64,000 bases of DNA from Favolaschia claudopus. Lineage: Eukaryota > Basidiomycota > Agaricomycetes > Agaricales > Mycenaceae. Below, in pieces: positions 1 through 64,000 of this stretch. A model generated the notes under the pieces. The model did no database searches and had not been told where the DNA came from. It saw only the letters and a program-made list of their open reading frames with translations. Position 1 is the stretch's first letter. The number at the start of each line of letters is the position of its first letter. The stretch is from the NCBI GenBank assembly GCA_037176885.1, contig JAWWNJ010000033.1, positions 930,001-994,000 on the forward strand, read 5' to 3'. A program made the position numbers and the translations under genes.

Positions 1-570
1 TGACTTTTGACAGAAAATCACGGGGTTTTGTCAACATCCTACAACACAACCGGCTGTCGAGATGTTGAAACTCACACGCGCGAGCGGCAGTGCGGCGCCG
101 CGGGCACGGAATCCAGGAAAAAAAAAACATGCGGGGTTTGGGGGCGGGGTGCTTAAGCTTGTCTATTAGTATAATAAAAGACACTACGGGACCGCAGGTC
201 CCGTGATAATTCACGTGAAAAAGCAGGTGACTTTTCACACGCGGTCCCCGGCGACGCGCGCCGGCGAGTGCAGCGAGCGGCAGTGCGGCGCCGCGGGCAC
301 GGAATCCAGCAAAAAAAAAAAACATGCGGGGTTTGGGGCGGAGCCCCGACAAGCTGTGCACCAGCCGTAGGGAGGGACGCGAGCGCAGCGAGCCGGCCCT
401 GCCGAAGGCAAGGTGCTTAAGCTTGTCCTATACATGAAAAGAAGAAGAGCACAGCTTCAGCTCCAGGAAAGGGAATTTTACCCCGTGACTTTCTGTCAAA
501 GCCTGAGAATCCCCGCGGCGACGCGCGCCGGCGAGTGCAGCGAGCGGCAGTGATGAAATGCCAAAATTTA
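1..570. repeat. GC-rich short repeat cluster
   Basis: A unit starting GCGACGCGCGCCGGCGAGTG occurs at about 251 and again at about 518, and a partial copy without its first half lies near 80-130. Two of the copies are followed by an A-tract (about 118-128 and 310-322) and then ATGCGGGGTTTGGG. The outer parts form an inverted pair (about 5-30 against 479-503, sharing CCCCGTGA and TTCTGTCAAA). No coding sequence is convincing here. This could be the edge of an unrecognised transposable element; I cannot assign a class. Confidence 0.5.
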
Positions 571-813
571 GCATCCTAGTCTCCACCTTTTGTGAGATGT
601 TAAAAACTGGGCATAATGTTCAACCATCATAACATAAATAATTGCAATTCAAATAGACGCACAACAAAGAGCACAATGGACCCAAACTACTTCATATGCA
701 ACAGCATATACTTCTACCATGATTACAGTACCAATCCTCCCAGCGGTTCTGTGTGCTAGCTTGCCATATATAGGTAATTTGTGATTCCGGTTACTTTTGG
801 TCATACCGAGTAC

Positions 814-1568
814 TTACCCAGCTTTCAATGTACCAAATGCTAACTCAACAAGTCTAGGAGTGACCGTGACGATTGGAAACATCACCTGGATCAGGCGACT
901 TGTGCGAGGTATGACGGTCATACCGTCACTCCAACAAGCACGGAAGTCCGCAAGATGCGCTTCGATATCAGTCACTTTGAGATTTTGTAACTGCTGTTCA
1001 TTCAAGATTTGGGGAAATATCCGCATCTGTACAGGGGCCGGAACGGGGGCAAGTGGCTCCTGCATTGGCAGAGATAACTTCATCAGAAGAGCAGAAAGCT
1101 CCGACCCTGACATCACCCATGCTTGTTGGGCCTCGTGGAACCTACTCCTTGATGTCCTAAGATCCTGTATTGAAGGGAAAAACTGCTTGTTTGTTATTAC
1201 CACAGTCGCGGGCCATGTGGCAGATCTACCGTTTTCAGTCGGCGCAGGTCCTCTGCCCCAAACCACCATTCCAAAAACTCCATTCAAACATTTGATCAGG
1301 CTGTCATAGAACAACAACACATTCTCACCTTTTCCATGACAAAATCGGCAAACACATCGGTAGTGCGTGTCTATAGGTCTATCTGTCTTCGGCCGACAAT
1401 GAAGTTGATGTTGGGAACTTACACAGAAACTCGGATTTTGATGGTCCAACACATCGAATAGCTGATCCACATCCACGTTCCTCCATGCTTGTTCGGTGAG
1501 CTCGAGGAGCTTGGAACTGGAAGTGATTGCAGGGATTGGAGGCTGGAGCTGCTTTGATTGAACAATGG
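814..1568 (-). CDS. unclassified exon, hypothetical protein fragment
   Basis: An open minus-strand frame of about 250 codons runs from about 1568 to a stop at 814. It has no convincing ATG at its upstream end, so it is best read as an internal or 3' exon. The predicted peptide has a leucine/aspartate-rich helical N-part, a small cysteine/histidine stretch (HYRCVCRFCHGKG, roughly codon 75) that could bind zinc, and a proline-rich middle. I do not recognise the family. The flanking upstream sequence to about 2000 has possible splice sites but no clear first exon. It may be a fragment of a decayed gene or of an unrecognised element. Confidence 0.35.
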
Positions 1569-1579
1569 ACTTTCAATCT

Positions 1580-2370
1580 ATGTGATCTATTTGCTCACCG
1601 CAGACAGAATAAAGTTGGTTAGATAAGGTGATGATTCCATGACCCGAATAGAATCAGTAGTCACTCATATTGTTTTAACTCATATTCGGGAGCCCGGCTC
1701 CTGGCCGTTGGAATCATGATAGGTGAACTTACATGGGGGTTTTTTTGTCTCCCAATGTACTGGGTATCATAGACAAACAAAACAAGAAGAATTCGAAAAG
1801 AGAACTGAGAGTAGACCAATTTCCTTCAACCTTACTCAGGAGACTCCTAGATCCAACGGCAGTCGTCCCCGTTGGGATAAGTAGTCTCGATATTCCGCAT
1901 CAGTCCGCCAAAGAGCTGTCTTGATATTCACGGCTTGTGAGCCTCCGGGTGTGCTCCCAGCGCAAAGTAGAGCCAGGAACGAGAGGCCTCGATATGCAGG
2001 AGGGAAGGACGGCCCAAAAACACTGTGAGAAATGAATGCCATGAATTTCAGGGTCTACAAGAACTTCGTGCCCATCCTCGCGAATAGACAGGCCCCCGGT
2101 CACTACCTATTAGGCGGGTCGGCGATAGAGTAAAACAACGCTTCAAAAACGACCTACCTGGGTCGGCAAAATAGAGTAAATCAGCCCGTAAACAGCTGAG
2201 GCTGGTCGGAAATAGAGTAAATCGCGCGCAGCGCGAGTGAATAGACCGAGTCTTCACAGTGACTGCCTGAGATATGTTGACGGTTTGAGGCTCTAGATCT
2301 GTTTTTACTTAAGGGGTAGTTGCCGACAGGCATATAAATTGAGCTTCGGTTTTGATGACGACGGGAGCGG
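1580..2370. other. non-coding stretch with a short three-copy motif
   Basis: No gene is recognised. Between 2117 and 2225 a motif of the form GGTCGG followed by ATAGAGTAAA occurs three times (about 2117, 2160 and 2204) with 40-45 bp spacing, as in a short degenerate tandem repeat. The rest shows nothing that I can name. Confidence 0.4.
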
Positions 2371-2371
2371 G

Positions 2372-2420
2372 AGAGCCTTGGGTTCGACCTAGTCTGTAAC
2401 TTACCGCGCCACCGGCCCTA
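2372..2420 (-). ncRNA. possible tRNA-derived SINE head (degenerate)
   Basis: On the minus strand a box-A-like TGGCGCGGTAAG is followed by a box-B-like GGTCGAACCC, and seven bases (GGGCCGG) precede the box A as an acceptor strand would. The spacing between the boxes is about 22 nt, much shorter than in a tRNA, so this is at best a deleted tRNA-like promoter of a SINE. It has no obvious terminator or tail. Confidence 0.25.
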
Positions 2421-3059
2421 GGAGGGTCGCCTTATTATATAATCATCTCGTTTGGCAGTTTGTTCCCACGACGCTTCCTCGCCCTTTTTACCGCATCGTT
2501 GCTCGTTTTTCCATAGGTTTGGTGGTAAGATGCATTTCAAACTATCTCTTTACACTCTCCGGAGGTCATACTTCTCAGAATTTCTGTAGGTAGTCAAAAT
2601 GCGACACACCGTGAGGTTGGCCGCCTTTGGCCGCCGGCCTACGCATCAAACCGCAACTCACCCAAAACTCACCTATTTCGATAGCTCTCCACTTGCGTCA
2701 AGTTGTCAAAATGCTTCGTTGAGAGGTCTTGTAAGGATGGCGCCTGAAATACGCGCAAAGACGCGTCGAAAATTGGGTAAGTGAATCCGAGAAATTCGAG
2801 ATTACATAATAAGCGGACCCCTCCTGTCAATGCATCGTGAGAAGCGACAGACTAATATATAACAACCGCAGGCACGAGGAATTGTCGATCTCCGTGCGGC
2901 CGTAGTCGATAGTCCACTTGATGCCGTAGTGGTCAGAGCTGGGACATTAAACCCGCGCCGGGAACTTGTCACGTGTGACGGTCACAGTGAGTTCCCGGTT
3001 TTGCCTGATAAATATGTTTGGCGGCAAGGCATGCCTTTTTTGAGGTAAATGAGGGTTTC

Positions 3060-3208
3060 GTCTCCGTTTTTTTTGCCGCTGGAGATGAGGTAGCAAAAAA
3101 ATTGGCAGTACCATCGAAGATTGCGGCGCACCACTGCGTGGAGCTGCCGCTCGATGGAACTGGCAATTTTTTTGGGACCTCATCTGCAGCGACAAAAAAA
3201 ACTCCGAA
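3060..3208. repeat. imperfect palindrome, about 55-bp arms
   Basis: The left arm (about 3060-3117) and the reverse complement of the right arm (about 3148-3207) match over TTTTTTTTG, GATGAGGT, CAAAAAAATTG and CCATCGA with few mismatches. The intervening loop is about 30 bp. Short reading frames on both strands here are by-products of the symmetry. It could be the core of a fold-back element or a MITE; target duplications were not found. Confidence 0.6.
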
Positions 3209-3375
3209 GTCACTGTTCTGTAGGCTCATATGTATTATGTTCAGAATGGTAGTATATTTTCACAATTTGAGTGGCTGATATAATTCAAAACATTTGTGCG
3301 AGGGGTGGGGATTTTTGGGAAATCGGCGCGGGACATTCCCTGAGGATTCGGCTCAGGACTCATTTGCAATTTGTT

Positions 3376-3832
3376 TTAGATTTTTAGCGTCACTGTAGAG
3401 GGCGGGGGGCAGGACCGACTCCGAACAAACAAAGTCCAAACAGACATTGATTTGCCAGTCCCCACGACTTGGAAGTGTGGAAGGGTCACGTGCTCAAAAG
3501 TTCCCGGCGTGAGTTCAAAATCCTCAGAGCTGTAATCAATGGCCCAGTCCTTCCAGGACCTTGATGGTATCGTGGTTCTGCGCTGAAGGGTTGACTGGGG
3601 GATGTGGGTCACCTCTCCCTTCTTGTTCAGAAGGGAGAAGTTCTTCTCCGTCGTCCACTCGACGAAGTCCCTCGAATAGCATGTCGAATTTTCGGACGTC
3701 GTCGTTGAGGAGAGCGTGGGTGGTGATTGGTTTTCTGTTCGCGTTGATCTGCCCTCAGCGGATGGGTCGAGTCCGGAGAGCGTGTTTATTGAGGGGCTGC
3801 TGGTGTAATGGATGAGCGGGTTGTTCAGACAT
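3376..3832 (-). pseudogene. LINE ORF2 remnant (endonuclease piece)
   Basis: Directly after the stop of the LINE ORF1 an ATG overlaps that stop (ATGTCTGA), the arrangement expected for ORF2, but this frame ends after about 25 codons. A second frame then gives a stretch resembling the C-terminal part of a LINE apurinic endonuclease domain (FVEWTTEKNFSLLNKKGEV, then THIP). The sequence stops being recognisable near 3376, and no reverse transcriptase follows. The element is therefore broken by indels and lacks its 3' portion, which is the opposite of the usual 5' truncation of LINEs. Family assignment is inferred from the ORF1 context and this short motif. Confidence 0.45.
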
Positions 3833-5519
3833 TAGACTCGCTGTAGTTAGCATCACTCTTCTGGATTTCGACGAACGCTGCCTCCCGGGACAGTGTTTTA
3901 CCCAGGCTTAGCGCATCCGCTATCATTTTATCCACTCGTTGGTGGATGTCGAGTTCGACGAAGCGGTTCTCGTTGGCGATTATCGGTGCTCGCGGTCTGG
4001 TCGGTCTTGATCTACGGATCGGTGCGTTCTTCCACCCGCTGTCCTGGGTGTGTTCGTTGGCGCGCGCGGTTCCGTATTTTTCTAGTCGCTCCGGGCAGCG
4101 CCTGGAGTCTGAGGGGTGGTCAACGTCGGTGGTACCTTTCTTGGAGCAGTGTCGACATTTTATGTTGTGGGTGCAAAAGCCGGGGCCGTCGACCTCCATG
4201 GAGCCGTCCGATTTGCAGTCGGCGCAGGACTCCTGGTGTTCCTTCTCGGTGTGATCCTGTCCGCATAGTCGGCACTTGGCGGTCTCACTGCATTTGTTCG
4301 TCGTATGTGCCCAGTCCCAGCAGAGCTGGCATTGCCATACTGGGGGTTTGTCAGCGAATCTCGAAATTCTGGCATTTCTGCCGAATATAAACAGACGGCG
4401 CTTCCCTGCTTGGAGCAAGCTCAGGGCTTGCTCATCCTCTTCTACGGCGACCATGAATGAGGAGTAGGCAACGTTCACCAGTTCCTCCTGCGAGCGCATC
4501 CATCTCGGTGGTTGGACAACTTTTAATCCGGCGTATATTGGGTTGTTGGTGCGGAGTTCCTTGTCGAGAGTTGTTGAATCGTAGAGACCTCCGAACTGGT
4601 CGAAGGCCCCTGTGCGAACGTCGTGAACGATTATCTTGGTCCATTTAGTGTCCGGGCGGACGATGACTTCTTTCTCTTTGGCGATGAGGTCTGTGAAACA
4701 GTTAGCGTATTTCGCGAGTTCGCAGGCGAGTTCGTCTTCGCGGGTGAAGACGATGCAGTTGCCGTTTGCGTTCCATTTCGTTCCCACTACCATTACGGTG
4801 TTAAGAGCGCCTTTCTCCTTCAAGCGTTCGTTGATAGCTTGAACGAGGGCATTCGGGTCCGGGCGATCCTCCGGCTTCACTCCGTCAGGGAGGACTTGGA
4901 CAATCAGCCGGGATGAGTGGTGGGGGGCAAGGGGGTTAGAGGCGGTGGGTTTGGGCGGTGGTGGTGTTGTATTCGCTGGTTGGGTTCTGCGTGTCGGGTT
5001 GGTGACGGGGCCGGTCGCAAAGGAGTTGCGTGGATCCGCGTTTGGTGTCATTTGTGAAGGAGCGGGGCGGGTGAGGGAGTTCTCTAGCTTATTCATCCGG
5101 TCGAACATTTGCATGTCCATGTTGTACATGGTGGTAGTTATGCCTGCTAACATATTTTTCAGTTCGTCGAATTTCTTGGACGTACTTTTCTGCTCTGCTT
5201 GGAAGTCTGTCGTCAGTTTTTCCATGGCCGTGGGTCCGTGTGTCTTTAGGTATACGTCGGATATGTTTTGGAGGGCCGACGCGTCTAGTTTTGGGGTTTC
5301 GCCGTTTGATGCGCTCTCGTATAGCCGTAGGCACACTATCGCGTCCGAAATGTACGTCTTGATGTTGAATGCAAGCTGGTCTAGGCCGGCGTTTTCGAAA
5401 ATCTCTTCTTGTGTGAGGTGGGGGCCGGTTGCGGAGGACTGGGCGTCGAGGTTGTCGTTCTCATTGGGTAGCTGGTCTTCTTCAAGGCCCCGGGAAGCTC
5501 CACCAAAGGGATGTCTCAA
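3825..5519 (-). CDS. LINE ORF1 (gag-like nucleic-acid-binding protein)
   Basis: A 564-codon minus-strand frame. The N-terminal third is helical with a possible coiled coil (region TTDFQAEQKSTSKKFDELKN), followed by a proline/threonine-rich linker and a central domain of the type seen in fungal non-LTR retrotransposon ORF1 proteins. The C-terminal third holds three cysteine/histidine clusters (CQLCWDWAHTTNKC; CRLCGQDHTEKEHQESC; CRHCSKKG), i.e. zinc knuckles expected to bind the element RNA. The ORF2 start overlaps the stop codon. There is no ATG near the upstream end of the frame, so the true start is uncertain or lost. The element 5' region lies at higher coordinates. Likely a Tad1-like LINE; the subfamily is not certain. 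Confidence 0.7.
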   Translation of the reverse strand: MRHPFGGASRGLEEDQLPNENDNLDAQSSATGPHLTQEEIFENAGLDQLAFNIKTYISDAIVCLRLYESASNGETPKLDASALQNISDVYLKTHGPTAMEKLTTDFQAEQKSTSKKFDELKNMLAGITTTMYNMDMQMFDRMNKLENSLTRPAPSQMTPNADPRNSFATGPVTNPTRRTQPANTTPPPPKPTASNPLAPHHSSRLIVQVLPDGVKPEDRPDPNALVQAINERLKEKGALNTVMVVGTKWNANGNCIVFTREDELACELAKYANCFTDLIAKEKEVIVRPDTKWTKIIVHDVRTGAFDQFGGLYDSTTLDKELRTNNPIYAGLKVVQPPRWMRSQEELVNVAYSSFMVAVEEDEQALSLLQAGKRRLFIFGRNARISRFADKPPVWQCQLCWDWAHTTNKCSETAKCRLCGQDHTEKEHQESCADCKSDGSMEVDGPGFCTHNIKCRHCSKKGTTDVDHPSDSRRCPERLEKYGTARANEHTQDSGWKNAPIRRSRPTRPRAPIIANENRFVELDIHQRVDKMIADALSLGKTLSREAAFVEIQKSDANYSESNV

Positions 5520-5524
5520 AAAAT

Positions 5525-5800
5525 CCAGGATTTCGGCCTCAAAAACCCAATTTTGGCGGGCTCAAAAACCCAATATCGGACAAGGGCCGTGCACCGGAGT
5601 TTGGCCCAAATAAATCGCGGCCGATGTTTGGCCGATATGGGATATATTGGCGAGATATGGGCTGAATATGGGTCAAATACCCGCCCATCAATATTTAGCG
5701 ATTATACGTTGTATGTATTGGCTCAGTATCGGCGGGATATTGGCCCGCGTATTGGCCAAACAATGGTCGACCGTTATTTTCAGTCCAATATACCACAATG
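5525..5800. repeat. degenerate GGCCRATAT repeat cluster
   Basis: Just upstream of the LINE ORF1 the sequence is packed with variants of ATATGGG and TTGGCC (for example GGCCGATATGGG, GGCGAGATATGGGC, GCGTATTGGCC) in both orientations. The two halves form a loose inverted repeat about 5690. It may be the 5' UTR promoter region of the LINE or part of an adjacent MITE. Confidence 0.4.
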
Positions 5801-7662
5801 CTTGCGCAATTGTTTGATTCAATCCACACCAAAACTAAGGCCATAACTGCTCGATGTAACTATGAATTCAATCATCTACGTAGGTACAATGGTCTGAACG
5901 ACGTGTGAACGTTAACTGCACTGTCGACAATTGCTGAGTGCGACTTGTAACACGAATATCGAGCTCGGGCGGCTAGTTGCAGCACAAATTAGCGATGAGT
6001 GAAACTACATGCCGGTCATCACACACCTGCTCCACCACCGGGGCTGCATGCGTCGATGAATCGCAAGTAGAAATCTATAAAAACGGGAGGAGGAAATAAA
6101 TCAGCTGCGCGTTGAACGAGGGAGGACATGGGGACGTACGTAGCGGCGAGTCGCTCTCCAACGGTGGTCCATCGCTGCACACCGCACATGTGCTGGCAGA
6201 ACAATGAGTGACTATGTACGACCCTGATTCACATGCTGGGAACTCACCATAACCAATTACAGACCCGCGCGCCGGGAGATGAGTGAGGGAGGGAGAGGAT
6301 AGGTTGTCTTCGTTCTGAGAAATAGAGTTACTTGGAACTTCGAGAGGGTATGAGTAGCGGGTACCATCGGAGCGCACAAGCGGACGTACCGGGGAAAAGG
6401 GGCATCTGGATTCTGCCCGGTTGCGACAACAAGCAGCGCAGCGGTTAAAGGACACCCCACCCATCCGACATTGGCCCCCGGCGTGAAGGAGGAGCGAAGT
6501 TGAGATCGGCGCGGAGGTAGTCAGGGAGGAGCGAGAGGAGAGATAAGGCCGAAGGAAACACACTTGGGATGATAGCAGGGGAGGGGGAGACGGGTACGAG
6601 GGCGAGAGTTGCGCAGAAAGGTGGGAGCAGAGGCGCGCCGGAGAGGAAGGTGGGAGTCGGGGGATGGATGGAGGGTGGACGGAACGAGCTACAAAGGCAT
6701 GAATCGTGAAAGGGGCCAAGTATAAGAATGTTAACGCACCTCATGATCCTGGCCAGCTGCTGCTCGTCGAATTCCTTCACATCACTTGTACCCCCTTGTG
6801 TGGTGCTGCTTGAGCAGAGAAGACATATTGAAGTCGGTGGCGTACAGATTGGTCCATTCAACGCGCAAATACACTGTGAAGCCATCGCGACTGAGCGCAA
6901 TCAAGGACTGGAAGAAAGGCATACAAGACACAGGGCCAAGCCTCCAGAAGCACCGCAGATAGCTCCATAACAGCACTGAGAAGGACTGGCGCCCGAGAGA
7001 AGGATACTTGATCATTGCACGGCGCCGTCGTGCCCAGCTTTGAGCCAGGATGTCAAGGTCTTGTACCGTGAACGATTCATGTTTTCAGAGCCAAAAGAGT
7101 GAGCTGCAGCCGCCAGTAGGGTAGAAGAGCACGACCATCAAGTTTGAAGGCGTTCAGCGCTGAGGACATCGAGCGGCGGCCGCCACGACGAAGGGGATAA
7201 GATAAGGAAGGTCACGCAGTGTGACATCACGCGTAAGCGCTTGACGCGTCTTTCTTCCTCTCCCCGCTCCTTCTAGCTTCCTCTGCTGCTGCATCGCTCA
7301 AGCTCTGTTGCCCGCGGCTCGAGACACCACTATGAACAATGGACCCCCCAGTTACTCTAATAAGCGCCGAGATCCTCCTCATTCAGGAACGCCACACAAT
7401 ACTAGTATTAACTGTCCATCCCTGAGGTTGGACTGTCTCTTACTGGGATTCTACTCAAATCTAGGTACTTTGAATCCTAACGCATCAAAGAAACGCAAAG
7501 TAGCCTCCGCAAATGGGAGTATCGTGACAGCTAGCTGTGACGATACGATGTCTTGTGAGAGGAGTGACAGGTGGCGGTGAGCTTCTCCTGCTTCCGAACC
7601 ACCACCTGCACTCCGAACAGAATCCGAATTCAAGCCACTTCGAACATTCTTTGCATCTCACG
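5801..7662. other. stretch without a recognised gene
   Basis: Several minus-strand frames between 6075 and 7070 are open, and one (ending in DVKEFDEQQLARIM at about 6750) abuts a good splice donor GTGCGT, so a decayed or spliced minus-strand gene is possible. I could not join exons into a consistent frame and recognise no domain. The segment 7100-7660 upstream of the DIRS gag probably contains the element terminus, but no repeat boundary was identified. Confidence 0.3.
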
Positions 7663-8098
7663 ATGGTTCAATTCGACACCACAGTCTCGCAGCTCAAGCG
7701 CGCTCAGCTCGTTTCCGCCGCGGACGAGTTTCAGCTCGACAACACCGGCTCCGTCATTGAACTCCGCAAGAGGATCAACGCCCACATCGAAGCAAACCTC
7801 CAGTACATGGACAATCCGGACTACGCTCGACTCTTCCCTCGTCACCAGCGCCTCGAGTGGGAAGCTCGCTCCCACCACAGTCCCACCCCCCCTCCTGAGG
7901 GAGGGTTAGGAGGAGGAGGGCCTGAATCACATAGGTCTCAGTCCCCTGGCGGGCATGGACCACCCCCTCCAAACGGTGATGACGATGACGACGACCCTCC
8001 CCCTGGTAACGACCTCACCGAACGCGAAGCCCAGCTCCAATTTCTTCAACATCTGCCCCCCGCGATCCTCAATAAAGCAATCGGTGCTCTATTCAACG
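7663..8098 (+). CDS. DIRS gag, first exon
   Basis: Starts with ATG at 7663 (MVQFDTTVSQLKRAQLV). The first 60 residues resemble a SAP-type helix-extended-helix (LKRAQLVSAADEFQL, then GSVIELRKRINAHI), a domain expected to bind nucleic acid. A glycine/proline- and aspartate-rich linker follows, then a helical segment ending LNKAIGALFN. The exon ends at a GTGAGC donor at 8099 in phase 1. The next in-phase acceptor lies at about 15081 or 15102, so the intron now contains the 6.4-kb nested insertion. The intron length before insertion would be about 0.5 kb. Confidence 0.65.
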
Positions 8099-8518
8099 GT
8101 GAGCAATATTCTTCTTTCTCTATTTCATTTCGCCCCGGTACCCTTTTCCATACTACACGGTCATGCTGCGTGTTTTACATGCGCATTTCTGCCTCCACGA
8201 CATTTTTACGATTGCGTTTAAAATATTTTTTCGCGCGGCATACGCCGAAAAACTACGATCATAAAAAAGTCTTCTTTTCTTTGCGATCGGCGAACCTTCA
8301 CGATTCGCCCATTCAAGTCGGCGTACAGCCGCAGCCTTCATGGCTTGCGAATTTTTGACGATTAACGAACATTCACGATTGACGACTCAAAGATCTTATT
8401 GATCCGCGAGTGTTCACGGCTTGCGAATCCGAAAAATTCGCGAGCATTAAAGTTCTTCACGCAATTTTCACGATTCACGACATTTGTATCTTCACAAATG
8501 CCTTACCGTTCACGCGGG

Positions 8519-8528
8519 CCGCATACGG

Positions 8529-8532
<4 letters not shown>
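8519..8532. repeat. target site duplication of the retroposon, left copy
   Basis: CCGCATACGGCTTT at 8519-8532 is repeated exactly at 14980-14993, flanking the nested insertion. The left copy merges into the T-run that is the poly-A tail of the minus-strand retroposon. The right copy follows the tRNA-like 5' end directly. Confidence 0.85.
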
Positions 8533-8569
<37 letters not shown>

Positions 8570-8999
8570 CCTCGTTATTTGCCCTTCGTCCCTGAAGACA
8601 TGGTAGGCATACTCTGTACTCGAAGTTGCATAGCTATTTGGTAATTGTGCATAATTTGGTAATCTGCGGTAGTCTGCAAATCACGCCTACATTCGGCAGT
8701 GATGAACGTATGCACATGATGTGCGTGAGTAATGGTAGCTGGGGGTCTAGGCCTCAAAGGGGGCACTGGTGAGTAAAGTATGATGAGAAGGTGATGATCA
8801 TTCCCAGCCTCTGATGCGCAATCTGACTTCCTGATGGCCAACACCCCAGCCACCCGTTCCTCCTTCTGATCCATCATCATAGTCCTGTATCCAGACTGAT
8901 GGAATTCCCTTTCTCGGCACAGTGCAGTGATGTTTCTGTTCTCTTGGTGGCCCCCATCGAAACTCCCAAGCCCTTTTCTTGGGATAAACCAGCCCGGAT

Positions 9000-11900
9000 C
9001 AAGAGGTGAGCGATCAAAAAGTCCGTGACACAGGGCTCCAAAAGTCGAGCGACCCGGGGGGGAGGGGGGGTACGTCATTGATGGGTTATGATAAGGCGAG
9101 ATAACAATAGATAACGCTGCCAGCGGACAAGTGCCAGCACGCATCGTCGCTTCAATACTGTGCTTATTCTATGTAAATTGTTCTCATTCACCCAATACAA
9201 ATACTGCTCAACCACCTCGTGGCCCTCCCCGCCTTCCCCGTTTCCCGGCCCCGCGTTGGCCACCACTCTGGCCTCTCTTCGGCACACGACTAGCATCTTC
9301 TTCTAAAACCTGGGCGACTTTGCTGAATGGCTGTGGGACTGAAGACTCCGGAATACCGAGCGCCAGCTCCTCCGCTTTCTCTATCCGTACATTCTCCCAC
9401 ACTTTGAATGGTAGAAGCATGCCCTCGGGCTGCAGAGGTGAGGCGTACTCGGAATGCTGGTCGAGTAGGTGCTGTGGCATGTTATATCGCCATACAGCGG
9501 GGTATGTGGGATATCGGCTCTGGGGGACCGGGCAAAGACCACAGATAATTGGGAGGTTTCTTGACGGTGTCGTAGCTGAACCTTTGTTCGCTGTCTGATA
9601 CTGAAATTTGACTTCATATTTGCATTTTGTGATGATTTCGAATGACTGGCCCTTTGGTTTCATCGAAACAGCACATTCAGGGCGACCTGATCGACCACAG
9701 AACCCGCATGGATACGACTCTCCGACCTACAACAAATAAGTCACCGAACACCAGCCTGCTCAGTGACGTCCACGTACCTCGGGATATGTTTTCACTTCTC
9801 CTGTTTTTTTCCCTCTCTTCTCTCGTTCGACCTCGCCAGCATTGCGCAATTTGCGTAAGATATGTGCTCCCATATGGCCGCGCCAATTGGACGGCACCTC
9901 TGAGCAGTAGAGGCATGGGTCCTCGGCAGATTTTGCGGTGATGAACGCAGTCCCGCCGTCAGATAACAACGCTGGTATTCCTGTAAATATATATGAGGTA
10001 TCTGAGAACGACGCAAGGCAGATTGAGCTGACCTGTCGCCCACGAGTACGGAAACCCCGCGAGTTCATCCTTGATATTCGGCATCTCTCGCAACCCCGTC
10101 TGTGCAGCTTCGACGCGCTTCCATAGCTCCTCCGTCAATGCTCCCAGTAGATTGTGCTCCATCGCCCACGTCGTGCCCGTGGAGTTGATGTGTTGCATGT
10201 CCTCGGTAGCAAGACGGTCGTGAGCGGTAACGGCTTTGGGATTGACAGGCTCAACAAGATGCCCTGCAACGGAGATGATGTGCGGTGTGTCTGTGGCTAT
10301 CTGTGTTCCCTTGATTGTGCTCTTGGTCATCAGATACGACCCCAGCCACAACCAACTCCAAGTCGACTCGATGGGAATCTCTTCCGATGAGTCGCTGAAG
10401 ACGTCGTCTTGTGTTCGGACAACAGCTTTGAGTTTGAGAATTTGACCGGACATTTTGACATTAGCCTTTGGATTCTTGATGGACGCCGCGTTCACGTCCG
10501 TAGCACGTTTGCCGTCAACAAGAATCTCCGTGCAGCGAACGAGGGCGAGGGAAACATTGGTGGATGTGCGGATGAGCGTCGTAAATGGGTCTCCGACAAT
10601 GAATGAGGAGCCGGTGATACCGCCGCCTAGCCGAGTTGCGTTTGGTTTAGTGAAAGTACGGACTTTCTTGATTGCCATGCCCATTGCGCGTTCAGTGCGA
10701 TTTTTCGATTTAGCGATGAACTCTTTGTTGAGAATGAGACGGCATATAGATGCCTTGTGTACGAATTTGTTGTTTTCGTCGAGGAGGTAGTCTTCGGGGC
10801 GAACACCGGGGCGCGGGTCCAACTTGAGCACAACAGGCTCCGAATCTTCGTTCTGAATATCTTCTACGAAAGGGAGGGCAGGGGTCTGCAAGTCAGGAAT
10901 CAAATCATCGAACCTATCGGGGTCTTGATAGACAAGAGTCGATGATTGGATAGTAGAGACAATGGAGGACGGGGCGTCAGGAGACGAGTCAGACGTTGTC
11001 GAGGTCGTGGCCGGAGGTAGAGATCTGTCTGGTTCGTCGGAAATACCAGGATAAAGACCGCCCCCGTGAGGTCGTAGAAAATCCAAGCCGGGCGTAGACG
11101 CCAGAATGGCTGCAATGTCGAAGACACTGGAGTCAAGGTGAGAATGCGTACGAAATATTCGCATAGCCTCTACACGCCCTCTCCACCACGAAGCACCCAA
11201 GTCACAGTGCCCAACCACATAATCTCCACTGAAGTTGTACTCGTTGAGGTGGTCTTTGATCTCCTTCCGAGTGACATTTCGTCGGCGGTGCCCGGGATGA
11301 AGGCCGGGATTGCGCTCGTGTACACCTTGTATATCACAAGCCCAGCCTGTCCGTTCGACTCCCTGCTTGAAATTCATGGCGGAATTATGCCCACCAAGCT
11401 CCCGCGTGTATCCGAAATGCTGCTCTACCGGATCCGTGCCGTCATGGTATGCGTTGACTTTTCCCTCCGGATCCAACTCCTGCTGCTTCGCGACGGTGAA
11501 GACGATGTTCTTTATCATTGTTTGAGAGTCGCCGTACAGCTGATTGCTCATAAATTTGAGACGGAACGTTCGGAAGAGCACAAAGCTCATGTTGGCGTAT
11601 AAACTGAGGGAATATATTTGATCGCTGAGGGATGCAGAGGGGAGGGTAAATGCGTTGAGAAGAGCTTCGAGCATGAAGCTCAGAAGGTCAATCGCATCGA
11701 GATCGGAGTTGAGATTCACCTCGGAAGCAGGCACGTCGAATTCCGCACGAGATTGACGAAGCTGGACAATGGTCTCCAAAAGCTCGATGGCCGTCGGTAC
11801 GTCCTGAGGGTCATCTGGGTTGAGCAGTAGGTTTACTGATGCAGCATCTTGATCAGGGAGAAGAAGGAGGCACCGTGTCAGAGAGACAGGACCAACAACC

Positions 11901-14654
11901 CGGCCATTGTCTAAGGCGATTCCCAAGACATGACGAAGCAGTGTGCAATGTCCTATATGCGATTTTGTCAGGCGGGTCATCCGTGAAGTGAGTCAACACA
12001 ACGTACGCTTTATAATGTGCCGCCAATCAAATGTGATGAGGATTCTGCAAGGACCAGTGAAGAGATTCAGGCCGAGAAGATTCGACAGCGTGAAATGGAG
12101 AGTGTCTTCTGGCCCGAGCTCAAACTGCATAAACACGGCATGCCCAGCTCGACGACGCAGCTGATCTCCGTCCGTAGCGAAGTTCCATATCTCTCCGATC
12201 GCTGCCTGCCCCGTCTCCTTCCAAACCTTGAGTATCATGCGAAAGAGATCAGCCATATCCTCCCATGTCTCCTGCTTGCACGTCGGAGCACATACAAGGG
12301 GGTATATGGTGGTTTCACCGCTGCATCGCGCTGCGACAAATGCCATCTCCTTGCCGAAATGAAGTGTCCCGTCATGAAGGCAGCTGACAAGACGAGTCGC
12401 CGAATCGTGGGTTTTGAGATCCAAGGGAATACCACGGGAGTGTTTCTGGCATAGTCCACCGACTTGATTCGCATGGGAGAAGTAACATGCTTGCTCCTCG
12501 ATTGCACATTCATCCATCATGATAGTGACACCACGCCGACCGGTATATGGGACCTCCGCCTCGCTACGTGGAACGAGCATCACATTCTGAATATTCCGTC
12601 GAATTTCGTACTCGGAGATGGGCCCAATTGTGGGTGTCACTTTAACAAATTTTGCGGAGTTACAGATGGTGCGTAGGGAAGGGAGATTGAGGGAATGATT
12701 CATTGCATAGAGGAGAGAGCGACCACCTAATCGGTATATCAGGATACCAAGGTCTTTCTCAAAAGCCGTGAATCCTTTCGTATGTCGAAGTCCATCCACG
12801 GCTTCGGTCAGAAAATTGACCATCGTTCGTACACTGGCGCCATTGCGTCGTGCCGTCTCAATGATGGCATGGATTCGTGGGATGTCGTTCTCAGCTATTG
12901 CCACAAGAAGGCGGTCAAAGTCATCTAATTTCCGAGCGAAGCTCGCGAGGCGCCGCCCCAGATTCAATGTCTGGAATACCAGAAATGAGTCAAGAGCATG
13001 ACGGAGATAGAAGAAGAATACCTGAAGCTTGAGCTTGTTCATTTCCTCGTTCCGCTCAACGAGTTGTTCACGCAGTTGATCGTGACCAAGATATTTCAAG
13101 TTAGTACCCGGCTTGGCGTCGCGCGCGATCTTGGCAAGGTCTTCAAGCCGCCCACGAATGCCTTCGCAGGCCTGACAGTGCGGGGAATGTGGCGTAGTGA
13201 TTCTGCGGCACTCCTTTGACCACACATCAATGACCTTTCCACGCTCTCGAATCTCAATCTCCAAACGCAATGCACATTCGTCTGGGTCATCGCCAAGAAA
13301 CGAGAGACGATGGAACGGGAAAGTGGAGCGAAAGGGAAGCTCTGGTGGCCACTCCAGCCTCAGCCCACTACACAAACCCGCTGATTCAAATTCAGGCTCA
13401 TCCACCTCCATGGAAGAATGCACGGCTGCAGGTGTTTGGGGAGCAGACAAAATACGATGATGTCTGTATGAAATTAAGTGACTGTTGACTGAGCTATTCC
13501 TAAAAGGACCACGTACGACAGTCGGAAACTATCCGGTGATTCATTCACAAAAGGAAGGGCAGGGGAAGCAAGCAGAGGAGACCATGAGAGGGAGTTGGTG
13601 CTGGATGGGGCAGGTGAAAACGGCGGAAGAGACGCGAGAGAGGGAGACCGAGAAAATTGCGATGGTGATCCCTGCGACCCGGTAGATCTAACAGAGAACG
13701 ACGGAGCCCGGGAGAGAGGTGCGGGGAACCCAGATTTTGGTTTACATTTCTTTCCGCGCATATGCTGCTCAAGGGTCTGAAACTGCCCACTCTGATCAAG
13801 AAAACGAGTCGTAGATATCGCAGTATTGATCCAGCTATGGCATTTGTAGCATTGCAGCTCCCAAGTCTGCACCTGCGATGTGCGGGAAGAAATCTGGCTA
13901 TTATCGTAGAGCTCGCACAGTTCCAGGGAGGAGGGAGTCACTGGAAGAGGAGAAGGAGCAGATTTTTGTCCCTCATCTGCTGAGGTTGTCGAGGTTTGAG
14001 ACGTGGATACTGAAGGGATGGAAGGGCTCGGTACGTTTGAGGCAAAACCGCTGGGATAACTGGGAGACTCATTGAAATTTCGTAGATTTGTGTCGAGAGG
14101 AGGAAGCAGAGGTGTTATGCGCTGAGAACCCTCAGATGCAGCTGGGCCAGCCGGAGGCATGTCGACGTCGAAGGGTCTGCCTTCCTCATGGTGAAAAGAA
14201 ATTAACAAGCTGTTCGAAGGGCTTGGGGCCGCAGGCTGGGATTGAGAACGGGGACGAAAAGAGTGTAGTTGGGAATCATAGTCCTCCATGGAGGACCGAC
14301 GAGCGAGGTTGCGCGCGCGCCGCCGCGTACAGACTCCAGCGACGTCGCGTCGAAGTCGCGTTTGGAAAAAATCCACGAAGTCTCGTGATGATCTTTGATT
14401 CGCCGAAGATGACCGAAAAACTCTATTTCAAGCTACATAAAACGAGCATAGACAATCGAGTAGTGTAGATGTGCACAGAATATGTACAAATGGGGGGTCT
14501 CGCAAAAAATTGGGGTTATCGGTCAATGGTTAGAGTCACAGTAAAAAGTCGAGGAATCGGACAAGGAAAAGTTGGTCGGACATATCGGATTGCCTAATTT
14601 GGGGGGGTTGTCAAAGAGCCCTGTGTCTGATCGGCCACGATCGCTCACCTCTTG
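9000..14654 (-). mobile_element. P-like DNA transposon, complete
   Basis: The ends are perfect 16-bp terminal inverted repeats, CAAGAGGTGAGCGATC at 9000-9015 and its reverse complement at 14639-14654, with further inverted similarity just inside (GACACAGGGCTC, about 9026-9037 and 14615-14626). The flanks are an 8-bp target duplication GCCCGGAT (8992-8999 and 14655-14662). An 8-bp GC-rich duplication fits the P superfamily, as does the transposase. The element is 5,655 bp and encodes one six-exon gene on the minus strand without disrupting stops. It sits inside the SINE-like retroposon, so it is younger than that insertion. Confidence 0.85.
9208..14289 (-). CDS. P-like (THAP9/P-element-type) transposase, six exons
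   Basis: Predicted exons on the minus strand: 14289-13517, 13463-13022, 12970-12007, 11952-10033, 9980-9778 and 9726-9208. Introns are 51-54 nt with GT-AG borders, and the exons sum to 4,821 nt, an exact multiple of three, giving about 1,606 residues. The N-part is serine/proline-rich with a BED-like zinc finger (CYKCHSW, later HMRGKKC). The RNase H-like catalytic region shows Asp in GVTIMMDECAIEE, then FATDGDQLRRR, then TFDWRHIIKR across the exon 3/4 junction, and Glu in DPVEQHFGYTRELGG, which is the pattern of P-element/THAP9 transposases. The C-terminus has a C2H2-like finger (CLYCSEVPSNWRGHMGAH), a Cys-rich module (YPCGFCGRSG) and another finger (CGLCPV, later HLLDQH), then a basic tail. 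The start at 14289 is the first ATG in frame. The protein should bind the element ends and cut and paste the element. No damage is visible. Confidence 0.75.
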
Positions 14655-15081
14655 GCCCGGATTCCCAGTCCGGGGGGTTTGAGTATGACCGCAATACTGT
14701 GAAATTGAAATGTGCTGGCCGCCGGGTGATTGCCAGCTGTGATCCGAGGATTTCTGAGTGATGGTGGGAAGTGGGAAAGAATGACTGTTTTTGGTATTGG
14801 TCACACAGTGACAAAGTTGGAAAGATGATCAGATGGCCGGAAAATCGGTGGTGGTGAAGCCGAGGAGTGTCAAAAGTGTTATCTCCCAGGAGGGTGGGGG
14901 GTTCGAACTGCTGCCCAAAAACTCCGTCAACAGTTGACGTGTTGAAACGCCGCACAATGGACCACTCCACCATTGTGCCCCGCATACGGCTTTATCTTCG
15001 TTCTCATTTGACGACACGCAATCATTTACATTCATTGTGAAATTTTCGCACTATGAATTTCTATAATTGTCGCCCCTCAAG

Positions 15082-16154
15082 GCGCATTATCGTACCGGAT
15101 AGATCTATCATTACTTGTTTATTTGCGCTGCGCACCTAAGGCCGATGCTGACGATATTCGACTTCAACTCACAGACCCACCTGCTACGGGCTCAGACGCG
15201 AGAGCCGATCTACCCACCGCCGTCTCGCGTAGACGCCCCAAACGCATAGCCGGCCTCACCGCTTCCGGTGCCGGGTATCTTATCGCCGACGCAATACGCA
15301 AAAAGATTTCTGGCCCGCGCGGCTGGGACGCTCACATTCCATTACATTTCTTAACCGACAAATTCTGCGCGTTCGCGAACACAGCTGCCAAGCAAGAACT
15401 CAACGACATTTTCTTCGTCGATAGCGCTTCCAACTCTGTCGTTGCGACACCGCGCGAGCTCGACATCGACGGCGAGCTACGCCTCACCTTCGACGAATGG
15501 TTCCAAGCATGGGGTCGACTTCTCGAGCTTATTAAAGCTTACGTTCCCGAGGAGCACGAGATGTGGCTCAATCATTTTAACGGTATTCTCCATCGTCCCA
15601 ATCGAGCGCAGAACTGGGCGCTATGCCTCGAATACGACTCTCAGATCCGGCAGCGCGCCATAGTCACCGCCATCGACCCCGGCGTCTTCCACCTCGAGGT
15701 CTGGAACGAACTCGAGCCCGTGCATATTGCTAAACGCGCCATGGCTCTTCTGCGCAAGGAAAACAAGGGTTCAGCCAATTCCTCATCTTCGAACAACGAC
15801 CGCGAGCGCGAGTCTAACGCCGGGTCCTCGCGTTTTGCGCCTTATAAGGCCGGGAAGCGCGAGGCCTCGGATTCCTTTCGTTCGAAATCGAAGAAACTCC
15901 GCTGCTTTGTCTGCGCGGCCGAGGAGGATTATCACAAATCGCGTTCCTGCACATCAGATCGCCTCGTTAACGGCAAGCCAACAATTCTCGTCGGTAAAGA
16001 CCGCCGCGATAAGCACGGCATCGCGTACTGCTTCTCATTCAACGGGTACAGTGGTTGCCCCCGCGGTTCTGACTGCGACAAGGGCAAGCATTGGTGCTCC
16101 ATTTGTGGCGCAAAAGACGGCCTTCATTGCGCCCAAAACTGCGTCTCCATCTGA
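15082..16154 (+). CDS. DIRS gag, second exon with zinc fingers
   Basis: Continues the gag frame after the invaded intron and ends with TGA at 16152-16154. The middle (WFQAWGRLLELIKAYVP, then WLNHFNGIL) is a helical segment found in DIRS-like Gag proteins of basidiomycetes. The C-terminus is cysteine-rich: CFVCAAEEDYHKSRSC, then YCFSFNGYSGCPRGSDC with KGKHWC, and CSICGAKDGLHCAQNC, that is CCCH-type and knuckle-like zinc fingers for RNA packaging. The acceptor could be at 15081 or 15102; both keep the phase. The pol frame overlaps the 3' end in a different frame, so pol is probably reached by a +1 frameshift or re-initiation. Confidence 0.7.
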
Positions 16155-17775
16155 TTTCCTCCCCATCATCACTCCCCTCTTGCCGGACAAATGGGAATCC
16201 GCTTTGAAAGCAGCTAATCTTTACGATACTTTCTCTGATTTACCTACCGGCCTTCGGGAAGGCTTTCATATGGGCATTCATTCCACTATCACCGAAACAT
16301 TCACCCCTCCCAATCATTCTTCCTCCTTAGTCTGTCCTTCCGTCATCGAACAGTACATTAATAAAGAGCGCGCGGGCCGTAGATACACTGGTCCCTTCTC
16401 GCGCGATCGGTTAGAAAATCTCATCGGCCCCTTCCGAACCTCCCCACTGGGTCTAGTGCCAAAAGCAGGCGACCCGGGCGAATACAGACTAGTTCAAGAT
16501 TTCTCCTTCCCCCGCAACGACCCCTCTCGCGCATCCGTTAACTCGGAAATCAATGTCGACGACTTTCCCTGTGACTGGGGCACCTTCGCCCAAATTGTCC
16601 TTCTCGTAATCGACGCTCCTCCAGGAACAGAAGGTGCGACATTAGACGTCGACGCCGCATATCGTAGATGTCCCATCCATCCCTCCCAACAACCATTCTT
16701 CGTCATTCACTGGCTAGAGAAATATTATCTCGATCACATCTGCCCATTTGGAAACTCCAGCTCCAGCGGAGTCTTCGGACGCCTCGCAGATGCTATTGCC
16801 GCTTTGTATATGGCGAACGACATCGGCCCAATTAAAAAATGGGTCGATGATTTCCTCTTCCTCCGCTATCGAATTTCGGATAATCCACCTACGTTCAGTT
16901 ACGATATCGACGATATATATGCTTTCGCCGACGCGCTAGGTTGGCCATGGAAGCGCTCCAAAACTCGTCCCTTCTCCCCCTCCTTCAAATACATCGGCTT
17001 CTTGTGGGATCTCGCCGAGAAATCAATCCAGATTCCGCCTGAGAAAGCCGCTCGTTACGTCGAAAAACTCCGTCCTTGGGTCGAGGGAGCAAAATTCACC
17101 TGCAAAGAAGCCGAAGCTGTGCTCGGTACTCTAGTACATTGCTCCTTGGCCGTTCCAGACGGCCGCTCGCGTCTCCCATCCATTTCCAAATTTTCATCGT
17201 CATTTCCTCGCGACTCATCGCCTTTCCTACGTCGCACACCTAATGCATCCACCCTAAACGACATATCCTGGTGGCGAACACGTCTCGCCCAATCATTCTG
17301 CGGCTGTAAACTCGTCAAACCACCTTCCCTATCTTCTGTAGAATTCTGGGTCGACGCATCGACCTCATATGGTATCGGCATCGTTTTCGACGGCATTTGG
17401 CAGCGTTGGAAGCTGTTGTCTGGCTGGAAATCTGACGAACGCGGGATTGGATGGGCCGAGATGATCGCGGTTGAATTCGGACTTCGGTTCGCGATTCACC
17501 AAGGCCACTCCAACACACACTTCCAAGTACGTTCAGATAACGAGGGCGTAATTGGCGCCCTCGCAGCCGGCAAATCGCGAAACTCAGAACAGAATCGCGT
17601 GCTTCAGCGAATCGTTTCTCTCATGCAAATACATTCCGTATGGATATCCACTTTCTACGTCCCATCCTTACTTAATCTCGCCGACAAACCTTCACGCGGA
17701 GAATGCGCCCCGGGCTTTCGCCGTGCATCCTCAACCTTTAAAATTCCTTACTGTATGAAAGGCTTTGTCATTTAA
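16148..17775 (+). CDS. DIRS reverse transcriptase / RNase H
   Basis: The frame is open from 15727, but conserved sequence starts where gag stops (SDFLPIITPLLPDKW). RT motifs include GPFRTSPLGLVPK, YRLVQDFSFPRN, a block GATLDVDAAYRRCPIHP carrying the first catalytic Asp, and KKWVDDFLFLRY, the YXDD-box equivalent, here VDD as in DIRS-like RTs. The connection is followed by RNase H with WVDASTSYGIGIVF, then a Glu in IGWAEMIAVEFGL and an Asp in VRSDNEGVIGAL, and LNLADKPSRGE at the end. Length and motifs look intact, with TAA at 17773-17775. It converts the element RNA into DNA; the recombinase downstream would integrate it. Confidence 0.8.
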
Positions 17776-17902
17776 TATATCTTTTATTGTGCATCTCTGC
17801 TTGTGATTAGCCTGTCAGAATATTTCAAATCGTTCACTTCAACCGCGATCGCCGCCAAGGCTTTAAATACAATTCCATCAAAACATTTCTTCCCCCACCA
17901 CC

Positions 17903-19185
17903 ATGCGCGCTCACAACGCGACACTCTCACCTGGGTTCTACGAGAACCCTGTGCCAGCGCACTTTCGTAAAACAACCCGTTTACTAGTGTTGCCGGAAGC
18001 TGGAGCTAGCTCCGAGCTGAGTTCAACTCCAACTCGACCCCTTCCCAAAAGTGGCACCTCGAGGTGATGCCAGCTCGCCTCGACTCCACCCTCGTCACCC
18101 AAAGCGGACGACGTGACATTTCTGGTGGTGTACACTGTGTGACATCACACTCCCTCCCCAGTTTCTGTATTGGCCGTTTCTTGGCCGTTCTCGACGTATA
18201 AAAAACAGTTTGAGCTTGAAGAGAGCTCAGAAAAACCTTCCACATAAAAATTTGGTCCATTCTCCCCTAAAATTTTGCCCTTCGGGTGGAAAGATGAACC
18301 CTGGGACACTAGATTCCCATATCCGGTATCAGCTCTGAGCCAGCTCCGGTCAACTCGAGCTGACAGCGAGCTGATGGGCAATCAACTCGAGTTCAGCTCC
18401 AACTCAGCTCCCGGCAACACTACCGTTTACCAACACCCACTGCCGACAGCACCAAGGGCCTCACAAATACCCCTAAGGCAAACCGAGCCTCTTCGACCAA
18501 ATACATCATCGGTCACGATCCTGTACCTAAAATCTTTCATCCTTGGAACCAGCACCTCCGCTCACCAACCATCCCGACCGATTTCACCCTATCCAGCCCG
18601 GCCATCACAGCAATCAACCATGCCTTGCACCACGGTTGGGCTTCCTCGACTCTAACAAACTACGGACACGCGCTAGGGAGATTCCACGCATTCTGCGCTG
18701 CCGAGAAGATTCCGTTGAATTTTCAACTCCCCGCCGACGAGTTCGTGCTCTGTGCCTTCGCGGCATCTGGTGCCGGCATTCACTCCGGATCAACGGCACG
18801 CAACAACATCGCCGCGCTGAAAGCATGGCATGCCGCACAGAATGCCGAATGGAAAGGCGGAGCGCGGCTTCATTATGTGCTAGCTGGAGTCGAAAACCTG
18901 GCACCTGAAACCACCAAGCGAGCTCCCCGCCCACCTATTGATGCAGTTATGCTTCAGGCACTGCACCGAGGGCTCGACCTTTCAGAGGCAATGCCGCCTG
19001 GGCGAATTATTACCAACCTCTACTTCAACAGCTGCATGCACAAATCTCCCACGACCCCGTCACTATTCGCGTTCAAAGCGTAACAAAGCTGCAAGCAAGC
19101 TATGGCTACCACGCACAAAGACGAAGAAAGCGGGGGAGGAGGTCATATTGACCCCTCAATCAGCACCGTTGGACCCAGCGCGTGC
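17903..19185 (+). pseudogene. DIRS tyrosine recombinase, broken and truncated
   Basis: Begins at ATG 17903 and runs through a hAT-like MITE; removing the MITE and one 8-bp duplication restores one frame across the insertion. The SAM-like core-binding region reads HGWASSTLTNYGHALGRFHA at about 18630. Near 18990 a small deletion changes the frame, after which the catalytic-domain pieces CRLGELLP (first Arg of the R-K-H-R-Y set) and LPRTKTKKAGEEV (Lys strand) appear. The remaining HxxR and Tyr motifs are missing because the frame passes directly into a Gypsy protease. So the enzyme cannot act as a recombinase. Family assignment is by motif and position behind a DIRS RT. Confidence 0.65.
17985..18422. 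mobile_element. hAT-like MITE, copy 1
   Basis: Starts TAGTGTTGCCGGAAGCTGGA and ends with CCGGCAACACTA, with an 8-bp target duplication CCGTTTAC at 17977-17984 and 18423-18430. It is non-coding and has GAGCT-rich subterminal sequence in inverted arrangement. A copy of nearly identical sequence and length lies at 39513-39949. TIR start TAGTG and 8-bp duplication are those of hAT elements. Confidence 0.85.
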
Positions 19186-20893
19186 ACTCGTAGACTCGGG
19201 ATCGCTTGGGGATTTGATTTCTACTTCTTTGGCAGATCAGCTTCAACTGAAACGACGAGAATTGGACGAACCAATTGTCCTTCAACTAGCCGTTCAAGGC
19301 TCGAGGTCGAAAATCAATCACTCGGTTGAAGTTAACTTCAAATATCAAGACATTAATTGTCCACGTACTTTCTACCTCGCAAATGTTAGTGGCTATGACT
19401 TGATTCTCGGAACGGCGTGGCTGTTTCAACATCAAGTTAATATCGGGCTCAACCCCGCTCGAGTCTGCGTTGGAAGCGCAAAATGCTTACCTATTTCCGG
19501 TGTCGCAACTGCGAAGATTTACTCGCATTCAGCTGAATTAGCTGATAATTTGGTCCAGTCGGCTCGAGACGAGCTGATGGAATATGCAAAGCCGATCTGT
19601 AAGAAGGCGGCCGAAACACCTCTGCCGCCTTTGCGTGCAATAAACCACACTATTCCTCTGATCGACGAAAAGAAGATCTTACCTTGGAGACCATCTCGGT
19701 GTCCTGAGGCTCTTCGTCCTCAATGGGATGAAAAGCGTCGAAATTACTTGAAAACTGGGCGCTGGAAAGTAACCAGCTCAGGAAATACTGTTCCTATGCT
19801 ATTAATTCCGAAAGCGAAGACAAACCCGCCGAAATTACGCACGGTGGTTGACTTGCGAGCACGCAACAAGAATACTCACAAGTTATCTTCCCCGCTTCCT
19901 GACATGGAAGGTATTTTGCGTCGTGTTGCGCGGTGTAAATATCGTTCGCTAATTGATGGCCAGGACGCATATGAACAGATTCGGATAATTCCCGAACATG
20001 TAGATCGTACAACCGTTACGACTCCTGATGGAAATATGGTCAGTTTGGTGATCCAGATTGGCGATTGTAACGCGCCCGCAACGTACCAATCGTTAATGAA
20101 CTACCTGTTTTCTGATTTTATCGGAAGGTTCATGGATGTATATCTTGACGATATCATCATTTATTCGGAAACACTTGAGGAACGCATAAAGCATGTCAAA
20201 TCTATCATTGATGTGTTGAAACGCGAAACACTCTACCTGAGTGAGCATAAACTTCAGTTCCTGAAGCCCGAAATGAAAGTCCTCGGTCGGATTGTCGACG
20301 ATGATGGAATTAGGATGGACCCTGATAAGGTCGACAGTGTAATCAACTGGAAGACTCCAACGAACCGGGACTTACTACGTGGATTTCTCGGCTCGATTGG
20401 ATACCTTGCTGATGATCTGGCTCGAATTCGAGAGCCCATGGGTATCCTTCACGGATTAACCGGGGACACTGTTCCTTTCCGCTGGGGTTATACTCATCAG
20501 CGAGCTTTCGAAGATTGTAAGCGGATTGCTCACCAATCCCGGGAGCATCGCCGTGTTCCCTTGAAATACGGACCAGGTGCTGATCCTGCCTTTCTGGTCA
20601 CGGACGGATCGAGTTCGGCAATTGCTGGCGTAGTAAGCCAGGGAGCTGATTGGAAGTCAGCCAAAGTTGCCGCATTTTTCAGTGCAAAACTTAACTCGGC
20701 TCAGCAGAACTATCCTGTGCATGAGATTGAAATGTTAGCAGGCGTTGAAGCAATGATCAGGCACCGTGACATACTACAAGGGTTCCATTTTAAATGGATA
20801 ACAAACAGACCACAAAGGTCTGATTCACTTCATGAACCAGAAGAATTTGTCCGGACGACAAGCTCGTTGGATGGAAAAGATTTCCGAATTTGA
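18938..20893 (+). CDS. chimeric frame: recombinase piece fused to Gypsy protease-RT-RNase H
   Basis: A single 651-codon frame begins in the recombinase (CRLGELLP) and passes at about 19180 into a retroviral-type aspartic protease (ALVDSGSLGDLISTSLADQL), then a Ty3/Gypsy RT (TVVDLRARNKNTHKL, SLIDGQDAYEQI, and the catalytic VYLDDIIIYS near 20140) and RNase H (FLVTDGSSSAIAGVVSQG). The Gypsy element therefore lacks its LTR and gag on this side. The frame leaves the true coding phase near 20808 because of a 4-base insertion; the conserved RNase H and tether sequence continues in another frame at 20832. The pol core is that of a chromovirus. Confidence 0.7.
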   Translation: MMQLCFRHCTEGSTFQRQCRLGELLPTSTSTAACTNLPRPRHYSRSKRNKAASKLWLPRTKTKKAGEEVILTPQSAPLDPARALVDSGSLGDLISTSLADQLQLKRRELDEPIVLQLAVQGSRSKINHSVEVNFKYQDINCPRTFYLANVSGYDLILGTAWLFQHQVNIGLNPARVCVGSAKCLPISGVATAKIYSHSAELADNLVQSARDELMEYAKPICKKAAETPLPPLRAINHTIPLIDEKKILPWRPSRCPEALRPQWDEKRRNYLKTGRWKVTSSGNTVPMLLIPKAKTNPPKLRTVVDLRARNKNTHKLSSPLPDMEGILRRVARCKYRSLIDGQDAYEQIRIIPEHVDRTTVTTPDGNMVSLVIQIGDCNAPATYQSLMNYLFSDFIGRFMDVYLDDIIIYSETLEERIKHVKSIIDVLKRETLYLSEHKLQFLKPEMKVLGRIVDDDGIRMDPDKVDSVINWKTPTNRDLLRGFLGSIGYLADDLARIREPMGILHGLTGDTVPFRWGYTHQRAFEDCKRIAHQSREHRRVPLKYGPGADPAFLVTDGSSSAIAGVVSQGADWKSAKVAAFFSAKLNSAQQNYPVHEIEMLAGVEAMIRHRDILQGFHFKWITNRPQRSDSLHEPEEFVRTTSSLDGKDFRI

Positions 20894-21401
20894 TTTTGAG
20901 GTGGTATACATCCCGGGAACAGAGAATGTTCTCGCGGATGCTTTATCTCGGATATACTCAAATGAGGCACCGGGTACTGTGCGCGCAAGAAGCGAGTACA
21001 CGTACCATGATGTGGTCAATAACGACGCTCTCAATATCAATTCTATCTCCATGCCGGTGTTTGCTGGTTCTGAAGCGAAAGCGATAGCGAGCGACCGAGT
21101 TTTGAGGTCTGCTACACGTGCTGCTGAGCAACAGCTTAAGCAGAAGGCAGCTGAGGCGAAGCATACCCAAGAGGGTCGAGTTTTGAGGTCAATAATTCGT
21201 AACGTTGACAAACAGGATTTTGCATCTCCAGGAGAAGCAAAGGAGGGCGGGAGTACCAATAAATCGAAATTGAAAAAGCCTGACGCGAAGTCAAGTAGCT
21301 CTGACGCGAAGTCAAGAGCGGGCACCGACATGAAGTCAAGTGCGGAGGCTAGTGCTGGGTCGGAAATGATTTTGGCTGTGTATGTATTGAATGGGCGCAG
21401 G
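20832..21401 (+). pseudogene. Gypsy RNase H end and linker, out of frame
   Basis: MNQKNLSGRQARWMEKISEF and YIPGTENVLADALSR are the conserved end of Ty3/Gypsy RNase H. They lie one frame away from the upstream RT, after a 4-base insertion near 20808. A lysine/alanine-rich linker follows and is cut at 21401 by a small hAT-like MITE. Continuation to integrase resumes at about 22028, after a second MITE. Confidence 0.65.
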
Positions 21402-21540
21402 TAGTGCTGCCGGGAGCTGAGCTGAACTCCGAGCTCCATGGTCGAAAAAGGAAATGATGGATCAAAAACGGCTGTAAAAGGAAATTTTGGCCGAGCTACC
21501 TCGAGTTCAGCTCGCCTCAGCTCAGCTCCCGGCAGCACTA
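21402..21540. mobile_element. hAT-like MITE, 139 bp
   Basis: TAGTGCTGCCGGGAGCTGAG at the left and CTCCCGGCAGCACTA at the right, with 8-bp target duplication GGCGCAGG at 21394-21401 and 21541-21548. The internal GAGCT-rich sequence resembles the longer copies at 17985 and 39513, so this is a short relative. Confidence 0.85.
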
Positions 21541-21589
21541 GGCGCAGGAGGCCCAATGTATGCAATGTATGGCTTGTAAAAATACATTA

Positions 21590-21789
21590 GCGGGTTTGTG
21601 CAAAGCGACCCGGGTCGCTTTGGGACGGCTCAGATCTCGACAACGAGCAGTCCCAGGTGTGAAGTCCCAGCGACCTAAGAGTGCCCCAGGGCAATACTCC
21701 TATAGGTCGCTTAGAGCTCACACCTAGTATCTGTTGTTGTGGAGATCTGAGCGATCGAAAAGCGACCTGGGTCGCTCGCACAAACTCTC
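21590..21789. mobile_element. MITE with inverted ends related to the one at 35841
   Basis: The left end (GCGGGTTTGTGCAAAGCGAC) and the reverse complement of the right end (GAGAGTTTGTGCGAGCGACC) match well and continue inward through a GCGACC/GGTCGC block to CTCAGATCTC. It is flanked by TA, or alternatively by ATT if one base more is counted to the element on each side. Non-coding. The end sequence GAGAGTTTG is shared with the MITE at 35841-36145. Confidence 0.7.
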
Positions 21790-22027
21790 TATTAAATACA
21801 CGCCGGGCCGGATCACTCCGGAGCCCTGAAAATTGCGTTTTAAACCATTTTTTCGCCTCGTATGGGTTTTTTTCGGGCTGAGACTGCTTTCCTTGGCATT
21901 TCCGCAAGATCATCAGGATTTTCCCCATTTGAGACCGTATCAAGGGGTCAAACATTGTTGCCGGAACCAGCCGAACCACCAATATCCATGATTTGAGGCA
22001 AAGCCGCTTGACAGCGGTGATCAAACT

Positions 22028-23362
22028 TTGATCCCGGAAGCAAATCCGCCATCAACGGAATCTATTTCTCAGTCTACCACGACCGACGAGCCTCCACCTC
22101 TTGAACCGTCGACTCCACGACCGCCTACACTGTCTGAACTTGAGCAACAGTTAAAGGATATGGATCCTTCTCTCTTTCCTGTGGTCTCTGGAGGGACTGA
22201 TGGCTTGGACTTGGTGAAATTCTTACAGCATAAATACGACCAAGATTCGTTCTTTAAGGACATTCTGGCAACTCCAAAAGCCTTCAAGAACTTCGAGGTC
22301 TCTGACGGGCTCATATTCCTCTGTGAACACGATCGCAAAGTACTCTGTATCCCTCATCTCAAATACAAGGGTCGAAACATCCGGGAAATTATCATCTCGG
22401 AAGCTCACTCTGTTCTGGCGCATCTGGGGCCTCGCAAAACCACTGACTACCTTCGGGAGTATGTGTGGTGGAAGGACATGGTTCCTGACACGCAGATCTA
22501 CTGTGATTCGTGCAAAACATGCAAGAGCAGTAAACCGAACAATCATAAACCTTACGGATTGCTTCACTCACTCAATCCTCCCACTCAGCCTTGGGAGGCA
22601 ATTGGAATAGACTTTGTGGGACCCTTACCCGAGTCTAAGAACCGCGATAGCATATTCAACTCAACTACCGTCGTAATTTGCTTATTGACAGGCATGGTAC
22701 ATATTATTCCGAGTCGAATCAATTATACTGCTAAACAAATGGCTGAACTCATGTTCGAGAATGTGTACAAGCTACATGGACTGCCTAAATCCATCGTGAG
22801 TGATCGTGATGTTCTCTTTACAAGTAACTTCTGGCAACGACTTCACCAATTGATTGGTACGAAGCTTCGTATGTCCAGCGCGTACCATCCCGAGACGGAT
22901 GGCAGCACAGAACGGGCAAACCGTACTGTGACGCAAATGATTCGTCAATGTATTGGCGAGAAACAGAAGGATTGGGTCTCAAAATTACCCGCAGTTGAGT
23001 TTGCTTTGAATTCCGCTCGGTCTGAGACCACAGGCTATACTCCGTTCTTCCTGAACACAGGACGGATGCCTAGATCCTTGATTTGGGACTCGGATCGCAC
23101 TCGCGAGTACCCTGGTATTGCGAATTTTGCCCTTCAACGAAGGTTGGCAATTATGGCGGCTCATGATGCCGTGCTTGCTGCGCGAGTAAAACAAACTCGT
23201 AATGCTAACCGCCGCAGGCAAATGGCACCCTTTTCTCAAGGAGACTTTGTATATCTTTCAACCAAGAACATCAAATTTGAGAAAGGGTTGGCGCGCAAAC
23301 TCATCCCCAAATTCATTGGACCATACCGTATTCTCCGAGACTTCGGGAATAACTCATTTTAG
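22028..23362 (+). CDS. Gypsy integrase (chromovirus), ends at a nonsense codon
   Basis: After a proline/serine-rich N-part comes the zinc-binding HHCC module (HSVLAHLGPRKT, YCDSCKTCKSSK) and the catalytic core: Asp in IGIDFVGPLPES, Asp in SIVSDRDVLFTSNFW, Glu in SSAYHPETDGSTERANR. The GPY/F module is visible as LIPKFIGPYRIL. A TAG at about 23360 ends the frame just after this; the conserved sequence goes on in the same frame (IELP, then HDVFHASLLR), so the TAG is a point nonsense. The protein integrates the element DNA. Confidence 0.8.
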   Translation: MIPEANPPSTESISQSTTTDEPPPLEPSTPRPPTLSELEQQLKDMDPSLFPVVSGGTDGLDLVKFLQHKYDQDSFFKDILATPKAFKNFEVSDGLIFLCEHDRKVLCIPHLKYKGRNIREIIISEAHSVLAHLGPRKTTDYLREYVWWKDMVPDTQIYCDSCKTCKSSKPNNHKPYGLLHSLNPPTQPWEAIGIDFVGPLPESKNRDSIFNSTTVVICLLTGMVHIIPSRINYTAKQMAELMFENVYKLHGLPKSIVSDRDVLFTSNFWQRLHQLIGTKLRMSSAYHPETDGSTERANRTVTQMIRQCIGEKQKDWVSKLPAVEFALNSARSETTGYTPFFLNTGRMPRSLIWDSDRTREYPGIANFALQRRLAIMAAHDAVLAARVKQTRNANRRRQMAPFSQGDFVYLSTKNIKFEKGLARKLIPKFIGPYRILRDFGNNSF

Positions 23363-24646
23363 ATTGAACTTCCGACAAATCTGAAACAGCGCGGAGTGCA
23401 TGATGTCTTTCACGCATCACTCCTTCGAATTCATGTTCCCAATGATGACCACCGCTTCCCAGGGAGGCTGGAAACTCAGCTGGATGTTTCCACCAAGGCA
23501 ACAACCCACGAATGGGCTATTGATAAAATTGTGGGGCACTCAGGACGGCGTTCTAATGCTGTCTTTGAAGTTCAGTGGCAATCCGGGGATCGCTCTTGGA
23601 TGCCATACTCCCAGGCGAGTCATATCACCGCCTTACAGGATTATTTTGAATCTCTCGGAATATCTGAGATTTCTGAACTTCCGCTCGGGTCTGGGAAATT
23701 ACCCGAGGAAGACATTGACGTATTTTCAGCGGATATCGTCTTGATTCATGCGGAACAGAGGTATGTCTCAAATCAGAGCGGATATATAAACTCTCTGAAT
23801 TTGTTTGTGGAACTCAATCCCGAGTTCTCCTCTACCGCTCACTCATCCTCTACTTCCTCAACCGTTATCCCATTCCTCGCCATGCCCAACCACAAACACT
23901 CCAACAAATCACCCTCTTCTTCCACCCAGTCTTCCGGCTTCCGTGTCAACGGAGTGCTTGGGAAGGACATCGTCGCCCTCGCTAAATTCCTCGACTTCAA
24001 CAATTCACATTGGCTCCAGCATATTGACGATCACACCTTCCACCTTCGCGACCCCGATAACGAGACCACCCACGTTGTTCCCGCGATGCTGGTCCGCGTA
24101 TACATCATGTTCAATTACCTCCTTAACGACCCCGCCAATCGCTACAAGGCCATGCCTTGGGGCTATGTTGACTTCGCGCGCATCCTTAATGCTCACTGCC
24201 TTTCCGGAGAGAAGTGGGCTTACTACGACATCGAGTCGGGCCGCACTCTCTGGTATCCCGACCATCACCTCCCTTCCATCGTTATCTATGCCGTTCGCGA
24301 GAGTGACCTTGCCGAGGCGCCGCCTGCCGGGCAGGTCCTTGTTTCCCAGGCGCGTTGGGACCGCTTGATGGAGATGGACTTGCGCCGGCAGGACAACCGC
24401 GAGCGTGCGAAGGCCGAGGGACGTGTGAAGAGACAACAGCGGGATGCTCCGGAGTACGAGCGAGTGACGGCCATGGCTCAGCGCTTGGCGTTGAAGAACC
24501 GTATGGTGGAGGAGGAAAAGGAGAGAGAGGAATTGGATGCTCGGATCGAGGCTGAGTTGGCTTCTGAAAAGGCCGCTGCTGAGAAAGCTGCCGCCGAGAA
24601 GCGCGCTGGACCGTCCGCGGGAGGTTCCGATGAGATGCAGACTTAG
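23363..24646 (+). CDS. Gypsy pol C-terminus: chromodomain and an extra domain
   Basis: The first part (VFHASLLRIHVPNDDHRFPG) is the end of the integrase. Next comes a chromodomain (WAIDKIVGHSGRR, FEVQWQSGDRSWMPYSQA), which in chromoviruses directs integration to marked chromatin. A serine-rich linker leads to about 270 further residues (GVLGKDIVALAKFLDFNNSHW, then RYKAMPWGYVDFARILNAHC) and an alanine/glutamate-rich coiled coil (EREELDARIEAEL). I do not know the function of this last domain. An internal ATG (MPNHKHSNKS, about 23882) could start it as a separate protein. Confidence 0.6.
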   Translation: MELPTNLKQRGVHDVFHASLLRIHVPNDDHRFPGRLETQLDVSTKATTHEWAIDKIVGHSGRRSNAVFEVQWQSGDRSWMPYSQASHITALQDYFESLGISEISELPLGSGKLPEEDIDVFSADIVLIHAEQRYVSNQSGYINSLNLFVELNPEFSSTAHSSSTSSTVIPFLAMPNHKHSNKSPSSSTQSSGFRVNGVLGKDIVALAKFLDFNNSHWLQHIDDHTFHLRDPDNETTHVVPAMLVRVYIMFNYLLNDPANRYKAMPWGYVDFARILNAHCLSGEKWAYYDIESGRTLWYPDHHLPSIVIYAVRESDLAEAPPAGQVLVSQARWDRLMEMDLRRQDNRERAKAEGRVKRQQRDAPEYERVTAMAQRLALKNRMVEEEKEREELDARIEAELASEKAAAEKAAAEKRAGPSAGGSDEMQT

Positions 24647-24681
24647 ATTGAGTTTGCCGACGCGTCAACCTGGAGGGCGTA

Positions 24682-24915
24682 TGTAACACCATTATTTTTC
24701 TTTTATCTCGTGACCGTGTTGTACTTAGACTTACATCCACTTCCCGCTCCGTTTACATTATCCTGCGCTCATAGATGATCTCATTCCGCCTTTGTTTTAC
24801 TTATTACTTGCTATAAGTACTCAGATGTATTAGCTACAATTCTTGGGTGAATCTAGAACCTAAACCAGTCACTCTGTTCGCCACAAACCAGCTCTCGTGT
24901 GCCGAAACTCTTGCC
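24682..24915 (+). repeat. 3' LTR of Gypsy element A (right end uncertain)
   Basis: The purine-rich run GGAGGGCGTA precedes TGTAACACC, a common Gypsy LTR start, 35 bp after the last pol codon. It is recognisably similar to the reverse complement of 26550-26793 (shared blocks CCGTGACCGT, TTCATTCCGC-like, TTGGTGAATCTA), with perhaps two thirds identity by eye. The LTR end could not be fixed because the sequence runs into the inverted gag at about 24916. Confidence 0.55.
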
Positions 24916-26397
24916 TTACGGTAAACTTTCGTCACAGAGCTTCATCCGCATTCTAGGTTCATTGGATCGCCTAGATTTCCGTTTAGAGGTACGCCGGCTT
25001 TTCATTCGCCTCCGTTTTGAACTCGACGATGGCCCTCCGACCCCAAGTTCATCAGCGTCGCTCGACAAATCCGATTCGGAAATGGAATCGGTTGAAGAGA
25101 AACTGGACGAAGAATTGGAAGATGGCGACGAGTCGTGCCCAGTCGCACGGCGAATGGTCTGCTCGAGGAGTCCTCCGGCAGGAAATCTCCCGGGAAACGG
25201 TCCCTTCTTGACCTTGTGCGGGCGAGGGTTGGATTCCTTCGATTTCTTCGAAGCTTTCCCTGTGCGCATGTGTTCTTCAATACCATTGATCACAGCGCGC
25301 TTAGCCTGATTCACCTTTACAGGCTTCGACTCGGAATCTAATTCCTTGAGTCGTTTTTGCAAACTCTTGATCTCACGGGATCGTTCTTTGGTCTGCGCAG
25401 ACGCTTTACGCTCTCGAGTACGAGGCGTTGAGTTTGAATCTCGGTCTGAATCGGAATTTTCATCCGATTCAACCTGGACATGTTTGCGAGAGTTCTTAGA
25501 CTTCTCAGCACGGCGAACGCGCAAGCGTTCGATGTCCTTCTTTGAAGGTCCAATCTCATGTGAGCTTTCCTTCTTGTCTCTATTCTTAGCGACAAGATTC
25601 TCATCCTTCTTCCCAGAAGAATGTCCACTGCTATGCCTTTTAGCAGAGGTTTTCGGTAACTTCACCGAATTAAATGATGATTTCTCATTGAACTCATCGT
25701 CAGATACCTTTGTTGTCAAAGGTTCTGCGTTTGAAATGCCCGAAAGCTCGGATCGAGCTTGGCTCAAATGTTCCGCCATGCGCCAATACTCAAGCGCAAT
25801 ACGACGATATTCATCAGGATTCATCTCCTGATCCTTACGCGTTGCGGACACAGTCGCTTCAGCGGAATGAACAGAATTAATTACATTGTTATTCAAGCGT
25901 GAACTCGCGTTTTCTCGGTGCATTCTCGCCGTTTTACTATCTACCTGCGTCCAGGTATCTAATTCCTCATCGCTAACATCGATGAGGCTAAAGTTTACGT
26001 TGCGCTCGGGCGACGAAACTGGCGAGATTTTAACACCCGAGGGCGTCCGACCAGCAACACCTGTCCCCATTGAAGGAGAAGGCGAAGCGGCAACTACCCG
26101 GCTATACAATAGCTCGGGCGAAACGGGGCGAGACCGATGGTCAACGCTACGAGCAGAATGCTCGGGAGACACCACCTCGAGTGAGGCGGGATAACCCACT
26201 TCGAATGAAGTAGGGTGCAATTTGGGTAAACCCAAAGTCGAACGCAGAGCGGGATGCTCGCGGGGGACGAAGTGCCCAGGAGCGCGATGCTCCGAAGAAA
26301 ACGAAGTTTGCTTACTACGTTCATGTCGATTTCCGGAAGAAATAGAATTTGCCTGAGGCGTAGTAAGAGCAGCAGAGGGGCGTCCAGAGTGAGACAT
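24916..26397 (-). CDS. Gypsy element B gag, N-terminal part, inverted
   Basis: About 494 codons from ATG at 26397 (MSHSGRPSAALTTPQAN) to a stop at 24916. It is a highly charged, serine-rich, disordered protein with a lysine/arginine-rich centre (EKSKNSRKHVQVESDENSDS) and a very basic C-end. Upstream lies an LTR related to that of element A, so this is the 5' gag of a related Gypsy element in the opposite orientation. The capsid and zinc-knuckle parts are missing, so it is truncated at its 3' side near the LTR of element A. Confidence 0.5.
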   Translation of the reverse strand: MSHSGRPSAALTTPQANSISSGNRHERSKQTSFSSEHRAPGHFVPREHPALRSTLGLPKLHPTSFEVGYPASLEVVSPEHSARSVDHRSRPVSPELLYSRVVAASPSPSMGTGVAGRTPSGVKISPVSSPERNVNFSLIDVSDEELDTWTQVDSKTARMHRENASSRLNNNVINSVHSAEATVSATRKDQEMNPDEYRRIALEYWRMAEHLSQARSELSGISNAEPLTTKVSDDEFNEKSSFNSVKLPKTSAKRHSSGHSSGKKDENLVAKNRDKKESSHEIGPSKKDIERLRVRRAEKSKNSRKHVQVESDENSDSDRDSNSTPRTRERKASAQTKERSREIKSLQKRLKELDSESKPVKVNQAKRAVINGIEEHMRTGKASKKSKESNPRPHKVKKGPFPGRFPAGGLLEQTIRRATGHDSSPSSNSSSSFSSTDSISESDLSSDADELGVGGPSSSSKRRRMKSRRTSKRKSRRSNEPRMRMKLCDESLP

Positions 26398-26549
26398 TAT
26401 GAAACAGCTTGATGAAACACTCGAAGATAGAAAACTTGATGAGAGGGTTTGTCGTCGAAGTCGGTAGCGGCGGTTGATCAGACCACGGGAAACCAGAGCA
26501 GACGGCGACAGAAGCAAGAGAGTCAAAAAGATGTGACGGATGCGAAAAG

Positions 26550-26793
26550 AATCGAGATCCGCCACACGGAGAAGCTTAGTGAGCGAACCGAAATGACTGT
26601 TGTAAGCTTTAGATTCACCAAGGAATTCTATCTACTACAGCTCGACTTTTATATTCTACAGCAAGGTAAGACAAATGCGGAATGAAGTCATCCATGAGCA
26701 AATAAAAATGGAGGGGTAGCCGTAGGAGGGAAGTGGAGTATGTTTGAGTGAGATACGGTCACGGGATTATCCAGGAGAAATGATATCGTTACA
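26550..26793 (-). repeat. 5' LTR of Gypsy element B (inner end uncertain)
   Basis: Read on the minus strand it begins TGTAACGATATC at 26793 and shares ordered blocks with the plus-strand LTR at 24682 (CGTGACCGTAT, TCATTCCGCATTTG, CTTGGTGAATCTA). The divergence is too large for the two LTRs of one recently inserted element. A tRNA-like relic ends about 8 bp outside this LTR. Confidence 0.55.
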
Positions 26794-26800
26794 TACAAAT

Positions 26801-26871
26801 GCTCGCACCGGGAATTGAACGCAAGACCATTTGACGTTAGATGTAGCGTTATAGCGGTCACGTGGCCGAAC
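26801..26871 (-). tRNA. degenerate tRNA-like relic
   Basis: The minus strand reads GTTCGGC at the 5' end and TGCGAGC at the 3' end, which pair over about five positions, and a T-arm loop TTCAATT flanked by CCCGG. A candidate anticodon loop CATCTAA is present but lacks U33 and has a weak stem. Probably a decayed tRNA gene or SINE head and not a working gene. Confidence 0.3.
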
Positions 26872-26919
26872 TGGGGTAACTTGGACCCAGAACAAACCCA
26901 GAAACGGACGTGAGACGAA

Positions 26920-26967
26920 GGGACAGATAGTCTAACGGTTATGCGGGTGCGACTCCCGCATGTTCCA
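26920..26967 (+). tRNA. tRNA-like gene without an anticodon arm
   Basis: GGGACA at the 5' end pairs with TGTTCC at the 3' end. Box A is perfect (TAGTCTAACGG), and a five-pair T-stem (GCGGG/CCCGC) closes the loop TGCGACT, one base from the T-loop consensus. The D-arm runs straight into the T-arm, so the anticodon arm is absent. A TTTT Pol III-type stop follows at 26968-26971. It cannot decode; it may be a deletion relic of a tRNA gene or a tRNA-derived promoter. Confidence 0.4.
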
Positions 26968-27092
26968 TTTTCGCCTGTTGTTACACCCTCGGTCAAGATT
27001 TTCTCCGGACTATGCATCCAACCTAAAAAAAGCGGCAAAAATCATGAAAAATCCGCTCGAAAATATCAATTTGTGCTATATGAGCTGAGATA

Positions 27093-27570
27093 CAGTCGCG
27101 GCGAAATTAGATGCATTACCATATTAGGAAATTCCCATCAATTTCACTTCTTGCGCATCGTCGTCCTCAGCGTGCATGAGCTCGTCAGTCTCTCGTATAC
27201 AGCCTACTACGCCTCGCAGGCGATGTACCAAGACCCTCTGCACCCCCACTAAGCGCGCCAAGCTCGTTGTTCTCCACGAAGAATGGATAGACTACTAGAC
27301 ACTTAGAGCATGTAAAACTATTATCCCAACTTGTCCTTGACTTGTCCTGTGGTCGCAGACCTTGTGAGCGTCGAGGAGAACAGCGGTGAGGAATTTTTGA
27401 TGGGAATTTCCTAATATGGTAATGCATCTAATTTTGTCATAATACGACATTATCCAGTATATATACTGCCAGCCACATGTCAAGCCGAGCTTGACATTGC
27501 TCCCTTTTGGCTCCCTTTTGGTGGAGTGCTGGCTGCATTACATAAATCCTTACAAATTTCGCCGCGACTG
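27093..27570. mobile_element. mariner-type MITE
   Basis: Ends are CAGTCGCGGCGAAATT and AATTTCGCCGCGACTG, each next to TA (27091-27092 and 27571-27572), the target duplication of Tc1/mariner elements. Inside, a perfect inverted pair of about 37 bp (27102-27138 and 27399-27437, containing GATGCATTACCATATTAGG) suggests a second, internal fold-back or an insertion of about 117 bp near the right end. No transposase. Confidence 0.75.
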
Positions 27571-27926
27571 TAGACCCAAAAGGTACTGAGGCGGAAGTAG
27601 GGATTTTGCAGCAATTAAAAACCTTCGATAAACGGCGGACAAAAATCTTCGCCCCAACGCGTTTGGGGAGGACGTCTGGGATGTTTCTGTACATTCCTCC
27701 AACATACTCGTTATGGACAGAAGTGATGGACGGTGGGTTTTTGGACGATTCTCGGCCATTGAGTATGCGTTTTGCATGATTTGAAGTGCTGGAGGGACTT
27801 GAGAGGACGAGACACGTATTTATGACGCATAATTTCCATCAAAATTGTTGATGTACTGCCAAATTGGGCAACATTCTGAAAATGCAATTTTTATATTGCT
27901 GCAGTTGCTATCTCTGATTATTGACT

Positions 27927-30522
27927 ATGTCTTCGAACTCGACTGGCGTTCCGATGCTCCCTGATGGGGAGAAGTTTGACGGAACTGGCTACAATGCTTT
28001 TAAAACCAAGATCATGGCCCTCGCCAAAGCCCGTGGCGTAGGTGGTTATTTTGACGGCACAATCAAAAACCCTGCTCCTCCAACCGGTACCCAGGCTGCT
28101 ACAGCCGAAACCTCGCAGCAGACAGCTGCAACGCCTCAATCAACACCTCTTCCTTCCGATCCTACTCCCATCTATTCGCCCACTCCTTCGCCCGACGAAT
28201 GGACGCAGCGCGACGCATTTGCAATGGCTATGCTTGTTCTGAACGTCAAGAACCCAGTTGGTTTAGGGTTGAAGATGGACGGCAGTGCAGCAGACGGAAT
28301 CAAATCGCTTGACAATAACCACCACCAGGTTACCGAGATGGGGCTTGTCAACGCTCAGCGCGAGCTTCACAATGCGTACCTTGTGCCTGGGACTCCGATC
28401 TCCGAGCATGTTGCTCGTCTGCGCACTCTCTGGCAGACTGCGAACGACATGGGCGCCAAGATCGACGATAGTGCATTCCGCACCATCTTCATTTCTCTTC
28501 TTGGAGAAGGGTGGGACAATGTTGTACCTGTGCTCTATACGTTCAAGACATCAGCGGAAGTCATCAGCTTCATCACCATGCACGCGGAGCGTTTGAATCG
28601 CACCTTGATGTGCGTCGCGCCGCGCGCCGGAACCTTGTGTGCTCGAACCCACAGTGTGGCGCGCAGGGGAAGAAGGTCATACAATTTCGGAGTGTTTCTG
28701 GCCTGGTGGAGGGAAGGAGGGTCAGTGGCCGGCATGGTGGAAGGGGAAGCGCACGGGGCTGTGACTGCAAACACTGCCGAGACGTTTGCGATGAGCGTGT
28801 GGACGGTGCCCGAGGCGGTTGTCAATGTCTACGACACTGCAGGCGTCCAGTCTATCCAGTTCCGGGGCGAGGAGGTTCTCGCCTCTCCGGAGTCACTCAT
28901 GGCGTGGAACGAGGCCGCGGATGCAACAATTCATGTTTCGATTCCCGACATATTCCCCGCGGCTGCGGCATCCAACACGTACCTCACATCCGACTTTGAA
29001 TCATTCTGTATCCCCACTATTTTATCTTCCAACTTCGAGCTCATCAACCACAATTCCGAGTCTGTGCTCTCCTCGTACAACTTGGATGATGCTCTCCCGG
29101 CGCTCGAGTCAGCAGACAGTGACTCGGAAAGCGAACAGATTGACGCACCTTTTCTCCAGTCGCGCAACACGGTTCAGATTGTAGTAGAGACATTTCTACA
29201 GTCAGGGCAGCCTTACCCCGGTGATGATCACGTTCAACACGAGCCCCGGTTCCTTTGCTATCAGACGTCGGACACTGAACACGTCATCATGGATAACATG
29301 GCCGATTTTGATGTGTTCATCCCTACTTCCAGTATTCGCGATGGTGATTTTAATATCATCGCGTGGTATTCGGAGCAACGGCGCCGCGCGATTGCCTTGC
29401 CGGTTGACGACGATCCGTCGGACTCAAAATCCTCCAGCAGCGACAGCTCGGACAGCGATATCGATTCCGAATTTGGCGACGATCCCGATGCACCCTGTGC
29501 CGGTGTCCGCGCGTTTGTTGCCAAAATGGATGCCCCCGCCCGCGAGTATTTCGTGTTTGTTGATTCGGGTGCTACAGAGCATTGTTTCCGGCGGCGCGAG
29601 GATTTCTCTGAGTATCACCCCGTTGATTCGCGCGAAGGGAACGCAGCGGAAGGTTCTAAATTTTGCATTTTGGCAACGGGTGTGGTGCGGAAAACCATCA
29701 CGTACCAGGGGGAGCGCCGCGAAGTCTTGTTCAATGCTATCCACACACCCGACATCACCGCCAACCTCATTTCCGTTTCGCGCCTTGATGCACAGGGCTA
29801 TTCTGTCCAGTTTCAGCACGGAAAGGCAATATTCATGCACCCGGATGGCTCACCTTTCATGGATGCCAGCCTCCGTCATGGCATGTACCGCATGGAGTTC
29901 GACGACGCTGTGCCCACCGCCTACGCAGCGAGATCACGCGCAGCTCCGACGGACCATGGGACGTGGCATCGGCGTCTTGGGCATCTTGGCAACGCGGGAT
30001 TGAACGCGCTCCTTTCCGGACAGCATGTCAACGGCCTCCATGCGCGCGACGGCGGCATGGATGGCTTATGTGAAGACTGCGTGTACGGGAAACAGACACG
30101 GCGTGCGTTTGATGGGGAGCATGAAGTTGAGAAAGAGGTTGGCGAGAGGGTGTACATGGATCTGTGGGGACCGTCGCAAGTCGCGTCCGTGGGCGGTAAA
30201 CATTGGCTGTTCCACATCGCTGATGGACATTCGGCTGGAGTATGGGTTTATTTCCTTACACACAAAACAGCGGTTGAGAGCCTTGCATCGTTCAAGCTGT
30301 TTGTTGCCGAGTTTGAGACGCAGACTGGCAAGCGCGTAAAGGTTGTACGGGTGGATGGAGGGCGTGAGTGGATCAACCAGCTCTGACGTGATTTCTGCGG
30401 GGCCGGCGGGATTATTATTGAGGTAACAACCCCGCACTCGTCAGCTCAGAACGGTCCCGCCGAGCGTGGTATCCGTCGCACAGTTGAACTTGGTCGCTGC
30501 TTGCTTTCCAATTCTGCAGGTA
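27927..30522 (+). pseudogene. Ty1/Copia gag-protease-integrase, decayed
   Basis: From ATG 27927 the frame is open to TGA at 30384-30386. The Gag part has LPDGEKFDGTGYNAFKTKIM and later LRTLWQTANDMGAKIDDS. Between about 28610 and 28750 the zinc knuckle (CSNPQCGAQGKK, then HTISECFWPGGG) lies in two other frames, so small indels are hidden within a frame that stays open by chance. The protease motif FVFVDSGATEHCF, the GAG-pre-integrase box (WHRRLGHLG, LCEDCVYGKQTRRAF) and integrase (VYMDLWGPSQVAS, VVRVDGGREW) are in frame. After the stop, integrase sequence with its Glu (NGPAERGIRRTVELG) continues to about 30520, where the element is cut by a rearrangement. LTRs were not found. Confidence 0.75.
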
Positions 30523-30568
30523 AGCTGCAGTCGCGATTGCTAGCGTCCAGAAACTCTTCGGCAGTCCA
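30521..30568 (-). pseudogene. 48-bp inverted Copia pol fragment
   Basis: Read on the minus strand this segment encodes GLPKSFWTLAIATAAY, the Copia integrase sequence expected directly after the plus-strand piece ending LGRCLLSNSA. It is therefore a micro-inversion of the next 48 bp of the same element, lying exactly between the Copia break and the left arm of the large inverted repeat. Confidence 0.7.
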
Positions 30569-31705
30569 GGGCACGCATGAAAGACGTCTGCATGACGATT
30601 AGGCATTCCCCGTCGAATTGATAGTGGCGAATGAAGTCGGGATGCTCGGAAATGATAGTCGAGAGTCCTTTCATGAACTGGTCGCTGCCATAGCCTGGTG
30701 CTTTACGGACGTGTTTGTTGCGCTCGTAGCCAATGCGGTCAACATTGATTAGCGCGGGAGATATTGTTGCAAGGGATGGTGCAGGGCCGTTAGCGGTGTG
30801 GCGACCGACGAGCAGCTGAGTCGGACCAGTGTGAGGTTGCTCAGTGCCAATATCCCGAGCCGCTGCGCCCTCGGCTCGCGACAAATGGAGCCGGTAAGTC
30901 GGACGGGAGTGATTATGTGTTCCGCCATTGCTATACCGCACACCCCCTGCAAATGTATGCAGGGTCGAGATAATCCCGCAATCATCGTGGACGAGTTGCC
31001 CACCGCATCCACGACATGGCTGTTCCGTTTGGCCTGCGATTCTGGAGCGGCGACTCAGAGGTCGAACGGTCATTGAGCACTCAGAATTTGAGCACTCAAT
31101 GATACCGTGACACTCCCGCCTGGTGAGTTTGCCATCCTCCCAATTTTCGGCGTCTGCCGAGCCGCCCCGACCGCCTAGATTTCCAGTTGCCCAGTAGACA
31201 GCAAGATTACCGGTTTTGTCTGCGAACTGTAGAGTGTATATCTCGACAAATGAACCATCTGGATATCCGTCCCATGCGGGCTCTGTGGTCGGTTGATCGG
31301 AGCGAAGAGGCGCAGGAGGAGGGGGAGGGGGAGATCGGGCACTGGGGGGAGGTTTGTTGTATGGTTTTGAACGCTTTTCACGCCGTTCAGACCGGTGAGA
31401 TGGCTTGTCATGGCGAACAGCAGCTGTGATCTGGCGTACAGGTACTAAATAATAAAATGTTCTCGGGCCTTGAATTTTGATTTACATTTTTTCGGCGAAA
31501 AAGACGTACAAAGAGCAGTTGGTGGCACCATCCCATCCTTGCGTGTCATAAAACCAACGAGGTTACCCTCCATGCCAAACAAGGGTCCCGCAGCAGGCGG
31601 CAAATCATCCATATCATCTGAATTTGGCTTTGGATTAACGGACATGGGAAGGCATATGGGGACGTACAAATTGGTACTTCTGCAGGCCCCACGGGTTCCA
31701 GCCAT
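30569..31705 (-). pseudogene. MULE-like transposase gene, 5' part, inverted duplicate
   Basis: Mirror copy of 40958-42094. It carries the first exon (PPAAGPLFGMEGNLVGFMTR), the proline-rich linker, the second zinc domain (CRGCGGQLVHDDC, GGTHNH) and the sequence up to LIVMQTSFMRA. It stops at 30569 before the DDE catalytic region, where Copia sequence begins. It cannot make an active enzyme. See the plus-strand copy for the domain description. Confidence 0.8.
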
Positions 31706-32432
31706 GGCCGTACAACGCGCCGGACAAAGCCCTAGGAGTATACTCAGATGTAGCGCATTGTTGTTGTTATTCTAACACACCAGCATCGTTGCCAAGGAGG
31801 AGGAAAGAGAGGAGTAGATTATTTGGCTTTGTTGTTTGATGTACTGCAACTAATTCTGACGGTCCGAGTCGGAGTCCGATTCCTCTGCGTTGGCCTCGGG
31901 GTCATCATCTTCTTCCCCAGCACTATCCACAGGAATATTTGCTTCCGCTGAATTACAGAAAATGAAATTGATCGAGAGTCTTAACACAATAATGAATCGA
32001 AAATCTCACTGTATCTGTCTCGGTTTATGACTTTGCCTTCTGGTTCATTTACAGCATGAGCTGAGAGCTGAGAATGCATGATCGTGTTTGTTTTTCTAAC
32101 GCATCGACAAGAAAAACTCACGGGCGAAGATCCACGTCGGCTCAACGTACGAGCCTCGGGCAACAACAAATACGCAGTATTCGGCTCGTTCGTGTTGTTG
32201 TTTGCGTCATTCGAGTGGTCAGACTCCGAGTCGTTCTAGGGTATGGCTCAATGTTTTCTACATGTACCAACTGAGCCGAACGAACTTACCACAACTGGGG
32301 CAATTGGAAAGGTATCCGCAGTCTGTACTTGGAAGCGAGGATTAAAATCCGCAAATGCAAGGGACCCGTCGGGCTTGAGTGCCGTAGAATGAGTGAATGT
32401 GGTGTGAGTATGAACGCCATAGTTGACGAAAA
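30569..32432. repeat. left arm of a 1,864-bp inverted repeat
   Basis: Position x here corresponds to 72663-x in the right arm (40231-42094). All reading frames compared are identical apart from one base noticed near 32333/40330 (Arg versus Cys in the zinc-domain protein). The spacer is about 7.8 kb. The arm contains the inverted 5' part of the MULE transposase gene and the 3' part of the zinc-domain gene. Confidence 0.9.
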
Positions 32433-33253
32433 CAAACCCCTCCGCAAATTGAAACAACGATGTTTCGACATTGCAGGATTGGGTCGTTAAGTTGGACCTG
32501 CATTCCACGCATTTTTCTTCCAGTTGGCGATAGCGCTCAATTTTGCGAGCCGCCGGAACTAAATGCATGGAACAATTAGGTCCTTGACACTTGATCGCAC
32601 CCAAACAGCGCCGCCGCGTTTCCCGTCCTTTCAGCCAATTCTTGGCACGGCTGCTTCCCTTGGTACGGGTTGTTTCCATAACCCAGTTTGTTCCCAGATC
32701 CTGCGTAGCGTGAAATTGTTCCGCTGTTAATGAAAATCGGAGATCACCGTCTGGCCAGCAATCCCAGGTGAACGGTATATCAGGTATAACCTCGGGACTA
32801 TGAGAGGGCGCTACGTTTGTACAAATCATCAGTAATAAGGAGCGAGATATCAAGGATATGAAGGCAAACCTGCTAAGTCTGATTTCGATTTACGACGCGC
32901 CGCAGCGGTGTCATCAGGAGTTGTAGTAGGAGCATCGGAGTTGTCGATGGCGGGAATTTCAGTCGCAGAGGGTGGGTGGATCGTTCCCTCTCAGACGCTC
33001 GAGCGCATCAACAGGGACTCGAACCATGCCGATGAGATTGCCTGAAGAACCCGTTTGAATGTTAGATCTGCGGGGAAAGAAGATTGAATAAAAACTTGCC
33101 GTTTTCATCGAAGTACGGTACGAGTTGTGGAGCACGGGGCCTTGTCAGGTATTTGTAGATAGTTTTGACAGCCCAGATGATTCGGTTCAGATTGCTCAGG
33201 ACGAGGCAGACAACCAGAGTATAATAGAGAAGATCAGGCATATTTGGCGGCAA
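31850..33253 (-). CDS. zinc-domain protein of unknown function, next to the MULE gene
   Basis: A multi-exon minus-strand gene. Exon 1 starts at ATG 33253 with a hydrophobic helix (LLYYTLVVCLVLSNLNRIIW) that could be a membrane anchor and probably ends at a GC donor (GCAAGT) near 33110. The next exon begins NIQTGSSGNLIGMVRVPVD. The exon covering about 32853-32287 encodes a zinc cluster of FLYWCH/GCM type: RRRCLGAIKCQGPNCSMHL, EEKCVECRSNLTTQSC, FVNYGVHTHTT. The last exon is acidic (EEDDDPEANAEESDSDSD) and ends at about 31850. The zinc module is a paralogue of the one in the neighbouring transposase. The right arm keeps only the 3' part of this gene. Exon joins are partly uncertain. Confidence 0.55.
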
Positions 33254-33738
33254 GAAGAGACTCGGTAATAAGAGGAGCCAAGGGTTTCACTTTCATTGTA
33301 AGACAGGGGCAGCAATGAGAGACGGTGCCGATGCATATAAATAAGAGCTATTTCATATCATTGAGGCTGAGGTGGATTGAGTAGAAAAGCCGTTCATCCA
33401 GGTGCAAAATCACACAGTGCAAGACTTTGAATTCAACAGTCGGTGACATATGTGAATTTGCAAGAGTTGAACAAGAGTCACAAAAAAGCAGATGCTGTAG
33501 TAGGCATCATTAGAATCCTCTGAGAACGCTGACATTGAAGCGAGTTGACGCGGTTTCCTGAAGCCTGTCGTGCGCGTTGGGAGAAAGAAGTTGCTGCCGG
33601 CAGCACCTGTCAAAACCAAATAGGTGCAAAGCTGGACTTCTTCGCAAAATGTACTATTGGGGCCACCGTTATTCAACGGCTCAATCAAATACAGCATATT
33701 CTAAAGGTATCCTGGTTCTCATTCCATTCCCCCCCAAT

Positions 33739-34141
33739 TAGTGCTGTGTAAAATTGCTCCCCGGCCATGTAATTTACTGTAAGTTCAAAGCGGGCCGAGG
33801 GAACAGATGTAATTTACATATAAAATTCAAAAATTCCCACGCTCCCAGTGTCTAAAAAAATCTCATTCTCGATGGTCAAAAGTGTGCCGATCGGTGCCGG
33901 ACGATTGATCTGTCACAAATGCACTGGAATTGGATTCAAGGTTGCTCTTGAACCTGTTTTTGAAATCCTGAAGGCTGATTCCAGCCGCGTTTGAGCGCTT
34001 TTGAGCTTCTGCCTCATTCAGTATTTTACGCTATTTTACACGGACTTTGAGACCCTGGATGTAAATAACGTATTTTACACTGTAAACTACATGTAAAATT
34101 CCCGTGATGTAATTTACATAGGGCAATTTTACCCAGCACTA
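33739..34141. mobile_element. hAT-like MITE, 403 bp
   Basis: Ends TAGTGCTGTGTAAAATTGC and GCAATTTTACCCAGCACTA, with an 8-bp target duplication CCCCCAAT at 33731-33738 and 34142-34149. The interior is rich in GTAAATTACA/TGTAATTTAC words. Non-coding. The TIR start TAGTGCTG is like that of the other hAT-type MITEs here, but the body differs. Confidence 0.85.
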
Positions 34142-34180
34142 CCCCCAATAAGTAACTGCGAAAAGTCGGCTCGAGTTGTG

Positions 34181-34212
34181 TTACGTACCTTTCTCTGGAG
34201 AAAGGTACGTAA
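34181..34212. repeat. perfect 15-bp hairpin
   Basis: TTACGTACCTTTCTC, a TG loop, then its exact reverse complement. There is no gene next to it and no T-run, so a terminator role is not supported. It may be a fold-back of a short duplication. Confidence 0.7.
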
Positions 34213-34324
34213 TTGAACCGATAACTAAATCAAATGTAGCACAATGGAAACACTCGATATGAACAATATTACCGGGTATTATGGCTCTCGGAGTATCCCT
34301 AGAGCTATTGAACTCAAGCACTAA

Positions 34325-34790
34325 AATTTGGCGGCAGTATTGAAAGTGCCGCCAAACTGCCGCCAGTGACACAACTATGTCACACTGCCGCCGCAAAAGC
34401 TGCCGCCATCCAAATTCTCAAAGTGCCGCCAGTACAAAAATGTGGCGGCACTTTCACAAACTGCCGCCATCGCTGCCGCCTCTAACTGCCGCCACTGCCG
34501 CCGACTACCGCCACTGCCGCCATGTCGTGCGCCAATTATTTACATAAATTGCCGCCATCGCCGCCACTCTCTTAACTTCGACACCGATTTTCCCTATGTA
34601 GTTAGCCGGTATTCATACAATATATATCAAACGTTAGATTAGCTACCTAATGGTACATGTAACACTGCGTAGATTCGATCTAATACTTGAGCTCGACCTC
34701 AATGGATGTTGTGCCGCCAAGGTGCCCCCTCAAAGTGCCGCCAAATGACGCCTTGGCGGCAGTTTGGCGGCAGTGGCGGCATATTCACCC
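34325..34790. repeat. GCCGCC-rich fold-back region
   Basis: About twenty copies of TGCCGCC or its complement are scattered through this stretch, with the outer blocks CTGCCGCCAAACTGCCGCC (left, about 34352) and its inverse (right, about 34760) facing each other. No TSD was fixed. It may be a MITE with repeated subterminal motifs that would bind a transposase. Confidence 0.5.
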
Positions 34791-35098
34791 CGCCCTTATA
34801 TTTCAACAACAATGAACCAGCGTTACTTCATGTTTAAAAATAAAGGGGGTAGAATACGGTAGGCGGGATGGTCGAGGTTGGTTTTGGCATTTTGACATCC
34901 GAGTTCCGAAGAAGTCCGAAGTGGCCCAGACGTTCCTACGCCCTTGTTCCGATCACCCTCAAAATCAATCAAACGCCAAAACTTGAAATTACAGATTAGG
35001 AAGTAGCTCCGATATATCTAATCTCGCCCTCTCGGACTGCGGAGGAACGTCTGGGTATCCGAGACTATTGTCTCCTCCAACAGATCACAGTCGGGTGT
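34791..35098. other. stretch without recognised features
   Basis: I see no gene or repeat here. Short inverted words around CAGACGTTCC (34935) and GGAACGTCTGGG (35042) face each other about 110 bp apart and may mark a small palindrome. Confidence 0.3.
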
Positions 35099-35100
35099 TA

Positions 35101-35659
35101 CAGTGGCGGCAAAATCTGATGTCACCCACAAAAAAGGAAATTTTTATCAAACCGCCTCTAATCTGCCCTTGCCATCGCCGTCTGGGGGCGACAAGGGCAC
35201 ATATGTACAGATCCATTGGCACGGCAAATACACTGCGTGTGGAAGCAAGATTGTGAAAGATAGGTACATTCATTGAGGAGGACTGGGCCAAAGATGGTTG
35301 GAAAGTCTTGCCCAAAATGTGTCAATGTTTGAGGTATCCTAAGATAGAAAAGGGGTGCATGTGTTTTAAATCTATGTCTTGAATGCACTGTGAAAGGTCC
35401 GACCACAGAAAACAGGGCACAGAAAAGAAAACGAGTTGAATTGATGAGAATTTCGTTTTTTGGGGGTGACATCAGATTAGTGTTGCCGCGAGCCAAGTCG
35501 AGTCGAGCTCCACCTCGAGGTAGCTCGCTCCAAAAAGGTAATGGCTGCCTTTTCTGGCCTGATATTATCACAAATTACCTTTTTGGAGCGAGCTACCTCG
35601 AGGTGGAGCTCGACTCGACTTGGCTTGCGGCAACACTACATCAGATTTTGCCGCCACTG
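35101..35659. mobile_element. mariner-type MITE carrying a nested hAT-like MITE
   Basis: Ends CAGTGGCGGCAAAATCTGAT and its inverse, next to TA on both sides (35099-35100 and 35660-35661). The right TIR is split by a 161-bp MITE; without it the element is about 390 bp with inverted ends of about 45 bp. No coding sequence. The end CAGTGGCGGCAAA is close to that of the palindrome at 62684. Confidence 0.8.
35478..35638. mobile_element. hAT-like MITE, near-perfect palindrome
   Basis: TAGTGTTGCCGCGAGCCAAG at the left and CTTGCGGCAACACTA at the right, with an 8-bp target duplication CATCAGAT (35470-35477 and 35639-35646). The two halves pair over more than 60 bp each. It lies within the right TIR of the mariner-type MITE, so it is younger than that. 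Confidence 0.9.
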
Positions 35660-35840
35660 TAGACGAAGCACTTGATCAATGATCATGAATCAACCACGAC
35701 GCGAAGATCGACATCGAGAAAGTCAACGCAGTAAGTTCCTGAGATATGAAGGGGAACTTCGTAGCGGGATGTATAGTCAGGAAGTACACCGTGAATTGTC
35801 GCTTGAATGGCAGACAAGGCAAGATGATATTAAGCAATTA

Positions 35841-36145
35841 GAGAGTTTGCGGTGAGCCGCCAGAAGCCGCCTGGCGGCTCTGACGGCATGCGGTGCGAAC
35901 CAGCTCATTTCAATAGCAAATTCGAAAATTTCTGTACAGGAGGTGGTCAACATCAGATCCCTGACCACCATACAATTTTTCCGCACCTGGGCACTTGGGT
36001 AGGTGTTGAGATACGACGACTTGAAGTCGCGAATAATAATATATGCCGCCAGCAAGCCACCAGAGGCCGTCATATGACGTAGCCGCTCCGCAGCGCATGC
36101 CATCAGAGCCACCGGGCGGCTTCTGGCGGCTCACCGCAAACTCTC
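35841..36145. mobile_element. MITE with GAGAGTTTGCGG ends
   Basis: Left GAGAGTTTGCGGTGAGCCGC and right GCGGCTCACCGCAAACTCTC are perfect inverted ends of at least 31 bp (through AGAAGCCGCC), followed by an imperfect extension. TA lies on both sides; one base more on each end would give ATT on both sides. It shares its outermost bases with the MITE at 21590. Non-coding. Confidence 0.8.
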
Positions 36146-36199
36146 TATTACCGGGAAAGTCCTCTAACTCAAAAGTTTAGATACAACCTAATACAGTCT

Positions 36200-36910
36200 T
36201 GCGGTTGACCCGGGTCTTGACCTTGGGTCAAGAGCCAATGTTCGGTGCTGTAGTCTTGCCATGACCCCGGGTCAGCGGGGGTCAGATCAATTTGTTGATG
36301 GTTGGCCCTCTTCCATAAGCGGACATCACATCAGTTCAAGCTCGATTGTGTGCTGGCGGAGGGCCAATGATAATGCCCTCAAAGGCCTGATGAAAATCCT
36401 GACGGGAATCGGAAATTTTGACGATTTGGGCTGTTCAAAATCCTGAGTTTTCGACCCGTTTTGGTGGGAAGGGCAGTTCAATGGCTGGTCTGAATCCTGA
36501 CGAAAATGGCGGCAGCCGAAGAAAATTTTCGGAAAATGACGCCGAAATGGCAGAATTTGGGCCGAAAAGTAGGCCTGATCGGAAAATTCTGACCGGTCCG
36601 ACAAAATTTTGGGTTCAGGCCTGTGTAAGTCCTGACTTTTCGAGCCAAAAAAATTCCTGACTTTTTGCCTCCCAGAAAAACAGGCCTTTATGGGGATTAT
36701 CATTGACCCTGCTGGGCCCTGGCGGTGGACCGCAGGAAAAGACCTCGGAGACAGGCCACTTGAACATTCATGCCTCAAGCCATTACTAATTACATAATCA
36801 AATAATTAATAGGCCCAAGGTCAAGAAGGTCAACCCCCCCTTGACCTGACCTTGACCTGACCCTTGACCCTCGGCAGGTCAAGTAGTTGACCTGACCTCC
36901 GCAACCCTGC
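36200..36910. repeat. GGTCAAG-rich element with a nested inverted pair
   Basis: Both ends are arrays of GACCTTGGGTCAAG / TTGACCTGACC words (36207-36240 and 36828-36895). Inside, a separate inverted pair (CCAATGATAATGCCCTCAAA at about 36365 and its counterpart at about 36685-36712) encloses AAAATTTTCGG-type words. It looks like one small element in another, but no target duplications were fixed. Confidence 0.45.
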
Positions 36911-37009
36911 AACCTATCAGTAGGAAGCCGCGAGGTCGACAGCCAGCGGCGTTTTGATATTGCAAGTTGATTGCAAGCTAAGATTATCAACGCCGCGAAG
37001 ATGCCGTGC

Positions 37010-38415
37010 TCAGCCTTAATTCAAAGGGAAACCGTGTATCCCGTAGCGAAGCACGGGCTCACTGCTAGTGTTTATAAAGAAGGCAAACAGACTTATTTTG
37101 TTGTGGTCTATGTTGATGATCTTCTTGTTGCTGCAACTTCTAAAGAATTCTCTTCCAAAGTCAAAAGAATGCTTTCATCTACTTTCAAGATGCGAGACCT
37201 GGGTCCAGCCAAATACCTCCTTGGGATTGAGATTGTTCGAAACCGTAAGAAGCGCACCATTGCACTGAACCAGCGTCAGTATATTGACAAAGTCCTTTCT
37301 CGCTATGGCATGACAGACTGCAAACCTGTATTCACACCTATGTCTACTGGAACCCCTCTCACAGAGAATGACCCTGATGACGACAGTATCATTACGCATA
37401 TGGCTATCGTCGAAGGTGTTCCATATCAAAGTGTAATCGGATCTGCCATGTATGCCATGCTAGGTACTCGACCAGATCTTGCATACAGTAGGGTTATTCA
37501 CACCTCACCTTTTTGGTTCCCTTTTTGCGTCCTTTTTGCTCTCCTTTTTCTCTTCCTTTTTGCTGATTTTGCATTTTGGTCAAAAAAGCTCGGTAGAACT
37601 TCTTTCTTTTTGTAAACTTTACCTCTTTACACCTCTGAATAGAAAAGTCAACATGTACTAGGCAAGGAATGAAAGGAATGTGGAAAAGGAAGAAAGTCGA
37701 GCCGAAAAATGTAGGTAAAAAGGGAGTTCTGAGCGGAGTGTTCACACATTCCTTTTTGCAGCCCATTTTTCGCTCCCATTTTTCTACTGTTTTGGCTAAA
37801 ACTGTACAGTTGATCCCATCTTTTTTCATAGATCTTCCCCTTTTAACCATCAGATTGGAAAAGGCAAAAAAAACCGGGCAAAAAACGAAGAGAATGCCGA
37901 AAACAGCAAAAAAGGAAGTGAAAAAGGGAGCGAAAAAGGGGAGGAAAAAGGAATGTGTTAACGACCCTAGTGTAGGAGTCCTTGATCGATTTAGTGCAAA
38001 GCCAAAGAAAATTCATTGGGCAGCAGCAAAACGACTTCTTTGATACCTCAAAGGCACCCGTCATTGGGAACTTGTATACAATGGGGCTGACATCAGCATG
38101 AACATGCAATTTCTGGGATACAGTCATGCCAATTGGAATGGAGACAGAGATACATCTCGTTCTACTTCTGGCTATGTGTTCATTGTCAACTCTGGAGCAA
38201 TCGGATGGTCCAGCCGCCGGCAATCCATGGTCGCTCTTTCTTCTACTGAGAGTGAATACATTGGACTTGCAAATGCAGGACAACATCTAGCATGGTTAAG
38301 ATCCTTTTTTGACGAACTAGGTCAACATCAGAGAAATCCCACTGAGTTGAGATGTGATAACCGAGCTGCCATTATTCTATCCCAGGATCCACAATACCGC
38401 GCTCTAGTGGCAGCC
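37010..38415 (+). pseudogene. Copia reverse transcriptase / RNase H fragment
   Basis: Starts inside RT (TASVYKEGKQTYF, then VVVYVDDLLVAATSKEF with the catalytic YVDD), continues DLGPAKYLLGIEIVRN and GSAMYAMLGTRPDLAYS. After a 479-bp insertion it resumes with GVLDRFSAKPKKIHWAAAKR and RNase H (DTSRSTSGYVF, SLSSTESEYIGL-like SSTESEY, LRCDNRAAIILSQ). A stop occurs at about 38041 within the conserved RYLKGT region. The 5' pol and LTRs are missing and the end near 38415 is abrupt. It is not evidently the same copy as the element at 27927. Confidence 0.7.
37490..37968. mobile_element. fold-back element with phased T/A tracts
   Basis: Inserted in the Copia RT with a 3-bp duplication AGT (37487-37489 and 37969-37971). 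Ends are AGGGTTATTCACACC and, inverted, AGGGTCGTTAACACA. Next to the left end TTTTT tracts recur every 11-12 bp (about 37508-37560), and next to the right end AAAAA tracts recur with similar spacing. A 3-bp duplication suits CACTA or PIF/Harbinger-type elements. Non-coding. Confidence 0.7.
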
Positions 38416-38419
38416 ATTA

Positions 38420-39512
38420 GGCTCCATTCGTCAGCGGTTAACCGATGGATCACCTGGGTCCACTTGACATGTCAAGTCGCACAGCCACCTTCGGGTTTAG
38501 GACCGATAACACTTTTTCTCTCCTCACGAGTCCCCTAACTCCAGCAGAGGGTCTCAGCACAATAGTAAAGCTACTATGAATGAACCTAGCGAAAAAAATT
38601 CATGACCATCGCACACTCCGTTGAAAATGGCGCAGTGGGATGCTAAGCGTGATGTGATGGTCACGTCACACTTAACCTTTCGTAACCTCTCCTTCCACCG
38701 TCCATCCGATTCTCGTACTTTTCTGCGCGCTTTCAGGCACTTTTGACTCCTCAAGACCACTGAACTCGCTGTCCTTTGCCTCTCCCTCAAATATCCTTTC
38801 TTTTCATGGTGTTTTAGCCCTGAAATGGGCTGGCAATTGTATTGGCTTCGGCACCGCTGCACGCGCATTTTCTGGCCAAAATTCAATATAGAGGGTTCCG
38901 ATGGGATAGATGAGTATGCGGCAAGAGTTCTCATGGTTCTCAGGTACGTTTTATCTCTGAAATCTAGTCTGATTCATCGTATATGCCTCCGCTTGCCCAT
39001 TTAATGGCACAAAGCTACGCTGAACACGTCCCAGCACTTTCAAATTTGGATTCCTACATCTGGATGGACCCTTCGCATTTTCTGCCGTGTTCTAGTGTCT
39101 GTTTTCCGGCGCGCAGATGCGGCTTATGCCTCTCTGTATTAATGTGTATTTACATTGGAATTCAATGAGTATGATTTGTAGACATTCCGCATTGGTGGTG
39201 AACCTGAATAGCAAGACCTATGTTCTGAAATGCCTGGGCAATCACCAGCCTGAGTTGCAGAAATTCTCCCTTTCTCTCTTTCTTTTATTTCTTTTTCGGC
39301 GATTTTACCCCTTTGGGGACCCAGTAGTATGATCGGAAAACCATTCTGTCATCGGCAAAGCCGGGGGCACCACCACATCAAGTGCCGCTGGACCCTTGTG
39401 CTCGCAAGTCATGTCCCTGTCGAGCTCTGGGCAAGTACCAACTGCGTCTTGATCCTCAGTTCTGTTGACCCCCTGTTTTTTCCTGGTGTTCTCTGGGTGG
39501 CGGAAGCAGAAC
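38420..39512. other. stretch without a recognised gene
   Basis: Short frames only. I see no domain, and no repeat other than the MITE beginning at 39513. Confidence 0.35.
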
Positions 39513-39949
39513 TAGTGTTGCCGGAAGCTGGAGCTAGCTCCGAGCTGAGTTCAACTCCAACTCGACCCCTTCCCAAAAGCGGCACCTCGAGGTGATGCCA
39601 GCTCCCCTCGACTCCACCCTCGTCACCCAAAGCGGACGACGTGACATTTCTGGTGGTGTAACTGAGTGACATCACACTCCCTCCCCAGTTTCTGTATTGG
39701 CCGTTTCTTGGCCGTTTTCGACGTAGAAAAAGCAGTTTGAGCTTGAAGAGAGCTCAGGAAAACCTTCCACATCAAAATTTGGTACATTCTCCCCTAAAAC
39801 TTTGCCCTTCGGGTGGAAAGATGAACCCTGGGACACTAGATTCCCATATCCGGTATCAGCTCTGAGCCAGCTCCGGTCAACTCGAGCTGACAGCGAGCTG
39901 ATGGGCAATCAACTCGAGTTCAGCTCCAACTCAGCTCCCGGCAACACTA
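39513..39949. mobile_element. hAT-like MITE, copy 2
   Basis: Same ends and nearly the same sequence and length (437 bp) as the copy at 17985-18422; only scattered base changes are seen. The 8-bp target duplication is AGCAGAAC (39505-39512 and 39950-39957). The near identity points to recent transposition of this family. Confidence 0.9.
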
Positions 39950-40230
39950 AGCAGAACTCAGATTCGGTGGAGCTGGTGACGGGAAGCAAAACAAAGGTAA
40001 GCACAAACGAATGAGCACCACTCGATCAAAGCCCGTATATTGTTTCCAAAACAGCTGTAACAAATTATTTTCTTTGATTAGGAAGTGCGTTTCTGGCGGC
40101 TGCTAATAAGCTCTATTTAAAGAAGATCCATATTGCTCAAAGTGGTTTTATGCTCAAAGTGGTTTAAGTCACAAAATCTGCCGGTTACTTTTGGGAATGA
40201 CGAGTATAATCCTCCTCCTCCTCACTGCCA

Positions 40231-40813
40231 TTTTCGTCAACTATGGCGTTCATACTCACACCACATTCACTCATTCTACGGCACTCAAGCCCGACGGGTC
40301 CCTTGCATTTGCGGATTTTAATCCTTGCTTCCAAGTGCAGACTGCGGATACCTTTCCAATTGCCCCAGTTGTGGTAAGTTCGTTCGGCTCAGTTGGTACA
40401 TGTAGAAAACATTGAGCCATACCCTAGAACGACTCGGAGTCTGACCACTCGAATGACGCAAACAACAACACGAACGAGCCGAATACTGCGTATTTGTTGT
40501 TGCCCGAGGCTCGTACGTTGAGCCGACGTGGATCTTCGCCCGTGAGTTTTTCTTGTCGATGCGTTAGAAAAACAAACACGATCATGCATTCTCAGCTCTC
40601 AGCTCATGCTGTAAATGAACCAGAAGGCAAAGTCATAAACCGAGACAGATACAGTGAGATTTTCGATTCATTATTGTGTTAAGACTCTCGATCAATTTCA
40701 TTTTCTGTAATTCAGCGGAAGCAAATATTCCTGTGGATAGTGCTGGGGAAGAAGATGATGACCCCGAGGCCAACGCAGAGGAATCGGACTCCGACTCGGA
40801 CCGTCAGAATTAG
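40231..40813 (+). pseudogene. zinc-domain gene, 3' part only
   Basis: Begins inside the zinc module (FVNYGVHTHTT) and runs to the acidic C-terminus (EEDDDPEANAEESDSDSD) with a stop at about 40811-40813. The 5' exons present in the left-arm locus are absent; sequence before 40231 is unrelated. Confidence 0.7.
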
Positions 40814-42094
40814 TTGCAGTACATCAAACAACAAAGCCAAATAATCTACTCCTCTCTTTCCTCCTCCTTGGCAACGATGCTGGTGTGTTAGAATAACAAC
40901 AACAATGCGCTACATCTGAGTATACTCCTAGGGCTTTGTCCGGCGCGTTGTACGGCCATGGCTGGAACCCGTGGGGCCTGCAGAAGTACCAATTTGTACG
41001 TCCCCATATGCCTTCCCATGTCCGTTAATCCAAAGCCAAATTCAGATGATATGGATGATTTGCCGCCTGCTGCGGGACCCTTGTTTGGCATGGAGGGTAA
41101 CCTCGTTGGTTTTATGACACGCAAGGATGGGATGGTGCCACCAACTGCTCTTTGTACGTCTTTTTCGCCGAAAAAATGTAAATCAAAATTCAAGGCCCGA
41201 GAACATTTTATTATTTAGTACCTGTACGCCAGATCACAGCTGCTGTTCGCCATGACAAGCCATCTCACCGGTCTGAACGGCGTGAAAAGCGTTCAAAACC
41301 ATACAACAAACCTCCCCCCAGTGCCCGATCTCCCCCTCCCCCTCCTCCTGCGCCTCTTCGCTCCGATCAACCGACCACAGAGCCCGCATGGGACGGATAT
41401 CCAGATGGTTCATTTGTCGAGATATACACTCTACAGTTCGCAGACAAAACCGGTAATCTTGCTGTCTACTGGGCAACTGGAAATCTAGGCGGTCGGGGCG
41501 GCTCGGCAGACGCCGAAAATTGGGAGGATGGCAAACTCACCAGGCGGGAGTGTCACGGTATCATTGAGTGCTCAAATTCTGAGTGCTCAATGACCGTTCG
41601 ACCTCTGAGTCGCCGCTCCAGAATCGCAGGCCAAACGGAACAGCCATGTCGTGGATGCGGTGGGCAACTCGTCCACGATGATTGCGGGATTATCTCGACC
41701 CTGCATACATTTGCAGGGGGTGTGCGGTATAGCAATGGCGGAACACATAATCACTCCCGTCCGACTTACCGGCTCCATTTGTCGCGAGCCGAGGGCGCAG
41801 CGGCTCGGGATATTGGCACTGAGCAACCTCACACTGGTCCGACTCAGCTGCTCGTCGGTCGCCACACCGCTAACGGCCCTGCACCATCCCTTGCAACAAT
41901 ATCTCCCGCGCTAATCAATGTTGACCGCATTGGCTACGAGCGCAACAAACACGTCCGTAAAGCACCAGGCTATGGCAGCGACCAGTTCATGAAAGGACTC
42001 TCGACTATCATTTCCGAGCATCCCGACTTCATTCGCCACTATCAATTCGACGGGGAATGCCTAATCGTCATGCAGACGTCTTTCATGCGTGCCC
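40231..42094. repeat. right arm of the 1,864-bp inverted repeat
   Basis: Inverse of 30569-32432. To the right the MULE gene continues without a break, so the right arm is joined to the 3' side of the gene, whereas the left arm is joined to the 5' side of the zinc-domain gene (32433-33253). Neither copy has both sides. Confidence 0.9.
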
Positions 42095-43640
42095 ATCTCG
42101 TGAAAACCACCATCATTGAAGAGGATGCAGTCAATGGTATTGTCTCCGACGCCGCACATGACATCTGGCGAGACAAGAAGGCCTTACTCCCCGTTAGCTC
42201 CACCTACGAGGCGAAGTTTCTTCACTGCTGGATCCCTGCCCTTATCTCCTATTCGGACGGTGGCTCAGCTCAGCACTACCACGTCCATTTCTACCAGCTG
42301 TTCAAGAGTATTGCGGAGGAATGCGAGTCGCGGAGTATCGCAGTCATGGACGAGATGTTCGCAAATGTCAGTTCTTCTTCTTCCCTAATTTCTGTATGGC
42401 GTGTGTGCTCAGATTTTGTATCTTTTAGGTTATAGACTTCAGCGGAGCTGAACACAACGGTTTCATACTCGCGTTCATTGATTTTTGGAGAGATCAATCC
42501 CCCAACGCGCGTTCGGTCCAGGAACTACAAACGACGGGTCAAACTTTGCTCAAAGGCTGCGCTCAACACTACCGAAGCCAAGTCGCACGCATTAAGAAAA
42601 TCAGCGCCGTTGTCTCACCCGAACTCGCGGACGCGTTCTACAATCGTGCGACGGGGCTGCTCCGCTGCGAAAATATTGCCGAGTTTGAACAGCAGGCGGA
42701 GAGGCTCATCGCTGACTTCCCGCGAGTAGCGCCGTGGATGCGGTGGTGGATGTACCCGCCTCATTCGCATATGCTCTTTCCCGGGCTCAAGGTCATGAAG
42801 ACCGCGGTGTGGAATTCAATGCCCAACACGACAAACGCTCAGGAGGCCGGCCATTCTAAACTCTTGAAACTCGTTCCAAAGAAGATGGCAGTTCTCGATG
42901 GCTTACAAGAACTGTTACCGTACGTTGAGCATTACAAGATTCAATACGATGCGGCGAGTCGTAAGTCTTCAATATCATCTCTCTCTCTCCCTCATGCTCA
43001 TTCTCTCCTTTTTAGATGGGGTGAAAATACACTACGGCGAGAGCCGGGAATATTGGAAAACGACGAAGGACCTTATTGGTCGCACCAAAGGCAACCGCGT
43101 CCCGGAAACCTCCAAGAGCGCACATGACGATCATCGGCCACCCGACACTGCGAAGGCTTTGGTTCGCTCCACTCCGGCAACGCCTGCGAAAGGGGCACGC
43201 ACAGGCGTAATAACTCCACTCTCGTTCGAGGGTGGATACAAATGGGACAGGAACTCGTGCTGGCTCGATGCTTCATTGACAGCCATTTTCCCCGCTGCGT
43301 CGCAAGATTACGTCGCAAGATTACACCAATATCATCGAGCCTTTCTTTGCCATTGTTCCGAATCAACATCCTCTGCAAGATCTTCGCCAGCACATACACA
43401 CCCGCCTCATTACCGACCTGCGTGACTTCAAGGAGGGCGGCTACACAATCTTAGCGTTACAGCGAAACGCAATCCGAGAGAAGCTAGTAGGTCTTGAAGG
43501 GTATCCAGTCACCTCTATTTCCGCATTTCAGAGTGTCTTTGTGCGTTTGCTCCACTGCTTTTATATTCTTTACATACTCACACTGCACAATCTTAGGACT
43601 GGATTCGTTTCATTACTCGCCCTCCCGATCGAAGGCAGCC
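40958..43640 (+). CDS. MULE-like transposase with C19-like peptidase domain, 5' and middle exons
   Basis: Predicted exons: from 40958 (other in-frame ATGs follow before 41051) to 41153, 41219-42366, 42429-42960, 43016-43540 and 43597-43640, the last being cut by the Plavaka-like element; GT-AG introns of about 55-65 nt. Domains in order: proline-rich linker; a FLYWCH/GCM-type zinc module (RRECHGIIECSNSECSM, CRGCGGQLVHDDC, NGGTHNH); a MULE-like DDE region with VIDFSGAEHNG, LLKGCAQHYRSQ and SMPNTTNAQEAGHS carrying the probable catalytic Glu; then GGYKWDRNSCWLDASLTAIF, a Cys box like that of C19 ubiquitin proteases. A 13-bp tandem duplication at 43298-43323 shifts the frame inside this domain (DYTNIIEPFF continues in the next frame). 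The gene thus cannot make the full protein. The peptidase assignment rests on the Cys box only. Confidence 0.6.
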
Positions 43641-44376
43641 TCTGTCGGAAATTTGAAAATTGCCTCATGAGAGATTTATGTCATGAGGCTCTCACGATAG
43701 CATTATGACAGACTCGTGCGACTGTTATGAGCTGACGGCATTCTCATCGGCGCCTCGCAAGACCTTGCTTTGCACACAAAACCGCTCTTCTCAGCTTTTC
43801 TGTACCCCTACCTCTTCGGAAGCATACAAGGCTCTTCGTTGCTTCACTCTGACCCTCTACCACCTCTGTATTGTGATCTCATACTCGTCCCAACGCAACA
43901 CGTCGTCGAGACCGCCGACATCGTTTCTGAATGAGCGCAGTCACTTCCAACATCCATGCTGCCCCCACAAATCATTCTCCATTGAAAATTACCTCGAACT
44001 CGTTCTGGAAATGTTCTTTCAGCAGCCGGATTGCTCGTTTTCGTGCGACCGAGAAGCCTGCTATGTATCGTGATGCGAAGAATGCAAGAAACATAGTACT
44101 CATGAGGACAACATTGATAAATGAGTAGAGGGACAGTCAGATGGAATTCAAAAGGCACGCGTTTCTTTTGCTTTGGACTTCCAATCCCATTGCTCTGAGT
44201 CTTTGTAGACGACCGTGATGCGCCTCTTTCCCTACTAAAGGCATCCCCCAGCTACACCCCTTGTCCATGGTCTTGTGATTATCTAGTTGAATACAATCTG
44301 ATTCACAAAAGCATATGTTTGACTGGCGCACCCCTCCTCGTAGTTCAAGCGACAACATTTCAGCCATCCGAAGTTT

Positions 44377-47300
44377 CTATGATTCTGAGATATAAGTGGG
44401 ATACAAGCCTCGCAATCTCAAGAACATGTCAGCGTCTATAATATCAACGACCAGATAATCTCCCTTGCGGCTGAAATCAGGCACAATGAAGGCACCACGA
44501 ACAATAGAATGAACTGAAATGAATTCACAGTGCTTCCGTTGGCGCTCGCGAACACGACACAGTCCCAGCGCTTTATCCTTTGCCGTCCTCGCGCCTGTTC
44601 CGACATCCAGGGCTTGCACCAGCGCAAACGGGTGGGTTTTGTCTTCCATCTTGTAGGTGAAAACGTAGACGAGGCGCACAAAGATATGCCCGTCAATGGT
44701 CTTCACCAGGGCTGCGTCATATCGTTCCGAGTTGTGGAAGGATGGGCTACAGCGAAGATAATCTGTATCGTCGATCCAAGTTTCCAGCGACTGGAAGAAG
44801 ACTTTCAAAAATTGAAAAGGGACGATCTGCGCGCGTGTAAGCAAACGAAAGATGTGGATTAGTGGAGTCTCACTTCCTGAGTGGGTTGGAGAGCCACACG
44901 CTTGCCCTGCGGAAGGGTGTAACCAAAGGCTGGAAGAAAGGTGTTCAAGAACTCCGCAAATCGAAGGCGAAATCGCGCAAAGGCGGCGTCCTCTTTCATG
45001 ACATTTTCCAAGTCGGCGAACGAGGTCGGCGTCTTTCTGGAACCCACCACGACATTTCCCACTGCCTCGGTGTCTGAAGGTGCTTGCTGTTCGGGATCAT
45101 CATCGTCTAAAAAGATCTCCTGATCATCGAGCTGGTCACGGATGTACTTCGCAACTAGAGTTCTATGAAGAGAGCGTAGAATCTTGAAAGAATTTAGTCA
45201 CTGTTTTCATTATCTCAAAGCAAAGACTTCTGACGCACCTGCGGAGTTACATTTTTGAAATTTGTTTGTCGTAGATAGGCAGCTCTTGTTGCGGCATGCA
45301 TTGATTCGTCGATTTTGGCTCCAAAATTTCTGCTAGCCCCCTTCCGAACAATGTCGTCGAAGGCGTGCTGCTGGAGATGCATCTTCGGAAAATTCCAGTT
45401 CTTGTCAGCGAACGGCGTATTTACACAGGCGTCTCGATACTCCTGAATCAGATCTGTTAGATGTAGCGACCTCTGCCGTTGAAAATTCACCTACTTTCAT
45501 CAGTCGATCCAACTTCTGGAGATGTCGACGGCCAGCTGCGATTGTTTCCGTAGTATGGAGCTCCAAGCCAACGTAGACATCGACTTCGAGGTAGCTGCGC
45601 AAGCATTGAAGCAGAAGAAAACCTGCCTTGTTTGTAAGAACGTCGTGCGAGGCATACACCATCATTTTTGCAATGTCTTCATGCTTCGAGCCGTCGTTGA
45701 AGCTGATATTTGTGACCGACTGGAAGTGATTTAGGTTTCGCCATCGGGGGAAACTGTTGAAACTAAAGCGAGGTTATCTCATTATCGGCCTGGTTCAATG
45801 ATTGATCAAATTTAATTTTGTCTTACTGTTTATCAACTTTTGCAGCCGCTCGACCCTCGAGATTCTCCAGATGAGCCTTAACCTGACCTATGAGATGGTC
45901 TCCTCCGAGACCACTGTGATTGTAGTGGAGACGCTCGAAGGATGCGGCATGGTGTGGGTCGGAATTTGCGACGTTCCAAAACGCGTTCTGGAACTTGGAT
46001 GAGACCACTTGAAAAATGAGAGGAAAAGTGCGCTACTTCGACCTTGCGCAGCCCTAAACCTTTCAGCAGGTTCTCCCCTGCCTCAGCACTTGAGGACTGA
46101 GCGGTTTCAACAGCTTCTTTAGACCCTTGTGCAGTTCTCAGGTCAGCGATGATGGTTAAATCAGACTGTTCGTCACGGTGAATTAAACAGACAGGGCAAG
46201 GGTGATTGCCTCCAGAGCCACGGATCAGCGTCATGACTGAGCTACGTGAATAAGTCAGACTTTCGAAGAGGGAATAAAGAACCCAGAAAACTCTTACGCT
46301 TCTTCGTAATCAGCGGCCAGAATCAAAACTACCGGAAAGAGCCAGCGTTCTTTGCCATCGCCACACAATGTCCATATTCCCGTCTTAGAGTGTCGAGCCA
46401 CAGACTCTAGCAGCTTGTAAAACGAAGCATGCCATACTGCGTTCTTGAAATTAACATATCTGGTCTTGCCAGACTCAGCTGTATCGACTTGGACCTGTAA
46501 ATGAGGAAATTCAACGAAGAAACAGGCAATAGGTGCAGAAATTGTACCACAGGAAGCTCGCCCACTACTTGGCCTCCTCCCCAGTCGTCACTATTTCGTA
46601 CGCCTACGACAACGTTGGCCAGCCGGGCGATGATTGGGTAAGCCTTTTGCGTTCCAAATGAAGACAGTTTTGATTTGTCTGCGTACAGAATGAACGGGCA
46701 TGGTTTTGCGTCAGGATTATCAGGCAGCTTAGACTGCCAATATCTTCAGCCTCAGCATTCTGTGAAAGAAGATTGAGCTGGAGCAAACCTGGATCTCCCA
46801 AAGGGCGTCAGCTGTCCATGGCTCATTCCAAAAGCGTATAAACGAGTTGCCATTGTGCCGAAACATTCTGACAGAGTCCCAGACGAAGCAGCGAGAGAGG
46901 GAGGGATCTTTGATGAGATCCACCGCCCAGTCCCACAGTGGTCGCGCATACATGTCGAAGGTTACCGTGGTTGGACCACTGCTGTTTTTGTACGGGACCT
47001 CAACATCGTACTTCTTGAACTGTGTTTCTCCGTCAAGAAAAGATGAGGCTTTGAAGAGGAAGGGCTACGTACATCTGTACATTTCTTGGCTGCTGCATCC
47101 CATTGTTTGTCTATGTCGGCAGATTGCACAATTGTTAGATCTTCCATGTTGGCGGCACATCGTCGTATTAAAGCGATCAATTTGTTGGTTGCAGCTCGGT
47201 TCAGCATATTCTCTTGAGCAAATTCTGCAACCTCGAAATCAATTCGGGTGTGGAACGGGGCCCATGGTGTATCATTTGTGGAAGGAACTCGTCGACGTGC

Positions 47301-47884
47301 AGATTCCTGTAGCAGATATTCTCTAAGAGTACATGCCTCCGAAGGGCGTTTGCTATGGGGATGATAATTATACTGAATGTCGTCTTGATTGGGGTCGTCC
47401 GGAATCTCGGAGCGTTGCTCTGGCTCTCGCGAAATCGGCGGCGGCGGTTCAGGATCTGAGAATCATGATGTCCATTGAAGGCTAGAGATTAGAATGTAGT
47501 TTTAACGCTCACCGTGCGTGTCAGGTTCAAATATAGGGAATAAATTGCCTACAACTTGAACATCTGCTCCAATTCCAGACTTCTGCGTGAATTCCAACGA
47601 CAATGACGAATTTCGGCTTACCCGGATTTGGGAGAGAGGGAAGAGGCAGATTTTCTAGACGCGTAAAGAGATGAGAGGCATGTCACCGGGAGGTGTGATA
47701 TATATGTATTACCTTCGCGTCCATCGCCGTTTTCAAGGACCTGAACTTGAAGTTGCTGAGCAAAAGCCATTGATTGAGCCTGCACCATTCGTCTCTTGGC
47801 GCACGCCTTTTCATGACTTCCAATGCCTCTCAACTTGATCAGCTCCCCGCAGTGTTTGCAAGGACGCTTCGGAGCCTCAGCCAT
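44377..47884 (-). CDS. Plavaka-type (CACTA-like) DDE transposase, multi-exon
   Basis: Starts at ATG 47884 with a zinc finger (CKHCGELIKLRGIGSHEKAC). Then ATNKLIALIRRCAANM, RPLWDWAVDLIKDPSLS, and the catalytic domain: Asp in FILYADKSKLSSFGTQKAYP (about 46700), WHASFYKLLESVARHSKTG, LAADYEEA, PCPVCLIHRDEQSD (zinc cluster), KNWNFPKMHLQQHAFDDI and the Glu region NFGAKIDESMHAATRAAY (about 45310). The C-terminal beta-rich module is CSPSFHNSERYDAALV to YLVVDIIDADMFLRLRG. Introns of about 50-60 nt fit between these exons, for instance in the region 45455-45490 (GTAGGT to AACAG) and 44820-44870. I noticed no stop or frameshift in the exons that I joined, so it may be functional. It would act on the TGTCGG ends of the host element. 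Confidence 0.75.
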
Positions 47885-48735
47885 CTGTCGTCACGGTCGT
47901 AGATGCAGCAGAGAAGGCGACTCGGAGTTGAGATGATAAGTTTGAACTTTGCAGGATGTGCAGGTTCCTGGAGGTTGAATCGCGTCCGTTCCAAGATTCA
48001 AGGACACCCGTGAATTCTGGACGCGTCCAGTCACAGTCTCAGCGTCACGGCGTGTTGTTGAGGACAACGCGGCGCGTGTGTGGTTACAAGTTTGCTGGAA
48101 GTCCCAAAAAGGCAATCATCTCATCACTGCCAACACAACCTCCCGCTTTCCTCAGGCCTTCTGGATGTCATTCGCGTCAAGATGAGCATCGATTCAACCT
48201 ATATCTGCAGAGAACAAGCATTCCACGCGATCTACAGCCCAAATCTTACTCTGAATCCGCTAGGATGTTTCTGCACCATATCCATCTCTGCCAATCCCGA
48301 CTAGATCTGACGACGAATCCTCATCTTGACCTCAAAAGGCGTGCGGGGGCTACGTTGAGTTGTGAGGGGAGTAGGAACAGCTAGGAATGCGGCACGGAGA
48401 GCTCAGAATTCGAGCTAGAAATGAGACGAAGTTTCAGAACTTGGTGAGCTATCATCATTCACCCTCCTTCCCCCTCGAAGCATTCCTGTCGTATCTCAAA
48501 CGGTCCATGTTTGAACTGTATTTACCCCTGTGCGGCACCCGTCCCAAGAATCGGTACCCGGATCTGGGACGCGAAGGGTTGCCGCACGCAACCAGGGCCG
48601 AGTTTTGGACCAACATGTTTCGTTTTTTATCTCTTATGCTCCATCTCATACCCGTGAGGACTACAGTCTGATTTTATTGGTTCGTTACCTTCTAGAACCG
48701 GCAGCCGACAATTCGAGCGGTATGAAGCCTAGGAT
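47885..48735. other. stretch between transposase and CDC48 copy
   Basis: Probably the promoter region of the divergent transposase. No gene or repeat is recognised; frames on both strands are short. Confidence 0.3.
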
Positions 48736-48739
48736 ATAC

Positions 48740-55974
<7,235 letters not shown>

Positions 55975-55983
55975 ATGGTCCCT

Positions 55984-57177
55984 GGGCAGGGGTAAATTGA
56001 CGCGGCAGACGTTTGACTGACGCGTCAGTGACGCGCCGCGTTTGGACATTGACGCGCGACGCGCTGATCTCTTCACCGAACTGACGCGGGCAGCTTGAAC
56101 GTCGCGCAAAGCAACTTTTTAAAATGCTTGAACGTTGAAAAAATTTCATCCAAGGACGAAGGTCGTCAATCCTGTGCTGTTTCCAGCCTGTTGATGACGT
56201 TGAACTTGAACAAGTACCTTTTTTCTTTTGTGCACCGTAGGTCCACATTGGTTCAATAGTTGTACTTCATCGAGGTCGACGTTGAGTTGAATGCATGGAG
56301 ATTAGTCCCTCGTGGTTAATTTGAGTTGTGGTCCAATTTTGAAGCAGGACTCCACCAAACCATGTTCAAATCGGCAATCAAAATACATTGTTGTCAGCGC
56401 TAAAAGAGAAAGCAGAACAATGAGGTAAACTATCCTTTCCCACCGAAAGAATGTGCTTAGAAATACTCAAGAGATACCCCAGGAAGATGCTGAAAATTGT
56501 TAGGAGTAAACCACTGAGGTTTAGTGGCTGTCAGACTCGATGCCTTCAACACTAATGATTTACTATTATGCGAATAACTTGCCCAAAAACCCAAGATCAA
56601 CTAGTTTCCTTTCGTTCCCTGCTTTGCGTTTAGTAAACAAGTGTACTGAACAAAAAATCTCGAGATTGTTTTTGCACTGTTAGAGCGCGTCACTTTAGCT
56701 TCCAGCTCTTGGGGGCGGTGCGATCTTGACGCACAGTTATAAGCCGGCTTCTAATGGAATTGACGCTGGAAGGTACTATCATTGACGTTGAAGACAATTC
56801 CCATTGACGCGGCGCGCGCCGGGACTGACGCGCCGACGCGCCGACACAAAAGTTTTGACGCGGCAACTTGGCGATTCGGCGCGAAACCTTGACGCGACCA
56901 AGCCATTGACGCGGCATCACTGACATGTGATTGACGTGTCTCGACGTTCCAAGTAATTTTGGGCAAGAGTTTTCCGCACAACATCGATTACCAACAACAA
57001 ACATGAGTGTGCAAAAGTATAGATATAGACCTTCATAAGTCCTCCATACCATAGGTAAGCAAAATTTGATTGTTGACGTAGAGTTTGAAAAGTGACAAGA
57101 AATTTGACGCAATGTGACTGACGCGAACTGACGCGCGCGCGTCAGAACGTCAGTGCCGCGTCAAAATCCCTTTGCCC
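55984..57177. mobile_element. MULE-type non-autonomous element with TGACGCG arrays
   Basis: Target duplication of 9 bp, ATGGTCCCT (55975-55983 and 57178-57186), the length typical of Mutator-like elements. Ends GGGCAGGGGTAAATTGACGC and, inverted, GGGCAAAGGGATTTTGACGC. The word TGACGCG or its complement is repeated many times within about 200 bp of the left end and in the right third (56750-57165). No transposase frame. Confidence 0.8.
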
Positions 57178-57186
57178 ATGGTCCCT

Positions 57187-57240
57187 CAGTGTCGAACCAA
57201 GATATCCTGTGTTATACTCCCGGTTCGTCCCCCCCTTTAC
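57187..57240 (+). pseudogene. CDC48: CDC48 pseudogene, last recognisable codons
   Basis: After the 9-bp duplication the sequence resumes with a segment corresponding to the conserved SVSxQDIRRYE-like end of CDC48 (here from CAGTGTCGAACCAAGATATC), with indels. Similarity fades by about 57230, so the disordered tail is absent or diverged. Confidence 0.5.
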
Positions 57241-57565
57241 TAATTCACTCATATCTGATTCCCATGTGAAGGCTTCTTTCAAAACGCAATACGCACGATC
57301 TCCGAAAACCTCGATAACACGAAAGTCGTGATAGTCTTCTACGATGTCTCACTCAATTTCTTCGTCATGACTGTGAGTTCACGTTCTGTCCCATATATGT
57401 ATTGACATGACTGACACCCACTGCGATACCAGCACGAAGCCCAATTCTCTATGCCTGTTAGCTGTCTTTGGGATTGACCTTTGCTTTGGTTACATTCATT
57501 GATTGTGCATGGAATAGTATCACTGCTAGGGACCACGGACAGGCGGAGGTTGAGGTCATTCTCCG

Positions 57566-59195
57566 TACATTCAATATTCCCGGTGCAGATGCAACGGTCG
57601 ATGAGCTGCGTGAGGTATTAAGCTTATAGTTGCTTTTGACGACGATTCTGATTTTTTTTTTTCATGTAGGCATTGAGAGAAACCCAGTTAGAGCTAGCTC
57701 GTACTCAAGTAGAACTGCGCGCCTACCAGACTATCGCTCAGACAACAAGCGGCAGCAAGAAGAAACCCCAGGCTAATCCGCATAAATATCTCGATGCTAT
57801 TCAAGCTTTAGGGAAAAGCTTTGCGCTTATGCATGAGCCTTGGCTCACTTCCGCAGTCTTTGGTGCTCGCCCCGCTGACGGCCCACCTGCACATAGCACT
57901 GCAGAAGAGATTGACGCGATTTTCAAATCATCTAAGCTCTACAATCGCTTGCTTACCTGCATTTTGTACGAGCACGTTCCCGTGAAGTTCCACTCTCTAG
58001 TCGATGCGTCTTCCTTCCCAGGCTTCAAAGATAATGTCAGCTCTGGTTCACCGATGAATTTTTTTACTGACGGTTTTGCAGTTTTTGAGATACATGAGCA
58101 TTGGCCGTTCCAACTTTGTGGAGCGTCTTAAAGCTTCTTGGGAGAAACTGCAGACAGAATCCGATATGAAGAGAACTCCAGAGGAGTTCTTATACTTTCC
58201 TGGAGACGACAAGTCAAAGCTGCCCTTACTTTCTCCCCCCATTTTCTATTCTGGCTTGAAGAAGGACGCGAAGGGCTGGCTACTGAACCCTATTCTTCCA
58301 ATGGTGAGTTGATTGTGTCTGCTTCAAATGCAAAAGGCTCAGTTTTATACTTGTAGAGTCTGCGATGCCTCCTGTACGGCCCCGCCAGCATCAAGGACAA
58401 AGGCAAGGCGAAGCCTACGTCAAAGACATACGGGGTCATGTGGAACATCCAGGAATTGACGATCGAGAGCATCTCTTTCGTTTTGATTGCGGTAAGAACA
58501 GTACTGCACCATTACCTTGACGCTTCACGAAACGATAACATGTAGATCTTCTTTGTATTGTCTGACAAGGACACATCGTTTGAAGAGAAAGGGAAGACTT
58601 CACACATACCCTATCAGTCTCATTTCCACGCGCATAAAACCCGTCTCATGAAATATCGCGACACTGCTGGAGTTCGCAACATAATTCGCTTTTGGTCAGA
58701 GATTGTTTTTGCCGGTGTTTCACGAACTGTCACAGAAGGGCCTTTGAACGACTCCGACGCTGAGGCTGCATCAGATGCAGAGTTTGCGCAAGCAATGGAA
58801 GAACTTTCGCTGGGGGACGTTGACGATGGCGATGATGAAGGTATGTGAGAGATTTCATTCACATCACGGAATTACATGTGGGACTCGAAGGAGATCAACA
58901 TATACCGGAACGTCAAGCAACCCCTCCTCCCGGCCCAAATCCAGCAGCGCGCGAAGAGGAGGACTTAAGTCCTTTGTCGGAAGATGAGCCTGTGGCACCA
59001 GTAGTACAAGGAAGACCTCGAGGCGCGGCGCCGGCAACACGTGGAAAGAGGGTCCCCGCTGTGGTGGTACCTGAGGGTGATAACGGTGCGGCAGACGACG
59101 AGACTGAGCCAGTTGCGGAGTTGGCGCAAGGAAGAGGCAGAGGAAAAAAGCGAGGGCGTGGTACAAGTCGGGGTAGAAGGGGACGAGGCACGTAA
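57566..59195 (+). CDS. multi-exon protein of unknown function, Plavaka cargo
   Basis: Joined exons: from about 57533 (QAEVEVILRTFNIPGADATV) over an intron at about 57615-57669 to ALRETQLELARTQVELRAYQ, LGKSFALMHEPWLTSAVFGA, YNRLLTCILYEHVPVKFHSL; intron 58035-58080; FLRYMSIGRSNFVERLKASW, PEEFLYFPGDDK; intron about 58303-58356; SLRCLLYGPASIKDKGKA, YGVMWNIQELTIESISFVLI; intron 58490-58545; IFFVLSDKDTSFEE, RNIIRFWSEIVFAG, then an acidic and finally an RG-rich tail (GRGRGKKRGRGTSRGRRGRG). The fold is helical with an N-terminal coiled coil. It resembles a family much expanded in Agaricomycetes, but I cannot name a function. It looks intact except that the first exon is not fixed and the join to the RG-rich tail near 58848 is uncertain. 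Confidence 0.55.
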
Positions 59196-59339
59196 AGTCA
59201 GGCGAGAAGTCAAATACATACAGTTGGCGATGTAGACGGTAGTAGCAGAAGACGTGGATAATAGTTTGAGGCAAAAGAAATGCGGACCCATCTTATTCAC
59301 CCGCTCAGCTATTCATATAATGGACATCTAGTAGAGTAG

Positions 59340-59405
59340 TTAGTAGCATGAACTATAGAGAAATTTTGTACAACCAAGGTCGCGCGTTCGATTCTGACTC
59401 AGTAC
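59340..59405 (+). ncRNA. possible tRNA-derived SINE head
   Basis: A box-A-like TAGTAGAGTAG (one mismatch) at about 59330 and a box-B-like GCGTTCGATTC at about 59383 are about 50 nt apart, as in a tRNA gene, and an A/T-rich tail follows (to about 59520). The acceptor strands pair poorly. No target duplication was found. Confidence 0.35.
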
Positions 59406-59564
59406 CATAGCTTATATCACAATATCACAATGTATTACAACGAGCACTAAATTTAAATTAAAGAACAATAACAATAATCACTTGTAATCCCTTGTGAAGC
59501 GAAATTAACAATTAAATACTTACTAATAATGTGTCTGACAGGACTACCAAACAAGCCAATGATA

Positions 59565-59841
59565 CAGCTGTTTTACGGTTTTTGTCCGGTTTTTGATCGA
59601 GTGGGGCATTTCGTTTGTTGTTTACACCTGTATGCCTCTGAGTCACCGTATGGCTCCACTCTGACCTCAGATTGGGCTATTTCCAGCCATTTTGCTCCAC
59701 CAGTGAATGCAGTGGGGCTGCGGTGGAGCGGTTGAACTGCCTCCGGCTCCTCGGCGAGGGTATGCACAAGCAATCACAGGTAAACAACTTTTGAAGAACC
59801 CCACTCTATCAAAAACCGGACAAAAACCGTAAAACAGCTGT
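59565..59841. mobile_element. mariner-type MITE, 277 bp
   Basis: Ends CAGCTGTTTTACGGTTTTTG and its inverse match over about 43 bp with a single mismatch and are flanked by TA (59563-59564 and 59842-59843). Non-coding. It lies in the right subterminal part of the Plavaka-like element, so it is younger. Confidence 0.85.
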
Positions 59842-60125
59842 AAGAACCGACTTCAATATATTTTATTCGCTCGATTACCCTAATCTCATGAGGCTAAATG
59901 TGCCTAGGCCATTCTCATGAACGTCGTGTGAGCCAAGTCATTTCCTATATGACGAGATAAGATATTCTTTCCTCATATTATATGATAATCTCATTAGATA
60001 GTCGGATCCTGTGCCGATCTCGTGCGAAATGACTTCTCTCATGTTGTTCTCATAAGATCAGTTTGTCTCACAGCCTCGTGAGGCATCATAAAGTCTCATG
60101 ACGTGATTACCAAATTTCCGACATC

Positions 60126-60936
60126 CACCCATCAACCTCGAACGCGCTATCTGTTATTTTGGCTCTTGCAGTGTCGTCTTCAAGAGCTGCGATGGCGCTG
60201 ATCACGATCACTTTCAACTCGAGCGAATCAAGTGGAGAAAGCCGTTCGTTGTTTCTCCAGAGCTATGCCGCTGGTACAAAGGCAGCTTGCGTGACTGGTT
60301 CTTCGATCTCATGAAGCCGGATAAAGGGGAGCGCATGACCGCATGTTGGCAGGCGCTCGACGGTAACCGGTTTTGTTCAGGAGCCCTGAGCGCTGCGAAC
60401 AGTGGTTGGGCGCGAACGGAATGGACCCCACTCCCGAACTCAGCGCGCTCATAACACATGCTTTGGCTCGCTTGATGAAGGCTCCGAAACTGGTGGAAAT
60501 TTTGTCGGAGGATGAGCAAACAGCCCGAGTATGCAGCGTTGGTGCGGTATTGCTGCAACTCTTGGCGATCCAGCACGAGTTGAATGAGCCATTCAATCTC
60601 AATGGCGATTTATTCTTGGACATCACTCGGGACAGGGTTGTTGTGCGCGAGAAGTTTCAAGGTCTCTTAGCCTTGGATCTCATGCTCACCGAACTCTGGG
60701 ATGTTCGTCATGGCATTGCGACCTTGATGAACTTCAAGAAGAATCATACTGTATGGATCGAGGATCACCCCCCTCTCTTCAAGCGAATTGCTCCGTCGCA
60801 ATTCCTCCCGTCTCCTGCCATTTCAGTGGTCTTACGGTCGAAGAAGAAGCTCGCGAGGAAAGGGTTGATAGCTCGCAAACCTGGAGTCACAATTGTTTCC
60901 CCACGGAAATTGCGCTCCGGTTCTATTCTTCTATGA
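60126..60936 (+). CDS. MULE-like transposase / peptidase gene, 3' part
   Basis: Continues the gene cut at 43640: with one TC copy removed the frame reads RQPPPINLERAICYFGSC across the site. Then WRKPFVVSPELCRWYKGSLR and CWQALDG, and after an apparent frame change near 60370 SPERCEQWLGANGMDPTPEL, TARVCSVGAVLLQLLAIQHE, LNEPFNLNGDLFLDITRDRV, ending with a basic tail and TGA at 60934-60936. The part may complete the C19-like domain, but I do not see its His box clearly. The frame change at 60370 could be a short intron or an indel. Confidence 0.5.
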
Positions 60937-61059
60937 TATTAAGATAGTAGTACTGGAACTATACCTGTTTGTAGAAGTTTGAGAGAGGAATAGAAGTTTT
61001 GGAGCAGGCAGAAACAAAGAAACAAACTTGAACTCGAGTCGAAGTTAGGTGTAACAGAG

Positions 61060-61420
61060 TCACTTGACAACAATGCGAGGGTTTGCAGAGAATTTTGTGT
61101 ATGAAGTATGGGTAGGGTTTCAAAGGCTCAGGAGGCTTGTTTTAGGTATAGAATCAAAATGTACTCCTCAGAAAACCTTAGCTATGACACCCCCACTGAC
61201 CTTTCAGCCTCTGTGTGGCGGCTTTGGTGTCACTGGGTCACGACTGTCACTGTAGTCACACGTCGTGACATTCGGTGACAGGAGTGCGAGGTGTTGCACA
61301 GAATTTTGTGTATGAAGTATGGGTAGGGTTTCAAGGGCTCAGGATGTTTGTTTGAGGTATATAAACAGAATGTACTCTTCCAAATTCCTTAGCTATGACA
61401 CCCCCACTGGCCCTTCTGAC
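61060..61420. repeat. two-copy tandem duplication, period about 211 bp
   Basis: AGAATTTTGTGTATGAAGTA occurs at 61088 and 61300, and CTTAGCTATGACACCCCCAC at about 61177 and 61388. The copies differ by scattered changes. From 61430 to 61568 the sequence is dense in CTGTAG words. No gene is seen between 60937 and 61568. Confidence 0.75.
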
Positions 61421-61568
61421 TCATCAGCAATACCTGGGCCCTCTATGTAGCGCTACGTAGCCCCTGTAGAGCCCTGTAGTTGCTGTAGTTACTGTAGACA
61501 AGGGTACCCTCTTTGTAGAGCTCTGTAGAACGCCTAATTTTACGTACTTCTCTGTAGAAACCCTGTAG

Positions 61569-62430
61569 TGTCGCAAAAATCGAAACCCGGTTATACTCAG
61601 TTGTAACCTGTTATAAGTCTATAATCTGGGAGGGGGGCCTATAAAGCCTGATTAGACTTATAAGTCCTATAATTTTTAAAGATCGTTATAAGTCATTATA
61701 GAGGTTATAGCTCCTTATTACCGTGTTGGCCCGGGGAAGTTTTCACCGCACAAGGGGAGTATCCGATGAAGGCAACTACAACCGAGATGAGACAGCGCAC
61801 GGGAGATGAAGAAACTAAAGACACACCAACTGTTCACAGTTGCGTTGAAGCTTCAAAGGGCACAGGATTAGAACTTCATCGGAGAATAAGCAACAAAAGC
61901 GACACACCGATTGACCGATGCGATTCCCCCATGTCGGTGATTTGTGATCAATGCGTGGGCAAGCGACCGTTACTGAGCCCACCCGTCGAAGATACCGACA
62001 CTAGCATGAAGGGAGGGCGGGATCGACGCCGTCGTATGTCCTCGAGCTGTCGATGGTGGTGGTTGAGAGGAAAGAGCTGCGGAGTCACGCTGTCACGGCC
62101 TGCGGCCTCATATTCCCATGGTGACGTCACTGTGTGGGGGCGTCCCCGAAATGGCCCAAGGCCCATCTTAACCATGCAACTGCGTCGTTCACACTCATCC
62201 ACCTCATATGTTCCCAACTCCGAGCCTGAGCGAGAAGCCATACGCTCCAAGCTTGACCAATCCCCGTCGTACTATTGTTAGGTGTTGCAGCTCGTAAGGT
62301 AGTTCTAATAGGCTATAAGGGTCCTCCCGACCTATAGCCGGTTATAACTAGGTATAACCAGCCTATGATCGCCCAATAACTGCTATAATCGGTTATAATC
62401 GGTTATATCAGACTTTCGATTTTTGCGACA
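61569..62430. mobile_element. non-autonomous element with Plavaka-like ends, 862 bp
   Basis: Ends TGTCGCAAAAATCGAAA and its inverse (62414-62430), with a 2-bp flank duplication AG. Subterminal regions are rich in TTATAA/GGTTATA words. The terminal TGTCG and the 2-bp duplication are as in the 16.5-kb element at 43643, so it may be mobilised by a similar transposase. A 171-codon frame inside (61766-62281) looks non-specific. Confidence 0.7.
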
Positions 62431-62683
62431 AGAACCCTGTAGTACAGCTGTAGTGCCTGTAGAATTTCCGCTGCCCAACCAAAAAAAATGTTGAAAATCA
62501 ATTTACAAAGCTCGAGCGCGGGGACAGAATAACGTGAACAATATACATATATTACTACGGGAAACAAATACATTGTATCGATGGATTCCGACACCTGACT
62601 TTGGGATCTGCTATCCAGAAACCAATGACAAACCATACCCCACAACGAGATAGATGTGGATATCAGTCTGCCTTAAAGAGATA

Positions 62684-63367
62684 CAGTGGTGGCAAATAGA
62701 AATTGCCGTCGCTTTTTGGCCAAAATCTTGCTGTATACTTCACCGAATGACCTGAAATAAAATGTAGAGAGAAATATATGATACCTCTGTACTGCTTAGA
62801 GCACTCAGCTATATATTATGCCCTGACAATGCATCAATAACAGGACAGTTTCTGATTATTGCCATATCTGGAAAGACTCAATGTATCCTCAGCAAAAAAG
62901 TGTCATAATAGGATGAAAGTACTTGAAAAACAGTCCTAGTTTCCACTTTTGTTGAATGAAATTGACCCTCATTTGAGCTCACAACAACCGCTCAGAGTTG
63001 GCTATTTTCACACAAAATAGCTGAAAATGCAGAGAAAATAGCTAAAATGACCTACTTCGAGCGGCCGTTGTGAGCTCAAATGACGATCAATTCCAGTCAA
63101 TCAAAGTGAGAACTAGCATTGTTTTTCAAGTACTTTTATCCTATTATGACACTTTTTTGCTGAGGGTACATTGTGTTTTTCCGGATATGGCAACAATCGG
63201 AAACCATCCATTATTGATGCATTCTCAGTGAATGATATATTGCTGAGTGTTCTAAGAGGTACAGAAGTATCACATACCCATCTCTACATCTTATTTGTGG
63301 TCATTCGGTGAAGTATACATCGAGATTTTTACCAAAAAGCCACGGCAATTTCTATTTGCCACCACTG
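62684..63367. mobile_element. mariner-type palindromic element, 684 bp
   Basis: The whole element is an imperfect inverted repeat with arms of about 340 bp. It begins CAGTGGTGGCAAATAGAAAT and ends with the inverse, with TA on each side (62682-62683 and 63368-63369). Conserved paired blocks include GTATACTTCACCGAATGACC and GACACTTTTTTGCTGAGG. No transposase. Confidence 0.85.
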
Positions 63368-63369
63368 TA

Positions 63370-64000
63370 CGCATGTCAGCGAAAACATGAGACAATATAG
63401 CCCAACACGTACCGAAGGGAACTTTGTCGATGCACTCAGACTGATTGTTCTAAGAATCACGTTAAGAACGGCGCCGATAACAGAACAATAACTCACTAGT
63501 CGGCGGTATGAGGCGATGGTTGTTACAAGGCACGAGCGTTGAGGTTAAGGCAATTCGGCGGAGGTTGACGGGGCGGGTTGTATAGGGAAGCGTCGGGAGG
63601 CGTAGCTTTGTGAATTGAACAACTTGGTCGATGGCGAAGCTGGGCATGGGCGTTGATAGACGAGACGGCGGGAATATTCCGGTTGTTTGTTTCTTACAAG
63701 CCGCTGAGCTAATCTTGGGTGGAGAGCGTAATCGAGGGGGCGCGTGTTTGAGAGTGTCGACTCGAGGCGGGGTGCGGGCAATAGGACAAAGCGGGTGGAA
63801 TTTGGCGCGCCGGGTGCCGTGGGTGAGTAATGCATCAGTAGTCTTTGTGTTCATTTGCATAGTGTATGTAGATAGGCGGAGTTGGGGGACGGAGCGGGCG
63901 AGGGCGACGCGGTGCCGGGCGGGTACGGTGGTGTCAGGGGTTGGAAGGTAAAAGAAAACAAGCCAGAATGAGTGAGAGGGAGCTTGGAGGGAGCCACGCA
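63370..64000. other. end of window without a recognised gene
   Basis: Open frames of 100-130 codons exist on both strands (63462-63860 minus, 63631-63951 plus). They overlap each other and show no domain, so neither is called. Confidence 0.3.

What the first reader, a model, noticed from the sequence alone, without database searches (positions are those of the whole stretch)
43643..60123. 16.5-kb Plavaka-like transposon carrying a captured CDC48
TIRs, a 2-bp duplication and a frame in the host gene that is restored when the element is removed delimit one element. It holds its own transposase with all catalytic motifs, an intron-containing CDC48 copy that spans nearly the whole gene, and a second multi-exon gene. 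Capture of a whole essential AAA ATPase gene by a CACTA-like element in a mushroom is, to my knowledge, not a standard observation.
Basis: partly seen in the sequence, partly recalled or inferred. Interest (0 to 1): 0.9.

Follow-up and report, generated by a model that had tools for sequence, protein, structure and literature searches.

The report
Jumping gene carrying dead CDC48 copy
This fungal genome holds a 16.5-kb jumping element of the Plavaka family that carries a broken copy of the essential gene CDC48 and a scrap of a SEC24-like gene, most likely copied from the host as DNA, and seven other places in the genome hold the same order of transposase, CDC48 and partner gene.

Summary
Six other sites in the genome show the same host sequence without it, fixing the borders at 43643-60123 with a TC duplication. 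Termini (TGT..ACA), duplication length and transposase (Pfam Plavaka, 1.7e-41) fit PlavakaA.

It is not a lone insertion. Eight places, window included, hold transposase, CDC48 and second gene in one order. CDC48 DNA matches group into about 38 places; three are intact, syntenic host CDC48 genes.

The transposase is intact in 6 of 8 copies examined, the second gene (DUF6698) in 6 of 10; both are under purifying selection (dN/dS 0.10-0.21 between diverged lineages). CDC48 is incomplete and frame-broken in 13 of 13 copies examined (about eight lineages), with dN/dS 0.22-0.48; in the window two later insertions also split it. Its introns were kept, so it was copied as DNA. A SEC24-like fragment lies beside it.

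Best reading: a two-gene Plavaka that duplicated host DNA and amplified it as a now-dead passenger, as known for histone H3 in a hAT transposon. A formerly useful CDC48 is not excluded: its dN/dS is well below 1, and an older relative holds a CDC48 scrap at nearly the same place.

The parts
43643..60123 (.). Whole PlavakaA-type element, 16,481 bp
   Evidence: six paralogous empty sites
43641..43642 (.). left copy of the TC target duplication
60124..60125 (.). right copy of the TC target duplication
43643..43672 (+). left terminal inverted repeat, begins TGTCGG
60094..60123 (-). right terminal inverted repeat, ends CCGACA
44380..47884 (-). Plavaka transposase gene, 13 exon blocks, open; intact in 6 of 8 copies examined, dN/dS 0.10-0.18 between diverged lineages
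48532..48587 (.). hairpin-forming block conserved among copies between transposase and CDC48; role unknown
48840..49625 (+). CDC48 pseudogene, first part (host exon 3 to exon 6), with introns and a stop at codon 82
49626..54007 (.). nested insertion 1 in CDC48: 71-nt inverted ends (83%) a few bases inside its borders, 8-bp duplication TCATGGCG (49618-49625 / 54008-54015); also present in the C53 copy
54008..54313 (+). CDC48 pseudogene, second part
54314..54646 (.). about 333 bp without match in the host gene or the other element copies at this point (C53 apart); origin unknown
54647..55983 (+). CDC48 pseudogene, third part (D1 end, D2 AAA domain; PF00004 2.1e-26, AAA_lid_3 1.3e-13)
55984..57177 (.). 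nested insertion 2 in the CDC48 tail, inverted ends, 9-bp duplication ATGGTCCCT; absent from the near-identical copy on C53
57181..57214 (+). last recognisable CDC48 stretch (about codons 758-769)
57255..57454 (+). SEC24-like fragment with its intron, 77% to a SEC24-type gene on C34
57531..58842 (+). second gene, DUF6698 (PF20414), five exon blocks open here; intact in 6 of 10 copies examined, dN/dS 0.13-0.21 between diverged lineages
59563..59842 (.). fold-back repeat, 78-nt arms 81% complementary, probably a small nested element

Best explanation
This is a PlavakaA-type DNA transposon with a two-gene core (transposase plus DUF6698 protein) that likely picked up host DNA by copying during repair, and it now carries a dead CDC48 copy and a SEC24-like fragment as passengers. 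Shown here: borders and target duplication; transposase and DUF6698 open and under purifying selection across copies; the same order of transposase, CDC48 and DUF6698 in eight places; three intact host CDC48 loci elsewhere; CDC48 introns and 3' flank retained; CDC48 broken in every copy examined. Inferred: the transposase moves the element by cut-and-paste; excision gaps were filled from ectopic host DNA (transduplication), first taking a block from about the end of CDC48 exon 1 to at least 1.4 kb past its stop codon, and separately a piece of a SEC24-like gene; the block was then amplified with the element, trimmed, shuffled between copies by recombination and lost its function. In the window copy two later insertions split CDC48 further. 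The DUF6698 protein is predicted to serve the element, perhaps as an accessory DNA-binding factor; its biochemical role is untested.
For: Six paralogous empty sites. TGT..ACA termini and 2-bp duplication equal the published PlavakaA rule (PMC12730594, passages); PF18759 1.7e-41. Eight places with the three genes in order. Transposase intact in 6 of 8 copies and DUF6698 in 6 of 10, dN/dS 0.10-0.21 between diverged lineages. CDC48 broken in 13 of 13 copies, dN/dS 0.22-0.48 between diverged element copies; the synonymous/replacement balance differs from the transposase of the same pairs in 5 of 6 pairs, Fisher p 3e-4 or lower, and not in C189-C3a, p 0.19. Private codon changes 117 synonymous: 294 replacement against 54: 41 for changes shared by two or more element copies. 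Host CDC48 genes: 0 replacement differences in 820 codons, dS 0.13-0.20. Element-specific 5' junction shared by W, C189, C3b, C139 and C3c; a longer capture starting at the exon 1/intron 1 border, in the same element context, at C21:98900; host DNA to 1.47 kb past the stop codon in C3b and C189. SEC24-like piece at 12 element places and 5 other loci.
Against: CDC48 dN/dS in the elements is well below 1, and a stricter private count gives 0.29-0.34 for element copies against 0.12-0.13 for the two core genes, so pure neutral decay since capture is not shown. Ancestral states were not reconstructed. Most other copies lack the leading T of the terminus (6 of 7 other left ends) or the final A (8 of 10 other right ends), and no target duplication is visible at the two other copies with both ends checked, C3b and C189. 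Some single-base indels (C86, C3:4499 above all) may be sequencing errors. Single capture is inferred from shared junctions; the CDC48 tree is close to a star, with 5 of 9 inner branches weak, and copies are mosaic, so repeated capture or gene conversion is possible. The window's own 35-aa SEC24-like stretch alone has no SEC24 Pfam match; the call rests on its 77% identity to C34.
Confidence: 0.83

Rival explanations
1. The transposon carried a working, element-adapted Cdc48 for a time after capture (with a new 5' end), selection kept it during the spread of the family, and all sampled copies decayed later.
For: Pairwise CDC48 dN/dS among diverged elements is 0.22-0.48, not 1; changes shared by several element copies are 54 synonymous: 41 replacement. 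A 1-nt deletion at codon 54 shared by W, C189, C3b and C139 puts the new upstream reading frame in phase with exon 4 (the phase reading is mine). An older relative on C38 (transposase about 71% identical in DNA) holds a CDC48 P-loop scrap 1.68 kb from the transposase start, against 1.65 kb in the window.
Against: Every copy examined is broken (13 of 13), while transposase and DUF6698 are intact in 6 of 8 and 6 of 10. Low dN/dS can be imported from the host, whose three loci differ at 68-100 synonymous sites and no replacement site.
Confidence: 0.15
2. CDC48 was captured several times, or was refreshed repeatedly by gene conversion with the host CDC48 loci, so the element copies are a patchwork of host alleles. 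This can be true together with the best explanation.
For: Blocks of high identity switch partners along the gene: C3b-C139 95-99% in the first 600 bp, C139-C3a 98-99% at 2001-2400; host H25 is closer to element C189 (94%) than to the other hosts (90, 89%) at 401-600, and W, C189 and C3a share H25-type intron 4. Near-star tree.
Against: The element-side 5' sequence and junction are shared by five lineages, which fits one capture. Ancestral host polymorphism would give some of the same pattern.
Confidence: 0.4
3. The two terminal repeats belong to different insertions and CDC48 lies in its ancestral place.
For: None found.
Against: Six empty sites join both flanks exactly; three syntenic intact CDC48 loci lie elsewhere; both ends enclose the same genes in C189 and C3b.
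Confidence: 0.01

Closest known systems
PlavakaA (CMCT/CACTA-like DNA transposons of Agaricomycotina; PMC12730594, passages seen)
   Same: Pfam Plavaka transposase, TGT..ACA ends, 2-bp target duplication
   Different: In the passages seen, cargo in Plavaka was TET/JBP dioxygenase, in PlavakaB only; here CDC48 and SEC24-like host DNA, plus a conserved DUF6698 gene
Histone H3 transduplicated by a hAT transposon in Pseudocercospora fijiensis (PMC6710886, abstract and outline seen)
   Same: A housekeeping gene captured by a fungal DNA transposon, amplified, copies inactive, the original kept by purifying selection
   Different: hAT not Plavaka; copies there inactivated by RIP; here a long intron-rich AAA ATPase gene, tens not hundreds of places, decay by indels and insertions (RIP not tested)
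Gene capture by Helitrons in Pleurotus ostreatus (PMC4289320, passages seen)
   Same: Genes carried by a mobile element in a mushroom
   Different: Rolling-circle elements without terminal inverted repeats or target duplication (recalled); some captured genes there of unknown origin and function
Pack-TYPE gene-fragment capture in plants (search listing only, PMC8903248)
   Same: Host coding DNA carried inside a DNA transposon
   Different: Pack-TYPE elements are non-autonomous (abstract start in the listing); this one keeps an intact transposase

Membership tests
Plavaka transposase family (PF18759) | transposase domain above the curated cut-off | tested here: met
   1.7e-41, 143 bits against cut-off 26.3, profile 6-322 of 325
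PlavakaA | termini 5'-TGT..ACA-3' | tested here: met
   TGTCGG..CCGACA in the window; of the other copies looked at, C3b (both ends) and C53 (right end) have it, the rest begin GTCGG or end CCGAC with another base outside
PlavakaA | 2-bp target site duplication | tested here: met
   TC, proved by six empty sites for the window copy; not visible at C3b and C189
PlavakaA | C(2)C and H(3-4)H motifs between second D and last E | tested here: inconclusive
   CPVC is present in the translation; the H motif and the catalytic residues were not mapped
PlavakaA | place in the transposase tree | not tested
   no reference Plavaka sequences were at hand
Transduplication (capture of host DNA by a TIR transposon) | donor gene still present elsewhere | tested here: met
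   three intact syntenic CDC48 loci; SEC24-like genes at C34, C63, C68, C399, C185
Transduplication (capture of host DNA by a TIR transposon) | introns kept, so DNA-level copying | tested here: met
   CDC48 introns align with the host's; intron in the SEC24-like piece
Transduplication (capture of host DNA by a TIR transposon) | captured piece amplified with the element | tested here: met
   eight places with transposase, CDC48 and DUF6698 in order
Functional CDC48 | open frame over N, D1 and D2 domains | tested here: not met
   13 of 13 non-host copies examined are broken
Helitron | no terminal inverted repeats or target duplication | tested here: not met
   TIRs and TC duplication present; the definition is recalled

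The most novel reading that the evidence does not exclude
A Plavaka lineage took over the cell's Cdc48 unfoldase as its own transposition helper, in the way that phage Mu depends on ClpX to take apart its transposase complex (recalled); the cargo was kept under selection and renewed from host CDC48 by gene conversion, and we now see its decay.
Probability: 0.12. Interest if true: 0.88.

Novelty: new member of a known kind. Interest (0 to 1): 0.5.

Why it matters
It adds an essential, intron-rich AAA ATPase gene and a SEC24-like fragment to the housekeeping genes known to be copied and amplified by fungal DNA transposons, and does so in Plavaka, an understudied group. One genome holds a series (intact host loci, long captures, trimmed captures, scraps), so capture, trimming and exchange with the host gene can be followed. 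It also marks DUF6698, a family of unknown function, as a constrained partner gene of a Plavaka transposase. The many CDC48 look-alikes could mislead gene counts and RNA-seq mapping in this genome.

Tried and rejected
Considered and dropped: chimaera of two insertions (empty sites); CDC48 in its ancestral place; CDC48 as intact cargo; second gene as a neighbour of host CDC48 (no match on C24, C25 or C161 among the 60 matches). Rfam for 48400-48750 around the conserved block: no match. Pfam for host-gene pieces and for open frames inside nested insertion 1: no match. Right end of the element in the fetched tails of C139, C3:4499 and C86: not found. The C3:2905120 copy lies near a piece of a more distant Plavaka transposase (56-64% in protein) in another orientation; I take this as a neighbour, not part of it.

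Full report
OBSERVATION. The inverted repeats 43643-43672 and 60094-60123 are 83% complementary over 30 nt. A search with each flank gave the same six other places, the two matches overlapping by 2 bp. The joined flanks with a single TC align unbroken to all six, and the frame is open across the join there and cut in the window. Borders and the TC duplication are therefore proved by paralogous empty sites. No same-locus empty allele was available.

ANATOMY. The transposase runs on the minus strand in 13 exon blocks and matches Pfam Plavaka at 1.7e-41. Ends and duplication are those published for PlavakaA (PMC12730594, passages). Then come a conserved hairpin block (48532-48587; the fold of 48532-48628 has z -2.2, with 7 of 200 shuffles as good; no Rfam match), the CDC48 pseudogene, a SEC24-like fragment and a DUF6698 gene. 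The CDC48 pseudogene is interrupted by insertion 1 (49626-54007, 8-bp duplication) and insertion 2 (55984-57177, 9-bp duplication). A near-identical copy on C53 (99-100% in its main aligned pieces, beginning at window 48905, so lacking the left end and transposase) has insertion 1 and lacks insertion 2, which makes it a true empty site for the latter (no C53 match to the transposase).

FAMILY. Transposase, CDC48 and second gene follow each other in the same order in eight places: C33 (window), C189, C3:3227510 (called C3b), C3:4499 (C3a), C86, C139:591334, C40 and C21:1962588. Both ends were matched for C33, C189, C3b and C40. The 52 CDC48 matches group, by my count, into 38 places (a lower bound; some of the weak ones, such as C54 and C35, may be other AAA genes). 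Several copies are near-identical groups (C3a, C86, C40, C21; and C139:96874 with C59), so places are not independent events.

HOST GENE. C24, C161 and C25 hold an intact ten-exon CDC48 of 820 codons with collinear flanks; a 3-kb downstream flank of C24 has full matches only on C25 and C161, plus one 68-nt match inside the element on C3. The three differ by no amino acid in the 820 codons compared, with dS 0.13-0.20 (one in-frame codon insertion in C161). Whether they are alleles, homeologs or duplicates was not settled.

STATE OF THE GENES. Of eight transposase copies examined six are intact (window, C189, C3b, three on C21); of ten DUF6698 copies six are intact (window, C189, C3b, C3a, C139, C40), C86, C53, C14 and C56 being broken. 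dN/dS between diverged lineages is 0.10-0.18 and 0.13-0.21 (pairs with dS of 0.022 or less give noisy values up to 0.68). All 13 non-host CDC48 copies examined are incomplete and frame-broken; with near-identical ones grouped, that is about eight lineages. Seven frame-breaking differences of the window copy are shared with C53, so they are not read errors of one contig. CDC48 dN/dS between diverged element copies is 0.22-0.48, 1.3 to 4.3 times that of the transposase in the same six pairs; the difference is significant in five of six. Codon states private to one of six element copies are 117 synonymous to 294 replacement, those shared by two or more are 54 to 41; this count leaves out states equal to any host and so favours replacements. 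A stricter count that needs all other rows to agree gives a ratio of 0.29-0.34 for CDC48 against 0.12 (transposase) and 0.13 (DUF6698). The data thus show strong relaxation, not neutrality from the moment of capture.

CAPTURE. CDC48 introns and part of the 3' flank are present, so DNA was copied, not mRNA. Five copies (window, C189, C3b, C139, C3:2905120) share the element-side 5' sequence and the junction in exon 3. The copy at C21:95377-98900 lies in the same element context (matching window 48066-48679) but starts at the exon 1/intron 1 border, and C3b and C189 keep host DNA up to 1.47 kb past the stop codon. Identity blocks change partner along the gene, host C25 has an element-like intron 4, and the tree is near a star; recombination between copies is clear, and exchange with host loci is likely but could be old host polymorphism. 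The SEC24-like piece occurs in 12 element places, the window included, and in five other loci. Gap repair with template switching is the mechanism I infer; nothing here shows it directly.

OLDER RELATIVE. On C38 a left end (89% over 46 nt) and a transposase about 71% identical in DNA are followed by a CDC48 scrap (132 nt aligned, 76% to host, codons 227-270) 1.68 kb from the transposase start; in the window the same codon lies 1.65 kb away. No convincing match to the second gene or to another CDC48 exon was found in the 21.2 kb fetched there. It suggests that CDC48 came into this lineage early or more than once.

COMPARISON. Membership in Plavaka is tested and met; PlavakaA by ends and duplication is met for the window copy, tree position untested. 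The process matches transduplication as described for histone H3 in a hAT transposon (PMC6710886, abstract and outline). In the held library 11 papers mention Plavaka (ten listed); CDC48 with transposon and mushroom gave two unrelated papers, and CDC48 with 'transposable element' and 'basidiomycet' none. I therefore know of no printed case of a Plavaka-borne CDC48, within those searches only.

VERDICT. A real, well-delimited element with a surprising but dead passenger; a new member of a known kind. Interest is held up by the size and nature of the captured gene, the second captured gene, the constrained DUF6698 partner and the chance to see capture and decay in series.

Noticed in passing
C38:1457345-1466220 (L074, L075): Older Plavaka relative with a CDC48 scrap 1.68 kb from the transposase start, close to the place where CDC48 lies in the window element.
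   Followed up: partly
C21:1946870-1967000 (L044, L045, L046): Three near-identical transposase units in tandem, spaced about 7.86 kb, beside a CDC48 and DUF6698 copy.
   Followed up: partly
window 48532-48587: Hairpin-forming block conserved (80-97% over the matched part) at 21 other places, many of them members of this family, while its neighbourhood has diverged; no Rfam match.
   Followed up: partly
window 57255-57454 and L078: SEC24-like fragment captured with an intron; five SEC24-like loci elsewhere (C34, C63, C68, C399, C185).
   Followed up: yes
C210, C137, C30, C27, C21:1568390, C130: Six short CDC48 pieces (132-138 nt, within window 55099-55235) at 95-96% identity, probably in deletion derivatives.
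   Followed up: no
host locus C25 (L025), CDC48 intron 4: Intron of a host CDC48 gene resembles the element copies rather than the other two host genes.
   Followed up: partly
window 42429-43642 and 60124-60936: The gene hit by the element belongs to a repeated family with at least six copies elsewhere; no Pfam match in the pieces tried.
   Followed up: partly
window 59563-59842: Fold-back repeat with 78-nt arms, perhaps a small nested element; near the right end of the transposon.
   Followed up: no
C24, C161, C25: Three intact syntenic host CDC48 genes with dS 0.13-0.20 and no replacement difference; ploidy or hybrid origin of the assembly not settled.
   Followed up: partly
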